Of a DNA stretch of 64,000 bases, positions 1 through 64,000 are shown one piece after another; positions within the stretch are counted from its first letter, which is position 1, and the number at the start of each line of letters is the position of its first letter. Position numbers and translations under genes: made by a program. Source of the DNA: Anaeromicrobium sediminis (lineage in GTDB: Bacteria > Bacillota > Clostridia > Peptostreptococcales > Thermotaleaceae); contig NZ_NIBG01000006.1 of NCBI RefSeq assembly GCF_002270055.1, positions 62,001 to 126,000 of the forward strand, read 5' to 3'. The notes beneath the pieces were generated by a model. That model made no database searches and had not been told where the DNA came from. It was given only the letters and a program-made list of their open reading frames with translations.

Positions 1-1
1 G

Positions 2-769
2 AAATTAGTTGGCCTTAATATGGATAAGAATGGAATTATGGAAAGTGAAATATTAAATAGGATTAACAAGAGAAATATAAACTTTTTATATACTATACCT
101 ACTTTTCATAATCCAACGGGAACCTTAATGCCTATGGACAGAAGGAAAAATATAATAAACCTTTGTGAAAAGGAACGTATGCCTATTATAGAAGATGATG
201 TATATAGGGAACTATGGATAGACAATGAGCCTCCAATGCCTTTAAAATCTATTGACAAAAATGGTAATGTACTATATTTAGGAAGTATATCTAAATCCTT
301 GGCACCAGGATTTAGAATTGGTTGGATTGTAGGTCCAGAACCTATAATAGATAGATTGGCAGACATAAAGATGCAAACAGATTATGGCTCCAGTTCTATT
401 TCACAATGGGCCATAGTAGAATTAATCTCAAGTGGTCACTACTTTGAGCACTTACAAATTAGTAGAAAGAACTTGAAAATCAGAAGAGATTTAGTGGAGA
501 ATTTATTAAATAAATATTTTAAGGAAATTGCCACATGGAACATTCCAAAGGGTGGTTTTTATATATGGTTAGAAGTAAAAAGAAATATAAATATGAAAAG
601 GCTTTTTGATGAGGCATTGAAGGAAAATTTATTAATAAATCCAGGATATATGTATGGTCATATGAATAATAAGAATATAAGAATATCCTACTCCTATGCA
701 GAATTGGAAAAATTAGAGAAAGGATTGAAAAAACTAGCTATCATAATAAATCATATGGAAAACTTTTAA
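2..769 (+). CDS. MocR/GntR-type aminotransferase-like regulator, C-terminal part (5' truncated by window)
   Basis: The reading frame is open to the left edge, so only the C-terminal ~255 residues are present. They form the large domain of a class I/II PLP-dependent aminotransferase: HNPTGT near the start, DDVYREL with the PLP-contacting Asp, then the SISKSLAPGFRIGW block whose Lys should form the Schiff base, and a closing NIRISYSYAE segment. This arrangement is typical of MocR regulators, which have an N-terminal GntR winged helix fused to an aminotransferase domain of about 450-480 residues in total, but the DNA-binding part lies outside the window. A free-standing aminotransferase is therefore also possible. 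The LysE exporter gene just downstream fits the common pairing of MocR regulators with small transporters. A terminator follows immediately. Confidence 0.8.
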   Translation, partial: KLVGLNMDKNGIMESEILNRINKRNINFLYTIPTFHNPTGTLMPMDRRKNIINLCEKERMPIIEDDVYRELWIDNEPPMPLKSIDKNGNVLYLGSISKSLAPGFRIGWIVGPEPIIDRLADIKMQTDYGSSSISQWAIVELISSGHYFEHLQISRKNLKIRRDLVENLLNKYFKEIATWNIPKGGFYIWLEVKRNINMKRLFDEALKENLLINPGYMYGHMNNKNIRISYSYAELEKLEKGLKKLAIIINHMENF

Positions 770-796
770 AAAGATGGTCCTTTGACTGTCTTTTTG
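770..796 (+). terminator. Rho-independent terminator after the MocR-like gene
   Basis: A 7-bp stem GATGGTC/GACTGTC (two G-U pairs), loop CTTT, flanked by AAA and followed by five T. It starts at the stop codon of the preceding gene. Confidence 0.65.
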
Positions 797-900
797 AAAT
801 TGGTTGGGAAAAGTTTTTTGTGTTTGGTTGGAGAAAAATAGTGATTTATCATATATAATTTGTATAGACATAATGAAATTATAGATAAGAGGTGGGAACT

Positions 901-1515
901 TTGTTTAAATATTTATTACAGGGGTTTACGCTAGGATTAGCATATGTGGCTCCTATAGGAATGCAGAATCTATACGTTATAAATACAGCTATTAGTAAGA
1001 GTAAAAAACGTGCCTACCAAGTGGCTCTAGCTACCATATTTTTTGATATAACCTTAGCGTTAGCTTGTTTCTTTGGAGTGGGAATTTTAATTGATAAGAG
1101 TATATTAATTAAGAGAATAATATTATTGGTTGGGAGTATGGCTGTCATATATATAGGATATGGTCTTATAAAATCAGAACCTGACTTATCTGGGGAAGTA
1201 GATTTGGATAAACCCCTGTGGCAAGTAATAAGTACTTGTTTTGTAGTCACATGGCTAAATCCACAGGCCATAATAGATGGATCTTTATTACTAGGTGGAT
1301 TTAGAGCTTCATTACCACCTGATAAATCAAATTTGTTTATTATAGGAGTTTGTATAGCATCTGCTCTTTGGTTTTTAGGTATAAGTACCTTTGTGTCCCA
1401 TTTTAGTCATCTATTTAATGAAAAGGTACTGAAAAAATTAAATATAGTATGTGGAAGTATAGTCATATACTATGGCTTAAAGCTTGCCTATATGTGCATA
1501 CAGTCAATTATGTAG
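901..1515 (+). CDS. LysE/RhtB-family amino-acid exporter
   Basis: A membrane protein of about 204 residues with roughly six hydrophobic helices. It carries the family's N-terminal APIGMQNLYVI motif and the mid-protein WLNPQAIIDGSLLLGG motif seen in LysE/ArgO exporters. These proteins export basic or other amino acids with proton exchange; the substrate here cannot be read from sequence. The start is taken as TTG at 901 because AAGAGGTGG (887-895) sits just upstream; the in-frame GTG at 892 lies inside that ribosome binding site. It follows a MocR-type gene, a frequent regulator of such exporters, but the terminator between them means it probably has its own promoter. Confidence 0.82.
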   Translation: MFKYLLQGFTLGLAYVAPIGMQNLYVINTAISKSKKRAYQVALATIFFDITLALACFFGVGILIDKSILIKRIILLVGSMAVIYIGYGLIKSEPDLSGEVDLDKPLWQVISTCFVVTWLNPQAIIDGSLLLGGFRASLPPDKSNLFIIGVCIASALWFLGISTFVSHFSHLFNEKVLKKLNIVCGSIVIYYGLKLAYMCIQSIM

Positions 1516-1531
1516 ATACAACCCTTTTAAT

Positions 1532-1558
1532 AGGAACCCATTAGTGGGTTCTTTTTTT
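1532..1558 (+). terminator. Rho-independent terminator after the LysE gene
   Basis: Perfect GAACCCA/TGGGTTC stem with a TTAG loop and a run of seven T. Confidence 0.85.
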
Positions 1559-1588
1559 GATAAAAATAAAAGTCGTGGAAGATCTTGT

Positions 1589-1642
1589 TTGACATGAGAA
1601 TGATTATCATTTATACTGGTTAATGAAAATGATTATCAATCA
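1589..1642 (+). promoter_or_regulatory. Fur-controlled promoter with two Fur boxes
   Basis: A -35 TTGACA (1589-1594) and -10 TATACT (1612-1617) are separated by exactly 17 bp. The 19-bp Fur box TGAGAATGATTATCATTTA (1595-1613) fills the spacer, and a second, TGAAAATGATTATCAATCA (1624-1642), covers the start-site region. Both match the classical GATAATGATTATCATTATC consensus closely. Iron-loaded Fur should therefore block polymerase binding, so the transporter downstream is expected to be made under iron limitation. Confidence 0.92.
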
Positions 1643-1669
1643 ATAAACGAATTATAGGAGGGTGAATAT

Positions 1670-2743
1670 ATGAAAAAACTATTTTTAGTGTTATCTTTGA
1701 GCATGATGTTAATATTAGGACTAGTAGGATGCTCAAGTAATGAAGAGGCAGCAGTTAGTAACGAAGAGGTAAAGGAAGAGGTAAAGGCAGAACAAGTTGT
1801 AAACCTTTATACGGATAGACATTATGATACGGATCAAGAACTTTTTGATTTATTTACTAAGGAAACTGGAATAAAAGTAAATGTAGTTAAGGCAAAGGGT
1901 GATGAATTAATAGAAAGACTTGCAAGAGAAGGAGAAAACACACAAGCAGATTTATTAATCACAGCAGATGCAGGAAGATTACATAGAGCTAAGTCAAAAG
2001 AGTTATTACAATCTGTATCTAGCGAAACATTATCTAAGAATGTACCTGAAAACTTAAGAGATGTGGATAGTAATTGGTTTGGATTAACAGTTAGAGGAAG
2101 AGTATTAGTTTATTCAAAAGATAGAGTAGACCCTTCAGATTTATCAACTTATGAAGATTTAGTAAATCCAAAATGGAATGGAAAAATATTAGTAAGATCA
2201 TCATCAAACATATATAATCAATCCCTATTAGCATCATTAATAGAAATAAAGGGAGAAGAAGAAGCAAAGAAGTGGGCTAAAGGTGTAGTAGAAAACATGG
2301 CTAGAGAGCCAAAGGGTAATGATAGAGCTCAAGCTACTGCTGTAGTGGCTGGAGAAGGTGACATAGCTATAATGAACACTTATTATGTAGGAAAAATGCT
2401 AAATTCATCTAACCCTGAAGAAGTAAAAGTAGCTGAAAATGTAGGAGTATTTTTCCCAAATCAAGATAGTGAAGGAACCCACATAAATGTTAGTGGAGTT
2501 GGAATGACAAAGCACTCTAAAAATATGGAAAATGGAATAAAACTTATGGAGTTCTTAAGTAGTGAGAAAGCTCAAAAGCAATTTGCAGAAACTAACTACG
2601 AGTATCCAGTAAATTCAAATGTAGAGCCTTCAGAATTATTAAAATCTTGGGGTAAGTTTAAGGCACAAAATATTAACTTATCTAGACTAGGAGAATTAAA
2701 TAGCCAAGCAGTGAAGATATTCAATGAAGTTGGTTGGAAATAA
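1670..2743 (+). CDS. Ferric-iron ABC transporter substrate-binding lipoprotein
   Basis: A 357-residue lipoprotein: a hydrophobic N-terminus ending in LVGC (lipid-modified Cys21), an acidic linker, then a periplasmic-binding fold of the FbpA/FutA class. The N-terminal YTDRHYDTD segment and the adjacent tyrosines in NTYYVGKM (Tyr238-Tyr239) match the positions of Fe(III)-coordinating tyrosines in this family. It should capture ferric iron outside the membrane for the permease and ATPase encoded downstream. The two Fur boxes at the promoter independently support iron as the substrate. RBS GGAGGG precedes the ATG. A terminator-like hairpin follows, probably lowering expression of the membrane components relative to the binding protein. 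Confidence 0.92.
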   Translation: MKKLFLVLSLSMMLILGLVGCSSNEEAAVSNEEVKEEVKAEQVVNLYTDRHYDTDQELFDLFTKETGIKVNVVKAKGDELIERLAREGENTQADLLITADAGRLHRAKSKELLQSVSSETLSKNVPENLRDVDSNWFGLTVRGRVLVYSKDRVDPSDLSTYEDLVNPKWNGKILVRSSSNIYNQSLLASLIEIKGEEEAKKWAKGVVENMAREPKGNDRAQATAVVAGEGDIAIMNTYYVGKMLNSSNPEEVKVAENVGVFFPNQDSEGTHINVSGVGMTKHSKNMENGIKLMEFLSSEKAQKQFAETNYEYPVNSNVEPSELLKSWGKFKAQNINLSRLGELNSQAVKIFNEVGWK

Positions 2744-2750
2744 TATAGGA

Positions 2751-2775
2751 AACAGCCTTTTTAAGGCTGTTTTTT
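2751..2775 (+). terminator. Terminator/attenuating hairpin between iron-binding protein and permease
   Basis: AACAGCCTT/AAGGCTGTT 9-bp perfect stem followed by a T run. Because the permease gene lies downstream on the same strand, read-through or a separate promoter is needed. Confidence 0.8.
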
Positions 2776-2812
2776 AACTTGTATAAAATGTAGATAAGCT
2801 ATATTTATGTGA

Positions 2813-2977
2813 ACCTATTTCAGTTCAATAAATTAAAAATTCTTTCGAGTGAAGTCACTATGACTCTATAAAGTGTGAATCTTATATGGAAGGTAGAAGA
2901 TTCATAATTGTTTACAGCATAGGATATTGTCATGTTCCACACTCTCAAGAATTTTTAATTTATTGCACTTCATAGGT
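2813..2977 (+). ncRNA. Repeated structured RNA element, copy A (unidentified family)
   Basis: One of three 165-nt copies in this window. The closing helix pairs ACCTAT (2813-2818) with ATAGGT (2972-2977), and 2827-2851 pairs with 2940-2964 (25 bp, two mismatches). Inside, ATGAC (2860-2864) pairs with GTCAT (2929-2933) and GAATCTT (2877-2883) with AAGATTC (2897-2903). The interior shares long identical blocks with copies B and C (AAGTCACTATGA, TTCATAATTGTTTACAGCA, TCATGTTCCAC). Where sequence differs in helices, both sides change together. It lies between the iron-binding-protein terminator and the permease start, on the operon's coding strand. I do not recognise the family. Confidence 0.75.
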
Positions 2978-3042
2978 ATCCAGCGTTTATGAATTTAAAG
3001 GTAGTTTATCTATATATAATAGTGACTAGGAGGTGGAGACAG

Positions 3043-4695
3043 TTGAATAAGATGAGATGGTTAAAAATGAATTTGAATTTGTGGTCTGTATTGAGTACTG
3101 TATTTGTGTTATTAATCATACTTCCAAACTTAAATATTATGATTAGTCTATTTAATGAACCTAATGAAAATTGGATTCACATAAAGAAATATTTATTAAA
3201 GGATTATATGATTAACTCTACTATATTAACAGTCTGTACTGGGATACTAAGTATGGTTATAGGAACTAGTTTGGCATGGATTACTACCATGTATGAATTC
3301 CCCTTTAGGAAAGTTTTAGAAATAGGCCTCATACTACCTTTAGGAATACCTCCTTATATGGGGGCTTATACTTATGCGGGCATATTGAATTATACGGGAA
3401 TAATTCAAAGCTTTCTAAGAAATAATTTCGGCATATATGTAAATCAAAAATACTTTGATATTATGTCCATTAATGGAGCAATATTTATATTTACAATATT
3501 TTTGTTTCCCTATGTATATCTTATTACTAAATCATTTTTGGAAAAACAATCGGCAGATTTAGTGGAAAATGGAAGAGTTTTAGGACGTAGTCAGTTAGAA
3601 ATATTCATACATGTAATATTACCTGTAGCAAGGGCTGCCATTGTGGGGGGAGTTAGTTTAGTAATTTTAGAAGTATTAAATGACTATGGTGTTGTTAAGT
3701 ACTTTGGTGTTCCAGCTTTTAGTACGGCAATTTTTAAAACTTGGTTTGCCATGGGAGATATTGATTCTGCCATTAGACTAGCATCTGTTTTAATGATCTT
3801 AGTATTTACTTCGTTAATGATAGAAAAATTCCTAAGGAGCAGAAAAAAGTTTAGTTATAGTACGGCTAAAGTAAGACCATTGGTGAAAATAAAATTAGAG
3901 GGAATAAAATCCATAGGTGCTTTTATGTACTCTTTTATCATATTTAGTTTAGGATTTTTAATTCCAACATTACAATTAATCCATTGGGCCTTAATGACCT
4001 ATGAAAAGATTTTAAATCATAGATTTATAAAATTAATGGGAAATTCTTTAATTATAGCCATAATAACATCCGTATTAATAGTAATTATTTCTATTATAAT
4101 AGGAAATTACAATAGAATAAATGAAAGTACATTATCTAAAGCATATTCAAAAATAACAGTAGTGGGATATTCCATACCTGGATCTGTTATAGCCCTAGGT
4201 GTTATAGTCTTCTTTATAGGGATAGATAGGAAGTTCGGTTGGATTTATGAGGATATAACTTTTAGAGGATCTAAACTTATATTAAGTAGTAGTATAATAA
4301 TGTTACTATTTGCTTATGTAATAAGATTTTTGACTATAGGATATAATTCCATAGAGGCTGGATTTGAAAAGGTGGGAAAAAGATTTTTTGAGGCTTCAAG
4401 AACCCTAGGAATGGGAATAATAGAAACCTTCTTTAAGGTAGACCTTAAAATGATAAAGCCAGGAATAGTAGGAGCTAGTATCCTTGTTTTTGTAGATGTT
4501 TTAAAGGAATTACCACTTACTTTAATATTAAGACCCTTTAATTTTGATACTTTAGCTACAAAGGCCTTTGAATATGCCAGTGATGAAATGATTCATGAGG
4601 CATCCATAGGTTCCCTAATAATCATACTAGTAAGTAGTATATCAATAATTTTCTTTAATTTCATAGTAAATAGGAGGGGAAATAATGAGCATTAA
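3043..4695 (+). CDS. Ferric-iron ABC transporter permease (fused two-domain type)
   Basis: About 550 residues with some twelve hydrophobic helices and two binding-protein-dependent permease domains in one chain, as in FbpB. Each half has an EAA-type loop for the ATPase: LVENGRVLGRSQLEIFIHVILP-like near residue 180 and FEASRTLGMGIIETFF near residue 455. It should form the membrane channel for ferric iron. The start is placed at TTG 3043, nine bases after AGGAGG (3028-3033); the ATG further upstream at 2989 has no ribosome binding site and the next ATG (3052) is too distant. Its end overlaps the ATPase start by about ten bases, indicating coupled translation. Confidence 0.88.
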   Translation: MNKMRWLKMNLNLWSVLSTVFVLLIILPNLNIMISLFNEPNENWIHIKKYLLKDYMINSTILTVCTGILSMVIGTSLAWITTMYEFPFRKVLEIGLILPLGIPPYMGAYTYAGILNYTGIIQSFLRNNFGIYVNQKYFDIMSINGAIFIFTIFLFPYVYLITKSFLEKQSADLVENGRVLGRSQLEIFIHVILPVARAAIVGGVSLVILEVLNDYGVVKYFGVPAFSTAIFKTWFAMGDIDSAIRLASVLMILVFTSLMIEKFLRSRKKFSYSTAKVRPLVKIKLEGIKSIGAFMYSFIIFSLGFLIPTLQLIHWALMTYEKILNHRFIKLMGNSLIIAIITSVLIVIISIIIGNYNRINESTLSKAYSKITVVGYSIPGSVIALGVIVFFIGIDRKFGWIYEDITFRGSKLILSSSIIMLLFAYVIRFLTIGYNSIEAGFEKVGKRFFEASRTLGMGIIETFFKVDLKMIKPGIVGASILVFVDVLKELPLTLILRPFNFDTLATKAFEYASDEMIHEASIGSLIIILVSSISIIFFNFIVNRRGNNEH

Positions 4696-5362
4696 AATAG
4701 AGGGATTAAAGTTTAAATATAAAAATTCTGTAAAAGATGTAATAAAAGATTTCTCCATGGAAATCAGCAATGGCGAAATAATTTCTATATTTGGAGAAAG
4801 TGGAAGTGGTAAAAGTACTGCTCTTAGAATAATATGTGGCCTAGAAGTGCCTTCAGCAGGAAGTATTAAAATAGATGATAAAATAATAGTAGATAATAAT
4901 AATTTCACATTACCGGAAAATAGACAAATGGGTATGGTATTTCAAGATTATGCTTTGTTCCCACATATGACCATTGAAAAAAACATTAAATTTGGATTAA
5001 AACATATGAATAGTAAGGAAAAGGATAATAGACTTAAGGAAGTTTTAGAACTAGTAGATTTAAAGGGATTTGAAAAAAGGTATCCCCATGAACTAAGTGG
5101 AGGTCAACAGCAAAGGATTGCCTTAGCTAGGGCCCTAGCGCCAAAACCTGATTTATTATTATTAGACGAGCCCTTTAGTAACTTAGACTCAGATTTGCAA
5201 GAGCGGATAAGAAAAGAATTAGAATCAATTATAAGAAAGGCAAATATAACATCCATATTTGTTACCCATGATAAGGAAGACTCTAAGGCAATTGCAGATA
5301 GAGTGGTAATTCTGAAAGAAGGAGAAATTGTTAATATAGGAAAGCCAAAAGATATATTTTAA
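4685..5362 (+). CDS. Ferric-iron ABC transporter ATP-binding protein
   Basis: A 225-residue nucleotide-binding domain with Walker A GESGSGKST, Q-loop VFQDYALFPH, signature LSGGQQQR, Walker B LLLLDEP and switch VTHD. It powers the iron permease with which it overlaps. Most FbpC/PotA-type ATPases are about 350 residues with a C-terminal TOBE domain. This one stops right after the core domain, so that regulatory tail is absent; no frameshift is visible in the following DNA, so this looks like a genuine short form. Confidence 0.9.
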   Translation: MSIKIEGLKFKYKNSVKDVIKDFSMEISNGEIISIFGESGSGKSTALRIICGLEVPSAGSIKIDDKIIVDNNNFTLPENRQMGMVFQDYALFPHMTIEKNIKFGLKHMNSKEKDNRLKEVLELVDLKGFEKRYPHELSGGQQQRIALARALAPKPDLLLLDEPFSNLDSDLQERIRKELESIIRKANITSIFVTHDKEDSKAIADRVVILKEGEIVNIGKPKDIF

Positions 5363-5403
5363 GAAATAGGTAGAGAAAAAAATATGTCCAATCTAGAGGG
5401 CGA

Positions 5404-5634
5404 TGAACTTACTTCAGTCATATAAATAAAAAATATTTTAGAAGGTAAGTCACTATGAGACTAGAGAGTGCAAATCTTATAATAAACGTAGAAGGTTCAT
5501 AATTGTTTGCAGCATAATACATACTCATGTTCCACCTTCTAAAAATTTTCCATTCATATTCCCTTGTAAGTGCTAGCGATTATGTTGCCTATTAAGTGAA
5601 ATAAGTTAAAAATTATTGAACTGAAATGAGTTCA
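5404..5634 (+). repeat. Imperfect inverted repeats flanking RNA copy B (possible larger element)
   Basis: The 22 bases at 5404-5425 and the reverse complement of 5613-5634 share about 17 positions (both begin TGAACT and contain TTCAGT). The right-hand arm, read in reverse complement, matches the left edge of copy A (2809-2831) at 21 of 23 positions. This gives a MITE-like outline of about 231 bp around the RNA, although no clear target duplication is visible. Confidence 0.45.
5407..5571 (+). ncRNA. Repeated structured RNA element, copy B (unidentified family)
   Basis: Same 165-nt length and register as copies A and C. Closing helix ACTTAC (5407-5412)/GTAAGT (5566-5571), ATATAAAT (5420-5427)/ATTCATAT (5552-5559) and AAATATTTTAGAAGG (5431-5445)/CCTTCTAAAAATTTT (5535-5549). 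Interior helix ATGAG (5455-5459)/CTCAT (5524-5528) replaces ATGAC/GTCAT of copy A. AATCTT (5473-5478) pairs with AAGGTT (5492-5497) through a U-G pair that would be A-C on the other strand, supporting transcription from the + strand. It lies in the gap after the iron-transport ATPase. Confidence 0.75.
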
Positions 5635-5649
5635 CGTAAATTAACATGT

Positions 5650-5695
5650 ATATGTATATATTCAATATGAGACTTGAATATATACATATTTTTTT
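5650..5695 (+). terminator. Strong Rho-independent terminator closing the iron-transport region
   Basis: A perfect 16-bp stem (5650-5665 with 5674-5689, arm ATATGTATATATTCAA), loop TATGAGAC, then a T run. Confidence 0.85.
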
Positions 5696-5791
5696 ATAAA
5701 AAATAATGGACAATATATATTAATGTGCATACATAAAGTAGCTACAACCAAGACTAATAGCATAATAGTATTTTTATAAGGATGGTTGTAG

Positions 5792-6637
5792 ATGAATAAA
5801 ATAAGAGAATACATAATTATAACTATGGGAGTAATTATAGTGGCATTTGGTCTGAGCTTTTTTCTTGTGCCAGCAGATTTGGCTACGGGAGGAGTAACTG
5901 GTTTTGCCATGGTAATAAACAGTGTATTTAGTCAGTTGTCCATAGGAGCCATAATGTCAGTAATGAACGTCATATTATTTATAGTGGCCTTCATATTAAT
6001 AGGGCCTCAATTTGGAGCTAAAACCATATATGCTAGTTTGGCATTGTCAGGTAGCATATGGATAACTGAGAGTGTTTTTCCCATAAAAAATCCCCTAGTA
6101 GATGATATCTTTTTAAATCTATTCTTCGGTATTTTAGTTCAAGGAATTGGAATGGCCATAATATTTTATCAAAATGCATCCACAGGAGGCACGGACATAG
6201 TTGCTAAAATATTGAATAAATTTTTTCACATAAACATGGGAAAGGCATTGTTATTGTCAGATTTTTTGATTACCCTATTAGCTGGATTGACATTTGGATT
6301 AGAACTTGGATTATATGCATTATTAGGAGTAATACTGAATGCCTTTGTAATAGATAATGTAATAGAAGGCTTAGGATTAAAAATTCATGTCTCCGTATTA
6401 ACTAGCAAATTTGAAAGGGTGAGACAATTTGTAAATGAGGAGATAGGAAGAGGTGCTACCATATATGAAGCAGAAGGAGCATATACAAGGGAAAAGAAGA
6501 GAGTTATAACCGTCGTAATGAATAAAAGGGAATTTATAAAACTAAAGCAATTTGTACAGGAAATAGATGAGAATGCTTTTCTCATAGCAGCTCATGTGAG
6601 AGAAGTATTAGGACATGGATTTAATATGGATAGATAA
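5792..6637 (+). CDS. YitT-family membrane protein (DUF161/DUF2179)
   Basis: A 281-residue protein with five to six hydrophobic helices in the first ~200 residues, including the glycine-rich PADLATGGVTGFAMV and NASTGGTDIVA segments typical of YitT proteins. A soluble C-terminal DUF2179 domain (about 220-281) contains the TVVMNKREFIKLKQFVQEID stretch. Function in the family is not established; a transport role has been suggested. AAGGATGG precedes the ATG. It stands alone between the iron operon terminator and a lipoprotein gene about 60 bp downstream, with which it may be co-transcribed. Confidence 0.88.
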   Translation: MNKIREYIIITMGVIIVAFGLSFFLVPADLATGGVTGFAMVINSVFSQLSIGAIMSVMNVILFIVAFILIGPQFGAKTIYASLALSGSIWITESVFPIKNPLVDDIFLNLFFGILVQGIGMAIIFYQNASTGGTDIVAKILNKFFHINMGKALLLSDFLITLLAGLTFGLELGLYALLGVILNAFVIDNVIEGLGLKIHVSVLTSKFERVRQFVNEEIGRGATIYEAEGAYTREKKRVITVVMNKREFIKLKQFVQEIDENAFLIAAHVREVLGHGFNMDR

Positions 6638-6694
6638 TAAGGGTTAGATTCTATTAATAGAAATTAAGCTATGACTAAGAAAAGGAGAAAAGAT

Positions 6695-7312
6695 ATGAAA
6701 AAGGTTAAATTTAGTTTCTTATTTATTTTTATAATAATTTCATTATTACCAGGGTGTACAAAAAAAGAAGAGATTACATATGACATAATTACAGAAAAAA
6801 TCCAAGACTCAAATAGAAACATAGATATAACCTATCCTCAAGTAAAAGACTATTCTAAAGAGGAAGACAGTGGGTTTATAAACTCCACATTGAAAAAAAC
6901 AGCAGACATGTATAATGAAAAGGATTATATGGACGTAAATGTGGAACATGATATTACTAGAGAAGACAGTATGTATTTAAGTGTAGTGTATATTGGGAAT
7001 GGAAAAAGGGAAGGTGTTGGAGAAATAAATATTTTTAAAGGAGTGAATATGGATTTACAAAATTCCAAAAAATTATCTATTAATGATTTAATTAAAGGTA
7101 ACAAAGAAGAGGAATTAATAAATGTGATTAACGAAGAAGCTATGAATAAAGATATAGAAAAACTACAAAACATTGAAGATCTTGGATTTAGTCTTCAGAG
7201 AAAAAAAGTATTATTCTTCTATAGACCATCAGAAAAGGAAGATAGTGAGGTCATAAAGTTAAATATACCAAATGAAAGATTAAAGAATATAGTTAAAATA
7301 AAACTTCAATAA
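6695..7312 (+). CDS. Lipoprotein, DUF4163/DUF3298-like
   Basis: About 205 residues. A short basic N-terminus and hydrophobic stretch end in LLPGC, a lipobox. The mature part opens with ITEKIQDSNRNIDITYPQV and continues with alternating strands resembling the DUF4163/DUF3298 module found in RsiV and PdaC-type surface proteins; that resemblance is from memory of the pattern and is moderate. Start chosen at ATG 6695, seven bases after AAAGGAG (6681-6687), rather than the ATG at 6671, which would put that site inside the gene. Likely an outer-surface protein of unknown role. Confidence 0.65.
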   Translation: MKKVKFSFLFIFIIISLLPGCTKKEEITYDIITEKIQDSNRNIDITYPQVKDYSKEEDSGFINSTLKKTADMYNEKDYMDVNVEHDITREDSMYLSVVYIGNGKREGVGEINIFKGVNMDLQNSKKLSINDLIKGNKEEELINVINEEAMNKDIEKLQNIEDLGFSLQRKKVLFFYRPSEKEDSEVIKLNIPNERLKNIVKIKLQ

Positions 7313-7332
7313 AAAATCATAAATATAAAATA

Positions 7333-7361
7333 TTGAATAAAATTTTATCCTATGTTATAAT
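7333..7361 (+). promoter_or_regulatory. Promoter of the glycine riboswitch transcript
   Basis: TTGAAT (7333-7338), 17-bp spacer, perfect TATAAT (7356-7361). Transcription should start near 7368, just ahead of the first aptamer. Confidence 0.8.
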
Positions 7362-7389
7362 TTGGGTGCTGGTAAAATTAAATAATATC

Positions 7390-7552
7390 GGATGATGATA
7401 GTGGGAGAAGGCATATGCCGCCGAAGAAGTGAAACTTTCAGGTGTTTTTTTAAACAGGACCATTATCGGACGAGTCTCTGGAGAGCCTCTATTAAGAGCA
7501 CCGAAGGAGCAAGCCCATATGGGTGAATCTCTCAGGTAAAAGGACAGAGTAA
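7390..7552 (+). promoter_or_regulatory. Tandem glycine riboswitch
   Basis: Two glycine aptamers in series. The first (about 7393-7468) has GTGGGAGAAGGC, GCCGCCGAAGAAG, CTTTCAGGTG and AGGACCATTATC; the second (about 7470-7550) has CTCTGGAGAGCC, GCACCGAAGGAGCAAGCCC, AATCTCTCAGGT and AAGGACAGAG. These are the hallmark conserved blocks of the gcvT-type element, with the usual short linker between the aptamers. A strong hairpin follows at 7605, and the next gene is a sodium/alanine-glycine symporter, a known class of target. Confidence 0.93.
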
Positions 7553-7604
7553 AAGCAGACTGTTAATATATCAGTATATAAACTGCTAATTACTTCGTAT
7601 TAAA

Positions 7605-7640
7605 GAGGCCAAATCTTATGATTTGGCCTTTAGTATTTTA
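7605..7640 (+). terminator. Expression-platform terminator of the glycine riboswitch
   Basis: AGGCCAAATC/GATTTGGCCT stem with a four-base loop and a T-rich tail. The upstream AGCAG and CTGCT segments (about 7555 and 7583) can form a competing hairpin, consistent with glycine-dependent attenuation. Confidence 0.7.
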
Positions 7641-8051
7641 ATGCAAAATAAGCTATTATTTAGTTGTCACTAAAAGATTTAACTTTTTAACAGAAATTTT
7701 AGGAGAATTTTAAATTCATTTACCAAAATAATCATAACTACATGAATAGCAAACTGAAAGGGTATTTTAGGAGAAATGCTGATATGAACATATGGGAATG
7801 ATTCTAACGGGGACAATTTTCTTAAGTTGCTAAAATAACCTCTCAAACTCCATCTTGTTATGATAAAAAATCCTTAAAAATCCTCAATGTCTAAAAAGGA
7901 CTTGAGAAATATGTTAAAGAGAAAAGATTCATTATACTTGACACAATACGATTTGACCGAAATAAAAAATTTAATAAACTCTTTCTCCTTACGACATATA
8001 TTGATTTTATCAGCATAAAACAAACTATATTATATGTGGGGGTATTGGCCA
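7641..8051. other. Long untranslated gap between riboswitch terminator and symporter gene
   Basis: About 410 bp with no convincing reading frame or structured element. A candidate promoter is present: TTGACA (7938-7943), 17 bp, AATAAA (7961-7966). Otherwise I see nothing I can support. Confidence 0.5.
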
Positions 8052-9428
8052 ATGGAGAAATTGACAGAAATTTTGAATCAGGTGGATTCCTTTGTATGGG
8101 GACCGCCTTTATTGATTCTATTAGTAGCTACAGGTATGTATTTGACTTTTAAGTTAGGATTTATTCAAATTCTAAAGCTTCCTTTAGCTATCAAGTATTT
8201 GTTTAGTAAAGAGAAGAGTAATAATGAGGCACAAGGTGATATTTCTAGTTTTGCAGCCCTTTGTACTGCTTTAGCTGCAACTATAGGAACGGGTAATATT
8301 GTTGGGGTTGCCACTGCCATAAAGGTTGGCGGACCTGGTGCATTATTTTGGATGTGGATAGCCGCATTCTTTGGAATGGCTACTAAGTATGCAGAAGGCT
8401 TATTAGCTGTTAAATATAGGACTGTAGATAATAACGGGGAAATATCTGGTGGTCCTATGTATTATATTGAAAATGGATTAGGAAAAGAATATAGATGGCT
8501 TGGAAAAATGTTTGCTTTGTTTGGAGTAGGAGTAGCCTTCTTTGGAATAGGAACTTTTCCTCAGGTTAATGCAATTACTAATGCAGCAAATTTAGCTTTT
8601 AATATACCAACCATAGTAACTTCTATAATACTTACCATATTAGTTGCAGCAGTTACCTTAGGTGGTATTAAGAGTATATCTAAAATATCAGAAATGATAG
8701 TACCTTTTATGGCATTATTTTATATATTAGGATGTTTGATTATAATTTTTATGAATGTGCATGCATTACCTCAGGCCATATCGTTTATTTTAACTAGTGC
8801 TTTTTCTGGAAAGGCAGCCACTGGTGGATTCGTTGGAGCTACTGTAATGATGGCCATTAGAAATGGTATAGCAAGGGGTGTATTCTCAAATGAATCTGGA
8901 CTTGGAAGTGCTCCTATTGCAGCAGCCGCTGCTAAAACTAATTCTTGCGTAAGACAAGGTTTGGTATCTATGACAGGAACTTTCTTTGATACTATAATAG
9001 TATGTACTATGACTGGTATAGTATTAATTATGACTGGTGCTTGGAGTAGTGAATATGCAGGAGCAGCCATGACTAATTATGCTTTTTCAATTGGTATGCC
9101 TATGTTTGGTAAATGGATAGTAACTATAGGTCTTACGTTTTTCGCATTTACTACTATCTTAGGATGGAATTATTATGGTGAAAGATGTACAGAATATTTA
9201 GTTGGAGTAAAAGGAATTAAACCTTTTAAATACATATACATATTACTAGTTGCATGTGGAGCATTCTTAAAGTTAGATATGATATGGGTTTTAGCCGATA
9301 TTGTAAATGGGCTTATGGCTATACCAAACTTAATAGCATTAATATTACTTAGTAAAGTAATATCATCAGAAACTAAAAAGTATTTTAATTCATTGGAGAA
9401 AAATGCAATGAAAAAAATTGCTAGTTAA
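8052..9428 (+). CDS. Sodium:alanine/glycine symporter (AGCS family)
   Basis: A 458-residue membrane protein with about ten to eleven helices and the AGCS family blocks FAALCTALAATIGTGNIVGV near the N-terminus, GGPMYYIENGLG, and SNESGLGSAPIAAAAA in the middle. It imports alanine or glycine with sodium. The glycine riboswitch upstream argues for glycine as the physiological substrate or signal. Start assigned to ATG 8052 with a GGGGG ribosome binding site (8038-8042) about nine bases ahead; the ATG at 8034 has no such site. A terminator follows, so it is monocistronic. Confidence 0.92.
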   Translation: MEKLTEILNQVDSFVWGPPLLILLVATGMYLTFKLGFIQILKLPLAIKYLFSKEKSNNEAQGDISSFAALCTALAATIGTGNIVGVATAIKVGGPGALFWMWIAAFFGMATKYAEGLLAVKYRTVDNNGEISGGPMYYIENGLGKEYRWLGKMFALFGVGVAFFGIGTFPQVNAITNAANLAFNIPTIVTSIILTILVAAVTLGGIKSISKISEMIVPFMALFYILGCLIIIFMNVHALPQAISFILTSAFSGKAATGGFVGATVMMAIRNGIARGVFSNESGLGSAPIAAAAAKTNSCVRQGLVSMTGTFFDTIIVCTMTGIVLIMTGAWSSEYAGAAMTNYAFSIGMPMFGKWIVTIGLTFFAFTTILGWNYYGERCTEYLVGVKGIKPFKYIYILLVACGAFLKLDMIWVLADIVNGLMAIPNLIALILLSKVISSETKKYFNSLEKNAMKKIAS

Positions 9429-9432
9429 TACG

Positions 9433-9461
9433 AAAAGGGCTATGTTTATAGTCCTTTTTTT
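9433..9461 (+). terminator. Terminator after the symporter gene
   Basis: AAAAGGGCTAT/ATAGTCCTTTT stem with one G-U pair, loop GTTT, T run. Confidence 0.85.
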
Positions 9462-9573
9462 ACTTGCAGAAAAATATGAATTTAGAAAATTATGGATATT
9501 TTACAAAATAAGGCAAAAGTTATATGCAAAATTTGGTATAATGGAATGAAGTGGAATTAAGGGGGAGAACTTT

Positions 9574-11337
9574 ATGGCAAGAAGATTGATTCTTTTAATT
9601 TTATTCATAATCCTAATACCTGTAGGTGTATATGCTAATGGAGCACCTGTAGATACAGGTACATATACGGTTACTGGAAATGTGGAGCCAATTGAGAAGA
9701 AGGATATATCCATAGAGAGGGAGCATATTAAATTAAGAGTAGATGAAGATTATGTGAATGTGAAAGTCACATATGACTTCTTAAATATGGGTGGGGCTCA
9801 AGACTTTAAATATGCTTTTCCAGTAGATTATAAGATTAATGAGTATGAATCCCAATTAAAAGAGACCATATTTAATTTTAAAATGTATGATGGAGATGAA
9901 GAATTAAAAATACTAGATGTGAAAGTAGAAAAAGAAGTAGTACAGAGGGATGAAAATCTTTATGAAGATGTTAATATAAATGTTGATAATGAAGTAAGAA
10001 AGTGGTTCATAACAAGTCTTACTTTTGATGAAAATGAAAAGAAAACTGTTTACATAGAATATAAAATAAAGACCCTATACGTAGATTGGGGAATGAGTAA
10101 TGAATTCTTTACCAGGTTTGATAAAAATTATTTTGAATACAATCTAACTCCTGCTAAGGTGTTGGGAGAAGGAATTATTAAAGACTTTAACTTAGAAATT
10201 GATGTAAAACCTTTAATATATAAAGATGGAGATGTAGATTATTTAAATGTGGATGATTTTGTCTATGAAGAGGGCATATATAAGGTGAATAGGGAGAATT
10301 TAAATATAGATGAAATGCCAAATATTAAGTTAGCCTATAATAGTATAAGGCATAAAGAAAAGAAAGAATTAGAAAATACTAGAATAGATGAGGAGTTTAT
10401 AAAGAATATAACTAGTTCTTCTCACTTAGAGGGATACGGTGTGGAGAATTTATATGATAAAGATTTAGACACCACATGGGCCATAAAGGAAGATTGGGAT
10501 AAGTGGATTCAAATAGAATTTAAATATCCAATTGAAGTATCATTAGTTGGAATTATTAATGGATATACGAAAGACAAGACCGTATATGAAGAAAATAAAA
10601 AGGTTAAAGCCTTTAAATTAGAGTTGTACAATGGAAAGAATAAAATAACTGAAGAAATTAGATATATACAAGAAAGAAATTATGAGGATTTAGATAAAGA
10701 ATATTATAAGGATTTTATTGATTATAGTGATTTTGTTTATGCAGGGCCGGAAGTGGATAAAATAAAAATAACTATACTAGATACCTATGATGGATTATTA
10801 TATGAGGACTTATGTATAAGTGAGATACTACTATTAAGTAATACTATGAAAAATAAGAACCTGATAGAGCTCATAAAACTATATTATAAAGAAGAAAAAA
10901 CCAATGAAGAAAAAAGGCGATTGTTAAATCTTTTAATGGAAGTTAAATCTCATGAATTATATGAAAGTGCATATTTTAATTATAATGATGTAATAAAAGA
11001 ACTAAGTAACATAGAATTAAAAACTGAAAAGGATTTTAGAAATATAATCGAACTAGGAAATAAGAAAGAAAATATATCAAAAACCATATATGGTCAATTA
11101 ATTAAGAGCATATTTTTTAGTGAACCTAAGAAATTCATAAAGGAACTTAGTAAATATCCTAATAAAATAGAGTCAACAGCTCTATATATGTCTGATGAAA
11201 TAAGTGGAAAAGAAGAATGGGATAGGTTGAAGGATGAAATAAAAGAACTAAATAAGGATAAGGAATTGAAATTTGAAGAAACAGTAGCAGTAAATTTGTT
11301 TTATATAAAGGTAAATGAAAATATTGATAAACTATAA
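9574..11337 (+). CDS. Secreted protein with discoidin-like domain, function unknown
   Basis: A 587-residue protein with an N-terminal signal peptide (about 1-22, cleavage probably after VYA). Residues ~45-250 form a beta-rich region with DYVNVKVTYDFLNMGG, resembling extracellular domains that precede or imitate VIT modules. Residues ~280-430 look like an F5/8 type C or NPCBM carbohydrate-binding fold: NLYDKDLDTTWA, WIQIEFKYP, VSLVGIINGY and a closing DLCISEILLL. The remaining ~150 residues are helical and charged. No catalytic motif is seen. RBS GGGGGAG precedes the ATG and a terminator follows, so it is a single-gene unit. Confidence 0.7.
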   Translation: MARRLILLILFIILIPVGVYANGAPVDTGTYTVTGNVEPIEKKDISIEREHIKLRVDEDYVNVKVTYDFLNMGGAQDFKYAFPVDYKINEYESQLKETIFNFKMYDGDEELKILDVKVEKEVVQRDENLYEDVNINVDNEVRKWFITSLTFDENEKKTVYIEYKIKTLYVDWGMSNEFFTRFDKNYFEYNLTPAKVLGEGIIKDFNLEIDVKPLIYKDGDVDYLNVDDFVYEEGIYKVNRENLNIDEMPNIKLAYNSIRHKEKKELENTRIDEEFIKNITSSSHLEGYGVENLYDKDLDTTWAIKEDWDKWIQIEFKYPIEVSLVGIINGYTKDKTVYEENKKVKAFKLELYNGKNKITEEIRYIQERNYEDLDKEYYKDFIDYSDFVYAGPEVDKIKITILDTYDGLLYEDLCISEILLLSNTMKNKNLIELIKLYYKEEKTNEEKRRLLNLLMEVKSHELYESAYFNYNDVIKELSNIELKTEKDFRNIIELGNKKENISKTIYGQLIKSIFFSEPKKFIKELSKYPNKIESTALYMSDEISGKEEWDRLKDEIKELNKDKELKFEETVAVNLFYIKVNENIDKL

Positions 11338-11366
11338 GGGGATAGTAATTATAAACTATCCCTTTT
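11336..11366 (+). terminator. Terminator after the discoidin-like gene
   Basis: AAGGGGATAGT/ACTATCCCTT stem with one bulged G, followed by TTTTAT. Confidence 0.7.
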
Positions 11367-11466
11367 ATAAAAAGATAATTAACAAAATTTTCAGAATAAA
11401 AAGGAAATTCCGAAAAAATAGAGAATATATATAGTGACAAAAATTTATGATAAGGGGAAATGTAAG

Positions 11467-11712
11467 ATGGCGAAACTTTATTATTGTCCTGAATGTAGAA
11501 AAATTCATAAGGATGAAGCAAAATGCACTTCTTGTAGCTGTGAATTTGTGAAACCATTAAAAACTAATGCTCCGGTTAATGTTATTGGAACTAAACAAAA
11601 GGGAAGAGTTTTTAAGATTAAAGATGATGAAGTAAGCTTATTAGTAATGACCCAAGGAAATGAAAAGTTAGTTAAAAACTATAAACATGATGAAATTCAA
11701 AAGGTTATGTAA
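11467..11712 (+). CDS. Small zinc-ribbon protein
   Basis: An 81-residue protein with an N-terminal zinc ribbon, CPEC and CTSC pairs within the first ~25 residues, then a small beta domain (GTKQKGRVFKIKDDEVSLLV) and a basic tail. The Cys pairs should bind one zinc ion; the role is unknown. ATG 11467 is preceded by AAGGGG (11452-11457). An in-frame GTG at 11434 would lengthen it by 11 residues but lacks a binding site. A terminator shared with the convergent ilvE gene follows. Confidence 0.7.
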   Translation: MAKLYYCPECRKIHKDEAKCTSCSCEFVKPLKTNAPVNVIGTKQKGRVFKIKDDEVSLLVMTQGNEKLVKNYKHDEIQKVM

Positions 11713-11715
11713 GAT

Positions 11716-11748
11716 AAAAATAAAGAGGGTTTAAACCCTCTTATTTTT
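11716..11748. terminator. Bidirectional terminator between the zinc-ribbon gene and ilvE
   Basis: AGAGGGTTTAAACCCTCT self-complementary core with A-rich left and T-rich right flanks, so it serves both convergent genes. Confidence 0.85.
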
Positions 11749-11757
11749 GTGACTATA

Positions 11758-12786
11758 TTATTTAACTTCGTATATCCAACCTTCTGGAGCATCAACATCA
11801 CCAAATTGAATTCCATATAAAGTGTCGTAAAGTTTTTTAGTTACAGGACCTACTTCAGTTTCACTATGGAACACATGTAGTTTTCCCTTATACTCTATTC
11901 CTCCGATTGGAGTAATAACAGCAGCTGTTCCACATGCACCAGCTTCCTTAAATTCATCTAATTTATCAACATAAACATCTCTTTCTTTTACTTCTAGTCC
12001 TAAATATTCCTTGGCAACATGCATTAATGAATATCTAGTTATACTTGGTAAAATTGAAGGTGAATTTGGTGTTATAAATTCATTGTTCTGAGTGATACCA
12101 AAGAAGTTAGCAGCTCCAACCTCTTCAATTTTAGTCTGAGTCTTAGCATCTAAGTATATACAATCTGCAAAACCTTTCTTAACAGCATCTTCATGGGCTA
12201 ATAAACTCGCTGCGTAGTTTCCACCAACTTTTACATCACCAGTACCATGAGGTGCAGCTCTATCGTATTCTTCAGTTATCATGAAGTTTACTGGAGTCAT
12301 ACCACCTTTAAAATAAGCACCAACTGGAGAACAGAATACACAGAATATGTACTCAGGAGCAGGTTTAACCCCTAAATTATGTCCAACACCTATTAGGAAA
12401 GGTCTAAGGTATAATGTAGCTCCTGTACCATATGGCGGTACAAAATGCTCATTAGCCTTAACTACTTGCTTACATGCATCTATAAATTTTTCTACTGGTA
12501 CTTCAGGCATAAGTAGACGAGATGCACTTCTATTAAAACGTTTAGCATTTTCATCTGGTCTAAATAGTTGAATAGTACCATCTTTTCTTCTATAGGCTTT
12601 TAAACCTTCAAAACATTGTTGTCCATAATGTAATGCAGTAGAGGATTCACTCATAGTAAGCATATTATCTTCACTTAGTTTTCCGTCATCCCATTTTCCA
12701 TCTTTCCAAATAGATATGTAACGAAAATCTGTTTTTGTATATCCGAAACCAAGATTTTTCCAATCGATATTTGCATCCTTTTGCAT
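11758..12786 (-). CDS. ilvE: Branched-chain amino-acid aminotransferase
   Basis: A 342-residue fold-type IV PLP enzyme of the longer, eukaryote-like BCAT group. Recognisable blocks are [37 protein letters not shown] (the Lys before GGNY is the expected PLP lysine), [11 protein letters not shown] and GTAAVITPI. It interconverts Leu/Ile/Val and their 2-oxo acids with 2-oxoglutarate. The start is ATG ending at 12786, with a GGGGGGA site five bases upstream; an ATG ten codons further upstream lacks one. No T-box or leader peptide was seen in the 335 bp upstream. It is transcribed divergently from the sigma-54 activator gene. Confidence 0.93.
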
Positions 12787-13121
12787 AATATCCCCCCTAT
12801 AGTAAATTTTTTTCAAATTTCATAGTTAGATTATTGTAATATGTAAAAATATTAATAACCTAAGTTGGCATAAATGTAATTTCTACCCATGTTATTATAT
12901 ATTATAACAGATACGGATTTAATAACATAGGCTATATTTCAACAATGTGACTGAAAATTTTCATGTGTATAAAATATAATGACAATTGCTTAACTATGAA
13001 AGACAAAACAGCAAAAATTACATCCACGTAAGTAGTATAACCATAAATGTATAAAAAAATAAATTATAAATAATAAAACTATTTAGGATATAATAATAAA
13101 CATAGTATATGAGGTGAGTTT
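12787..13121. other. Divergent intergenic region between ilvE and the sigma-54 activator gene
   Basis: An A+T-rich stretch of 335 bp that must hold promoters for both genes. It contains a GAAAATTTTC palindrome near 12954-12963. I see no riboswitch, T-box or reading frame. Confidence 0.5.
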
Positions 13122-14849
13122 ATGGAGAATGTCTTAAGAAAAATGAAAGATATTATAAAAAAATATAGTGTGGTTTTATCAGAGGTTTTGAAAGTTGATG
13201 TGGAAATTGTAGATAGTAATTTGTATAGGATTGCAGGAACTGGAAAATTTTCTAAAGAAATAGATAAATATATATATGATTCAGGCTATGTGACTAAGAA
13301 GGTTATTGAGACCTCAGAGAGAATATTAATAGAAAATCCTGGTAAAGACCCTGTTTGTAGATCTTGTCCTAATAAGGAATCCTGTGAAGAAACATTTGAA
13401 GTAAGTACACCTATTATTTTGAACAATCAGGTTATAGGTGCCATTGGGTTAGTCTGTTTTAGTAAAGAACAAAAAATACATATAATGGAAAATTATAATA
13501 CGTTTATAAGGTTTTTAGACCAAATATCTGATTTAATATCTTCAAAGGCCTATGAAGTAATAGAAAATCATAATAATATGGCGATTTTACAATTACTCAA
13601 TAATATAACAGATAAGATAGACGAAGGGATTGTAGTATTTGATAAAAATCTTAACCTACTAAAAATAAACTCTACAGGAGAAAAAATATTAAACTGCAAG
13701 AAAAGTAACATGAAAAATATGTCTTTAGAAAAGTTAAGAGAAGAGGACAATGAAATAGGAGAATATAATTTAACTGTAAATGATAAAACATATAATTTAA
13801 TTGGTCGTGATTATAACATTAATATAGATAATTATAATAAAATATTCATATTTAATGATGCGAATCTTCTTCGTGAGAAGATATTTAAACTAGCTAATAG
13901 AAAGGAAAAAACAGGGTTAGATAGGATAATAGGAAACTCTAAGGAAATAGAAAGGGTAAAGAAAAGAGTTAAAATGATTTGTGACACTAGCTCCACAGTA
14001 CTTATAACAGGTGAAAGTGGCACAGGAAAGGAATTGTTTGCAAGGGCTATCCATGAGGAAAGTAAAAAAAATAAGGAACCCTTTGTGCCAGTAAATTGTG
14101 GTGCCATTCCAGAAAATCTATTAGAAAGTGAATTGTTTGGATATGTGAAAGGAGCTTTTACAGGAGCAGATCCAAAGGGGAAAATAGGGAAATTCCAAAT
14201 GGCCCATGGAGGAACTATATTTCTAGATGAGATAGGAGACATGCCCATACCTATTCAAGTTAAAATACTTAGAGTACTAGAGGAAAGAGAAGTGACACCC
14301 CTTGGTTCTAATGAATCTAAAAAAATTAATGTAAGGGTTATTGGAGCAACTAATAAAAATTTAGAAAAAATGGTTAAGGAAAATCTATTCAGAGAAGATT
14401 TATACTATAGGTTAAATGTAATACCACTTCATATTCCACCTCTAAGAGAAAGGGCTGGAGATGTTAGATTATTATCAAAGAAATTTATAGATACATACTC
14501 CAAGCTGTTTAACAAACCAATTTTGAAAGTTGAAGAAGATTTCTTTGAGAATATAGAAAAATATAGTTGGCCAGGAAATGTTAGAGAGCTACAAAATGTG
14601 ATGGAATATATAGTAAACATAGGAGAATCTACATGTATCATAGACAAAAATATACTTCCTAATAAAATAAGAAATGTATCAATGGATTTAGAGTTAAAAA
14701 ATTATAATTTAGAATATATAGAAAAGCATATAATTAAAAAGGCCATAGAGAAGTATGGAAATAAGGGAACGGATAAAAAAATTGTGGCAGAAAAATTAGG
14801 AATAGGCATAGCTACTTTATATAGGAAAATGAAAAAATATAATATATGA
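13122..14849 (+). CDS. Sigma-54-dependent transcriptional activator with N-terminal Cys-cluster sensor
   Basis: A 575-residue enhancer-binding protein. Residues 1-150 form a sensory domain containing Cys79-x2-Cys82-x5-Cys88, a pattern that could bind metal or an iron-sulfur cluster. Residues ~160-250 look like a PAS domain. The central AAA+ domain (~265-500) has Walker A GESGTGKE, the sigma-54 contact loop GAFTGA, Walker B GGTIFLDEIGDM, and the NVRELQN block. The C-terminus is a Fis-type helix-turn-helix (KLGIGIATLYRKMKKY). It should drive the -24/-12 promoter at 15065 and so the diaminopropionate lyase operon that follows. RBS GAGGTGA precedes the ATG. Confidence 0.92.
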   Translation: MENVLRKMKDIIKKYSVVLSEVLKVDVEIVDSNLYRIAGTGKFSKEIDKYIYDSGYVTKKVIETSERILIENPGKDPVCRSCPNKESCEETFEVSTPIILNNQVIGAIGLVCFSKEQKIHIMENYNTFIRFLDQISDLISSKAYEVIENHNNMAILQLLNNITDKIDEGIVVFDKNLNLLKINSTGEKILNCKKSNMKNMSLEKLREEDNEIGEYNLTVNDKTYNLIGRDYNINIDNYNKIFIFNDANLLREKIFKLANRKEKTGLDRIIGNSKEIERVKKRVKMICDTSSTVLITGESGTGKELFARAIHEESKKNKEPFVPVNCGAIPENLLESELFGYVKGAFTGADPKGKIGKFQMAHGGTIFLDEIGDMPIPIQVKILRVLEEREVTPLGSNESKKINVRVIGATNKNLEKMVKENLFREDLYYRLNVIPLHIPPLRERAGDVRLLSKKFIDTYSKLFNKPILKVEEDFFENIEKYSWPGNVRELQNVMEYIVNIGESTCIIDKNILPNKIRNVSMDLELKNYNLEYIEKHIIKKAIEKYGNKGTDKKIVAEKLGIGIATLYRKMKKYNI

Positions 14850-14883
14850 TTAAATTTTTTACTCACTAGAAAATTGCAAACAT

Positions 14884-14940
14884 AAGAGTTTTTATCAAAA
14901 TGATATTGTGTTATCAAATTGATAAAACCTCTTTTTTAAT
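14884..14940 (+). terminator. Probable terminator of the sigma-54 activator gene
   Basis: AGAGTTTTTATCAA (14885 onward) can pair with TTGATAAAACCTCT (14919 onward) with one mismatch, followed by six T. The same bases hold two smaller palindromes that may be activator sites, so the role is ambiguous. Confidence 0.5.
14892..14925. promoter_or_regulatory. Candidate upstream activator sites for the sigma-54 regulator
   Basis: Two palindromic sites, TTATCA-N3-TGATAT (14892-14906) and TTATCA-N3-TGATAA (14911-14925), have centres 19 bp apart and lie about 150 bp upstream of the -24 element, the usual distance for enhancer-binding proteins. Assignment is by position and symmetry only. Confidence 0.45.
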
Positions 14941-14984
14941 GAAAAAGATAAGTTATAAAAGAATACATGAGAAGAATTAGAAGC

Positions 14985-15031
14985 AAACTAATCCCTATTA
15001 TTATCATTATGATAATAATAGGGATTAGTTT
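14985..15031. repeat. 47-bp perfect palindrome
   Basis: Left arm 14985-15007 and right arm 15009-15031 are exact reverse complements (23 bp) around one central T; the outer part reads AAACTAATCCCTATTATTA. No T tract follows, so it is not a standard terminator. It lies between the sigma-54 activator gene and the -24/-12 promoter. Confidence 0.9.
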
Positions 15032-15064
15032 AGATTTATTTAAAGGATTTAATGAAGAAATAAG

Positions 15065-15082
15065 TTGGCATATGAATTGCTA
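15065..15082 (+). promoter_or_regulatory. Sigma-54 (-24/-12) promoter
   Basis: TTGGCATATGAATTGCTA matches the TGGCAC-N5-TTGCW consensus, with GG and GC spaced exactly as required. It lies 40-55 bp ahead of the diaminopropionate lyase start and just after the gene for a sigma-54 activator. Confidence 0.85.
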
Positions 15083-15120
15083 CATTATGTAGGTGATATT
15101 ATTTTTAGGAGGTAAATAAG

Positions 15121-16338
15121 ATGGATAATCATTTAGAAAAAATTAAATACATGGTAAGAGACAAAATAAGGGGAGGTATATACCCAGAATTTTTAGTAGC
15201 AGAAGAAATAAAAAAAGTAAGAGATTTTCATTTATCTATGGATGAATATGAGGCTACACCCCTTGCAAAGTTAGAAACTTTAGCTAAATATCTAGGCCTA
15301 GGAGGAATCTATGTTAAGGATGAATCCTATAGGTTTGGGCTAAATGCCTTTAAGGGATTAGGTGGGACTTATGCCATAGCTAAGCTTTTATGTAAAAAGC
15401 TTCATATAGATATAAATGATGCTAGCTTTGAGTATTTTAATAGACCAGAGGTAAAAGAAAAGATTAAAGATATGATTTTTGTAACAGCTACAGATGGGAA
15501 CCATGGTAGAGGAGTAGCTTGGGCTGCCACGAAACTTGGTTGCAAATCAGTAGTATATATGCCAAAGGGCTCCTCACAAATAAGATTAGAGGCCATAAAA
15601 GAGGCAGGGGCTGAGGCGTCTATAACAGATCTAAACTATGATGATGCAGTACGATTAGCACAAAAAATGTCAGAGGAACATGGTTGGTATATGGTTCAAG
15701 ATACGGCTTGGGATGGATATGAAGAAATTCCTAACTGGATTACTCAAGGATATACTACAATGGCTAATGAATCTTTAGAACAATTAAAACTAGAGGGAAT
15801 AAAAAGGCCTACTCATATGTTTTTACAAGCAGGAGTTGGGTCCTTTGCAGGAGCCATGTTAGGCTATTATGCAAATGTATTTAAAGAAGATGTACCTACG
15901 ACTATTATAGTAGAACCAAATTTAGCTGATTGTATATATAAATCTGCCCTTGCAGAAGATGGAAAGCCTAGGTTTGTAGGAGGAGATATGAATACTATTA
16001 TGGCAGGTCTTGCTTGTGGAGAGCCGAATACAATTACCTGGGAAATATTAAGGGATTTTGCTAGTGCTTATGTATCTTGCCCAGATTATGTGGCAGCCAG
16101 AGGAATGAGAGTTATGGCTTCTCCTATGATGATGGATGATAAGGTAGTATCTGGAGAATCTGGTGCAGTGGGACTGGGCCTACTTACTATGATAATGGAA
16201 AGGAAAGAATTAAAGGATTTAAGGGATAAATTAGGTTTAAACAAAGATTCTATAGTTCTTTGCTTCAGTACAGAGGGGGATACGGATCCAGAACATTATA
16301 AAAAAGTAGTATATGATGGTAAAAATCCAAGTTGTTAA
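15121..16338 (+). CDS. dpaL: Diaminopropionate ammonia-lyase
   Basis: A 405-residue fold-type II PLP enzyme. Key blocks are VKDESYRFGLNAFKGLGG with the PLP lysine Lys78, TDGNHGRGVAW, and QAGVGSFAGAM for phosphate and substrate binding. Length and motifs match DpaL/YgeX, which converts 2,3-diaminopropionate to pyruvate and two ammonia. RBS AGGAGG. It is the first gene of the sigma-54-driven operon and is followed by a YgeY-type hydrolase, the same order as ygeX-ygeY in E. coli, but no ygeW-like carbamoyltransferase gene is present here. Confidence 0.93.
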   Translation: MDNHLEKIKYMVRDKIRGGIYPEFLVAEEIKKVRDFHLSMDEYEATPLAKLETLAKYLGLGGIYVKDESYRFGLNAFKGLGGTYAIAKLLCKKLHIDINDASFEYFNRPEVKEKIKDMIFVTATDGNHGRGVAWAATKLGCKSVVYMPKGSSQIRLEAIKEAGAEASITDLNYDDAVRLAQKMSEEHGWYMVQDTAWDGYEEIPNWITQGYTTMANESLEQLKLEGIKRPTHMFLQAGVGSFAGAMLGYYANVFKEDVPTTIIVEPNLADCIYKSALAEDGKPRFVGGDMNTIMAGLACGEPNTITWEILRDFASAYVSCPDYVAARGMRVMASPMMMDDKVVSGESGAVGLGLLTMIMERKELKDLRDKLGLNKDSIVLCFSTEGDTDPEHYKKVVYDGKNPSC

Positions 16339-16357
16339 TAAGAGAGGAGTTAATAGA

Positions 16358-17536
16358 ATGTTAGAAATTAAAGAGTTTATGAAAAATGTTGAGAAGGATT
16401 TAATTGATTTTTGTCAAAATTTAGTTAGAATAAAGAGTTTTACTGGTAGAGAGGAAGAAGTATCAAGATATATGGAAAAGAAAATGATTGAATTGGGATA
16501 CGATGAAGTTATAGTTGATGGATTAGGGAGTGTAATTGGAAGAATGGGGACTGGTGATAAAAAGTTATTATTTGATTCCCACATAGATACGGTTGCTGTA
16601 GATGATGAAAAGGATTGGAGTGTAGATCCCTTTGGTGGAGTAATAAAGGATGGGAAGCTATTTGGTAGAGGATCAGTAGACATGAAAAGTGCAGGGGCTG
16701 CATCTGTTTATGCAGGATATATTGCCAAAGAGCTAGGATTACTTGAAGGAAAAACTATATATGTATCCACTTCAGTTATGGAAGAAGATTATGATGGAGA
16801 AGCCCTATTATATGAATTTGAGAATTTAGGAATAAAACCAGACTATGCAGTTATATGTGAAGCTACTCAATGTAGATTAGCAATAGGTCAAAGGGGAAGG
16901 GCTTTAATGAAGATAGATATGGAAGGAGTTTCGGCCCATGGAAGTGCCCCAGAGAAGGGAGTAAATGCAGTATATAAAATGGTAGAGATAATAAATAGAA
17001 TAGAAGATTTAGAGAAAAAATATATTAACATGGCAGGGAAAATAGGAGAAAAACCTTCCATAGCCCTTACAAAAATAGAATGTGAGACAGCTTCATATAA
17101 TGCAATTCCATCTAAATCTACAGTTTATGTGGATCGAAGATTAATAAAAGGAGAAACTTATGAAATCGTAGAAAACGAAATGAATGAAATAGTAGAGGGA
17201 ACTGGTGCAACTTGGGAGATATTTAAAGTTATAGGGAAAAGTTGGACAGGAGAAGAAGTTGTATTAAATTCGTTTATGCCATTTTGGGACATTTCATTAG
17301 AACATGGACTTACTAAAGCTGCATTTAAGGCATATGAAGATGGAAATGAAAGGAAGCCAGAATTAATGATGTGGGATTTTAGTACTAATGGAGTTGCAAC
17401 AGATAAACTAAATATTCCTACTATAGGATTTGGCCCAGGAGATTCTAAAATGGCCCATGTAAAGGATGAACACTGTCCAATAGATGACATAGTTAAGGCT
17501 TGTGAATTTTATACAAATTTAATAAAAAATATATAA
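16358..17536 (+). CDS. YgeY-family M20 metallohydrolase
   Basis: A 392-residue dinuclear zinc hydrolase of the M20/ArgE-DapE family. Metal and catalytic residues are visible in DSHIDTV (His75, Asp77), GRGSVDMKSAG (Asp108), MEEDYDG (Glu142/143), CEAT (Glu168) and a C-terminal His in the GPGDSKMAHVKDEH block. It probably removes an acyl or carbamoyl group, or a peptide bond, to release the diamino acid used by the lyase encoded upstream; the real substrate is unknown. Start chosen at ATG 16358 with GAGAGGAG eight bases upstream, which clears the overlap with dpaL that an earlier ATG would create. Confidence 0.88.
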   Translation: MLEIKEFMKNVEKDLIDFCQNLVRIKSFTGREEEVSRYMEKKMIELGYDEVIVDGLGSVIGRMGTGDKKLLFDSHIDTVAVDDEKDWSVDPFGGVIKDGKLFGRGSVDMKSAGAASVYAGYIAKELGLLEGKTIYVSTSVMEEDYDGEALLYEFENLGIKPDYAVICEATQCRLAIGQRGRALMKIDMEGVSAHGSAPEKGVNAVYKMVEIINRIEDLEKKYINMAGKIGEKPSIALTKIECETASYNAIPSKSTVYVDRRLIKGETYEIVENEMNEIVEGTGATWEIFKVIGKSWTGEEVVLNSFMPFWDISLEHGLTKAAFKAYEDGNERKPELMMWDFSTNGVATDKLNIPTIGFGPGDSKMAHVKDEHCPIDDIVKACEFYTNLIKNI

Positions 17537-17557
17537 ACTAAAATTGGAGGAGAAATT

Positions 17558-18061
17558 ATGGCAGTAAGGGATATTTTATTATTAGGAGATAAAAGACTTT
17601 ATGAAAAATCTATAGACATAAAAAAAGATGAAATAGATAAAGCGCGTAAAATATTAGAGGAGCTTCATGATACTATGATGGATTTTAAAGAAAAGTATGG
17701 ATTTGGAAGGGCCATAGCAGCTCCCCAGATAAATGAATTCTATAGAGTTATCTATTTTAATCTAGATGGAAAATCCATTGATTTTATAAATCCAAGGGTG
17801 GAATTTTATGATGATGAGAAATTCCAAGTATGGGATGATTGTATGAGTTTCCCTGGAGTAGAAGTGAATCTGGAAAGATATAAAAAGTGTAGAGTTTATT
17901 ATAAGGACTTAGAGTGGAATGATTGTGTATTGGAATTTGAAGGTGATTTATCCGAGTTATTTCAACATGAATATGATCATTTAGATGGTATATTAGCCGT
18001 ATTAAGAGCTAAAGATAACAAAGATCTTAGAATAAACAAATCTAAAGCAGGCTGTTTTTAA
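17558..18061 (+). CDS. Peptide-deformylase-like protein
   Basis: A 167-residue protein of the Def family. The three family motifs are present with changes: motif 1 reads GRAIAAPQ (Gln57) for GxGLAAPQ; motif 2 reads DDCMSFPG with metal ligand Cys95 in place of EGCLS; motif 3 is intact, QHEYDHLDG (His137, Glu138, His141). Metal ligands and the catalytic Glu are kept, so hydrolase activity is plausible. It is co-directional and 21 bp after the YgeY gene, suggesting it is part of the diaminopropionate operon rather than the housekeeping deformylase, which normally sits beside fmt. It may hydrolyse an N-formyl or amide intermediate; this is inference. Confidence 0.85.
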   Translation: MAVRDILLLGDKRLYEKSIDIKKDEIDKARKILEELHDTMMDFKEKYGFGRAIAAPQINEFYRVIYFNLDGKSIDFINPRVEFYDDEKFQVWDDCMSFPGVEVNLERYKKCRVYYKDLEWNDCVLEFEGDLSELFQHEYDHLDGILAVLRAKDNKDLRINKSKAGCF

Positions 18062-18077
18062 AGCTAGATGTCCATAT

Positions 18078-18125
18078 AAAGAAGTAGAAGTACAACTTAT
18101 AAGTTTACTTCTACTTCTTTTATAT
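18078..18125 (+). terminator. Terminator of the diaminopropionate operon
   Basis: A stem of about 14 bp, AAGAAGTAGAAGTA/TTACTTCTACTTCTT, with an 11-13 base loop and a T-rich tail. Confidence 0.85.
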
Positions 18126-18244
18126 TTAATATATTTCAACAATTTTTCACATACAAAAACAAAATGTTCATTAGGGATACTTACTAAAAGGTGATTTTTT
18201 AGTATAATTAGTCATAAGAGTTAATATTTCTTTGGAGGTATTTA

Positions 18245-20212
18245 ATGAAACTGACAAGAAAAATAAAAAAAATTACTATTCTAAGTTCAATATTGTCCAC
18301 ATTTTTATTATTAGTTATAATAGGAATTTTTATTTTTAATACTTCCTATGAAAAATTCAATAAAGAATCAGAGCTTATAAGGGAAGAATATTATAATAAA
18401 CAAAAGGAATTAATAAAATATGAAGTATATAGGGCATATGATTATATTCAGTATTATAAAGACAAGACTGAAAAAAGGCTAAAAAAAGAAATGAAAAACA
18501 GAGTCTATGAAGCCCATAGTATGATCCTTAATATGTATGAAAACAATAAAGATAAATCAAAAGAAGAAATAGAAAAAATGATTAAAGATGCATTAAAAGA
18601 TGTTAGATTTAATGAGGGACAGGGATATTATTTTATTACTAGATTAGATGGTACTGGAATCGTGTATTATCCTAATGGTAAACCCCAAAATGGTAATTTG
18701 TTAAATGTCCAAGATAGTGAAGGTAGATATGTTATAAAAGACATGATTAATATAGCAAAAACTTCTAAAGAAGGTTTCTATGAATACACATGGACTAAGC
18801 CAAATAAAGGAGAAAATCAATACAGAAAGATATCCTTTGTTAAATACTTTGAACCTTTAGACATATATATTGGAACAGGAACATACATGAATTACATGGA
18901 AAAAATTGTAAAAAAAGAAGTTTTAGATAGAGTTTCAAAAATAAGATATGGAAATGATGGGTATATATTTGTAACCAATTATGATGGAATGGCTCTAGTT
19001 TTTGCACAAGAAGAATATTTAGGTAAGAATGTTAGCCATATAAGGGATGTTAATGGCATAAATATACATAATGAACAGGTAAAACTAATAAATGCCAGTG
19101 GTGAAGGATTTGTGGAATATTGTTGGCCTAAACCAAATGTTAAAGGAATATATCCTAAAATTACCTTTGTAAAGGGATTTGATGAATGGAAATGGATTTT
19201 TGGTTCAGGTGCTTATGTAGATGAAATAGAAAATACTATTAAGATGAAGAAAATAAATTTAAGGGAAGAAATTAAGTCAAATATAATAGGAATAACTCTA
19301 ATTATATTTTTAATAGGAGGTCTCATAGTATCCATTCAGTTATATTCATTAAAACGAGCTGAACAGGCTATAATAGAGGAAGAAAAATTATATGAAATTT
19401 TAACAAATCTATCAGAAGATGGCATATTTATTTTGGAACCATATGGAAAAATAATTGAATCTAATCACAAAGGCTTAGAAATGATTTCATGTTCTGAACA
19501 GGATGTAATTAAATTAAATTTTAAAGAGTTAATGGAAGAACCACTATTTAAAGATAGTATTACTAAAATTAGTAAAGAAACATATTTAAAAAGTAAACAT
19601 AATGAACTAATACCTGTAGAACTTCATATAAAGAGTATAGAATTAAATAGAAAAAATAAATTTATTGCCTATGTACGAGATTTAACAAAGAGAAGAATTT
19701 ATGAAGAAACATTAAAAGAGATGGCCACCATAGATGAGCTTACAGAAGTTTATAACAGAAGATTTATAATTAATCAATTAAGACTTGAAATTGAAAAAAT
19801 AAAGGAAATAGATAGTAAAGTATCATTAGTACTACTTGATATTGATGGATTTAAAAGGATTAATGATACCTATGGCCATATTTTTGGAGATAAGATATTA
19901 AAAATATTAGCTAGAACCTTTAAGGATAACTTAAGAGAGATAGATTTTATTGGTAGGTACGGAGGAGAAGAATTTATAGTGCTACTTTCTAATACTGATA
20001 GAATTGCAGCATTAAAAATAATAGAACGTATAAAAAATATCTGCATAAATTTAAAATGGGAATACGAAAATGTTAAGACAACTTTTAGTGCAGGTATTAT
20101 AGAAATAAATTCTACAAATAATAATGAAGATATTATGTATTATATAAACGAAGTAGACAAATTATTATATAAGGCTAAAAAGAATGGTAGAAATAGGATT
20201 GAAATAATTTAA
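18245..20212 (+). CDS. Diguanylate cyclase with Cache sensor and PAS domain
   Basis: A 655-residue membrane sensor. One N-terminal helix (~12-32) is followed by an extracellular region to ~330 with two related Cache modules: NEGQGYYFITRLDGT...YIGTGTYM and GNDGYIFVTNYDGM...IFGSGAYVDEIE. A second helix (~345-365), a PAS domain (~380-480) and a GGDEF domain (~490-655) follow. The active-site motif is GGEEF (573-577), and REID five residues before it matches the RxxD inhibitory site, so the enzyme should make c-di-GMP under product control. RBS GGAGG. Single gene, closed by a bidirectional terminator. Confidence 0.92.
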   Translation: MKLTRKIKKITILSSILSTFLLLVIIGIFIFNTSYEKFNKESELIREEYYNKQKELIKYEVYRAYDYIQYYKDKTEKRLKKEMKNRVYEAHSMILNMYENNKDKSKEEIEKMIKDALKDVRFNEGQGYYFITRLDGTGIVYYPNGKPQNGNLLNVQDSEGRYVIKDMINIAKTSKEGFYEYTWTKPNKGENQYRKISFVKYFEPLDIYIGTGTYMNYMEKIVKKEVLDRVSKIRYGNDGYIFVTNYDGMALVFAQEEYLGKNVSHIRDVNGINIHNEQVKLINASGEGFVEYCWPKPNVKGIYPKITFVKGFDEWKWIFGSGAYVDEIENTIKMKKINLREEIKSNIIGITLIIFLIGGLIVSIQLYSLKRAEQAIIEEEKLYEILTNLSEDGIFILEPYGKIIESNHKGLEMISCSEQDVIKLNFKELMEEPLFKDSITKISKETYLKSKHNELIPVELHIKSIELNRKNKFIAYVRDLTKRRIYEETLKEMATIDELTEVYNRRFIINQLRLEIEKIKEIDSKVSLVLLDIDGFKRINDTYGHIFGDKILKILARTFKDNLREIDFIGRYGGEEFIVLLSNTDRIAALKIIERIKNICINLKWEYENVKTTFSAGIIEINSTNNNEDIMYYINEVDKLLYKAKKNGRNRIEII

Positions 20213-20242
20213 GCAGAGATTAATCTCTGCTTAAATTTTTAT
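20205..20242. terminator. Bidirectional terminator
   Basis: A perfect AAGCAGAGATT/AATCTCTGCTT palindrome with A-rich and T-rich flanks between convergent genes. Confidence 0.9.
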
Positions 20243-21159
20243 TTAGGCTTACTAATAAACATTTGTGTGAACATATTTCCATATTGTCCACCTTTTTTAA
20301 TTCCTATTCCAATATGAGTGAATTCTGGACTTAGTATATTTTTTCTATGACCTGGAGAATTCATTAAAGTATCATGAGCACCTTTAACACTTTGATTACC
20401 GGCAATATTTTCTCCTGCTTTAACATAATTTATGCCAAATTGCTTCATCATATCAAAGGGGCTACCATATTTTGGTGAGTTATGGCTAAAGTAATTATTA
20501 TCTATCATATCTTGAGATTTAATCCTAGCAACCTTAGTTAATTCCATATCTACTTTTAATGCTGGTAAATTGTTTTGAGCTCTAGCTTGATTAACTAGAT
20601 CTACCATTTCCTTTTCTTGACTAGTTAATGAAGTAGAATTTGTATCTGTAGCTGGTTGAGCTGTTTTATTATTATTGTTTGTAGTATTTGTACCAGTATC
20701 TCCTGGTGTTCTACCTGTTCCATTAACTGCTCCATTACCTGCTCCAATATTTGGTCTAGTTCCTGGTGTAGTACCTGGTGTAGTACCTGGAGTCGTTGGT
20801 TTAGTTCCTGGGGCAGGAGCTTTACCTCTATCCATACTATCTGGAACTATTGGTTTACATTGTCCCTTAGGAACAAAACCAATTGTATTGTCAGGAAGCT
20901 TTACAGCATACCAGTCTGCAACTTCATTTATTACATCAAATGTCTTATTTTTATCTGATGCTTGAAGGACTGGTGCATCTGGCGAACAACCTTTTCTTAC
21001 ATTACAATTATCAGAAGTAACTTTTATCTTTTTTACATCTCCAGCTTTGGAGACAGAAGATGCTACTCCCTTTACTGGTTTTTGAGCAGGATTTTGAGTA
21101 CAGGAAACTCCAATGATTAATGATAAAATTAAACCAAAAATAAAGAGTATCCTTTTCAT
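20239..21159 (-). CDS. Secreted SH3b-CAP domain protein (YkwD type)
   Basis: A 306-residue exported protein. The N-terminal hydrophobic segment ends in GVSC, a borderline lipobox. Residues ~45-110 form a bacterial SH3 domain (NVRKGC, DWYAVKLPDNTIGFV). Residues ~115-170 are a low-complexity linker with repeated TTPG units, and ~180-306 are a CAP/SCP domain: MVDLVNQARAQNNLPAL, SQDMIDNNYFSHNSP, AGENIAG, MNSPGHRKNIL. CAP proteins of this type are cell-surface or coat-associated; their biochemical activity is unsettled. RBS AAGGAGGG. Monocistronic on the minus strand. Confidence 0.9.
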   Translation of the reverse strand: MKRILFIFGLILSLIIGVSCTQNPAQKPVKGVASSVSKAGDVKKIKVTSDNCNVRKGCSPDAPVLQASDKNKTFDVINEVADWYAVKLPDNTIGFVPKGQCKPIVPDSMDRGKAPAPGTKPTTPGTTPGTTPGTRPNIGAGNGAVNGTGRTPGDTGTNTTNNNNKTAQPATDTNSTSLTSQEKEMVDLVNQARAQNNLPALKVDMELTKVARIKSQDMIDNNYFSHNSPKYGSPFDMMKQFGINYVKAGENIAGNQSVKGAHDTLMNSPGHRKNILSPEFTHIGIGIKKGGQYGNMFTQMFISKPK

Positions 21160-21333
21160 GAGAATCCCTCCTTAGATTTTCAAATTTTTAAATTGCTATA
21201 AAAATAGTATTAGAAAATATGTTGATTTTTATTATATAAGTTGTCTTTGAAAAAACTCTTAAAATTGCAAAAATTATACATTTTTCGTAAATAACTTAAA
21301 TCATATAACATGATAATTTTCAGTCATATTGCT

Positions 21334-21399
21334 AAATGTGTATTAATTTGCAAAAATGTGTAAAAATTTGTTTACTTTTACGAGAATTCACATTATATG
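21334..21399 (+). promoter_or_regulatory. Promoter of the AfuABC-like operon with paired direct repeats
   Basis: The 17-mers AAATGTGTATTAATTTG (21334-21350) and AAATGTGTAAAAATTTG (21354-21370) repeat with a 20-bp period, about two helical turns. They end directly at a candidate -35 TTTACT (21371-21376), with -10 TATATG (21394-21399) after 17 bp. This is the usual layout for activation by an AraC-type response regulator; one is encoded at the end of the same cluster. Confidence 0.65.
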
Positions 21400-21448
21400 A
21401 GGTATGATTTATGAGGGGAAAACATTCTCAGTTAAAGGAGGCAAAATC

Positions 21449-22474
21449 ATGTTAAAGAAAAGACTAGTGGCATTAGGACTAAGTGCAATATTAGTACTAG
21501 GTATGTTAGTAGGATGTGGTGACAATGAAAAGCAAGCTGAAGAAACAAAGCGTCTTACTATATACAGTGGTCTTATGCAAGATCATATGATTAAAGCAGT
21601 TGAAGAGTTTGAAAAGGAAACAGGTATCGAAGTGGATGCCGTAAGAATGAGCTCAGGAGAAATCCTAAGTAGAATTAAGGCAGAAAAGGAAAATCCAAAG
21701 GCTTCTGTATGGTTTGGTGGTCCAGCTGATGGATTTATCAGTGCTAAAGAGCAAGGATTATTAGAAAAATATGAGTCTCCAAATGCAGCTAAGATTCCAG
21801 CTGAGTTTAAAGATGCTGAAGATTACTGGACTGGTATCTATGTAGGATACTTAGGATTAGTTGGTAACGAAGTATTATTAAAGGAAAAGGGTGTGGAAAT
21901 GCCACAAAGCTGGGAAGAATTATTAAAACCAGAATTTAAAGGACAAATAATCATGGCAAATCCTGGTTCTTCTGGAACAGCTTATACAGCATTAGCAACA
22001 GTAGTTCAATTAATGGGGGAAGAAAAGGGCTTAGAATATATGGCTAAGCTAGATAAGCAAATGAAGACTTATACTAAGTCAGGTACAGCTCCAGGCAGAA
22101 TGGCAGGACAAGGAGAATGTATGGTAGGTATTACATTCTTACATGATGCTATCAAGTATAAAGAAGAAGGAATGAAGGATATTGTAATTGCAGCACCTAA
22201 AGAAGGTACAGGATTCGAAATTGGATCTGTTGCACTTATTAAAGATGGTCCAGATCAAGAAGCAGCTAAAATGTTTATAGACTGGGTATTAACTAAGGAA
22301 GCACAAAACATTGGACAAACAGTAGGTTCTTACCAGTTCTTAACTAATCCAGAAGCTTCTACACCAGAGCAAGCTCTTACTATCAAAGACACTAAGTTAA
22401 TTGATTATAACTTCAAGTGGGCTGGAGAGAACAGAGGAGAAATGGTTGAAAAGTGGAATAAGGCAGTAAAATAA
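21449..22474 (+). CDS. ABC transporter substrate-binding lipoprotein, AfuA-like (probably sugar phosphate)
   Basis: A 341-residue lipoprotein with LVGC lipobox (Cys23) and the same overall fold as ferric-binding proteins, but without the adjacent tyrosines used for iron. Instead it has LHD (His232-Asp233) followed about 24 residues later by GTGFEIGS (Glu257), resembling the His-Asp and Glu residues reported to bind hexose-6-phosphate in AfuA. It also has no Fur box upstream and is linked to a two-component system. Phosphorylated sugar, or another phosphorylated solute, is therefore the better guess. Start ATG 21449 has AAAGGAGG ahead of it; the ATG at 21404 does not. Confidence 0.8.
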   Translation: MLKKRLVALGLSAILVLGMLVGCGDNEKQAEETKRLTIYSGLMQDHMIKAVEEFEKETGIEVDAVRMSSGEILSRIKAEKENPKASVWFGGPADGFISAKEQGLLEKYESPNAAKIPAEFKDAEDYWTGIYVGYLGLVGNEVLLKEKGVEMPQSWEELLKPEFKGQIIMANPGSSGTAYTALATVVQLMGEEKGLEYMAKLDKQMKTYTKSGTAPGRMAGQGECMVGITFLHDAIKYKEEGMKDIVIAAPKEGTGFEIGSVALIKDGPDQEAAKMFIDWVLTKEAQNIGQTVGSYQFLTNPEASTPEQALTIKDTKLIDYNFKWAGENRGEMVEKWNKAVK

Positions 22475-22490
22475 ATATGTTTTAGAATGA

Positions 22491-22522
22491 GAATCTTGCC
22501 AAGGGCAAGATTCCTGTTCTTT
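22491..22522 (+). terminator. Hairpin between binding-protein and permease genes
   Basis: A 10-bp GAATCTTGCC/GGCAAGATTC stem, loop AAG, followed by CTGTTCTTTTT. It probably stabilises the binding-protein mRNA and reduces read-through to the permease. Confidence 0.75.
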
Positions 22523-22554
22523 TTACTAAATAAACAAATATATGAGGTGATAAT

Positions 22555-24258
22555 ATGGAAAATCTTCAGACCTCTAAAAATAGTTTTTTAAAATATAGAC
22601 TAAAAGAGATGGAGAAAATTGTAAGGGACCCAATACTATTTACATCAATATTATTAGTTATGATATCATTAGTAGTTTTTATAGTTTGGCCTCTATATGA
22701 AATATTAAAGGAAAGTTTCGTAAGTGAAAGTGGAGTTTTAACATTAGAATTTTATAAACAGGCTTTAACGAGTAGTGAGAACAGGAGAATATTATTTAAT
22801 ACGGTGGGCCTAGGTGTATTCGTAGGAATTATTGCCACTGCTATAGCCTTTGTATTTGCCTATGCAGATGCTTTTTTAAGAATTAAATTTAAAAAGATAT
22901 TTAACCTAGTATCCATATTACCAATTATATCACCGCCCTTTGCATTGGCTATGGCATTTATCATGTTATTTGGCCAAAGGGGTATTATTACTTATAAATT
23001 ATTAGGAATTCCAGATGCAAATGTATATGGATTTAAGGGTTTGGCCTCAGTTCAGATTTTAACATTCTTCCCTGTAGCATACTTATTGTTACTAGGAATA
23101 TTAAAAAAAATTGATCCTTCCATAGAAGAAGCAGCTAGAAATATGGGCGCTTCAAGGGGACAGGTCTTTAAGACTATAGTATTACCTTTAGTAAAACCAG
23201 GAATTTTAAATGCATTTTTATTAGTATTCATTCAAAGTGTGGCTGACTTTGGAAATGCCATGGTTATAGGTGGAAATTATACTACCCTATCAGCCCAGGT
23301 ATATATTCAGTCCATGGGGAATTACGATTTAAAGGGTGGTACAGCCTTAGCATCAATACTTCTTAGTATATCCATATTAATGTTTGTTCTACAAAAATAT
23401 TGGATTGGTTCAAAATCATATGTAACTGTAACAGGAAAGCCATCTAGAAGTAGAAATTTAATAGAAGAAAATCATATAAGAATACCTATTTTTTCCATAT
23501 GTTTATTAGTAACAGCTTTCATAATTTTATTATATTGTTTAATCCCAATCGGTTCTTTTGTTAAGGTTTGGGGAATTGATTACACTCCAACTATGAAACA
23601 TTATGAGTATATAGGAAAGATGGGAGTTAAATTCATAAAGGATACTACAATAATGGCCCTTATAGCTATGCCAATTACAGGGGTATTAGGAATGGTTATA
23701 GCATTCTTAATTACTAGAAAGAAGTTCATAGGAAGAAGAATGATAGAGTTCACATCCATGCTTGCCATGGCAATCCCAGGAACTGTAATAGGTATAGGAT
23801 ATGTACTTGCATATAATGAAAGGCCACTCATGTTAACAGGAACTGCTACTATAATAATTATTTCATTCATATTTAGAAGTATGCCAGTAGGTATAAGATC
23901 TGGTATTGTATCTTTACAACAAATTGACCCAGCCATAGAGGAAGCAGCACAAGATTTAGGGGCAAGTACTTTGAAAGTATTTACTTCTGTTACTATTCCA
24001 CTTATTAAGTCAGCATTTTTTAGTGGCCTAGTATATTCTTTCGTAAGAAGTATGACAGCTTTAAGTGCAGTAATATTCTTAATATCTGCAAGACATAACA
24101 TTCTTACGGCAGAGATTATGAATCAGGTAGACGTAGGTAGAATTGGAGTTGCTGCTGGATATTGTACAGTGTTAATTGTAATAGTTGTAACAGTAGTTGG
24201 AATCATGAAATTATTACTTAGTAAATTGGGTGTAGATACAAGCCAATCTAAAATATAG
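22555..24258 (+). CDS. ABC transporter permease, fused two-domain (AfuB/FbpB-like)
   Basis: A 567-residue protein with about twelve hydrophobic helices and two permease domains, each with an EAA loop: [21 protein letters not shown] in the first half and [15 protein letters not shown] in the second. It forms the channel for the solute delivered by the AfuA-like lipoprotein. RBS GAGGTGATAAT before the ATG, and only 11 bp to the ATPase gene, so the pair is co-translated. It is a paralogue in architecture of the iron permease at 3043 but has clearly different sequence. Confidence 0.9.
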
Positions 24259-24269
24259 GAGGCAGAGAA

Positions 24270-25346
24270 ATGAGTAAATTAAAAAGTGTAGTATTAAAAG
24301 ATTTAGTTAAAACTTATATAGGAAATGACGGGAACCTATTTACTGCAGTAAAGGGTATAAACGTTGAGATAAATCCAGGGGAATTTGTAACGTTACTAGG
24401 TCCATCAGGATGTGGAAAAACTACTACTTTGAGAATGGTAGCAGGATTTGAAATTCCTACAGATGGAGAAATTTTCATAGGAGATGAAAATGTAAGCAGA
24501 CAAACTCCTGACAAAAGGGATACGGCTATGGTTTTTCAAAGCTATGCTCTATTTCCACATCTAAACATATTTGACAATGTGGCTTATGGTCTTAAGTTAA
24601 AGAAAATGAGCAAGGAAGAAATAAAAGAAAAGGTAGATAGTATATTAAAGCTAGTAGGCCTTGAAGGTTTAGGGTTAAGAGCTCCAAACCAATTATCAGG
24701 AGGTCAGCAACAAAGGGTTGCCTTAGCTCGAGCCTTAGTTATGGAACCAGCAGTACTTTTATTTGATGAACCCTTATCTAACTTAGACGCTAAGCTTAGA
24801 GTATATATGAGAAATGAAATAAGAAGAATTCAAAAGGAAATTGGAATTACTAGTATATATGTAACTCACGATCAATCAGAGGCCATGAGTATGTCAGATA
24901 GAATTATTATTATGAACAAAGGAAATATAGAACAAGTTGGAACTCCAAAGGAAATATATGAAAAACCAGCTACTGCGTTCATTGCTGATTTCATAGGAGA
25001 AGCTAATATTATTGATACGAAAATTATAGATAAGAAGGACAAGGCAGTAACCATATCTATTGGGGAAAAGGAATTTAAATTAAGTATTGATAAAGACTTT
25101 GAAAAGGATGAGGATGTATTAATCGTAATTAGACCTGAAGCTGTGGAATTAAGTGATACAGGAAATACGGAAGTAAGTATTAAATCATCCATATTTATGG
25201 GAGCATATCAAGATTATCTTATAGATATAGATGGGGTGGAGTTAAAAATAGTTCAATACGATCCACAACATAAAAAGGTTTATAATAAAGGACAAAGGGC
25301 TTATATAAACTTAGATGGAGATATAATGCATCTAATAAAAAAATAA
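24270..25346 (+). CDS. ABC transporter ATP-binding protein with TOBE domain (AfuC/FbpC-like)
   Basis: A 358-residue ATPase: Walker [10 protein letters not shown]-loop [10 protein letters not shown], signature LSGGQQQR, Walker B LLFDEP, switch VTHD, then a C-terminal TOBE-like domain (about 245-358) containing VIRPEAVEL. It energises the permease encoded immediately upstream. In contrast to the iron-system ATPase of this window, it has the full regulatory tail. RBS AGGAGG. A terminator hairpin follows before the sensor kinase gene. Confidence 0.92.
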
Positions 25347-25384
25347 GTAGTTAGATAAACTTACATAGACTCAAAATGGGAAAC

Positions 25385-25416
25385 GGGACATAAAAATTAT
25401 TTTTAGTCCCTTTTTC
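25385..25416 (+). terminator. Terminator after the AfuC-like gene
   Basis: GGGAC(A)TAAAAA paired with TTTTTAGTCCC with one bulge, followed by TTTTTC. Confidence 0.7.
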
Positions 25417-25481
25417 TGTATTGAAATCTTCTTTGATGATATAATACAATTTTGTAAGGAGAAAGGATTGAATTTATTAAA

Positions 25482-27233
25482 ATGATATTTGAAAACAGAA
25501 CTTTTAGAAGCAGATTATTTAAATTATTCATGTTAATAGGAACTATTCCCTTAGTTTTAATGGCTATTTTCTCTTATTACAATACTTCCTACAGAATATC
25601 AGATAAGATAGATAATTCTACTCAGGAAAATATGGCTATAATGGAGGAACTTATAGACTCTACCATAGTGAACTTGGGAAGCATATCAGATTTCATAGTG
25701 GAGAATAAAGAGATACAAAATATATTAAAAAAGACAGAGTATAAGACTTATGAAGAACGATTTGAAGATGTTCAGAAGGTATATACCATAGTAAATAGTA
25801 TAGAAGTAAGGCGTATGGATATACCAATTTACATATTGGGACTAAATACACCCTATAGTAGATTTACTACTCAACCCTATTTTTCAAATATGTATGGAAG
25901 TAAGCAAAGTTACTTAATAAGGAAGTTTATGGATTATGATAGGGATAAATTTTTTTATGTACATAGGAAAGTAGATGGTAGGGAAAGCAAAGATACAGTC
26001 CTTACTATAGTAAGGAAGATACGGGATTTAGAGACGGATACAGTATTAGGATTTGTATTTTTAGATATATATGATGAATACTTTGATAATATATTTAAGA
26101 AATTTAACTTATATGAGGATAGTAATATATTTATATTAGATCAAAATGGAATTATTATAACAGATAATAAATATAAAACTGAAACTACTTTTAAGTATAA
26201 TGACAGGTGTTTAGAAATAATAAATGAAGGTAAAAATAATCCCTTTGAATTTAATATGAAAAACATGAAATATAAAGTATATTATACTACTTTAAAAAAT
26301 ACTAAATTTACGATAGTTAGATTAATACCTCTTAGACATATTAATTATGAAAAAAGAATAATTATAGAGACTTTTATAGGTATATTTGTAATCTTGTTTA
26401 TTAGTTCAATATTAATATCCTATCTATTGTCTAATAAAATATCTGAACCTATAAAAAAGTTATCTACCACCATGGAGGAAGTAGAAAAGGGTAGATTAGA
26501 TATATCTATAGATTTGACCAATTGTGATGATGAAATCTATAATTTAGGAAAAACCTTTAATAAGATGATTGAAAAAATTAATATCTTAATAGAAGAAGTG
26601 TATATGAAAAAATATTTATTGAAGGAAGCAGAACTTAAAAATTTAAAGTCCCAAATTAATCCTCATTTTCTATACAATAGTCTAGAATCTATTAAATGGA
26701 TGGCAAAACTGGGAGAAAATAAAAAGGTATCTAAGATGATAACTAGCTTAGGGAGGTTCTTGAGATACTCTATTAGTAAGACTGATGATATTGTAACTAT
26801 TAGGGAAGATCTTACCCAAATAGAAAATTATTTAAAGATAATGAGACTTAGGTTTGAAGATAAACTGACCATAGAGTATGACATAGATCAAACTATTATG
26901 GATGAAAAAATGCCTAAGTTACTAATACAGCCATTAGTTGAAAATGCATTAATACATGGAATAGAAAAAAATACAGATAAAGGCATAATAATAATTAAAG
27001 TATATAGAAGTGCTGAGAATATTGTATTTGAAATAATAGATAATGGAATGAACTTTAAAAAGGACTTTAAAATGGGAATAGGCCTTTCAAATGTGGACAA
27101 AAGAGTGAAACTTTATTATGGGAAAGAATATGGAATTAGGTTTAATAGGGTAGATAATAAAACCTATTGTAAACTAACTATAGGAGAAAATCTTCAAGGA
27201 GAGGAAGTTCATGGAGAAAGTATTAATAGTTGA
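25482..27233 (+). CDS. YesM-type sensor histidine kinase
   Basis: A 583-residue membrane kinase of the HPK7 (YesM/LytS-like) class. There is an N-terminal helix (~15-35), a large extracellular sensor region (~40-290), a second helix (~300-322), a HAMP domain (ISEPIKKLSTTMEEVEKGRLD), then the His-kinase domain with INPHFLYNSLE (phosphoacceptor His395) and the ATPase blocks LIQPLVENALIHGI and GIGLSNVDKRV. It should phosphorylate the response regulator whose gene overlaps its 3' end by 23 bp. No strong ribosome binding site lies at the usual spacing; AAAGGA is 15 bases upstream, so the start is uncertain. Confidence 0.9.
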   Translation: MIFENRTFRSRLFKLFMLIGTIPLVLMAIFSYYNTSYRISDKIDNSTQENMAIMEELIDSTIVNLGSISDFIVENKEIQNILKKTEYKTYEERFEDVQKVYTIVNSIEVRRMDIPIYILGLNTPYSRFTTQPYFSNMYGSKQSYLIRKFMDYDRDKFFYVHRKVDGRESKDTVLTIVRKIRDLETDTVLGFVFLDIYDEYFDNIFKKFNLYEDSNIFILDQNGIIITDNKYKTETTFKYNDRCLEIINEGKNNPFEFNMKNMKYKVYYTTLKNTKFTIVRLIPLRHINYEKRIIIETFIGIFVILFISSILISYLLSNKISEPIKKLSTTMEEVEKGRLDISIDLTNCDDEIYNLGKTFNKMIEKINILIEEVYMKKYLLKEAELKNLKSQINPHFLYNSLESIKWMAKLGENKKVSKMITSLGRFLRYSISKTDDIVTIREDLTQIENYLKIMRLRFEDKLTIEYDIDQTIMDEKMPKLLIQPLVENALIHGIEKNTDKGIIIIKVYRSAENIVFEIIDNGMNFKKDFKMGIGLSNVDKRVKLYYGKEYGIRFNRVDNKTYCKLTIGENLQGEEVHGESINS

Positions 27234-28755
27234 TGATGAGTATTTTGCAAGGGAAGGTATGAAAAAAACCATAGACTGGAAAGGCTTAGGCTGTGATTTA
27301 ATAGGAGAGGCTAAGGACGGTTATGAAGGAATCCAAAAAGCTAAAGAGCATATGCCAGACCTTATAATCACAGATATAAGTATGCCTGGATTAAATGGTT
27401 TAGATATGGCTAAGGAAATAAAAAAGTTTAATGAAGACTGTAAATTTATCATAATAACGGGCTATGATGATTTTAATTATGCAAAGGAGTCTTTTAAAAT
27501 AAATGCTTTTGATTTCATTCTAAAGCCCATAGATGAGGATGAGTTAGAAGATTCCATAAAAAAAGTAATAGAGCACATTAGAGAAGACAAATATACTTTT
27601 ACTGTTGAAAGGGAGAAGTTTATAAGAAACTTAGTAAAGGGTAAGATAAAGGATGAATTTCAAATAGATAATTACAGACAAAAGTATAAAATCCACATGG
27701 AAAAATTATGTACAATAATTTTAGAAACAGAGTATTTAGAAGAATTTTATGAAACTAATCATATGGAAGAACTGAATGAACAATTAGAATATATAAAAAG
27801 AGAAATATTTGAAAAATTTGAAGGAATTGAGAACTACTTTATAGAAAGAAATGAGAAGATAATACTTTTAGTGGAGATTGATTCTAAAGATAAAATATTA
27901 GATATATGTAATAGAATAAAAGAGATACAAAAATCCTTTTATCATAATTTTTTATTGAATATAACAATAGGCATATCAAACAGGGGTTCTTTAAAGGATA
28001 CGAGAAAATTATATAAAGAGAGCAAAAGAGCCTTGGAAAATAAAATTTATGATGGAAAGGGAAGTATAAACTATTATAGTAAAGTAAAAGATGTGGAGAA
28101 TAAAAAATTAATGCCCCTCTTTCATAAGGAAGAAGAACTAAAAATGCATATATCTTCTTCAAATAAAGAGAAAATAAAAAAAATAATAGACAAACTGTAT
28201 AAGATTGAATTTAAGAATAATCACACGGCACCTACTTTCATAAAAAGTAGTACCATACATATAGTATTATTGAACTTTAACCTTTTAAAAGAAAATCACA
28301 TATGCCCAGAAAATGTTTTTGATTCAAAGGAAGATTTTTTTCAATTGATTGAACAAAGGGATACTATAGAAGAATTATATAAAATCAGTTTAAATATTAG
28401 TATTAAAACGGCAAACCTCATAAAAGGAGGGAATAACATATGTAATTCTAATATGAGTAAGGTGTTAAAGTATATAAAAGATAACTATAACAAGGATATA
28501 TCCTTATCAAAAGTAGCTAAAACAGTATATTTATCAGAGAGCTATCTAAGTCGCAAGATAAAAGAGGTAACAGGAAAAAACTTTGTAGAGTACATAACTG
28601 ATCTAAGAATTAAAAAGGCAATGGAGTATTTAAGTGATGAAAATTATACTATTGCAGATATTGCCAAAGAACTAGGATACTCTGACTATAGATATTTCTC
28701 AAAAAGTTTTAAAAAGTATACGGGAATTTCTCCCAGAGAGTTTAGAAAACAGTGA
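27211..28755 (+). CDS. YesN-type AraC-family response regulator
   Basis: A 514-residue regulator. The receiver domain (1-125) has the acidic pair DDE, phosphoacceptor Asp55 in DLIITDISMPG and Lys in FILKPID. A helical middle region of ~280 residues follows. The C-terminal AraC DNA-binding domain (~410-514) has SEYLSRKIKEVTG-like first helix-turn-helix (here SESYLSRKIKEVTGKNF) and IADIAKELGYSDYRYFSKSFK second. It presumably acts at the direct repeats before the AfuA-like gene. RBS AGAGGA. Overlap with the kinase gene ensures stoichiometric expression. Confidence 0.92.
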   Translation: MEKVLIVDDEYFAREGMKKTIDWKGLGCDLIGEAKDGYEGIQKAKEHMPDLIITDISMPGLNGLDMAKEIKKFNEDCKFIIITGYDDFNYAKESFKINAFDFILKPIDEDELEDSIKKVIEHIREDKYTFTVEREKFIRNLVKGKIKDEFQIDNYRQKYKIHMEKLCTIILETEYLEEFYETNHMEELNEQLEYIKREIFEKFEGIENYFIERNEKIILLVEIDSKDKILDICNRIKEIQKSFYHNFLLNITIGISNRGSLKDTRKLYKESKRALENKIYDGKGSINYYSKVKDVENKKLMPLFHKEEELKMHISSSNKEKIKKIIDKLYKIEFKNNHTAPTFIKSSTIHIVLLNFNLLKENHICPENVFDSKEDFFQLIEQRDTIEELYKISLNISIKTANLIKGGNNICNSNMSKVLKYIKDNYNKDISLSKVAKTVYLSESYLSRKIKEVTGKNFVEYITDLRIKKAMEYLSDENYTIADIAKELGYSDYRYFSKSFKKYTGISPREFRKQ

Positions 28756-28883
28756 AAATATGATAGTATATACCTATGTGAATTTTTATCAATAAGATAA
28801 AGTTAAGAAATTGTTCAAAATTTGTTAACATTTATATGTTAGTATGCTAAAGAATGATGTTTAATTGGAAGAGGCTGATGAGA

Positions 28884-30224
28884 GTGGATTTTAAAAAAAT
28901 GATAAATGAAAATAAAAAAATATGTATAGGAATAAGTATTTTTGCACTAATGATAATTTCGTATGCAATTTTTGCTAATAGCGCCTATGAAGTAAAAGTA
29001 AATGGTAAAGTAGTAGGTGTAGTGAAAAATAAAATTCTACTAGAAGAAGAATTAAACAAAATGAAAAAGCAGGTAGAAGAAAAAATCGGAACTAAAATTG
29101 TGGATGATAATAAATTAGAATTTAAAAAAATAAATGCCTCAGAAGATGAATTAACATCTGAAAAAAATATGATTAGCATATTATCAAATTTATTAAATTA
29201 TGATATACAAGGTTTTGTTATAAATATTGATGGTGAAGATATTGTAGTCCTAAAGGATAAGGAAACGGCTGAGAAGGTATTAGAAGAAGTTAAAAAGTCA
29301 TACACGATAGAAGGTAGTGAAATAAAGGAAGCTACTTTTAAAGAAGATGTGAAAGTTGAGGAAATAAAAGTTCCTATAAATCAATTAAAAGAAGAAGAAG
29401 AAGCAGTAGAGTACATATTAACTGGTGGAATAGAAGAAAAGATATATGAAGTACAAAAGGGAGATACGGCTTGGGATATAGCAATTAAATTAGATATGCC
29501 CTTAGAAGAAATAGAAAAGGCCAATGAAGATGTGAATGTAGAAAGGTTACAAATAGGCCAAGAAATAAGGCTTAACGTGCCAAAGACCTATGTTCATGTG
29601 AAAACTACAGAGTTAGTATCATATGAGGAATACATAGATTATGATATAGAATATGAAAGATCTAGTGCCTTATATGAAGGGGATAAAAAAATAAAGAAGC
29701 AAGGTATAAAGGGAAAGAAACAAATAGAAGCAGAAGTTATAAGTTTTAACGGGGAAGAAGAAAGTAGAACTGTATTAGAAGAAAGTTTAATATCTGAACC
29801 AGAAAAAATGATTGTTATAACGGGTACTAAGAAAAGAGTATTTAATGTGGCTTCTGGTAATCTATACAATCCTACAAGGGGAACAATGACCTCTAGATTT
29901 GGTACTAGATGGGGAAGAAGGCATACTGGAATAGATATAGCTAATAAAATGGGGTCATCTATTAAGGCTGCTCAAGGAGGAAAAGTAGTGTTCTCTGGAT
30001 GGAAGGGTGATTATGGAAAATTAGTTATACTAGATCATGGTAACGGATATGAAACTTATTATGCCCATTGTAGTTCTTTACTTGTGAAAAAAGGTGATAT
30101 TGTGAAAAAGGGACAGGTAATTGCTAAAGTGGGTAATACAGGAAGGTCTACAGGACCACATGTTCATTTTGAAGTGAGAAAAAATAATGTACCATTAGAT
30201 CCACTTAAATATGTTAAGTACTAA
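28884..30224 (+). CDS. LysM-G5-M23 family cell-wall peptidase (first copy)
   Basis: A 446-residue exported protein: N-terminal membrane anchor (~12-30), variable region (~30-190), LysM (YEVQKGDTAWDIAI, ~196-240), G5 domain (~245-325) and an M23 peptidase domain (~340-446). Zinc-site motifs HTGIDIA, YAHCS and HVHFEV are intact, so it should cleave peptidoglycan cross-bridges. GTG 28884 is preferred as start: GGAAGAGG lies nine bases upstream and the resulting N-terminus aligns with the second intact copy at 32156. Part of a local triplication whose middle copy is broken. Confidence 0.9.
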   Translation: MDFKKMINENKKICIGISIFALMIISYAIFANSAYEVKVNGKVVGVVKNKILLEEELNKMKKQVEEKIGTKIVDDNKLEFKKINASEDELTSEKNMISILSNLLNYDIQGFVINIDGEDIVVLKDKETAEKVLEEVKKSYTIEGSEIKEATFKEDVKVEEIKVPINQLKEEEEAVEYILTGGIEEKIYEVQKGDTAWDIAIKLDMPLEEIEKANEDVNVERLQIGQEIRLNVPKTYVHVKTTELVSYEEYIDYDIEYERSSALYEGDKKIKKQGIKGKKQIEAEVISFNGEEESRTVLEESLISEPEKMIVITGTKKRVFNVASGNLYNPTRGTMTSRFGTRWGRRHTGIDIANKMGSSIKAAQGGKVVFSGWKGDYGKLVILDHGNGYETYYAHCSSLLVKKGDIVKKGQVIAKVGNTGRSTGPHVHFEVRKNNVPLDPLKYVKY

Positions 30225-30253
30225 AGTTATGGGTATTACCCATAACTTTTTTC
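30224..30253 (+). terminator. Terminator after the first M23 peptidase gene
   Basis: Perfect AAGTTATGGGT/ACCCATAACTT stem, then TTTTTTC. Confidence 0.88.
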
Positions 30254-30254
30254 T

Positions 30255-30827
30255 ATTGTTAAAGAGATTGGAGCTAAAATAGGAGAGTCTATAGAATACA
30301 AAGTATATGCCTGTACTATAAATATAGAAGGTAAAGAGCTAGTAGCATTAAAGGATGAAGATACTGCTAATGCAGTATTAGAGAAAGTTAAAAAGTTTTA
30401 CATGAAAGAAGGAATCGAGTTAAAGGGACTAAGAAAAGAACATTTACCATTGCATCAGGAACATTATCTAACCCTACTAGAGGTAGATTAACTTCTAGAT
30501 ATGGTAGGCGATGGGGAAGGGCCCATACGGGTATAGATATAGCAGCACCAGTGGGAACTTCCATAAAGGCAGCACAAGGAGGAAAGGTTACCTTCTCTGG
30601 TTGGAAAAATGGATATGGTAAGGTAGTTATAGTTAACCATGGTAATGGATATAGTACTTATTATGCCCATGCAAATACACTAAAGGTAAAAAAAGGGCGA
30701 TTATGTAAAGAAAAATCAAGTTATAGCTAGCGTTGGAAAGACGGGACGAGTAACAGGGTCTAATCTGCATTTCGAAGTAAGGAAAAATAGAACGCCGATA
30801 AATCCAATTTCATATGTGAATTATTAA
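30255..30827 (+). pseudogene. Degenerate LysM-G5-M23 peptidase copy
   Basis: Translated pieces match the neighbouring peptidases but in different frames. The first part (to about 30430) matches the pre-LysM region (INIEGKELVALKDEDTA). It then jumps directly to the start of the M23 domain, so the LysM and G5 region is deleted. The M23 part (TIASGTLSNPTRGRLTSRYG, HTGIDIAA, YAHANTLKVKKG) is broken by a frameshift near 30700, and the HxH zinc motif has become NLH. There is no start codon or ribosome binding site. It is a remnant of a tandem duplication. Confidence 0.85.
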
Positions 30828-30861
30828 GTTGTAAAATTATTTTACAGCTTTTTATTTTTGA
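30827..30861 (+). terminator. Hairpin after the peptidase pseudogene
   Basis: GTTGTAAAA/TTTTACAGC stem (one G-U) with TTTTTATTTTT tail; a surviving terminator of the dead copy. Confidence 0.65.
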
Positions 30862-31012
30862 AAGATAAAGTATACAGTATATTCAGAAAAATTTTCGAGG
30901 TAAATATTGTAAAAATCTAAAAAATAGTGTATTATTTAATTAAAATAGTATGTTAAATAAAATACAAAGTTAAATAAAAAAATTGAAACGTACATCAAGG
31001 GGGGCAACAAAA

Positions 31013-31762
31013 ATGATTAAAAAAGCAAAAATAAAAGAAAATACTATAACTGTTTTAATAGCTTCAACTATTAAGAGTGTAGAATTTGAAACTAATGTTA
31101 AGTTTGAAAAAGAATATGTGGATGAGATAAGTTTTTGTTGTGAAAAGTTTACCAATTTGAATGAAGAAGGCATTAAAAAGTATAATAAGCATTTTAAATG
31201 TAAAATCCCACATGATAAGGAAAGAGATGAGGACAATAGATATGTACCACTAAGAATGGTACTAGGAAATATGGCAAATGCTTTGTATCAATTTAAATTA
31301 GAAGAAGAAGAGGTTCATATAAAATTTGTATGCGACACTAATGCCACATACCATAGTCTAAAACGTTGTATCCAAGCATTAACTAGAGATACACAAGAAG
31401 GAGCTTACATATTAGAACATTTAAAAGAATTTAAGAATAAGGAAGAAGTATTAATAATAGATAAGGAATTGAAAAAGCAGGGAAAAGATTATAATTCAAT
31501 TTTAAAAATTAATTTAGAAGATTCAACAGAGGATAAGCAAGTTAAATTAAAGGAAAACTTAGTTGAAATAAGAAATCTTATGGAATGTTTAAAGAAGGAC
31601 TGTTATGAAGCATATGATGTGGATGATATATTAATGGTTTTAGATGAAATAGGTGGAGCTTTAGCAGATGGTAATAGGGGAGCAACAGTTTTAATTGATG
31701 ATGACAAAAAGAAAAAGACAGTAGAAAAATTAAAGAACCTAATGAATTTATTAGGAGCGTAA
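31013..31762 (+). CDS. Conserved-looking protein of unknown function
   Basis: A 249-residue soluble, acidic/lysine-rich protein that I do not recognise. No signal peptide or membrane helix. It has two Cys-containing segments (FCCEKFTNL; VCDTNATYHSLKRCIQALTR), a DEDNRYVPLRMVLGNMANAL helix, and a predicted helical C-terminal half ending in a DDDKKKKTVEKLKN tail. Start ATG 31013 is set by the GGGGGG site about eight bases upstream; an earlier in-frame ATG at 30983 lacks one. It is monocistronic, between the peptidase pseudogene and a terminator. Coding statistics look like its neighbours. Confidence 0.6.
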   Translation: MIKKAKIKENTITVLIASTIKSVEFETNVKFEKEYVDEISFCCEKFTNLNEEGIKKYNKHFKCKIPHDKERDEDNRYVPLRMVLGNMANALYQFKLEEEEVHIKFVCDTNATYHSLKRCIQALTRDTQEGAYILEHLKEFKNKEEVLIIDKELKKQGKDYNSILKINLEDSTEDKQVKLKENLVEIRNLMECLKKDCYEAYDVDDILMVLDEIGGALADGNRGATVLIDDDKKKKTVEKLKNLMNLLGA

Positions 31763-31767
31763 ATAGA

Positions 31768-31802
31768 GGGAATGATGTTTTTTAAACATCGTTCCTTTTT
31801 TT
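31768..31802 (+). terminator. Terminator after the unknown gene
   Basis: GGAATGATGTTT/AAACATCGTTCC stem with one G-U pair and seven T. Confidence 0.88.
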
Positions 31803-31820
31803 ACTTACAAGGAAAGTTAA

Positions 31821-31849
31821 TTGACACAAAACATATAAATCAATAAAAA
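31821..31849 (+). promoter_or_regulatory. Candidate promoter of a small RNA
   Basis: Perfect TTGACA (31821-31826), 17-bp spacer, TAAAAA (31844-31849). The predicted start falls at about 31855, at the 5' edge of the structured region. Confidence 0.6.
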
Positions 31850-31967
31850 AGAAGGGGTGTGGGGGAACATCCCCTGTCCGCTTCAAAGGAGGTACTCAGA
31901 TTGCAGTAGCAATCGTCGAAGGAAACCATAGGGTTTCCTAGCGAAGCATAGGTCGTATACCTTTTTT
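31850..31967 (+). ncRNA. Candidate structured small RNA (unidentified)
   Basis: About 118 nt, more G+C-rich than its surroundings. AGAAGGGGTGT (31850-31860) pairs with ATACCTTTTTT (31957-31967), using G-U pairs that fix the + strand. Inside are GGGG-AACAT-CCCC (31862-31874), GATTGC-AGTA-GCAATC (31899-31914) enclosed by CTTC/GAAG, and GGAAACC-ATAG-GGTTTCC (31921-31938). The 3' T run can act as terminator. A perfect AAAGGAGGT (31886-31894) is present, but the only start in range, TTG 31901, meets a stop two codons later. No family recognised. Confidence 0.6.
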
Positions 31968-31984
31968 ATGTTTATATAAAAAAC

Positions 31985-32062
31985 AAGTCCTGATTATGTT
32001 GAAATTAACAAATAAGAAATAGGTCCTAGGACTTTTGCTGAAAAATATAGGGACCTTTTTCT
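31985..32062 (+). terminator. Terminator with overlapping upstream hairpin ahead of the second M23 gene
   Basis: AGGTCCT (32021-32027) pairs with GGGACCT (32050-32056), followed by TTTT. Immediately before it AAGTCCT (31985-31991) can pair with AGGACTT (32028-32034), which lies in the terminator loop. The arrangement could be a plain terminator or an attenuator. Confidence 0.5.
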
Positions 32063-32155
32063 CGTTTTTTATCAATATGTTACCAAAAATTACATGTCTA
32101 CCAAAATATATGATAGAATGAGGTCAAATATTGATAAATAGCGAGGTTGAGAGGG

Positions 32156-33493
32156 ATGAACTTAAAGAGTGTGCTAAGTGAAAAAAATAAAGTAATATAT
32201 ATTTCTATCTTTTTTATGCTATTGTTTAGTTGTTTAGGCTTATTAAGTACTGCTTACGAAGTAGTATTAGATGGGGAAAGGGTAGGATTTGTAGAGAATG
32301 GATATATTATAGAAAAAGAAATAAAAGGAATAAAGAGTGACATTGAGAAAGACTTAGAGAGCAGTATAATAGTAAAAAATCAGTTAAAGTACAATAGGGT
32401 TATTGTATTAAAGAAAAATATAAATGGAGTAAAAGATATAGTAAGTATATATAAAGAAAAACTAAATTATAAAATTGATGGATCTGTAATTGAAGTGGAT
32501 GGAAAGGAAATTATATCATTAAAAAGTGAAAAAGATGCTAAAGATATGCTAGATAAAATTAAAGAAAATTATATATCAAAGGGGAATCTACTTAAAAAAG
32601 CTACTTTTGTGGAAGATGTGAAGATAAAGAAAAAAGAATTAGACAAAGATGAAATTACAAGTAAAGATGATGGAATAAAGGAGTTGCTGACAGGTGGAAT
32701 AGAAACTAAAGTCCATAAGGTAAAAAAGGGAGATACTGCATGGGATATAGCTATAGCTAATAACATGAGCATAGAAGAGATAGAGAAGGCTAACAAAGGA
32801 ATAAATATTGCAATTCTTCAAATTGGACAAGAGTTAAATTTATCTAAAGCAAATGCCTATGTACATGTGGAGACTATAGAATTGGCATCTTATGAAGAAG
32901 AGATTCCATATGAGATAGTATATGAAAAATCTCCAGCCCTAGATATGGGAGATAAATTAATAAAAGAAGAAGGTATAAAGGGAAAGAAAAAGATAGAAGC
33001 GGAAATCGTTAAGATGAATGGCATAATAAAAGTAAAAAATATAATCAATGAAGAAATCATAGAAAAACCTAAGAACATGATAGTTATAAAGGGAACTAAG
33101 TTAAAGACATTTACCATAGCAGCAGGGAGTCTACTTAAACCTACCAGGGGAAGAGTAACTTCTAGATACGGAAAACGTTGGGGGAAACATCACAAGGGAG
33201 TAGATATAGGGGCAGCCATTGGAACACCTATAAAGGCCACTGGAGGGGGAAAAGTAGTTTATTCAGGTTGGAAAAATGGGTATGGGAAGATAATTATATT
33301 AGATCATGGAAATGGATTTCAGTCTTATTATGCCCATTGCAATAGTTTAAAGGCTAAAGTAGGAGAGTACGTAAAGAAAGGTGAGGTAATAGCCACTGTA
33401 GGTAAGACAGGGCGAGTCACAGGACCACATCTTCACTTTGAAGTGCGTAAAAATGGTGTGGCAATAGACCCTCTTAATTATGTGAAATATTAA
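32156..33493 (+). CDS. LysM-G5-M23 family cell-wall peptidase (second intact copy)
   Basis: A 445-residue paralogue of the protein at 28884 with the same order of parts: membrane anchor (~12-32), variable region, LysM (HKVKKGDTAWDIAI), G5 (~245-325) and M23 domain with HKGVDIG, YAHCN and HLHFEV zinc motifs intact. Start ATG 32156 follows GAGGTTGAGAGGG; an in-frame TTG three codons earlier is less likely. The 5' leader is long and holds a candidate small RNA and a terminator-like pair of hairpins, so this copy may be regulated differently from the first. Confidence 0.9.
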   Translation: MNLKSVLSEKNKVIYISIFFMLLFSCLGLLSTAYEVVLDGERVGFVENGYIIEKEIKGIKSDIEKDLESSIIVKNQLKYNRVIVLKKNINGVKDIVSIYKEKLNYKIDGSVIEVDGKEIISLKSEKDAKDMLDKIKENYISKGNLLKKATFVEDVKIKKKELDKDEITSKDDGIKELLTGGIETKVHKVKKGDTAWDIAIANNMSIEEIEKANKGINIAILQIGQELNLSKANAYVHVETIELASYEEEIPYEIVYEKSPALDMGDKLIKEEGIKGKKKIEAEIVKMNGIIKVKNIINEEIIEKPKNMIVIKGTKLKTFTIAAGSLLKPTRGRVTSRYGKRWGKHHKGVDIGAAIGTPIKATGGGKVVYSGWKNGYGKIIILDHGNGFQSYYAHCNSLKAKVGEYVKKGEVIATVGKTGRVTGPHLHFEVRKNGVAIDPLNYVKY

Positions 33494-33698
33494 ACAGGAA
33501 AATATTGTAAAAATGCGTAGGTTAGTGTATGATTATATATGCGACTATTTATGAATCATGGAAATTTCTTAATAGGAATAGGATTCATAACTTTTTAAAA
33601 ATTTTCATAGTCTAAAAAGGATGAATTAAGTTTACTCTTAAATGAGTATGAGCTAATAGGATAGCAAATACTAATAAGTAATTAAGGAGGCGAATACA

Positions 33699-34442
33699 AT
33701 GGATTTAAGAGGAAGAGTGCTGGATATAGGAGAAATATTTTCATATGCATTTAATGTATTTAAAGATAAGTTTAAAACCATATCGGCCATAATGCTAAGC
33801 ATATATGTACCTATTAATGTATTTTTTGGAATGGCAATATTTTCTTCATCAAGTGAAATGCTTACAACTTCTATGTTATTTATGACACCTATAGCTGGTA
33901 TTGTTACAGGCATATTAGGAGTAGCTGGGACTGTAGGTGTAATATATGTAGTTGAAAGTTATTTAGTAAAGAATGAGGATTTGCCTTACAAAGAGGCATT
34001 TTCAAGGGCATTTAGTATAATAGGTAGTTCTATTTTATTAGCTATAGCAGGAAACTTTTTAATATTTATTGGAATGATTCTATTAATCATACCAGGAATA
34101 GCTATTGCCATATATATAGTATTTAAATATCAATCCATGGCCCTTAGAGGAACTAAAGTATTAGAATCCTTAAGCTATAGTAAGAATGTAGTATCTGGTA
34201 GCTGGTGGAAAATATTATTCGTAAATATAATATGTGGTCTTTTAGCACTGGTAGTAACAAGTCCATTTAATCTTATAGGTGATTCAATGATAGGATATAT
34301 TATTGTTCAATCAGTAAATGCCATAGTCATGTCCTTTACTATTATTGTAAATACAGTTATGTTTTTAAATTTAGATTTTATTAAAAATGAGAAAACGGAT
34401 ACTTTTCTAGTAGATGAGCATAAGAATGATACTTTAATATAG
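33699..34442 (+). CDS. Polytopic membrane protein, function unknown
   Basis: A 247-residue protein with about six hydrophobic helices. It begins MDLRGRVLDIGEIFSYAFNVFKDKFKT, the kind of amphipathic opening seen in the YciC/glycerophosphodiester-phosphodiesterase-membrane-domain-like families, and has GxxLLIIPGIAIAIYIVFKYQ and KNVVSGSWWKILFVN segments that resemble the protein at 38547. No catalytic motif. RBS AGGAGG. Single gene, closed by a terminator. Confidence 0.65.
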   Translation: MDLRGRVLDIGEIFSYAFNVFKDKFKTISAIMLSIYVPINVFFGMAIFSSSSEMLTTSMLFMTPIAGIVTGILGVAGTVGVIYVVESYLVKNEDLPYKEAFSRAFSIIGSSILLAIAGNFLIFIGMILLIIPGIAIAIYIVFKYQSMALRGTKVLESLSYSKNVVSGSWWKILFVNIICGLLALVVTSPFNLIGDSMIGYIIVQSVNAIVMSFTIIVNTVMFLNLDFIKNEKTDTFLVDEHKNDTLI

Positions 34443-34475
34443 TTATGGTTGTACTCAATACAAAGGATTATTTTC

Positions 34476-34508
34476 AAATAGCAGGTGACATATTCACCTG
34501 TTATTTTT
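34476..34508 (+). terminator. Terminator after the membrane-protein gene
   Basis: AAATAGCAGGTGA/TTCACCTGTTATTT stem with a T-rich tail. Confidence 0.8.
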
Positions 34509-34606
34509 GCATTTGGAAATAATTCAAAATTGAAAGAAAAGCATATAATAGGTTTTTGAGACAAATAATATTAAGGTAATTAAGTTTATTAAAAGGACTG
34601 AGAAAA

Positions 34607-35536
34607 ATGAAAAAAATATGTTTATACATGTTCTTATTCACAGTGATTTTTTCTATGGGGTGCACTAAGAAAGAGGAGACAGCGGAAAAGGTTAAAGAGA
34701 CTAATTCGGTGGATATGGCTTATGAAATAAATATGAAAAGGGATTTGTTGACTTTAATGATGGCCTATCCTGAATATATAACAGATGTGGAAATGACCAG
34801 TGATGATAAGGTCTATGTGATTATGAAATCTGGAAATAAAATATTGTATGATGATAAACAAAAAAAGAACTATTCTGCTAAGTTAAATAATCCTGATCTT
34901 CAAGATATGTTAGAGGAAATATATCCCTTATCCCATGTGGATGAAATAATGGAGAAAAACTTTGACCCAGGAAGAATTAGGGTATATGCCTTACTAAAGG
35001 AGGTATATGGAAATAGTAAGATTGGAGTAGAAAAGAATTTAGTATCTGCCAAGGGTGTAAGATTTAATAAAAATAATAGGGCAGCAGAAAACATAAAAAA
35101 TGTAATGAATGAATTATTGCCATTAGCTAAGAGTAATGGAAAAATAGGTGCTTGCGTATATCCCATGAGTGGAACCTTTTGCTATAGGGTCATATCAGGA
35201 ACAGGAAGACTTAGTCCCCATTCCTTTGGAATTGCCATAGATTTAGCTCGAGATAATAGGGATTATTGGAAATGGGCTAGTAAAGAGGCTGGAGCTAAAA
35301 GGCTAAAATCCTATCCTCAAGAGATAGTAAATATATTTGAAAAGAACTATTTCATATGGGGTGGAAAGTGGAATCATTTTGACATACTACATTTTGAATA
35401 TAGGCCAGAGTTTATAATCAAGAGTAAATATTTTTCTAAAAATATAGGTTTAGATGAAAAGTGGTACTCAAACGTAAATATAAATGATGAATATATAAAA
35501 AAATGTATAGATTTAATTGAAGAAAAAATAAAATAA
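34607..35536 (+). CDS. M15-family peptidase lipoprotein (D,D/L,D-carboxypeptidase type)
   Basis: A 309-residue lipoprotein (FSMGC lipobox, Cys18). The C-terminal ~130 residues match the M15C/VanY-like fold: SPHSFGIAIDLA gives the zinc-binding His and Asp seven residues apart, and WNHFDILHFEYRPE supplies the distal catalytic Glu/Asp and zinc His. It should trim peptide stems of peptidoglycan at the cell surface. The N-terminal ~170 residues have no recognised domain. AGGACTGAG precedes the ATG. Nearby M23 peptidases and an L,D-transpeptidase make the region rich in wall enzymes. Confidence 0.83.
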   Translation: MKKICLYMFLFTVIFSMGCTKKEETAEKVKETNSVDMAYEINMKRDLLTLMMAYPEYITDVEMTSDDKVYVIMKSGNKILYDDKQKKNYSAKLNNPDLQDMLEEIYPLSHVDEIMEKNFDPGRIRVYALLKEVYGNSKIGVEKNLVSAKGVRFNKNNRAAENIKNVMNELLPLAKSNGKIGACVYPMSGTFCYRVISGTGRLSPHSFGIAIDLARDNRDYWKWASKEAGAKRLKSYPQEIVNIFEKNYFIWGGKWNHFDILHFEYRPEFIIKSKYFSKNIGLDEKWYSNVNINDEYIKKCIDLIEEKIK

Positions 35537-35663
35537 ATTTTAATTTAATGATTAAAGTCTCAGAGGAAGGGTATTATATAAATACCTTAAACAAACTTAA
35601 ACCCAATAATGCTGTAGAAGCCTTATGAAGTAAGCTCCTTTCTATAATTTGATTTTGGTATTG

Positions 35664-35709
35664 AAAAGCTAAAAAGCAACTTATAATAAGTTGCTTTTTA
35701 GCTTTTTGT
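35664..35709. terminator. Bidirectional terminator
   Basis: A long perfect stem: AAAAGCTAAAAAGCAACTT pairs with AAGTTGCTTTTTAGCTTTT around ATAAT. T runs on both strands; it closes the minus-strand histidine kinase gene. Confidence 0.9.
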
Positions 35710-35715
35710 ATATTA

Positions 35716-37242
35716 CTACTTTTCAGGAAAATATATTAAAATTTTAGTTCCTATATCTACAACACTATATACTCGAATAGTTGCATAGTGTTCATTTAAT
35801 ATCCACCTACATATGGATAGACCAAGTCCTGTTCCTCCCGTTTCCTTTGTTCTAGATTTGTCAGAACGATAAAATCTATCGAATATATGGGGAATATCCT
35901 CTTTAGGAATTCCAATTCCATTGTCTTCTATGGCTAAAACTGTATTCTTATTTTCTTTATAAAGCTGAACCTTTATATAACCTTTATTTTGTGTGAATTT
36001 AATGCTGTTATCTACAAATATTCGTACTGCTTGCTTTATTAACTTTCTATCTCCATATAAGCTAATATTATTATTATTTTCTAATAAAATATCATGGTCT
36101 TTATCTATTAATTTTGTCTCTTTAACTATTTCTTCACATAATTCACTTAAGGAGAATAGACTTTTATTTACCACTTGAGTTCCCTTGTCACTTCGAGCTA
36201 AGAACAATAATTGTTCAACTAAGTCCTTCATATTTTGTGATTCTGATCTCAATGCATCTATAGATTCGTCTAGAACTTCCTTATCATCCTTGCCCCATCT
36301 ATCCAATAAACTGGCATATCCCTGGATTACAGAGATAGGTGTTCTGAGTTCATGAGAGGCATCTGACACAAATTGGTTTTGTTTCTCATAATCACGTTCA
36401 AGCCTATCTAACATATTATTAAAGGTAATAGATAACTCCCTAAGCTCATCATGGGATTTATTAATATCTAAACGGGTAGACAGATGATTAACAGAAATGT
36501 CATTAACTGTCTCTGTCATATTTTTAATAGGTCGTAACATTCGCTTGCTTAATTTAGAGCCTATGAGAGTAGACAATAAAATGCCTGTAGATGATAATAA
36601 GAATAAAGCAATTACTAAAAGTAATATATAAGTGCTTTCTTCCCTATAAAATTTTTCGATTATTACAGTATAATCCACATTATTTTTAGACTTGACCCTA
36701 TCAACTCTACTGGCCATGAATAAAGTATCAAACTCTCTTAATGTGTGTTCATTGATTCTAATATACCCATTGTTTACAATAGAATCGTATAAATAGTTTT
36801 TCTTAGGAGATTTAAAATAAAAGATTTTTTCTTGCCTATCAAATCTTTTATATATGCTTATATCTAGATTCTCATATTTAGATATAATTTTAATAGTATC
36901 AAGAGGTAACTCTTGTGAATTTTCTATCTGTGATAATATATCGGAAGAGGGGTCCCAGTAACTAGAATTAGAAGGATCTACTAGTATTACATAGGATGCA
37001 ATTACTATACATACACTTAGAAAAATCACTAATAGGGAAAATAAAAAGGAATACACTATTGTAATCTTAAATGTTAGAGAAAACCTAAATAATCTTCTTA
37101 GAGATCTAAATAAAGTAAATATTGTTTTATCTAACAGAAATTTTATAAATAAGAAAGAATATATAAATACATTAATTGAAAACGTAAAAAGGAATTTGAT
37201 TATATACATGAGGATTTTAAAGGCTTTTTTAAAAATTCTCAT
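35716..37242 (-). CDS. Sensor histidine kinase (HAMP, HisKA)
   Basis: A 508-residue membrane kinase. Two hydrophobic stretches at the N-terminus (~10-38 and ~60-88), a ~115-residue extracellular loop, a third helix (~204-228), HAMP (~230-283), then HisKA with FVSDASHELRTP (His297) and the HATPase domain with FVDNSIKFT, DNGIGIP, FDRFYR and GTGLGLS. It partners with the OmpR-type regulator gene, whose end it overlaps by about 14 bases. Stimulus unknown; this architecture is common among envelope-stress sensors. Confidence 0.92.
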   Translation of the reverse strand: MRIFKKAFKILMYIIKFLFTFSINVFIYSFLFIKFLLDKTIFTLFRSLRRLFRFSLTFKITIVYSFLFSLLVIFLSVCIVIASYVILVDPSNSSYWDPSSDILSQIENSQELPLDTIKIISKYENLDISIYKRFDRQEKIFYFKSPKKNYLYDSIVNNGYIRINEHTLREFDTLFMASRVDRVKSKNNVDYTVIIEKFYREESTYILLLVIALFLLSSTGILLSTLIGSKLSKRMLRPIKNMTETVNDISVNHLSTRLDINKSHDELRELSITFNNMLDRLERDYEKQNQFVSDASHELRTPISVIQGYASLLDRWGKDDKEVLDESIDALRSESQNMKDLVEQLLFLARSDKGTQVVNKSLFSLSELCEEIVKETKLIDKDHDILLENNNNISLYGDRKLIKQAVRIFVDNSIKFTQNKGYIKVQLYKENKNTVLAIEDNGIGIPKEDIPHIFDRFYRSDKSRTKETGGTGLGLSICRWILNEHYATIRVYSVVDIGTKILIYFPEK

Positions 37243-37915
37243 CTTTAATTGTGTAACCTACCCCTCTAATTGTATGGATAAATTTTTTATTATATTTATC
37301 ATCAATCTTACTTCTTAGATACCTAATATATACGTCTACTATATTTGTATCCCCCACATAATCATATCCCCAAACTACCTTAATTATATTATCTCTAGAT
37401 AAGACAATATTTTTATTTTCCATAAGGTATTTTAAAAAATCAAATTCCCTTTTAGTTAAATCTATTGGATTATTATTTACACACACCATATGTTTATCTG
37501 AATCTAAAGATAAATCACCAATTCGTATAATGTGAGTTGTCTTCTCAGTAAAAGAATTTCTTCTTAAAGCTACTCTTATTCGAGCCAGAAGTTCTTCTAT
37601 TTCAAAGGGCTTAGTCATATAATCATCAGCACCAGTATCTAAGCCCATAACCTTATCAAGAGTATCATCTTTAGCTGTTAACATTATAATAGGAACTTGA
37701 GAAGTTTGCCTTATTCTTCTACATACTTGAATGCCACTTAATTTAGGTAACATAATATCTAGTAAAATTAAATCTACTTGATTTTTTGAAAAGTTATCTA
37801 AGGCCTCTTTACCATCCTGTGCTTTTAGGACTTGGTATCCCTCATATTTTAATTCTAATTCTAAAAATCTTAATATTTTAATCTCGTCTTCCACTATTAA
37901 AATTGTCTTTTTCAA
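37229..37915 (-). CDS. OmpR-family response regulator
   Basis: A 228-residue regulator with receiver domain (VEDE, phosphoacceptor Asp53 in LILLDIMLPKLSG, Lys in DYMTKPFE) and an OmpR winged-helix domain (LTKREFDFLKYLMENKN, VDVYIRYLRSKID, TIRGVGYTI). The start is TTG 37915 with GGGGGA ten bases upstream. It lies between a DUF4342 gene and the kinase gene on the minus strand, forming a three-gene unit. Confidence 0.94.
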   Translation of the reverse strand: MKKTILIVEDEIKILRFLELELKYEGYQVLKAQDGKEALDNFSKNQVDLILLDIMLPKLSGIQVCRRIRQTSQVPIIMLTAKDDTLDKVMGLDTGADDYMTKPFEIEELLARIRVALRRNSFTEKTTHIIRIGDLSLDSDKHMVCVNNNPIDLTKREFDFLKYLMENKNIVLSRDNIIKVVWGYDYVGDTNIVDVYIRYLRSKIDDKYNKKFIHTIRGVGYTIKDENF

Positions 37916-37966
37916 TTGTAATCCCCCTAATAAACAGTTTTACAACTAAATTATACTATATAAAGC

Positions 37967-38359
37967 CTATTCTTTGCTTAAATTAATAGATTCATTACAG
38001 GAAGTTGTAGGACTAGGCACATTAATTATTTTGAATTCACATTTTAGTATTAATGCTGTCAATATGCAAAGTAATGATACTGGAGTTGTAAATAGTCCGA
38101 TTAATATACTAAGAATTAAATTAAGCTTTAATATGGTCTCTCCATCTTTCGAAATGGTTAATTTATAGTTATTGTATTTATTTAAGCTTTGAGTAAATTT
38201 TTCCTTATTTATTTTAGAAGTATTTTTATTTGTTTTTTCCAGATAAATAATACTATCCAATAAATTCCCGTTATTTTTTTCCAAGGCCTCTTTGGCTTCC
38301 TCATAAGAAACATTAACCCTTTCTCTTAATAGGTCTATTTGTTTTAAATCAATGCTCAT
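37967..38359 (-). CDS. DUF4342 protein with UBA/Ts-N-like N-terminus
   Basis: A 130-residue protein. Residues ~5-45 match the helical UBA-like fold of elongation factor Ts N-termini (IDLLRERVNVSYEEAKEALEKNNGNLLDSIIYLEK). Residues ~60-110 form the DUF4342 region with a hydrophobic segment (LILSILIGLFTTPVSLLCILTALIL). RBS AGGAGGG. It is 52 bp upstream of the response-regulator gene and likely co-transcribed, so it may be part of the sensing system or simply its first regulated gene. Biochemical role unknown. Confidence 0.8.
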   Translation of the reverse strand: MSIDLKQIDLLRERVNVSYEEAKEALEKNNGNLLDSIIYLEKTNKNTSKINKEKFTQSLNKYNNYKLTISKDGETILKLNLILSILIGLFTTPVSLLCILTALILKCEFKIINVPSPTTSCNESINLSKE

Positions 38360-38546
38360 ATTAAATCCCTCCTAATAAATTTTTATTATGGATTTAGTAT
38401 AGGATTTTAAAATTAATGTACATTTAAAGAAAGATTAAAATTAGATTAAAAAATATTTTAAAAACATGCATTAATTTAAAAAAGAAGGAAAAAAATGTAA
38501 TAAGTAGAATTAAATTAAGTACTGTGTCTAGAAAGGATGTGTGAAT

Positions 38547-39554
38547 GTGGAAGAAACATATAAAATAATGGAAAAAACAGAAGTTATAGATAAGAGTTTT
38601 AGTATTCACAAAAAAAATTTAATTACATTGGCCATATTTGTAGTGGCATATGGTCTCATATATTTGGTAGCTGCAATATTGGGAGCATTGATAGGGGGAG
38701 TATCTGTAATAGGCTTAATTGGAAGTGGCATAGAAAATCCTTCATCGGCAGTGGAGATTCTTGGGAAATCTGCAGGGGGTATATTAATAATATTAGTTTT
38801 AGGAAGTTTATTTCTTGGAATTACTCTAGCTAGAAATGCTGGAATAATCAATATAGCTTCTAATGCTTTTTTAGGTAAAAATGTTAGTGTGGAAGAGGCC
38901 TTTTTAGTAAGTTTTAAATCTATTCCAAGGCTTATAGGGGTTACAATAGCAGGAATAATATGGTTTATTCCCTTTTTAGTAGGTATTGGTGTAGTCGGAT
39001 TTATATATGGAAAAAGTGCAAATTCCATATATATGAGCAATTTAATAAATACAGGACCTGCATCTATGGTGGGAATTGTTATATCAACCATAATATTCGT
39101 TGCTATTATTATGTTAATAATATATACGTATATAACATTACATCGATTTGCCATCCATACGGCCATATTAGAAGACTTGTCATTTTTTAAAGCTCTAAAG
39201 AAAAGTAGACAATTAGTTAAGGGGGAGTTTTGGAAGATATTTGGAATATTAATGGCATTTTATATTATTGTGGGAGGCATAAAGTTTTCCATATATGCTT
39301 TAATGGGAGAAATAAGTTTAATAGGTGGTTTAATAACTAAATTTACTTCAGGAAGTGAAGAGATGTTAGCTAATAGTTTGATGGCATCTAGTCTAAGCAG
39401 AATTCCTGTTAACTTATTTACGTCTGTATTTGTGGCTCCTGTGGCAGATATATTAGTCACTATACTTTATTACAATCAAAGATTTAAAAAGGATGGTTAT
39501 GATTTAAAACTTACACTTGAAAATATTAAAAGAAATTCTATAGGAGAGAACTAA
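38547..39554 (+). CDS. Polytopic membrane protein of the MoxR/DUF58 locus
   Basis: A 335-residue protein with six to seven hydrophobic helices and a short cytoplasmic N-terminus (EETYKIMEKTEVIDKSFSIHKKN). It resembles the protein at 33699 in layout, with an ARNAGIINIASNAFLGKNVSVEEAF stretch between helices. GTG 38547 is preferred because AAAGGA (38532-38537) is nine bases away; the GTG at 38541 is too close. First gene of an operon with tightly spaced or overlapping genes encoding DUF4129, DUF4350, MoxR and DUF58 proteins. Confidence 0.7.
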   Translation: MEETYKIMEKTEVIDKSFSIHKKNLITLAIFVVAYGLIYLVAAILGALIGGVSVIGLIGSGIENPSSAVEILGKSAGGILIILVLGSLFLGITLARNAGIINIASNAFLGKNVSVEEAFLVSFKSIPRLIGVTIAGIIWFIPFLVGIGVVGFIYGKSANSIYMSNLINTGPASMVGIVISTIIFVAIIMLIIYTYITLHRFAIHTAILEDLSFFKALKKSRQLVKGEFWKIFGILMAFYIIVGGIKFSIYALMGEISLIGGLITKFTSGSEEMLANSLMASSLSRIPVNLFTSVFVAPVADILVTILYYNQRFKKDGYDLKLTLENIKRNSIGEN

Positions 39555-39555
39555 A

Positions 39556-40209
39556 TTGAAAAACTTAACTTATGAAGAATTTCAGAGAGAAGCATCTAAT
39601 ATATTAAATAGTCGTGAATATGCACATTTAAAAAGAGATTACATGAATGTAATTAAAAAGATAGTAGAAAAAATAGGAAAATGGTTAGAAGGTCTCTTTG
39701 AAAATACTAATATGGGAGAGCGGGTTATGGAAGTAAGTGAACCCATTTCAAAGGCCATATTAGCTTTAATAATAATAGCCATTATTGCTTTAGTAGTATT
39801 AGTTTTATTAAAATTTAAAAAATCTAAGGATATGTCTTTAAAAGAAAAAAACATATTAGGTGAAGTTATAAAAGAGGGTATTACTAGTGATACCTTTAGA
39901 AATAGAGCTAAGGAAATGGAGAAAATAGGCAAATATAAGGATAGCATAAGACTTGAGTTCATAGGATTATTGCTTAAACTTGATGAAAATCATATTCTCT
40001 ACTTAGATGAAACTAAGACTAACTATGAATTCACACAAGAACTGAGAAACAAAGGGGTATCATATACCCATTTGTTTATAAATGTGGTAGAAATATTTAA
40101 TGAATCCCATTATGGAGAAGTACATGTAGATAGTAACTATTTTAAAAGATGGGAAGGAAATATAAATCCCCTATGGAATGAGGTGTTAAAAGTTGAAGAA
40201 GAAGTCTAA
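39556..40209 (+). CDS. DUF4129-like membrane protein
   Basis: A 217-residue protein with one central helix (~68-88) and a C-terminal cytoplasmic domain of the DUF4129 type (IRLEFIGLLLKLDENHILYLDETKTNYEF, with HYGEVHVDSNYFKRWE at the end). Starts at TTG 39556, one base after the preceding stop, with GGAGAG upstream; its end overlaps the next gene by 17 bases. Together with DUF4350, MoxR and DUF58 neighbours this is a widespread but poorly understood locus linked to envelope or transglutaminase-type functions. Confidence 0.78.
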   Translation: MKNLTYEEFQREASNILNSREYAHLKRDYMNVIKKIVEKIGKWLEGLFENTNMGERVMEVSEPISKAILALIIIAIIALVVLVLLKFKKSKDMSLKEKNILGEVIKEGITSDTFRNRAKEMEKIGKYKDSIRLEFIGLLLKLDENHILYLDETKTNYEFTQELRNKGVSYTHLFINVVEIFNESHYGEVHVDSNYFKRWEGNINPLWNEVLKVEEEV

Positions 40210-41236
40210 AAAGGATATATTCATACTTTTAATCCTCTTTGGTACATTAATATATGTGACTTTAATATTTTCAGGAAAGAGCAAGAGTTTAGGTGGGGAT
40301 TATTCTATTTTAAATAAAGAACATAAGGGTCTTAGTGTGATTTATGAAACCTTGAAAAATTTAGATTATCCAGTGAAATTTAAAAATAATAACTTGGAAA
40401 ATGTACCTACAGATAATATCCATGTGATAACCATGCCTAAAAGAAAGTTCTCATTAGAAGATGGGAAGATAAAAAATTGGATTAAAGATGGAGGTAAAAT
40501 AGTTTACTTAGGAGATGATTCTCTGCAGAGCCTTCACTATGGTAATGAGATCAAGTCCACAGAAGACTTTTTAGTATATGAATATGGACAGGGGTTTGTC
40601 CTAATAGGAAGAGCAGAGGTATTCACTAATAAGTATTTATTAGAAAATAAGGAAAAGGCCTACGAAATCATTACATATGTGGATAGGTGGTCATATGTAA
40701 ATATAATTTTTAATGAATATTATAACTATATGGATTCTGAAAGGTATTCCCTGTGGGAAGACTTGCCTGTTGGAATTAGAATAATGTTACAACAACTAGT
40801 CATAGTAATAGTATTATTTTTCATATATAAAGGCTCTAGATTTGGAAAAATAAGACCTCTTTATGAGGAAACTCAAAGGGATAAGGATGAATACTTAAAG
40901 GCTGTTTCTTCCCTATACAAAAGGGGTGACTGTAAAGAGGAAGTAATAAAGATATATTATGAAGATTTAGAATTTAATGTGAAGAAAACTTTTAAGACAA
41001 TAGGTTCGAAGAAGAGTTGGATAGAAACTTGGAATGAAAAAAATATAGAAAATTATAATAGAGCTAAGAGGGTACATGAAATCTACTCAAATATTAATGA
41101 TAAAAAAATTAGTAATAAGGAATTTACCAATATAATAAGGGACATGGAGAAATTAAAGAAAACATTAGAAAAAAGGAGTGAATCCTATTGGAAGGATATA
41201 TTAAAGGAACCACAAAAGAAACAGCAGATAAAATAA
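40193..41236 (+). CDS. DUF4350 domain protein
   Basis: A 347-residue protein. A membrane helix at ~8-25 is followed by an extracytoplasmic DUF4350 domain (about 35-170: SILNKEHKGLSVIYETLKNL, IKNWIKDGGKIVYLGDD), a second helix at ~200-218, and a helical C-terminal domain. DUF4350 is a Rossmann-like domain with no proven activity. The TTG start at 40193 follows GAGGTG and overlaps the previous gene; its own end overlaps the MoxR gene by 49 bases, so all are translated together. Confidence 0.8.
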   Translation: MKKKSKKDIFILLILFGTLIYVTLIFSGKSKSLGGDYSILNKEHKGLSVIYETLKNLDYPVKFKNNNLENVPTDNIHVITMPKRKFSLEDGKIKNWIKDGGKIVYLGDDSLQSLHYGNEIKSTEDFLVYEYGQGFVLIGRAEVFTNKYLLENKEKAYEIITYVDRWSYVNIIFNEYYNYMDSERYSLWEDLPVGIRIMLQQLVIVIVLFFIYKGSRFGKIRPLYEETQRDKDEYLKAVSSLYKRGDCKEEVIKIYYEDLEFNVKKTFKTIGSKKSWIETWNEKNIENYNRAKRVHEIYSNINDKKISNKEFTNIIRDMEKLKKTLEKRSESYWKDILKEPQKKQQIK

Positions 41237-42144
41237 TGAAGGAAGTAAAAAAAATAATAGTGGATCAGGATGAAGCAATAAAAAATTGTTTAATAAGCCT
41301 TTTCTGTGAAGGGAATGTTTTGTTAGAAGGAGTTCCTGGGTTAGCTAAAACCTTACTTGTAAAAACCCTTTCTCAATCTGTAGATTTAGAATTTAAAAGA
41401 ATACAGTTTACTCCGGACTTAATGCCATCTGATGTGACAGGAACTAAAATATTTAATATGGAGACTCGTGAATTTCAGTTAAAGAAGGGACCCATATTTA
41501 CTAACTTCCTTTTGGCAGACGAAATAAATCGTACTCCACCTAAAACTCAGGCAGGACTCCTTGAAGCAATGGAAGAAAAGTTTGTAACCATAGATGGAGA
41601 AAGATTAGAATTACCAAAACCATATATGGTATTTGCAACTCAAAATCCTATAGAGTATGAGGGAACCTATGTATTACCAGAGGCCTTAACAGATAGATTT
41701 TTAATGAAGATAAAGATAAGTTATCCATCAAAAGAAGCAGAGAAAAATATTTTAATGAAACATAATTTAAATATGATGGATATAGACAAGAATGTAAGTG
41801 CCGTATGTAGTAAGGAACACATATTAAAGTGTAGAGAAGAAATTGAAAATGTAATAGTAAAAGAAGAATTAATAGATTATATTGTGGAGGTAGTATCTAG
41901 AACTAGGGAAAATGAATTAATAGAAATTGGAAGTTCCCCAAGGGGAGCTATTGCGCTACTTAAAACAGCTAAGGCTCATGCGGCAATGGAGGGGCGTGAT
42001 TATGTTATTCCAGAGGACATAAAAGAAGTAATAATACCTACCCTTACCCATAGGATTATTTTAAAGGCTGAGATGGAAATAGAAGGAGTTTTAGTGGAAA
42101 ATGTAATAATGAATATACTAGATGTAGTAAAAGTGCCTAGATAG
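41188..42144 (+). CDS. MoxR-family AAA+ ATPase
   Basis: A 318-residue AAA+ ATPase. Walker A EGVPGLAKT, Walker B LLADEINRTPPKTQAGLLEAM, sensor 1 FATQNPIEYEGTY and sensor 2 SSPRGAIALL are all present, which places it firmly in the MoxR branch. These act as chaperones, usually with a von Willebrand A-type partner such as the DUF58 protein encoded next. Start TTG 41188 with AAGGAG about ten bases upstream, inside the 3' end of the DUF4350 gene. Confidence 0.94.
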   Translation: MEGYIKGTTKETADKIMKEVKKIIVDQDEAIKNCLISLFCEGNVLLEGVPGLAKTLLVKTLSQSVDLEFKRIQFTPDLMPSDVTGTKIFNMETREFQLKKGPIFTNFLLADEINRTPPKTQAGLLEAMEEKFVTIDGERLELPKPYMVFATQNPIEYEGTYVLPEALTDRFLMKIKISYPSKEAEKNILMKHNLNMMDIDKNVSAVCSKEHILKCREEIENVIVKEELIDYIVEVVSRTRENELIEIGSSPRGAIALLKTAKAHAAMEGRDYVIPEDIKEVIIPTLTHRIILKAEMEIEGVLVENVIMNILDVVKVPR

Positions 42145-42149
42145 AGAGT

Positions 42150-43475
42150 TTGGTGATAGATTTGATATTTACAAAAAGGTTTGTAATGATTATTGGGTTA
42201 GGCATATTACCACTACTTTTAGGCCATATATTAGACATATCCTATTATATATTTTTAATATATAATGTGGGAGTCCTATTAGTTTTGTTATATGATTATA
42301 AGACCACGAAATATGATGAGAATATTGAAATAGGTAGATTTGGAGAGGATAAATTATCTATTCACGAAGTGGAGCATATTAGTTTTACAATTCATAATAA
42401 GAACAATGAACCTATTAATGTGAAAATAAAGGATGAAGTACCTGATTTTCATTTTGAAATTATGGATGAGGTAATATCAGAAAAAGTATTACCAAGAAAT
42501 AGGTCCAATATATCCTATAGGCTAAGACCTAAGAAAAGAGGTGCCTATGAATTTAATAAAATTCATATGAGAATAGAAAGTAGGCTTAAATTAGTTTATT
42601 TAAGAAAGGTCATATCATTACCTAGGGAATATAAGGTATATCCTAATTTGAAAAATTTAAAGAAATATAAATTATTAGTTGCAAAAAATAAATTGATGGA
42701 ACCTGGGAGAAAAAGCCTAAGATCTATAGGCAGTAAAACTTCATTTAGCCATCTAAGGGAATATGTGGTAGGGGATGAATATAGAAAAATAAATTGGAAG
42801 GCAACCGCGAGGGAAAATAAGCCAATAGTAAATGAATATGAACCAGAAAAGAATCAGAGGATACATATTTTACTAGATGAAGGACGAACTATGTCAGGAG
42901 AAATAAGGGGATATAAAAAATTAGATGTAGCAATAGACGCAGCACTACTTTTGGGGGATATATCTAATCAAAAGGGAGATTTATGTGGTTTAACTACCTT
43001 TAACAGGAACGTTAATAGTTATGTGAAACCAAATAAGGGTCCAGGACACAGAAATAATATACTGGAGACTTTATATCATATAGAAGGTAGCAGTATTACT
43101 TCTAACTATAAGGAAGCCTTTTTACATTTGAAGAAAAAGGAAAAGCATAGGGGGATAATATTTTTATTTACAGACTTCTCCATAATGGAAGAGGGAGAAG
43201 AAATACTTAAACATCTTTCTATTATAAGCAAAAATAATATAGTTACCATAGTGTTGATTAAGGATGAAAATAGACAGAATGTATTAGGTGAAAAAAGTAA
43301 CTCTGTGGAAAAGATATATGATAAGGCTGTAGCTATGGAAATGTTGAAAAATAGAGAAATGGTTATAAACTTAATTAAAAAGAGAAAAATAATGTGTATA
43401 GAAGCAGATAGGGAAGAATTATCCCTTAGGGTAATAAATAAGTATTTAGAGATTAAAAATCAAATGGATTTTTAA
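42150..43475 (+). CDS. DUF58 domain protein (vWA-like)
   Basis: A 441-residue protein with two N-terminal helices (~8-50), a beta-rich region, and a DUF58 domain starting near GDEYRKINWKATARENKPIVNEYEPE, followed by a vWA-like part with ILLDEGRTMSG (a degenerate MIDAS DxSxS, here DEGRT) and FLFTDFS. It presumably works with the MoxR ATPase six bases upstream. Starts at TTG 42150 or GTG 42153. The third copy of the 165-nt RNA element lies immediately downstream on the same strand. Confidence 0.88.
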   Translation: MVIDLIFTKRFVMIIGLGILPLLLGHILDISYYIFLIYNVGVLLVLLYDYKTTKYDENIEIGRFGEDKLSIHEVEHISFTIHNKNNEPINVKIKDEVPDFHFEIMDEVISEKVLPRNRSNISYRLRPKKRGAYEFNKIHMRIESRLKLVYLRKVISLPREYKVYPNLKNLKKYKLLVAKNKLMEPGRKSLRSIGSKTSFSHLREYVVGDEYRKINWKATARENKPIVNEYEPEKNQRIHILLDEGRTMSGEIRGYKKLDVAIDAALLLGDISNQKGDLCGLTTFNRNVNSYVKPNKGPGHRNNILETLYHIEGSSITSNYKEAFLHLKKKEKHRGIIFLFTDFSIMEEGEEILKHLSIISKNNIVTIVLIKDENRQNVLGEKSNSVEKIYDKAVAMEMLKNREMVINLIKKRKIMCIEADREELSLRVINKYLEIKNQMDF

Positions 43476-43515
43476 ATGGATATAGATGAACTAAGGCCAA
43501 TCCAAAGGTATGTGA

Positions 43516-43680
43516 ACTTACTGCGGTCATATAAATGAAAAATATTTTATAAGGTAAGTCACTATGAGACTACAGAATGTGAATATTATACTCGCGGTAA
43601 AAGAGTCATAATTGTTTACAGCACATGATGTTCTCATGTTCCACCTTATAAAAATTTTTCATTCATATTCTCTTGTAAGT
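43516..43680 (+). ncRNA. Repeated structured RNA element, copy C (unidentified family)
   Basis: 165 nt in exact register with copies A and B. Closing helix ACTTAC (43516-43521)/GTAAGT (43675-43680); 43537-43554 with 43644-43660 (GAAAAAT...ATAAGG/CCTTAT...ATTTTTC); interior ATGAG (43564-43568)/CTCAT (43633-43637), 69 nt apart as in the other copies. The third interior helix is weaker here. It lies between the DUF58 gene and the convergent SpoIIM-like gene, with similarity to copy B continuing to about 43720. Confidence 0.75.
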
Positions 43681-43730
43681 GCTATAGTTTATCTTATCTA
43701 TGAAATAAAATAAATTAAAAGTCCTTAGGA

Positions 43731-44681
43731 CTATTGTTTATGAGATTTATTTCCTCTAACAATATAAAATATAAGCATTATAAGGGTCATTAAACTAAAG
43801 GCTAATTTTATATTTGGAGATATGGCTAGTGGTGTAAAGAATCCTTCTATAATTCCGGCTATTATGAGCATGACTACTATTCCTAATAAAAGGGATGATG
43901 CCTTTTTAGCTCCTAATACAATGGAATGGGCTCTAGATAAATCTTTGGGAATGAGCATGTGATATGCAAGGAGGAATCCTGCACCACCACTTATGAAAAT
44001 AGCTGTTAACTCTAATATTCCATGGGGTAATATTAAAGACCAATATACGGTAGGATTGCCATTTAAATATATGAGTGCAGTCAATCCTCCAAGTAATGCT
44101 CCATTTAAAAATAGTACATAGATGGTACCAATACCAAAGGTTATTCCAAGGACAAAGGCCTTTAAGGATATGGAAATATTATTTACCATAATATAACTAG
44201 ACATTAGGGGGTAATCCCATTGTCTTTGTGAGTCCATGGAGTAATCTATAGTTTCTATTAAATCCTTAGGAAGAAAATAATAGGCACTAGATTCATTTAC
44301 TAAGACCATTACTAGGGACAAGATAAATCCTAAAAAGAAAATTCCAGTAGAGCAATTAATAAAAAATGAAAATTCTTTTATTTTTTTAGGAAACCCTGTT
44401 GTTAAGTAATTCAACATTTTTTTAAAACTATTTTCTTTAACAGAATAGAGGTTATTATGAGCTCTACCCACTAAAGAATTTAAATAATTACTTATATTAG
44501 TATTGGGAAAGTGAGTATTAGCATAGGAAAGATGATAAGAACTTTCCTTATATAAATATAGAAAGTCTCGTAATTCTTTGGAGTTTAAGTTTTTATGTCC
44601 ACTTTTATCTATCCTATCCACATAGGAATTTAGCTTATCCCAACGAGATTTGTTCTTTTTTATAAAAATTTCTTCATTCAT
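43731..44681 (-). CDS. SpoIIM/DUF95-family membrane protein
   Basis: A 316-residue protein with a helical N-terminal domain (NKSRWDKLNSYVDRID, residues 1-80) and five hydrophobic helices after ~115. The LPHGILELTAIFISGGAGFLLAY segment is the signature of the SpoIIM-like family. The founding member helps engulfment in sporulation, but homologues next to RDD and MoxR genes are widespread in non-sporulating bacteria, and this locus is of that type. Start at 44681 with GAGGTG six bases upstream; a 31-codon longer reading lacks a site. Divergent from the RDD gene. Confidence 0.88.
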   Translation of the reverse strand: MNEEIFIKKNKSRWDKLNSYVDRIDKSGHKNLNSKELRDFLYLYKESSYHLSYANTHFPNTNISNYLNSLVGRAHNNLYSVKENSFKKMLNYLTTGFPKKIKEFSFFINCSTGIFFLGFILSLVMVLVNESSAYYFLPKDLIETIDYSMDSQRQWDYPLMSSYIMVNNISISLKAFVLGITFGIGTIYVLFLNGALLGGLTALIYLNGNPTVYWSLILPHGILELTAIFISGGAGFLLAYHMLIPKDLSRAHSIVLGAKKASSLLLGIVVMLIIAGIIEGFFTPLAISPNIKLAFSLMTLIMLIFYIVRGNKSHKQ

Positions 44682-44735
44682 AATAAACACCTCATTTATG
44701 ATTATACCAAAGTCTGGAAAAAAGGGGGATATACT

Positions 44736-45431
44736 GTGAAAAAAATTACAATAACCACTCCTGAAAATACACAAATAGAATATAATTTAGCCAGTGTAGG
44801 TTCTAGGGTAGCGGCTGCTGCAATAGATATGATTATTCAGTTTACCGCATTAGGGATAATTGGTCTAGGGGTATTTTTTACTTGGGCTGGAAGTTTAGAG
44901 TATTTACAATCAAAGGGAGATGGCTGGATAATAGGAGCCTTAATTATATTAACTTTTGTAGTCTCTTATGGCTATTTTATATTCTTTGAGATGAAGATGA
45001 ACGGTAGAACACCAGGGAAAAAAATATTTAAACTAAGGACCTTAAAAAATAATGGACAACCCATAGATATAAAAAGCTCCATAATAAGGAATTTATTTAG
45101 AAGTATACTAGATGATCAGGGTATTGGAGTTGTGATGATATTCTTTTCAAAGGAGCATAAACGAGTGGGAGATTATGCTGCATCTACCATGGTAGTTGTG
45201 GAGAAAGATGAAAAAATATATACATTGGAAGAAATTAATCTTGAGCATGATCCGAACTTATCTAAGGATGAGAATGACCTATTAAAGGAGTATGAACGTA
45301 GAAAAGGTGAATTAGAAGATTCACACATAAAGGAAGAAATAGAAAAATATTTTAAGGAAAAGGATAGGTTAAAGGGCACTATAGAATTAGAAAAAACTAA
45401 AGAAGATATTTTAGATAATATGGAAAAGTAA
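44736..45431 (+). CDS. RDD-family membrane protein
   Basis: A 231-residue protein. The RDD domain (about 15-150) has the opening SRVAAAAIDMIIQF (Arg and Asp-x-x-Asp-like signature), three helices, and the GRTPGKKIFKLRTLKNNGQPI motif; a long charged helical tail (~170-231) follows. RDD proteins are proposed transporters, often next to SpoIIM-like proteins as here. GTG start at 44736 with GGGGGA upstream. Only 54 bp separate it from the divergent SpoIIM-like gene. Confidence 0.9.
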   Translation: MKKITITTPENTQIEYNLASVGSRVAAAAIDMIIQFTALGIIGLGVFFTWAGSLEYLQSKGDGWIIGALIILTFVVSYGYFIFFEMKMNGRTPGKKIFKLRTLKNNGQPIDIKSSIIRNLFRSILDDQGIGVVMIFFSKEHKRVGDYAASTMVVVEKDEKIYTLEEINLEHDPNLSKDENDLLKEYERRKGELEDSHIKEEIEKYFKEKDRLKGTIELEKTKEDILDNMEK

Positions 45432-45433
45432 AG

Positions 45434-45486
45434 GTCAAGTGATATAAATTACCTAGAAGGTAATTTATATCACTTGATTTTTTAAT
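45434..45486 (+). terminator. Terminator after the RDD gene
   Basis: AAGTGATATAAATTACC pairs with GGTAATTTATATCACTT around TAGAA, followed by GATTTTTTA. Confidence 0.9.
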
Positions 45487-45622
45487 TACTAGGTCTACAG
45501 AATTACATATGGTCCAGAAATGACTAAAAATGTCAAAGAATGTAGAATGTTATAAAAAATTCATATATAATTAAAAATGGGAGCAGAATTGCAAACTATA
45601 ACAGCTTTAAGGAGGAGGACAC

Positions 45623-47725
45623 ATGTTTAAGTTTAAAAAACTTAAGAGCAGAATAATAGCTTACATAGGAGTTTTTGTATTAATCGCATTAGGTGTAACT
45701 AATTGGGGATTATACTCAATGACAAGTAAGCTATTGACAAAAGCAGCATATGAAAATGCAAAGGAGACAGCCCATGATTATGGGAATTCCGTATTAGGAG
45801 AATTTAATAGTGTAATGCATACAGCAAGGAGCCTTGAAGCTACGTTAAAGGGAATGAAAGAATCAGGAGATACAAATAGAACTGTTGTAAATAACATATT
45901 AAGGACAGTTTTAAAAGAGAACGAGAATTACTTAGGTGTATGGACTTGTTGGGAGCCAAATGCTTTTGATAACAAGGATATGGAGTACGCCTTAAAAGCA
46001 GGAGAGGATTCTAAAGGTCGTTTTGTTCCATATTGGTCTAGAAGTGAATCAGGAATAGAATACTCACCTCTTACAGGATATGATAAGGAAGGTGAAGGTG
46101 ATTATTACCTACTTGCCAAAAACTCTAAAAGGGAAGTTATAATGAATCCATTTAAATATAATATAAATGGGAAAGAAATTATGATGACTACTTTTGCAGT
46201 ACCTATAGAAATAGATGGAAAAGTCCTAGGAGTAGTGGGAATAGACCTATCCCTTGAAACCCTACAAAGGCGTGTACAGAAGATTAAACCCTATGATGTG
46301 GGTTATGCTGCAGTAGTGGCTAATAATGGAGTATATGTGGCCCATAAAGATGATGATCATCTAGGAAAGGACATGGGGAATACGGAGGAAAGAAAAAAGA
46401 TAAAGGGACTTATAAAAGAAGGTAAGGAATATGGTGTTAACTTACTATCAAATTCTCTAGGGAAAGAAGTACATAGACTATATACTCCTATGTACATAGG
46501 AAAGACAAATACTCCCTGGTCCTTTGCCGTAAGTATACCTACTGATGCCATATTAGAAGACCTACATGAAATAAGAAATATGTTTAGAGGTATAGGTATT
46601 GGAGTACTAATTATATTAATAGTAGTTATAAATTTAGTGTCGGCAAAAATTACAAAACCTATTATACAGACTACAGAAATGTTAAAGGAAGTGGCTCAGG
46701 GAGAAGGGGATTTAACTAAGCGACTTGAAGTTTATACAGAGGATGAAATAGGACAATTGGCTAAATGGTTTAATGTTTTCATAGATAATGTACATATTAT
46801 AATAGGTCAAGTAAAAGAAGGGTCAGAACTTATGGCCTCATCTTCTAGGGAAATTGGAATAGTCATGGAAGAATCGACTGGTGGAATGGAAGACATGGCT
46901 AGAAGTATCACATCCATATCTGATTCCCTCCAAGGAAATGCAAGTGTAGTAGAAGAAACTACTGCAAGTATAGAGGAAATGGCCAGCTCTTCAGATGTAA
47001 TATCAGAAGAAGCAGAAGAAACCTTTGGAAGAAGTAAAGAAATATTAAATATATCTAGTGAAGGTGCGAAACATATAGAAGATGTGGTAGAGACTATAAA
47101 AGACGTGGAGAAATCTACTAATTTAGTATATGAGTCTATTGTAGAACTAAATGAATCTTCTAAGGAAATTGGAGAAATAGTATCAATTATAACGGGAATA
47201 TCCGAGCAAACCAATCTATTAGCATTAAATGCAGCAATAGAAGCTGCAAGGGCAGGAGAACATGGAAAGGGATTTGCAGTAGTAGCAGAAGAAGTTAGGA
47301 AATTAGCAGAAGAAAGTAAGGAATCTGCTACTAAAATAAGAGTCCTTATAGATGATATTCAATTAAAGTCAAATAGGGCAGATGAATCTATAAAAGAGGG
47401 AAGCCAATTAGTTAAAAATAGTGTAACTAAGGCAAATAAAGTAAACGACAAATTTGAAGAAATATTAAAGGCCATAGATGGAGTTACTAATAAAATAGAG
47501 GTAGTATCAAAATCATCTCAAAGTCAAGCAAATATAGCACAAGATATGACTAGTGCCATGGATGAAATATCTAATACTACAAATGATAATGCAGGACAAG
47601 TACAACAAATAAATGGAGTAATTGAAGAGCAGGTAAGTGCTTTTGAAGAAATAACTGCAAATGTGGAAAGTTTAAGCAATGTGGCTAAGGAATTAAAAAA
47701 TCATACGGATAGATTTAAAGTATAG
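45623..47725 (+). CDS. Methyl-accepting chemotaxis protein (dCache type)
   Basis: A 700-residue chemoreceptor: helix ~12-32, extracellular dCache_1 domain ~40-315 ([47 protein letters not shown]), helix ~325-345, HAMP ~345-400, and signalling domain ~440-700 with the conserved hairpin tip [20 protein letters not shown]. dCache_1 receptors often sense amino acids, which would suit the amino-acid metabolism in this window, but the ligand is unknown. RBS GGAGGAGG. Single gene with its own terminator. Confidence 0.94.
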
Positions 47726-47757
47726 AGTTAGCAGCTATTTTTATAGCTGCTTTTCTA
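47726..47757 (+). terminator. Terminator after the chemoreceptor gene
   Basis: GCAGCTAT/ATAGCTGC stem with a TTTT loop and TTTTCT tail. Confidence 0.8.
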
Positions 47758-47888
47758 TTACATATGAACTAGAGTAATAAGAATAAAAATATAACAGTAG
47801 GATTAAATAATAGGATATAATTAAAATCATAAAAGTAAGGGCTTAAGGCTCTTTTTATCTAGAAAAAATAAATTGGGGGGAATGAAAC

Positions 47889-48500
47889 TTGGCTTATGTA
47901 AAGGGATTTTTGTTAGGGATGACACTTCAATTGTCCATAGGACCTGTATTTTTTGCATTATTGTTTAAATCCATGAAAGAAGGATTTAAAGAAGCATTCA
48001 AAATGGCATTAGGAGTTACTTTAGTAGATGGGTTTTATATATGCATATCCTTTAGTGCCATATCTACTTTGTTAAAAATAGAAATACTAAATATGATAAT
48101 AAAAGTTTTGGGAGTTATAATATTAATTTATTTTGGAATTATGTACATAAAAAATGCTAAAAATAATGAAATTGAAAATTTAGATGATAATCAGAATGTT
48201 GAGAGAGAAAGTAATAGTTTTTTATTTGGAATAAAGCTAACTTTTACTAATCCTCTTACCATATTATTTTGGTCAGGAACCTTTGGATCTTTAATTGCAT
48301 CAAAGGTTTTAGTAGGATTTAATACTATTTTAATGTATTCATTAGGCTGTATAAGTGCAACCCTATTATTTTTAACGGTGACTAGTGCCATTGGAAGCAG
48401 GATATATAAGTTATTAAGTGACAAGATTTTAAAGAGATTAGATTATGTGGTAGGTGTTATATTGATAATATTTGCTTTTATATTACTTCTAAAAAATTAG
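47889..48500 (+). CDS. LysE/RhtB-family exporter
   Basis: A 203-residue membrane protein with six helices and family motifs LSIGPVFFALLFKSM near the N-terminus and LTFTNPLTILFWSGTFG in the middle. It is only distantly similar to the LysE-type exporter at 901. Probably exports an amino acid. The TTG start at 47889 follows a GGGGGG site by eight bases. It converges on a Crp/Fnr regulator gene, and the two share a terminator. Confidence 0.88.
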   Translation: MAYVKGFLLGMTLQLSIGPVFFALLFKSMKEGFKEAFKMALGVTLVDGFYICISFSAISTLLKIEILNMIIKVLGVIILIYFGIMYIKNAKNNEIENLDDNQNVERESNSFLFGIKLTFTNPLTILFWSGTFGSLIASKVLVGFNTILMYSLGCISATLLFLTVTSAIGSRIYKLLSDKILKRLDYVVGVILIIFAFILLLKN

Positions 48501-48533
48501 CAGGTTCTAGTCTATAGAGCCTGCTAATTTTTC
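48495..48533. terminator. Bidirectional terminator between the LysE and Crp/Fnr genes
   Basis: AATTAGCAGG-TTCTA pairs with TAGAG-CCTGCTAATT, A-rich and T-rich flanks on either side. Confidence 0.85.
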
Positions 48534-49187
48534 TAAAGTTTTATAATCTAATATAGATATGCGATTTCTATCCTTGTTTATTATGTTTTGGTCACATAAA
48601 TTATTAAAGGTTCTAACGAGATGTCTATAACTAGTAGCGAATAGGCTGGCTAGTTCCGTCATACTATCTATTTTTATATGAGGTGCATCAGGATTTGTAG
48701 CATGTACTCCTAACAAATAGGAAGCTAGCTTATTTTCTAATGGATATATTAGATTTATGGAACTAGAATGAGTGTATGTTACTAATTTAGTACTTAAAGT
48801 ACTAGCTAAGTATTTGTAGAAAACTAAATCATTAGAAATCAGTTCTCTTAATAAATTCATTTTAATTCCTATACATATACTAGGGCCTAAGGTTTCAATA
48901 TTACATGCAGGAATTGTATTATTAATTAATTCCACATCTCCTACGGCATGAAGTGGCGTTAGTATTTCATGCAAAAGAACTTTTCCATTTTTGAGTATGG
49001 TATAACACTTTAAACTTCCTTTTACTAGAAAGTAAAAATAATCAGCCTCTTGATTGGACGTTAATAAATAGTCGTTTTTATTAAATTTATGAAGTTCCAT
49101 ATACTTTCTTATATTTTTTTTAAATAAAGTATCTATTGAGTATTTATCTATATAATAATTTAATGTGTAATTGTCTTCTATCTTCAT
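48507..49187 (-). CDS. Crp/Fnr-family transcriptional regulator (YeiL-like)
   Basis: A 226-residue regulator with an N-terminal cyclic-nucleotide-binding-like beta roll (YFYFLVKGSLKCYTILKNGKVLLHEI is split here: LVKGSLKCYTILKNGKVLLH) and a C-terminal Crp-type helix-turn-helix (MTELASLFATSYRHLVRTFN). No four-Cys cluster for an iron-sulfur centre is evident. It is encoded divergently from the paired YdcZ-type transporter genes and is a likely regulator of them, as often seen for YeiL-like proteins. ATG ending at 49187 with GGGTGA upstream. Confidence 0.85.
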   Translation of the reverse strand: MKIEDNYTLNYYIDKYSIDTLFKKNIRKYMELHKFNKNDYLLTSNQEADYFYFLVKGSLKCYTILKNGKVLLHEILTPLHAVGDVELINNTIPACNIETLGPSICIGIKMNLLRELISNDLVFYKYLASTLSTKLVTYTHSSSINLIYPLENKLASYLLGVHATNPDAPHIKIDSMTELASLFATSYRHLVRTFNNLCDQNIINKDRNRISILDYKTLEKLAGSID

Positions 49188-49404
49188 ATTAAATTCACCC
49201 AAATTAATTATAATATAGGTTGCACCATAATTGAAGTTTTATCTTTAATAATTATGGAATAACGTAACAGTAGGAAAACATTAAAGAAATATGACATATG
49301 TCCTTAGAGATATAAATAGTATATGTTAATCTAATTTAGGCAACACATGTTCTTATTAGAAAGGATTAAAATTATAGATGAAATATGTAATGGAGGGTAG
49401 AGAT

Positions 49405-49827
49405 ATGTATAAAGTTGGAGCAATATTTACAGGAGTTATAATAGCAATAATGATAAGTTTAAATGGCATGTTAGCTAATGGAATAGGTAATTATTTAGCC
49501 GTGTTTATAATACACATTACAGGAGCTGTTGGTGTATTAATGTTTTTAATGATGAGTAAAAAGAAAATTAATATAAAAAAGCATATTCCCCTATATTTAT
49601 TTAGTGGAGGAGCATTAGGTGTAATTATAGTGATTTTTAATAATTTGTGTTTTAAGTATCTAGGAATGTCTTTAACATTATCCCTAGGCTTGGCTGGTCA
49701 ATCTATAGCAGCCTGTATAATAGATCATTTTGGCTTATTTGGAATGAATACTCATAAGTTTCAAAAGGAAAAATTAATAGGATATGGAGTAGTAATAGGT
49801 GGAATAGTTGTTATGACAGTATTTTAG
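49405..49827 (+). CDS. Half-size DMT transporter, YdcZ (DUF606) family, subunit 1
   Basis: A 140-residue protein with five hydrophobic helices and the DUF606 pattern (SLNGMLANGIGNYLAVFIIHITGA, LSLGLAGQSIAACIIDHFG). DUF606 proteins are half-length members of the drug/metabolite transporter superfamily that pair up. ATG 49405 with GGAGGG eight to nine bases upstream is preferred over ATG 49378. The next gene, 12 bp away, encodes a second half, so the two likely form an antiparallel heterodimer. Confidence 0.88.
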   Translation: MYKVGAIFTGVIIAIMISLNGMLANGIGNYLAVFIIHITGAVGVLMFLMMSKKKINIKKHIPLYLFSGGALGVIIVIFNNLCFKYLGMSLTLSLGLAGQSIAACIIDHFGLFGMNTHKFQKEKLIGYGVVIGGIVVMTVF

Positions 49828-49839
49828 GAGGAATTTATC

Positions 49840-50292
49840 ATGTATTTAATATTGGCGTTAATAGGTGGATCTTTAATAGTAATATCTATGACAATTAATT
49901 CAAAATTATCTCAAAGAATAGGGGTCCCTCAAGGGGCATTTATTAATAATATAGTAGCTTCCATAGTAATTTTAACATTTTTACTTATGAACAGAGAAAA
50001 CTTCGTAAGTATGGAAAAATTAATTAATGTACCTTTGTGGGTATATATGGGAGGTATTCTAAGTATATTTGTAGTTTCTTGTTCAAATATAATAATTTCT
50101 AAAATTCCAGCCATATATACTACATTATTATTGTTTATAGGACAGTTGTTTATGGGAATTATTATAGATTATATGGTAGGTAACATGGCTTCAATGGGGA
50201 AAATCTTAGGAGGAGTACTTATCATAATTGGTTTAGCTTACAATTTTAGTATAGATAGAAAAAGTTTTATGGTAAAAGAAGAATGTAATTAA
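49840..50292 (+). CDS. Half-size DMT transporter, YdcZ (DUF606) family, subunit 2
   Basis: A 150-residue paralogue of the preceding protein with five helices and matching blocks (TINSKLSQRIGVPQGAFINNIVAS, TTLLLFIGQLFMGIIIDYMVG). Helix ends differ in charge from subunit 1, which fits dual-topology partners. RBS AGGAGG. Closed by a strong terminator. Substrate unknown. Confidence 0.88.
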   Translation: MYLILALIGGSLIVISMTINSKLSQRIGVPQGAFINNIVASIVILTFLLMNRENFVSMEKLINVPLWVYMGGILSIFVVSCSNIIISKIPAIYTTLLLFIGQLFMGIIIDYMVGNMASMGKILGGVLIIIGLAYNFSIDRKSFMVKEECN

Positions 50293-50319
50293 GTTTTCCT
50301 TAATTACATTCTTCTTTTA
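50278..50319 (+). terminator. Terminator after the paired DMT genes
   Basis: GAAGAATGTAATTAA/TTAATTACATTCTTC perfect stem with a short GTTTTCC loop and TTTTAG tail. Confidence 0.9.
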
Positions 50320-50402
50320 GTTTATAATATTATTAAAATAAGATAAGGCTTATTACATAAAATTAAATATAATATGAATACTAGGAATATGGGAGTGATA
50401 TT

Positions 50403-50837
50403 ATGAAAACAGGATGGATCGGTTTAGGAGCCATTACAGTATATACATATTCAAAAAATAATAGTATACCTAATAATTTAGGTGTGCATGAGGGCAGATT
50501 GGCAAAATTACCTTATGCACGAAAGGGAGTATCAACCCAAACTAATAATTTTGAAAAACAAATTGAACCTATGAAGTTTAAGGGAAGTCTAGAGAAGAGT
50601 AAGGAACGAATAAAGAAAATAATTAATAGATATTCTAATAGTAAAATAATAAAAGAAGAAAAGAATTATTTACACGTAGTATTTGAAAGTAGTAAAATGA
50701 AATTTAAAGATGATGTGGAATTTTATTTTAATGAAGAAAAAAAAATAATAGATTGTAGGTCAGTGGCACGGGTAGGATATTATGATTTTAAAGTTAATAG
50801 AAAAAGATATGCCAAAATAAGAGAGGAATATAGATAG
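50403..50837 (+). CDS. DUF1499 family protein
   Basis: A 144-residue protein resembling DUF1499: SIPNNLGVHEGRLAKLP near the start, YLHVVFESSKMKFKDDVEFYF and a closing IIDCRSVARVGYYDFKVNRKRY. The N-terminus (MKTGWIGLGAITVYTY) is mildly hydrophobic and may be a short membrane tether. Function of the family is unknown. It lies 10 bp before an L,D-transpeptidase gene and is probably co-transcribed with it. Confidence 0.8.
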   Translation: MKTGWIGLGAITVYTYSKNNSIPNNLGVHEGRLAKLPYARKGVSTQTNNFEKQIEPMKFKGSLEKSKERIKKIINRYSNSKIIKEEKNYLHVVFESSKMKFKDDVEFYFNEEKKIIDCRSVARVGYYDFKVNRKRYAKIREEYR

Positions 50838-50847
50838 GAGACTAAAT

Positions 50848-51558
50848 ATGAACAAAAAAATATATATTGCTTTAAGTTTAATTATAGTATTGGGTTTAGG
50901 AACATATTTATGCGGAAGAAGCCTTTGGGTACCTGTATATAGTAAAGTGGCAGGAAGAAGAACTGTGGAGGAAGTAATAAATAAAATAAAACCTGAAAAT
51001 GAGCAGAAACTAATTAGTTACTTTGAAAAAAAGCAAGCCATATATGTGCCAGAGAAAATAGCCTTAATAGGGTTAAAAGAAGAAAAAATATTAGAATTGT
51101 GGGCTCTTAGTCATGGAAAGTGGACTTTTATACACAAGTATGACATATTAGCGGCCAGTGGACAGTCGGGACCCAAATTAAAGGAAGGTGATAAGCAAGT
51201 ACCAGAAGGAATTTATAGAATAGAAGGCTTAAACCCAAATAGTTCATATCATTTGTCCATGAAGGTTAATTATCCAAATGAATTTGATATGAAAAAAGCA
51301 AAGGAAGATAATAGACAAAATTTAGGTGGAAATATATTTATCCATGGAAAGGCAGCCTCAATAGGTTGTATAGCTATTGGAGATGAAGCTATAGAAGAAG
51401 TGTTTTTATTAGTTAATGAAGTGGGAAAAGAAAATGTGGAAGTGGTAATAGCCCCTATGGACCTGAGAAATAAGGATATGGATTTAAGTAAAGTTCAAGT
51501 ATCCTGGTATAAGGAATTACATGATAGAGTAAAAATTGAATTAAATAAGTTTAGATAG
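50848..51558 (+). CDS. L,D-transpeptidase family protein (YkuD domain)
   Basis: A 236-residue exported enzyme with an N-terminal helix (~4-22). The catalytic IHGKAASIGCIAIGD motif is intact: His and the nucleophilic Cys of HGxxxSxGC. Upstream AASGQSGPKLKEGDKQVPEG is the usual substrate-side loop. It should form or edit 3-3 cross-links in peptidoglycan or attach proteins to it. RBS GGAG. Second gene of a two-gene unit with DUF1499. Confidence 0.9.
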   Translation: MNKKIYIALSLIIVLGLGTYLCGRSLWVPVYSKVAGRRTVEEVINKIKPENEQKLISYFEKKQAIYVPEKIALIGLKEEKILELWALSHGKWTFIHKYDILAASGQSGPKLKEGDKQVPEGIYRIEGLNPNSSYHLSMKVNYPNEFDMKKAKEDNRQNLGGNIFIHGKAASIGCIAIGDEAIEEVFLLVNEVGKENVEVVIAPMDLRNKDMDLSKVQVSWYKELHDRVKIELNKFR

Positions 51559-51591
51559 GGATGTATTTATTATTTACATCTCTATTTTTTA
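51555..51591 (+). terminator. Terminator after the L,D-transpeptidase gene
   Basis: ATAGGGATGTA/TACATCTCTAT stem (one G-U) and six T. Confidence 0.82.
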
Positions 51592-51689
51592 CGTTTTATT
51601 GACGTTATTATTATAAATTATAGAAAATATTGAAAATTGTAAATTCGTATTATAAACTAATTACAAAAGCTATGTATAAGGGTGATTGT

Positions 51690-54600
51690 ATGAGCATGAA
51701 TATTGAAAGAGAAGCATTGAAAATAAATTTATTTGGAGAGCCAAAGATAATAGTAAATAGTACTGAAATAAGCTTTCCATATAAAAAGGCAGAAGCATTA
51801 TTATATTATTTAGTTGTGAAAAAAAGAGAGACTAGGGAGATTCTAGGTAATCTATTATGGGAAAACACAAATGATGATAAATTAATCAAAAAAAATCTTA
51901 GGAATGCCATATACACCATAAAAAAGTTTATAAGTAAAGATATAATTATAAAAAAAGGAAATGAAGTAATAGAAATTAATCCTAAATATCTAGAAAATGT
52001 GGATATAAACAAATTTTTATATGTGGATAGCTCTGAGATCATTAATATATATGTGGGAGATTTTTTAGACAAGTTTACAATAAAGGATTCTTGTGAATTT
52101 CAAGAGTGGGTAGAATTTAAGAGACAAGAATATAGGGATATGTTCATCGATAAACTAATTAAAGGAATAGAGAATCATATTGAAAGAGATGAGCTAATAA
52201 TAGGGAAAAAATACTGCAAAAGATTAATTAAATTAGATGAATTTGATGAGAGAGCTTATAGGCTATTAATTGATATATATGAAAGACAGGGTTCTTACAA
52301 TAAGTGTTTAGATTTATATAAAAAATTAGAAAAACTTTTAAATGACGAACTTTTAATTTCTCCAGATCATTTAACGAAAAAGAGAATAGAAAATGTGAAA
52401 AATAAGAGAATTGAAGAAAAGGATCATATGAAAAAATATAATGATTTAAATTATTTGAATGATTTAAAGGAAGATTGTTTAGGTGGCAATGGTTTCTTTT
52501 ATGGTAGAGATAAGGAATTAAAAAAAATTATAGATAATTTTAAAAAATTTTATAATGAACATACTACAAAATCAGTATGTCTTATGGGGGAAATGGGCAT
52601 TGGAAAGAGTAAGACGGCTACAGAGTGTTTAAATATTATTAAGAATATATCAAACCAACACGTTTTGACTACTCAATGTTACAAGGCAGAAGAAAAATAT
52701 TTGTTAAAATGTTGGAATGATATATTTAATGGAATATCTAAAATCATAAAGAAGGATCAAATATCTATTTCTAAAAAACTTATTAATATTGTATCCTTAA
52801 CTTTTCCAAATTTTGATTTTAATAATGAATATAGTTTGAATTGTACAGAAAAATTAGACTTTTTAAAGTATCAAACGGCAGAAAATGCTATTGTGGAGCT
52901 CTTAATTCAGGTGTCCAAGAATAAGAAAATAATAATATATATAGATGATTTTCAGTGGGCAGATGAACTTAGTATATCCCTATTGAGAAGTATAATAACT
53001 AGGGATAAAAACAAATCCATATTATTCATAATAAATTGTAGAGAAAACTCTAATAGATATGTGGAAGAATTTTTATTAGATATGTTTAAATATAATCTAA
53101 TAGATAAAATTAAGCTAGAAAGATTTACAGAGGAAGAAACTATTGAATTTACAAAAAAAGTACTAGATACTACAAAGCTAGATTTACAAGTGAAAAAGGG
53201 TATATATAAGGAGACTGAGGGAAATGTTTTTTTTCTAGTAGAAATTTTAAATAATATTAAAGAAAATAAAAAATTTCATAAGATTACTCCTAAAATACAA
53301 GATGTACTAAAAAATAGGATTATGCCTATATCAGAAAGTGGAAAAAAGATTTTGGATATATTATCCATATTCTTTAATAAGACGACCTATGAGATTTTAG
53401 AAGATATATCTTTAACAGGTGGTTTAGATTTAGTAGAGATAATAGATGAGCTAATAAAAAAGAATCTCATAGTAGAAAAAGGAAATTTAGAGGAAGTCTA
53501 TTATGAATTTACCCATCAAAAAATAAGGGAGTATATTTATGGAGATATGTCCCTATCAAAGAAGCGAATTTTACATAATCGTGCAGGAGAAACTTTAGAA
53601 AAGAAACTAAAAAATAACAAAAGAGATGTGATTATGTATTCTCAGCTAATATATCATTTTGAAAGATGTGGGAAAAAATATAAAGTTCTTAAATATAAAA
53701 TAAAATATCTATATGAATATTTACAATTTACACACGAGGTCTTTCCGTTAGTATATTTTAAAGGTAATGAGAAAAAGACATTTCTAGATAGAAGAATAAC
53801 TAATAGGCAGATTAAAAAAAGTATAGGTGAAATGGAATTATTATTAGATGAAGTAAGGGATGATATGAAGGGTGAAGATGGAATAAATCTAATATGCGAA
53901 TATTTACATATGATAGGGCGATTTCATATTAGACAAGGAGAGTACGAAAAGGGTAAGAAATATATATATGAATTAATAAATATAAGTGAAGAAAACCATA
54001 TGGAAAGAAACATTATAAAGGCATATAGACAACTTATGTGTTATCACATAAACACTTATAATACAAGGGGTATGAAGACTACAATTGATAAAGCTTTAAG
54101 CATAGTTAGAGAATTTAAAGTACCTGAAGAAGAAGCCATTTGGTGGAGATTAAAGGGTCTTTTATATATTATGAAGGGAGAATATGAGGAAGGGGAAAAA
54201 CTTCTTAGTTCTGCCATTGAAGTTTTTGAAAGATCCAAAGAAAGATATAAGTATATATCAAACTTAGCAGCCGCATATAATTGGATTGGGGAAAGTAAAA
54301 AAAATGTTAAGGATTATGAAAATGCACTAAAATATTTTAACAAAGCCATAGATATGAATAAGAAGTATGGATTAACAGAGGCCCTTTGCGTATTTAACAC
54401 TAATGCAGGACAGGTTGCTTATGAAATGGGGGATTATGGTGGCGCCGAAAGATATTTATCTAATGCCTTGAAGTATTATGAAAAGGTAGATACCTTATGG
54501 TTAAGATCATTAGCCCATACCTATTATGGAATGGTTCTATTTCATAAAGGTGAATATAATAAATGTGTTAGTTCTTTAATATATGCAAATAAATATTGTA

Positions 54601-54755
54601 CTAAACTAGAAAGTCCCTATGAAACTGGAATTTTTTATAGACGTATGGCAGAGTTAAAAAGGAAGATAAAAAATAGGAAAATAAAAAATAATGTACTTAA
54701 TAATTATTTTGTGGAAACTGTATATGAATATGAAAAAAAAGCTGAAAACTCCTAA
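51690..54755 (+). CDS. Large SARP/BTAD-AAA-TPR transcriptional regulator
   Basis: A 1021-residue regulator. Residues ~10-90 are an OmpR-like DNA-binding domain of SARP type (INLFGEPKIIVN, LLGNLLWEN-like LGNLLWENTNDD), ~95-240 a bacterial transcriptional activation domain with TPR-like helices (LDEFDERAYRLLIDIYERQG), ~280-560 an AAA-type ATPase (Walker A GEMGIGKSKTA, Walker B IIYIDDFQWAD), and the remainder helical repeats including clear TPRs (ALKYFNKAIDMNKKYG, AERYLSNALKYYEK). Start ATG 51690 with AGGGTGA upstream is preferred over 51630. It lies directly before the ammonia-lyase gene on the same strand and probably controls it. Confidence 0.85.
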   Translation: MSMNIEREALKINLFGEPKIIVNSTEISFPYKKAEALLYYLVVKKRETREILGNLLWENTNDDKLIKKNLRNAIYTIKKFISKDIIIKKGNEVIEINPKYLENVDINKFLYVDSSEIINIYVGDFLDKFTIKDSCEFQEWVEFKRQEYRDMFIDKLIKGIENHIERDELIIGKKYCKRLIKLDEFDERAYRLLIDIYERQGSYNKCLDLYKKLEKLLNDELLISPDHLTKKRIENVKNKRIEEKDHMKKYNDLNYLNDLKEDCLGGNGFFYGRDKELKKIIDNFKKFYNEHTTKSVCLMGEMGIGKSKTATECLNIIKNISNQHVLTTQCYKAEEKYLLKCWNDIFNGISKIIKKDQISISKKLINIVSLTFPNFDFNNEYSLNCTEKLDFLKYQTAENAIVELLIQVSKNKKIIIYIDDFQWADELSISLLRSIITRDKNKSILFIINCRENSNRYVEEFLLDMFKYNLIDKIKLERFTEEETIEFTKKVLDTTKLDLQVKKGIYKETEGNVFFLVEILNNIKENKKFHKITPKIQDVLKNRIMPISESGKKILDILSIFFNKTTYEILEDISLTGGLDLVEIIDELIKKNLIVEKGNLEEVYYEFTHQKIREYIYGDMSLSKKRILHNRAGETLEKKLKNNKRDVIMYSQLIYHFERCGKKYKVLKYKIKYLYEYLQFTHEVFPLVYFKGNEKKTFLDRRITNRQIKKSIGEMELLLDEVRDDMKGEDGINLICEYLHMIGRFHIRQGEYEKGKKYIYELINISEENHMERNIIKAYRQLMCYHINTYNTRGMKTTIDKALSIVREFKVPEEEAIWWRLKGLLYIMKGEYEEGEKLLSSAIEVFERSKERYKYISNLAAAYNWIGESKKNVKDYENALKYFNKAIDMNKKYGLTEALCVFNTNAGQVAYEMGDYGGAERYLSNALKYYEKVDTLWLRSLAHTYYGMVLFHKGEYNKCVSSLIYANKYCTKLESPYETGIFYRRMAELKRKIKNRKIKNNVLNNYFVETVYEYEKKAENS

Positions 54756-54781
54756 GTTTGTATATGAGATAAGAAAAATTT

Positions 54782-54811
54782 GACGTTATCTAAAAAGATA
54801 AGGTCTTTTTC
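54782..54811 (+). terminator. Probable terminator after the SARP-like regulator gene
   Basis: GAC-TTATCT/AGATAA-GTC stem around AAAA with one internal mismatch, then TTTTTC. Confidence 0.6.
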
Positions 54812-54896
54812 TTTTGACAAGTTTTTGATAGACCTTTGCTAAACTTAATACATGTTAAGAACACATAGGATCAATTATTAGAATGGAGGAGTAACA

Positions 54897-56519
54897 GTGA
54901 AAAAACTAATATTAGATGGCAGAAATTTGACAATAAAAGATGTGATTAAGGTTGCAAGGGAAAACTTGCAAGTTGAGATTCATGAGGAATCTAGAAATGA
55001 AATAGTTAAAGTTAGAGACTATATAGAAAAAAATTGGATTAGAAGTGATGCTCCACCTGTATATGGATTTAATACGGGAGTAGGAAAATTAAAAGACTAT
55101 AACATTAGTATGGAGGAAAACGATACATTTCAGAATAATATAGTAATGTCCCATTGTGGTGGTGTAGGTGAGCCAGCCTCAGAAGAGTTAGTAAGAGCTA
55201 CTATGCTCGTAAGAATAAATGCCTTTTGTCAGGGGGTATCAGGATTAAGGATGGAAGTAATAGATAGACTTCTTGAAATATTAAACAAGGGAGTCCATCC
55301 AGTAATTCCAATTCAAGGATCTGTAGGAGCTTGTGGAGATTTAGCACCATTAGCACATATGGCTTCTGTGTTAATTGGTTATGAAGAAGCAGAAGCATAT
55401 TATGAAGGGGTTAAAATGAGTGCACCTGAGGCATTACAAAAAGCTGGTATTACACCTATTAAGTATCAACTAAAGGCAAAGGATTGTTTAGCTCTTATTA
55501 ATGGAACGACCATGTTTGCTGCAATGGCTGCTCTGAATTATTATGATGCGGACAGAATAGTAAGAGAAGCAGAAATTTCCGGCTCATTAAGTCTTGAAGC
55601 CATGCGTGGAGAAATGGCTGCCTTTGATGAAAGAATTCATAAGGTTAGAAGACAAAAGGGGCAAATTGATTGTGCTTCAAATGTAAGAAATATAGTAAAG
55701 GATAGTATGCGTGTTACGGAAAAAGCTAGAATGGTTCATTTAAAGCATGATGTACTTCATCCGGTCTACCAACCAAGGGTGCAAGATTTATACTCTCTAC
55801 GTTGTATGGCACAAGTACAAGGGGCATGTAGAGACAATATGGCCTATGCTAAAGATTTACTAGAAAAAGAAATAAATGCAGCTACTGATAATCCATTAGT
55901 ATTTTGGAATGACAAGGGAGAATTGGAATTCTTAAGTGGTGGTAATTTCCATGGAGAACCTATTGCCTTTGCCATGGATATAGTAGCCATGTCCTTAGCT
56001 GAAATAGGAAATATATCTGAAAGAAGAATATTTAGTTTATGTGACTCTGCATTAAATTATGGTCTGCCGCCAATGTTGGTAGGAGAGCCTGTGGGGTTAA
56101 ATTGTGGTTACCCAGTTATATCTTGTGCTGCAGCAGCATTAGCATCAGAAAATAAGACTTTATGTTTCCCAGCAAGTGTAGATACTATTCCAACTAAGAG
56201 TAATCAAGAGGATCATGTTAGTATGGCACCATGGGCATGTAGAAAGGTAAAACAAATCATAAATAATATTCACCAAATATTAGGAATAGAGTACTTATTA
56301 GCAGCAAGAGCTATCTTTGTAACAGAAGAACACTTGGGCCGATTTGATTTGGGAAAGGGAACACAAATTGCATATGAAATTTTAAGAAATGAAATTGAGT
56401 TCAAAATGAACGATAGTTATATGCCAGCTCAATCTAAGCCAGCCATATCCCTTGCTAAGAGCGGAAAAATACTAGATAAAGTTTATGAATGTGTGAGTGG
56501 TTTGATTAATATACACTAA
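54897..56519 (+). CDS. Histidine/aromatic ammonia-lyase family enzyme with Ala-Cys-Gly MIO motif
   Basis: A 540-residue lyase closest in motifs to histidine ammonia-lyase: Tyr56 in VYGFNTGVG, SH86 in the substrate-side loop MSHCGGVGEP, N202GT, DNPLVF, and KSNQEDHVSM. These enzymes remove ammonia from His (or Phe/Tyr) through a 4-methylideneimidazolone cofactor made from an Ala-Ser-Gly triplet. Here the triplet is Ala145-Cys146-Gly147 (codon TGT at 55332). A Ser-to-Cys change in a bacterial histidine lyase is reported to keep activity, so it may still be functional. GTG start with GGAGGAG upstream. No hutU, hutI or hutG is nearby. Confidence 0.9.
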   Translation: MKKLILDGRNLTIKDVIKVARENLQVEIHEESRNEIVKVRDYIEKNWIRSDAPPVYGFNTGVGKLKDYNISMEENDTFQNNIVMSHCGGVGEPASEELVRATMLVRINAFCQGVSGLRMEVIDRLLEILNKGVHPVIPIQGSVGACGDLAPLAHMASVLIGYEEAEAYYEGVKMSAPEALQKAGITPIKYQLKAKDCLALINGTTMFAAMAALNYYDADRIVREAEISGSLSLEAMRGEMAAFDERIHKVRRQKGQIDCASNVRNIVKDSMRVTEKARMVHLKHDVLHPVYQPRVQDLYSLRCMAQVQGACRDNMAYAKDLLEKEINAATDNPLVFWNDKGELEFLSGGNFHGEPIAFAMDIVAMSLAEIGNISERRIFSLCDSALNYGLPPMLVGEPVGLNCGYPVISCAAAALASENKTLCFPASVDTIPTKSNQEDHVSMAPWACRKVKQIINNIHQILGIEYLLAARAIFVTEEHLGRFDLGKGTQIAYEILRNEIEFKMNDSYMPAQSKPAISLAKSGKILDKVYECVSGLINIH

Positions 56520-56661
56520 ACCTTATACGTGATGCTAAGTATATAAATTATATAAGAATATTAAACTTATTTAGCATTACATTAATTATAAGACTTAAAT
56601 TAATATTAAAAATTTATGGAAAGTTTTCTGAAGATTATGACTATGCAAAGGAGAGGATAAT

Positions 56662-58059
56662 ATGGATAGTAAAATTAAAAAAGTATCATTCCATAAGTCA
56701 TTATTTGTTTTTAGTTTCTTAATTGTATCCTTATTGGCTACTATAAAAGTATTTGATGGGGGCCCTCATATTCCCATATTAGTGTCTGCCATTGTGGCAG
56801 CTATAGTTGCTGTATTAGATGGATTTAAATGGAGTGATATAGAAAGTGGTATTATAGACACTATAAAGGCATCTATGCAAGCAATATTAATTCTGATGAT
56901 AATTGGTAGCTTAATAGGAACATGGATATTAGGTGGTATTGTACCTGCCATGATATTTTATGGACTAAAAATATTATCACCAGGTATATTTTTAATAGCC
57001 ACATGTTTAATTTGTTCTATCATATCTGTAGCCACAGGAAGTTCCTGGTCAACTATGGGAACTGTAGGTATAGCTTTATTAGGAATCGGAACAGGGCTTG
57101 GAATTCCTACAGGAATGATTGCTGGAGCTATAATTTCTGGCGCATATTTTGGAGATAAGATGTCACCCCTATCAGATACTACAAACCTTGCACCTGCCAT
57201 GGCTGGAGCAGATTTGTTTGATCATATAAAACATATGATATTTACTACAGGCCCAAGTTATATTATTACTTTAGTATTCTATGGAGTATTAGGTATGAAA
57301 TTTGCTGGAAAATCCATAGATGCGGTTAGTATAAATACTATATTATCTGCCTTAAATGATGAATTCTTTATTAGTCCTATTTTACTGTTAGCACCATTAT
57401 TAATAATTTTTATGGTTGCGAAGAAAGTTCCAGCTTTACCAGGTCTTATAGGGGGAAGTGTATTGGGAGCCTTGTTTGGAACTGTATTTCAAGGAGCTAG
57501 CATTAGTAAAGTGATTGCATCGGCCCATTATGGATATTCTACAGATACGGGTATTGAAGTGGTAAATAAGCTTTTGAACCGTGGAGGAATCCATAGCATG
57601 ATGTGGACCGTATCACTTATACTAATAGCATTATCCTTTGCTGGTGTAGTTGAAAGAACTGGAATGGTAAAAGCTATTGTTGATAGAATATTAAAACTTG
57701 CAAAGAATGACGGATCCTTAATAACAGCCACCATATGCACTTGTATATTTACTAACTTTGCAACGGGAGTTCAATATGTGGCTCTAGTATTACCAGGAAG
57801 AATGTTTAAAGATGTTTATAGGGAGAGAGGGCTTGCACCTAAGAATTTATCTAGAGCATTAGAAGATTCAGGTACATTAGTAGCACCTTTAGTTCCGTGG
57901 AGTACAGATGCAGCATTTATAATGGGAGCCTTAAGCATAAGTCCATACGTTTATATTCCTTATGCCATATTAAATTTAGTAAACCCTATTGTATCTATAA
58001 TTATAGGTAATTTAGGATGGACTATTGAAAAAATAGATAATAAAGGGCAGACGGCTTAA
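56662..58059 (+). CDS. NhaC-family Na+/H+ or solute antiporter
   Basis: A 465-residue membrane protein with about eleven to twelve helices and NhaC family blocks (IISGAYFGDKMSPLSDTTNLAPAMAG, FTNFATGVQYVALVLPGRMFKD, ALEDSGTLVAPLVPWSTDAAFIMG). Members exchange Na+ with H+ or swap organic acids (for example malate/lactate). Its position 142 bp after the ammonia-lyase gene suggests exchange of the amino acid with its deaminated acid, such as histidine/urocanate; this is inference. RBS AGGAGAGG. Its stop overlaps the convergent downstream gene by four bases. Confidence 0.88.
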   Translation: MDSKIKKVSFHKSLFVFSFLIVSLLATIKVFDGGPHIPILVSAIVAAIVAVLDGFKWSDIESGIIDTIKASMQAILILMIIGSLIGTWILGGIVPAMIFYGLKILSPGIFLIATCLICSIISVATGSSWSTMGTVGIALLGIGTGLGIPTGMIAGAIISGAYFGDKMSPLSDTTNLAPAMAGADLFDHIKHMIFTTGPSYIITLVFYGVLGMKFAGKSIDAVSINTILSALNDEFFISPILLLAPLLIIFMVAKKVPALPGLIGGSVLGALFGTVFQGASISKVIASAHYGYSTDTGIEVVNKLLNRGGIHSMMWTVSLILIALSFAGVVERTGMVKAIVDRILKLAKNDGSLITATICTCIFTNFATGVQYVALVLPGRMFKDVYRERGLAPKNLSRALEDSGTLVAPLVPWSTDAAFIMGALSISPYVYIPYAILNLVNPIVSIIIGNLGWTIEKIDNKGQTA

Positions 58060-58376
58060 AGCTTAGAAAAGCCATATAAACATAATGTTTTAATATGCAT
58101 AACAACAGGTATTATTTGAATAGACAAGGGGATGACAAGTATTTTTTTAAAGTACTTTTTATCCCTATACTTTTCTATGGATTTAAATAATGTAACAAAA
58201 AATAAGGCCAATAATATTCTTAAGAAAATCCCTTCTAAAAAGGGACGATCCATAAAATTATTCATAAAAGGATTCATTTCTGTAGCAATATTTAATATAT
58301 GAATTTCAATATATGTGACAATATAATCAATTACCATTAAAAAAGATAATAAGCACAATATAAGATTAATACTCAT
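58056..58376 (-). CDS. Small membrane protein, DUF5658-like
   Basis: A 106-residue protein with three to four hydrophobic helices. The pattern of an early DYIVTYIEIHI helix followed by EMNPFMNNFMD resembles DUF5658 proteins (D-x3-T ... E-x-NP). Function unknown. RBS AGGAGGTG seven bases before the ATG. Its 3' end overlaps that of the antiporter gene tail to tail. Confidence 0.72.
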   Translation of the reverse strand: MSINLILCLLSFLMVIDYIVTYIEIHILNIATEMNPFMNNFMDRPFLEGIFLRILLALFFVTLFKSIEKYRDKKYFKKILVIPLSIQIIPVVMHIKTLCLYGFSKL

Positions 58377-58447
58377 ATAAACACCTCCTAGTATTTATAT
58401 GAGTATTAACTATTTCATATGAGTTTATAAGGAAAATAATGTGATAT

Positions 58448-58843
58448 TTATATTTTTGATATAAGTAATTCTGTATAGCCTGTAGATGAATCAAATTCTC
58501 TAGAAAAAATAGTGTCAGGTAATGATCCAATAACTATTTCAGCTGTAGTATTTATTAAACATCCATCCATTAAGTGACCTCCAAAGACCATTCCATCCTT
58601 AGTAGAAAGGGAAATATGAAGGTGAACTCCATCCTTTGAAAGGGTTCCGCTTAAAGATAGAATTTCTAACTTTTCATCAAAAGCTTTAGTACTAACCCCA
58701 TCTGCTAGCCTAATAGTGCCTTTATATATACAACCTACACAGGTAAGTATTATTCCTGCACTTATGTTATTTTCTTTCGTAAACTCCACCAATTTTTCTT
58801 TTAAATCCATATGTTTAGTGAGTCTTAAACTATGAGTAACCAT
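58448..58843 (-). CDS. PPC (DUF296) domain protein
   Basis: A 131-residue protein consisting of one PPC/DUF296 domain: SLRLTKHMDLKEKLVEF, AGIILTCVGCIYKGTIRLADG, LSGTLSKDGVHLHISLSTKDG and GGHLMDGCLINTTAEIVIG. In plants this fold is found in AT-hook DNA-binding proteins; bacterial stand-alone forms are trimers of unknown, possibly regulatory, role. ATG ending at 58843 with GGAGG six bases upstream; the TTG four codons earlier falls in that site. Transcribed divergently from the lacI-type gene. Confidence 0.88.
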   Translation of the reverse strand: MVTHSLRLTKHMDLKEKLVEFTKENNISAGIILTCVGCIYKGTIRLADGVSTKAFDEKLEILSLSGTLSKDGVHLHISLSTKDGMVFGGHLMDGCLINTTAEIVIGSLPDTIFSREFDSSTGYTELLISKI

Positions 58844-58953
58844 AAAAACCTCCAATTTGATAAAATGAAAAAATTATAATAATAATGTATCACTAAATTG
58901 GTAAAATAGCTACTTGTATAAGTTTTTGGAAAATTATACAAATTAATAATATA

Positions 58954-59036
58954 TTGACATATGAAAACGTTATGCTAAAATAATATTATAATGAAAATTG
59001 GAAACGTTTCCAGTAACGATTCCGAAAACGATTTCA
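58954..59036 (+). promoter_or_regulatory. Promoter and three LacI-family operators of the sugar ABC operon
   Basis: -35 TTGACA (58954-58959) and extended -10 TGCTAAAAT (TAAAAT at 58976-58981), 16-bp spacer. Three sites match the TGNAANCGNTTNCA pattern: TGAAAACGTTATGC (58962-58975) inside the promoter spacer, the perfect palindrome TGGAAACGTTTCCA (58999-59012) and CGAAAACGATTTCA (59023-59036). The first overlaps the promoter and the other two cover the early transcript, fitting autorepression by the LacI-type protein or CcpA-type control. Confidence 0.8.
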
Positions 59037-59052
59037 GAATTGAGGGGAAACT

Positions 59053-60072
59053 ATGAAGGCATTAAATATTAAAGATATAGCAAAGTTGGCAGGGGTTGGG
59101 GTAAGTACCGTATCCAGGGTCCTTAATGATCACCCCGATGTGAAAGCCGCCACTAGAGAAAAGGTATTAAAAGTCATAGATGAAGTGAACTATATACCTA
59201 ATAATAGTGCTAGAAATCTTAAGAGAAGTAACTCAAAGAATATTGGAGTATTAGTAAAAGGTATATATAATCCGTTTTTTGCAGAATTAGTTAATTCTAT
59301 AGAAAAGAGAATTGATGAAGAAGGATATTCTATGATACTTCACTACAACGATGATGTAACTAGTGACCTAGAAGGAGCAATACAATTAATAAAGGAAAAA
59401 AAGCTACAAGGTCTTATTTGTCTAGGTGGAGATTTTAATGATTTAAAAGAAGATAACTTAGTAGAGTTAAACACACCTTTAGTATTATCTTCTATAAATA
59501 TTAATGATGACGTGGATAAAGAGAAGTTTTCTAGTGTGATCATAGAAAATGAAAAATCTTCATACGATGCAGTAGAGTATCTTTGCAAACTAGGACATGA
59601 ACATATTGGCATTATAACTACTGGTGAAGGAGATACGAATGTAGGACAGTTAAGGCATAAAGGGTATAAGAGAGCCCTTAGGGAGTATGACATAGATCCG
59701 AAGGATGATTTAGTAGAGTTTGGTGATTATAGTTTTAAATCTGGATTTGAAGCTATGAACAAACTACTAGATAGAAATGAAAATATAACAGCAGTTTTTG
59801 CCATATCAGATATTATGGCCATAGGAGCTGCTAAGGCGATCTTAAGTAGAGGGTATAAAATACCTGAGGACATATCCATAATAGGATTTGACGGATTAGA
59901 GTTTGGAGAATATTTTCATCCATCCATAACCACTGTTAAACAGCCACGTGAAGAGATGGGAGAAAAAAGTATAGAAATACTTATGAATTTAATAAAGGGA
60001 AAGAAAGAACAGGAACATATAGTACTTAAGACAGAATTACTAGAAAGAGAATCATGTAAAAAAGTAAGGTAG
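59053..60072 (+). CDS. LacI-family transcriptional regulator
   Basis: A 339-residue repressor. Helix-turn-helix and hinge at 1-60 (NIKDIAKLAGVGVSTVSRVLND, then NNSARNLKRSNS) and a periplasmic-binding-type ligand domain (IGVLVKGIYNPFF, GHEHIGIIT, VFAISDIMAIGAA, IIGFDGLEFGEYF). It is the first gene of the sugar uptake operon and should repress it through the three operators upstream, releasing on binding a sugar. RBS GAGGGG; 10 bp to the ATPase gene. Confidence 0.93.
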   Translation: MKALNIKDIAKLAGVGVSTVSRVLNDHPDVKAATREKVLKVIDEVNYIPNNSARNLKRSNSKNIGVLVKGIYNPFFAELVNSIEKRIDEEGYSMILHYNDDVTSDLEGAIQLIKEKKLQGLICLGGDFNDLKEDNLVELNTPLVLSSININDDVDKEKFSSVIIENEKSSYDAVEYLCKLGHEHIGIITTGEGDTNVGQLRHKGYKRALREYDIDPKDDLVEFGDYSFKSGFEAMNKLLDRNENITAVFAISDIMAIGAAKAILSRGYKIPEDISIIGFDGLEFGEYFHPSITTVKQPREEMGEKSIEILMNLIKGKKEQEHIVLKTELLERESCKKVR

Positions 60073-60082
60073 GAGGAATAAT

Positions 60083-61183
60083 ATGGCTAAGGTAACTTTA
60101 AAGGATGTGGAAAAGGTTTACCCAAATGGTTTTAAAGCAGTTCACGGAATAGATCTAGATATAAAAGATGGGGAATTTATGGTATTCGTAGGACCATCTG
60201 GCTGTGCAAAATCTACAACTTTAAGAATGATAGCAGGTCTTGAAAGTATAAGTGGAGGGACCATATCAATCGGAGATAGAGTCGTAAATGATGTGGCACC
60301 GAAAGATAGAAAGATAGCTATGGTTTTTCAAAATTATGCCTTATATCCTCATATGACCGTTTATGATAATATGGCATTTTCGTTAAAAATGAAGAAAATG
60401 CCTAAAGATGAAATTAATAAAAGAGTTACAGAGGCAGCAAAAGCCTTAGAGTTAGAGGATTTACTAAAGAGAAAGCCTAAACAATTATCAGGTGGTCAAA
60501 GACAAAGGGTTGCAGTTGGCCGTGCCATAGTTAGGGATCCAGAAGTATTCTTATTTGATGAACCCTTATCAAACTTAGATGCAAAGTTAAGAGTTCACAT
60601 GAGAGTTCAATTATCTCAACTTCATCAAAAGTTAAAGACTACCATGATTTATGTAACCCATGATCAAGTAGAAGCCATGACTATGGGAGATAGAATATGT
60701 GTACTAGACAAGGGAAACATAATGCAAGTAGACACGCCACTTAATCTATATCATTACCCAGAAAACAAGTTTGTAGCAGGATTCATTGGTTCACCTGCCA
60801 TGAACTTAATAAAGGGGAAGTTAGTTAAAAGAAATGATGATTTAATGGTGGAAGTAAATGATACATTATTAAAATTATCAAAAGAAAAGGCTGAAAAAGT
60901 TAAAGACCATGTTGGCAAAGAAGTATGGTTTGGTATAAGACCAGAGTATATAGGTCTTAAAGAAGAAGGGTCTAGGGCGAAAATGGATGGATTAGTTGAA
61001 GTATTAGAACATATGGGAAATGAAACATTCATATACTTTAAGCTAGGTGAATTACAGATCACATCTAGAATAGATTCGCTAGATTCTAAATTGTTAAAAA
61101 CTAATACTAAGGCTGCTTTTTATGTGGACATGGATAAGTGTCATATATTTGATTATGATACTGAAAAAAATATAAGCTTATAA
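60083..61183 (+). CDS. Sugar ABC transporter ATP-binding protein (MsmK/UgpC type)
   Basis: A 366-residue ATPase with signature LSGGQRQR, Walker B LFDEP, switch VTHD and a C-terminal MalK-like TOBE/OB domain (~235-366, GIRPEYIGL). These proteins power CUT1 carbohydrate importers and can serve several of them. The Walker A reads GPSGCAKST: Gly is replaced by Ala at residue 42 (codon GCA at 60206), a variant I have seen in related sugar ATPases, so it is probably active. RBS AGGAGG. Confidence 0.92.
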   Translation: MAKVTLKDVEKVYPNGFKAVHGIDLDIKDGEFMVFVGPSGCAKSTTLRMIAGLESISGGTISIGDRVVNDVAPKDRKIAMVFQNYALYPHMTVYDNMAFSLKMKKMPKDEINKRVTEAAKALELEDLLKRKPKQLSGGQRQRVAVGRAIVRDPEVFLFDEPLSNLDAKLRVHMRVQLSQLHQKLKTTMIYVTHDQVEAMTMGDRICVLDKGNIMQVDTPLNLYHYPENKFVAGFIGSPAMNLIKGKLVKRNDDLMVEVNDTLLKLSKEKAEKVKDHVGKEVWFGIRPEYIGLKEEGSRAKMDGLVEVLEHMGNETFIYFKLGELQITSRIDSLDSKLLKTNTKAAFYVDMDKCHIFDYDTEKNISL

Positions 61184-61201
61184 AATTAAGGGGGAAGAAA
61201 A

Positions 61202-62527
61202 ATGTTTAAGTCAAAGAGACTATTAGCTTTAACGATCATATTAGTAATGGCTGCTAGTATGTTCTTTACAGGCTGCTCAAAGAAGGAAGAAGTAGCTCAA
61301 GAAACAGGAAAAGTAGAAGTGGATGTATTCCAATTTAAAGTTGAAATAGCAAAGGAATTAGAAAATGCAGCAAGAGATTATGAAGCAGAACATCCAGATG
61401 TTAAGATCAACATTCAAACTGTTGGTGGTGGAGATGACTATGGTGCAGCTCTAAAGGCTAGATTCCAATCTGGAAATGAGCCAGATATATACAACGTTGG
61501 TGGTCCACAAGATCTAAAAGATTGGACTTCAAAGTTAGAAGATTTATCAAATGAGCCATGGGTAGAAAAGGCACTTGACGGAGTATTATCAGGAGCTACT
61601 ATGGACGGAAAAGTTTATGCATTACCATTTAACATTGAAGGATATGGATTCGTATATAATAAGGGAATCTTTGAAGCAGCAGGAATTGATCCTACTAAAA
61701 TAGTAGACTATGCTTCTTTAGAAGAAGCAGTTAAGACATTAGATGGAAAGATTAAAGCAGGAGAATTAAAAGAAAAGTATCCTACGCTAGAAGCTGTATT
61801 TGAGTATGCGGCAAAGGAAACTTGGGTAACAGGATTACACACATCAAATGTGGCACTTAGCCAAGAATTCCCTAGTTCATTAGATGCTTACAACTCTAAA
61901 AACGTGGAGTTTAAGTATGGAGATTCTTTAAAGAAGATAATTGATTTACAAGCAGATTATTCATCAAATGGAAAGACTAGAGCAAAATTAAATGCAGTTG
62001 ACTATTCAACTCAAGTAGAGCAAGGATTAGCAATTGAGCGTGTAGCTATAATCCAACAAGGAAACTGGGTATATGGTGGAGTTAAGAGTATAGATGAAAA
62101 GGTAGCAGATAACTTAGCAATTTTACCAATGCCAGTTGTAGGAGCTAAAGAAGATTCAATTCCAGTGGGAGTTCCAATGCATTGGGCAATCAACAAGGAT
62201 AGTGATGATGCTTCTAAGGCAGCAGCTAAAGATTTCTTAAACTGGTTATACACTTCTGAAAAGGGAAAAGATTATGTAGTTAACAAGTTCTATTTCATTC
62301 CTGCATTTAAAGGATATGAAAACTTTGAGCCACAGGACTCATTAGGAAAAGCAGTTAAAGCCTATGCTGAAGCTGGAAAGACTGTTCCTTGGGTATTCAT
62401 GGGATATCCTACAGGATGGGGAATGGATATGTTAGGAGCAAATATTCAAAAGTATTTAGCAGGAGAAATGACTTGGGATGAATTAATTAAAGACTCTCAA
62501 GAAAGATGGACAAAGGAAAGAAGTTAA
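61202..62527 (+). CDS. Sugar ABC transporter substrate-binding lipoprotein
   Basis: A 441-residue lipoprotein (lipobox FTGC, Cys25) of extracellular solute-binding family 1. Fold markers are VDVFQFKVEIAKELENAARDYE-like opening, GNEPDIYNVGG, YALPFNIEGYGFVYNK and AIIQQGNW-like VAIIQQGNWVYGG. It captures an oligosaccharide for the two permeases encoded downstream. The sugar cannot be named from the sequence. RBS GGGGGAAG. A hairpin before the permease gene probably allows higher expression of this protein. Confidence 0.93.
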   Translation: MFKSKRLLALTIILVMAASMFFTGCSKKEEVAQETGKVEVDVFQFKVEIAKELENAARDYEAEHPDVKINIQTVGGGDDYGAALKARFQSGNEPDIYNVGGPQDLKDWTSKLEDLSNEPWVEKALDGVLSGATMDGKVYALPFNIEGYGFVYNKGIFEAAGIDPTKIVDYASLEEAVKTLDGKIKAGELKEKYPTLEAVFEYAAKETWVTGLHTSNVALSQEFPSSLDAYNSKNVEFKYGDSLKKIIDLQADYSSNGKTRAKLNAVDYSTQVEQGLAIERVAIIQQGNWVYGGVKSIDEKVADNLAILPMPVVGAKEDSIPVGVPMHWAINKDSDDASKAAAKDFLNWLYTSEKGKDYVVNKFYFIPAFKGYENFEPQDSLGKAVKAYAEAGKTVPWVFMGYPTGWGMDMLGANIQKYLAGEMTWDELIKDSQERWTKERS

Positions 62528-62537
62528 TAATCTAAAA

Positions 62538-62566
62538 AAAGAGGGGGAGAGTTCCCCCTCGTTTAA
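62538..62566 (+). terminator. Hairpin between sugar-binding-protein and permease genes
   Basis: Perfect GAGGGGGA/TCCCCCTC stem with a GAGT loop, followed only by GTTTAA, so probably a partial terminator or mRNA stabiliser. Confidence 0.7.
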
Positions 62567-62580
62567 TAAGGAGGCTACTG

Positions 62581-63447
62581 ATGAAAACTTCAAAGGGTTG
62601 GTTTAGTATTTTCGTAGGGCCTATATTATTTGCATTTATTGTAGTAGTAATTATCCCTATGTTTATGGGAGTATATTATTCATTCACTTCTTGGAATGGA
62701 ATAAACAATAATGCCACATGGGTAGGTTTGAAAAATTATGTAGAAATATTCACAGAAGATAAAGAATTTTTAGATGTATTTTTATTCACAGCAAAATTTG
62801 CAATTGTATCTGTAATAAGTATTAATTTAATAGGATTTTTATTGGCCTTACTTGTAACAAAAGGACTTAAAGTAAGTAACTTCCTAAGAAGTGCATTTTT
62901 CTTACCAAATTTAATTGGTGGTCTTATATTAGGATTCATATGGCAGTTTATATTCACCAAGGGCTTTGATGCTGTAGGAGCAAAGCTTGGAATTGAATTT
63001 TTAAGAGGATGGCTTGCAGATACGCAGACAGGATTTTGGGGACTTGTCATATTAATGTCTTGGCAAATGTCCGGATATATGATGGTCATATATATAGCAG
63101 CACTGCAAAACATACCAGACTCACTACTAGAAGCTGCAGAAATAGATGGAGCCGGAAGTTTTGAAAAATTAATTCATATTACTATACCTCTTGTAGCTCC
63201 AGCATTTACTATAGGGTTGTTTTTAACACTATCTAACTCCTTTAAGTTATATGATCAAAACTTATCCTTAACAGGTGGAGGTCCATATAATTCTACTCAA
63301 ATGCTTGCCATGAATATATATAATACGGCATTTAAATTTAATGACTTTGGATTAGCTCAGGCTAAGGCTGTAATATTCTTAATTACAGTGGCAGCAATAT
63401 CAATAACCCAAATTTATTATAGTAAGAAGAAGGAGGTTGAAATGTAA
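62581..63447 (+). CDS. Sugar ABC transporter permease, MalF/UgpA type
   Basis: A 288-residue permease with six helices. The EAA loop is LLEAAEIDGAGSFEKLIHITIPLV and the segment FTSWNGINNNATWVGLKNYVEIF is typical of the first CUT1 permease. It pairs with the permease that starts at its last base. RBS AAGGAGG. Confidence 0.93.
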   Translation: MKTSKGWFSIFVGPILFAFIVVVIIPMFMGVYYSFTSWNGINNNATWVGLKNYVEIFTEDKEFLDVFLFTAKFAIVSVISINLIGFLLALLVTKGLKVSNFLRSAFFLPNLIGGLILGFIWQFIFTKGFDAVGAKLGIEFLRGWLADTQTGFWGLVILMSWQMSGYMMVIYIAALQNIPDSLLEAAEIDGAGSFEKLIHITIPLVAPAFTIGLFLTLSNSFKLYDQNLSLTGGGPYNSTQMLAMNIYNTAFKFNDFGLAQAKAVIFLITVAAISITQIYYSKKKEVEM

Positions 63448-64000
63448 TGAAGAATAAAAACAAACTTTCATTATGGATAATATCTATTTTAAGTGGATTA
63501 CTATTTTTATCTCCTTTTTATATAGTTTTAACAAACTCTTTTAAAACTCAAAAGGGTATATTCACTGATGTAATGGGATTACCAAAGGATTTTTTCACTA
63601 CAAACAATTATGTGGAAGCTTTTATAGCCTTAGATTTTGTTAAATCATTTACTAACTCATTATTAATTACAGTAGGTAGTAGTTTAATAATCATAGTCCT
63701 ATCTGCCATGGCAGCTTGGATGTTAGTGAGGACGAAGACTAAGTTAAGTAGTTTTTTATTCTTAGTATTTGCAGCAGCTATGCTTATACCTTTTCAATCT
63801 GTAATGCTACCACTTATTAACATAATGGGTAAAGTGGGATTGTTAAATCCAGGTGGACTTATGTTTATGTATCTTGGATTTGGATCTAGTTTATCAATAA
63901 TTTTATACCATGGATTCATAAAGGGAATTCCTAAAGAGTTAGAAGAAGCAGCAACAATAGATGGATGTAATAAGCTTCAAGTATTTTTCTATATTATATT
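63447..64000 (+). CDS. Sugar ABC transporter permease, MalG/UgpE type (3' truncated by window)
   Basis: Open to the window edge; 184 codons are present. The ATG overlaps the preceding stop by one base (TAATG) with AGGAGG upstream. There are about five helices so far; SPFYIVLTNSFKTQKGIF at the N-terminus and the EAA loop beginning KELEEAATIDGCNKLQVF identify it as the second CUT1 permease. The last helix and C-terminus are outside the window. Confidence 0.9.
   Translation, partial: MKNKNKLSLWIISILSGLLFLSPFYIVLTNSFKTQKGIFTDVMGLPKDFFTTNNYVEAFIALDFVKSFTNSLLITVGSSLIIIVLSAMAAWMLVRTKTKLSSFLFLVFAAAMLIPFQSVMLPLINIMGKVGLLNPGGLMFMYLGFGSSLSIILYHGFIKGIPKELEEAATIDGCNKLQVFFYII

Follow-up and report, generated by a model that had tools for sequence, protein, structure and literature searches.

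Histidine ammonia-lyase (HutH or HAL; EC 4.3.1.3; protein model TIGR01225), as known from Pseudomonas putida (structures 1b8f and 1gkm), is the closest described counterpart of the enzyme analysed here. In the P. putida enzyme, Tyr53 is catalytic, His83 belongs to the HAL-type Ser-His pair and Ser143 is the serine that gives rise to the MIO cofactor; Asn195, Gln277, Tyr280, Arg283 and Phe329 are further catalytic residues. A mutant of this enzyme with cysteine in place of the MIO serine (S143C) was reportedly converted to active enzyme by Langer, Lieber and Retey in 1994. A second counterpart is the ergothionase of Treponema denticola (6s7j), which belongs to the same fold family and is described in the accessible part of PMC13405746 as an enzyme without MIO. 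The accessible text of PMC9002059 gives the middle residue of the MIO triad as Ser only, and that of PMC11432326 (2024) assigns Ala-Ser-Gly (ASG) to most aromatic ammonia-lyases. Excerpts of a 2015 survey of UniProt (PMC4745020) count 292 didehydroalanine annotations derived from Ser, which map to ammonia-lyases, and 35 derived from Cys, which map to thiamine thiazole synthases. A search of the open-access literature for Cys-type triads, S143C, ergothionase and histidine derivatives returned, within the portions of text accessible there, no report of a natural lyase with Ala-Cys-Gly (ACG). The HAL of T. acidophilum (7tqr), for which the available part of PMC9555226 reports crystal density consistent with MIO, was considered as a known ACG enzyme and set aside; its triad is given as X in the PDB, and none of the sequences collected here came closer to it than 51% over the tested fragment.

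The window analysed here is a stretch of 64,000 nucleotides, positions 62001 to 126000 of contig C6, from Anaeromicrobium sediminis, a species with a genome of 4.71 Mb that shares its order with Maledivibacter halophilus (Clostridia). On its plus strand, at 54897..56519, the window encodes a PF00221 (HAL/PAL/TAL) ammonia-lyase of 540 aa, identified from the ORF, Pfam, an AlphaFold2 model and Foldseek. The ORF begins with a GTG start codon preceded by a GGAGG site and contains no internal stops. Ala145-Cys146-Gly147 (codons GCT TGT GGA; 55329..55337, plus strand) stands at the position of the MIO precursor Ala-Ser-Gly, in the context GSVGACGDLAPLAH. In a phmmer alignment, Cys146 falls on Ser143 of P. 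putida HAL, and the QED motif is common to both proteins. Tyr56, His86 and Asn202 (plus-strand codons at 55062..55064, 55152..55154 and 55500..55502) align with Tyr53, His83 and Asn195, and Glu438 (56208..56210, plus strand), within QEDHVSM, is the HAL-type equivalent of Glu414. The window lyase has in common with HutH the catalytic residues and the HAL-type His83 and Glu414 equivalents, but differs by having Cys where P. putida HutH has Ser143 and by 12 extra residues before RVQD. With the S143C mutant it shares a Cys at the MIO serine, which in the mutant is a product of the laboratory and in the window lyase is natural and conserved.

Profile and structure comparisons place the protein in the HAL branch. 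It matches PF00221 with 562.6 bits (Pfam cut-off 27.3) and exceeds the threshold of the HAL subfamily model NF006871 (571.6 vs 524), but falls 5 bits below the cut-off of the hutH equivalog TIGR01225 (534.4 vs 539.15) and lies outside a hut cluster. The AlphaFold2 model, in which the MIO group is beyond the scope of the method, has a pLDDT of 92.8 and a pTM of 0.93. Its top PDB match in Foldseek is P. putida HAL (1eb4, TMq 0.89); 1b8f and 1gkm have the same fold (TMq 0.88-0.89), as does ergothionase 6s7j (TMq 0.87). In sequence, ergothionase scores 214 bits against the window protein vs 344.9 for P. putida HAL. Assignment of the window lyase as an ergothionase or other MIO-less lyase was rejected, given that HAL chains score far higher and that two other genes of the genome fill the MIO-less niche.

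The first-pass annotation had read a natural ACG triplet, with a TGT codon at 55332, had described the rest of the active site (Tyr56, His86, Asn202, QEDHVSM) as conserved, and had judged that the gene is not decaying; each of these statements is borne out by the open frame and the intact active site. It had also named a sequencing error at 55332-55334 as a possible objection. Such an error is very unlikely, because relatives 83% and 75% identical to the window lyase also have Cys, encoded by TGT and TGC, respectively. With Cys shared by both relatives and an open frame around an intact active site, the chance that ACG reflects a sequencing error or a decaying gene is negligible; nothing was found that would favour either.

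A rarity of the triplet is not borne out. A scan of a species-level genome collection at the DNA level with the pattern G-x-x-G-[AS]-C-G-D returned at least 116 loci in at least 26 named phyla. The ORFs of all 116 listed loci (102 bacterial, nine archaeal and five without a named domain) match the family profile built here and read Ala-Cys-Gly. ACG is also invariant in a 42-row alignment, the rows of which had been picked as ACG. Since the pattern demands Cys and the listing is of at least 116 loci, these counts give no frequency of ACG, and two samples unselected for Cys were therefore added. A sample of 296 Bacteroidota genomes yielded 24 genes that their identity (63-80%) assigns to the main clade. 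Of these, 21 have ACG and three have ASG, and the six next loci read beyond the main clade all have Ser. In one Thermoplasmatota class, 64 of 80 genomes have a family match, and the 67 genes read (69 matches less two short end fragments) comprise 31 with ACG, 34 with ASG and two without a triad call. ACG also occurs in records of Aliidiomarina, Woeseiaceae, Rhodospirillaceae and Poseidoniia. As a variant of the MIO precursor, the ACG triad is natural and widespread, and it is very probably functional. If many natural enzymes are of the Cys type, the motifs used for annotation would have to become broader; such a group would also amount to many natural replicates of the S143C experiment and would offer direct tests of MIO formation. 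Six loci (L041, L052, L063, L100, L114 and L143) pair the ACG gene with a tandem paralogue that has ASG or SSG.

Ser and Cys have replaced each other repeatedly. For the trees, identical cores were merged and a minimum protein length of 420 aa was applied, giving 151 rows (103 ACG) and then 240 rows (149 ACG). The FastTree of 240 rows requires 12 Ser/Cys changes, at least eight of them forced, and an IQ-TREE of 55 rows, chosen by hand and with the triad columns removed, requires nine by parsimony, at least six of them forced by starred branches. Ser is found in eight of the 144 rows that carry the GDLxPM motif of the main clade, and two of these eight genes adjoin urocanase. The codons in use are close to one another. 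Cys is encoded by TGC in 93 and by TGT in 56 of the ACG rows, and Ser by AGC or AGT in 63 of 77 ASG rows (one further ASG row is outside the codon tally) and by TCC in the ASG rows of the Agrobacterium vitis group; AGC, AGT and TCC are each a single base away from a Cys codon. A compensating residue paired with Cys was sought as well and rejected. The columns that best separate Cys from Ser across the whole family simply mark the large clade, and within that clade none of 515 columns has disjoint residues in the Cys (136) and Ser (8) rows, indicating that no partner residue is required for Cys. The best single column there, at residue 264 of the window lyase, separates the two with a balanced accuracy of 0.92, a value that involves only eight Ser rows. 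The repeated change fits a near-neutral exchange in which both residues would give the same mature cofactor.

Several ACG genes occupy positions expected of histidine ammonia-lyases. The clearest example is Aliidiomarina taiwanensis, where a single stretch carries an apparently complete hut cluster. It comprises an ACG HutH, HutI and HutU as identified by BLAST, and HutG-like and HutC-like genes that were named by eye. The ACG HutH passes TIGR01225 (690.6 vs 539.15), and no second PF00221 match was found in that genome. Two main-clade ACG proteins that were scanned fall below the same cut-off (517.8 and 519.6). In the Thermoplasmatota class, 21 of the 31 ACG genes have a urocanase homologue within 4 kb, compared with 12 of 29 ASG genes belonging to the other type. 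At E <=1e-60, all but two of the 31 ACG genes (29) are the sole PF00221 match of their genome, in a set where many genomes are drafts. Among the listed pattern matches, 12 of 116 lie within 4 kb of a hut gene, as judged from stretches that are partial tiles, so that most ACG genes are without a demonstrated histidine context. The active site is nearly invariant throughout: outside the window clade, the equivalents of His83, Asn195, Arg283, Phe329 and Glu414 are present in 145 of 145 ACG proteins and those of Tyr53, Gln277 and Tyr280 in 143 of 145 each. These observations make Cys look like a normal natural alternative to Ser as the MIO precursor.

An alternative is that Cys stays a free thiol and that the ACG enzymes are MIO-free, using acid/base or thiol chemistry in the manner of ergothionase. 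MIO-less PF00221 enzymes do exist, as the accessible part of PMC13405746 documents for ergothionase, and the window genome contains both an ergothionase-like gene and a second triad-less copy. Its five PF00221 genes are two ASG genes, the window gene and these two, from which it follows that MIO-less members do arise. Both ASG genes are hutH genes in hut clusters as read by eye, one on contig C8 with HutU, HutI and FtcD and the other on contig C44 with HutI, FtcD and a urocanase tail at the contig end; the only match to the urocanase model in the genome is on C8. With two ASG HutH proteins present and the window protein just under the hutH cut-off, it is conceivable that the window copy has lost the need for MIO. 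However, the MIO-less copies read GSVGEADIT and GSVGYLDIE, having lost the triad together with its Gly-Asp context, whereas both the catalytic residues and G-S-V-G-A-C-G-D-L are retained among ACG members. Ergothionase differs from the window lyase in the same respect, being MIO-less where the latter keeps the A-x-G-D frame. ACG members also swap repeatedly with Ser and fill HutH positions. A MIO-free chemistry for the ACG enzymes is therefore unlikely.

The reading preferred here, in which we have good but not complete confidence, is that the window gene encodes a functional MIO lyase of the HAL branch with Cys146 as the MIO precursor, that Ser and Cys are near-neutral alternatives, and that the window clade probably acts on histidine or a modified histidine. 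On folding, the Ala145-Cys146-Gly147 loop would cyclise like Ala-Ser-Gly, and Cys146 would shed H2S where Ser would shed water, yielding the same MIO group. The mature Cys-type protein would then be chemically identical to the Ser version, and with Cys and Ser codons mostly one base apart, lineages could drift between the two. The conversion of Cys to MIO had been suggested together with the original ACG call and is the likely mechanism. Sequence, conservation, distribution, gene contexts and the repeated Ser/Cys change are observed, whereas MIO formation from Cys, lyase activity, substrate and transport are inferred. A more far-reaching proposal is that Cys-derived MIO formed by loss of H2S constitutes a widespread natural second route, which would span at least 26 phyla in bacteria and archaea alike and trade places freely with the Ser route, and that the window clade is an undescribed lyase for a modified histidine, the product of which is oxidised by a partner Mo hydroxylase. 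We advance this combined proposal tentatively, at slightly short of even chances.

The first-pass annotation had raised the idea of a distinct subfamily, and the phylogeny agrees: the window gene belongs to a separate clade of seven sequences (support 100/100; four Cys and three Ser) with gene neighbours of its own. All eight active-site positions are kept in the seven proteins, among them the equivalents of Tyr53, Asn195, Gln277, Tyr280, Arg283 and Phe329. The Cys members besides the window lyase are those of M. halophilus (83% identical, TGT), a Desulfobacteraceae MAG (75%, TGC) and an Oscillospiraceae MAG (64% over 465 residues of a gene cut by the contig end). The Ser members are the lyase of genome G058 (66%) and two lyases of A. 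vitis-group plasmids (63%), the latter read from among seven records at 60-80% identity in a plasmid search. Among 98 genomes including its own, the genes more than 48% identical to the window lyase are, besides itself, just those of M. halophilus and G058; 393 sampled genomes of the order yielded no members beyond M. halophilus and G058 at E <=1e-140, 341 genomes of the class yielded just one ordinary ASG homologue (48%) at E <=1e-135, and none was found among 299 sampled genomes of the phylum or, additionally, among five genomes of the M. halophilus family.

The window lyase is flanked by a BTAD/AAA/TPR transcriptional regulator (51630..54755, plus strand; Pfam BTAD, AAA_16 and TPR) and an NhaC-family Na+/H+ antiporter-type protein (56662..58059, plus strand; TIGR00931 482.8 vs cut-off 370); no hut gene is among its immediate neighbours, and no Mo hydroxylase match was found in the 64-kb window. 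Further downstream, the minus-strand small protein at 58448-58855 has, by eye, the look of a PPC/DUF296 domain. Both neighbours recur in M. halophilus, where the regulator is 58% and NhaC 72% identical to the window proteins; that locus additionally encodes an AGCS symporter, PatB and a Mo hydroxylase of three subunits. In the Desulfobacteraceae MAG, the lyase is accompanied by NhaC (62% identical), Mo hydroxylase, AGCS and PatB, and the 17 kb read there contain no BTAD-type regulator. The G058 locus has Mo hydroxylase subunits, and a test of 20 kb around it found neither NhaC nor the regulator. No NhaC, regulator, Mo hydroxylase, AGCS or PatB is seen in the Oscillospiraceae stretch. The AGCS symporter and PatB-type C-S lyase of M. 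halophilus and the Desulfobacteraceae MAG (L155, 15272-17959; L179, 3255-6065) are 80% and 67% identical.

These contexts bear on the suggestion that Cys is an anaerobic specialisation linked to this BTAD regulator and NhaC. Within the window clade, the lyases with Cys are from Clostridia, Desulfobacteraceae and Oscillospiraceae, which are anaerobic lineages. However, ACG is also present in Aliidiomarina, Woeseiaceae, Rhodospirillaceae and Poseidoniia, and the ACG HutH described above is from A. taiwanensis, an aerobic isolate. A general tie to regulator and antiporter is not borne out: tblastn with the window proteins found either one at M. halophilus only, among the 116 pattern loci listed and in stretches of up to 8 kb, and the longer Desulfobacteraceae stretch adds NhaC alone to this tally. 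Such an anaerobic specialisation is highly improbable.

The remaining question is the substrate. The window lyase could simply add a third HAL to the two HutH proteins of the genome and use unmodified histidine, as its HAL-type His86 and Glu438 and its score above the NF006871 threshold would suggest. However, two ASG HutH genes of the same genome already stand in hut clusters, no hut gene adjoins the window lyase, and the contexts across its clade are NhaC, Mo hydroxylase, PatB, AGCS or, on the A. vitis-group plasmids, ErtD/ErtE-type genes. Histidine itself is therefore a possible substrate that we consider somewhat doubtful. On the plasmids, genes passing the NCBIfam models ErtD (744.7 vs 600) and ErtE (576.2 vs 520) precede the lyase, although a general Zn-dependent hydrolase model outscores ErtE on the latter gene. 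ErtD and ErtE form the end of ergothioneine use that leads from hydantoin-5-propionate to glutamate, and a pathway from a histidine derivative to glutamate is possible at this locus. Among nine loci and the window, homologues of ErtD/ErtE were found near the lyase on the A. vitis-group plasmids only. Both plasmids (L153 and L154, 7252-11614) carry the ASG lyase, the ErtD/ErtE-type genes and an ABC transporter set.

The ergothionase-like gene of the window genome has similar surroundings. Its best PDB match is 6s7j (521.6 bits), and its neighbours are a BCCT transporter, a Mo hydroxylase to which that of M. halophilus is 55% identical, and a 39% paralogue of the window BTAD regulator. Together, NhaC, Mo hydroxylase, ErtD/ErtE and the regulator paralogue favour a histidine-type and probably modified substrate. 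The accessible text of PMC11432326 cites N-tau-methylhistidine as a compound on which HAL is active. From the neighbouring genes we infer that the window-clade enzyme would probably deaminate a histidine-type compound, with a modified histidine more likely than histidine itself, that the NhaC-type protein, possibly the transporter of the module, may import the substrate under control of the BTAD regulator, and that in the relatives a xanthine-dehydrogenase-type Mo hydroxylase would act on the resulting imidazole acrylate.

Other observations concern related loci. On C8 (L158, 301-10819), the ergothionase-like lyase, BCCT, three-subunit Mo hydroxylase and BTAD regulator directly adjoin the hut cluster. 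The second MIO-less gene, on C37 (L159, 6544-10686; GSVGYLDIEAH), has BCCT-like transporter and ferredoxin-like neighbours by eye; ergothionase is not its closest match, and it may act as a lyase on a different betaine, for example histidine betaine. Finally, a histidyl-tRNA-synthetase-like gene was seen by eye in the ACG stretch at nine loci (L054, L088, L102, L107, L109, L120, L121, L122 and L149).
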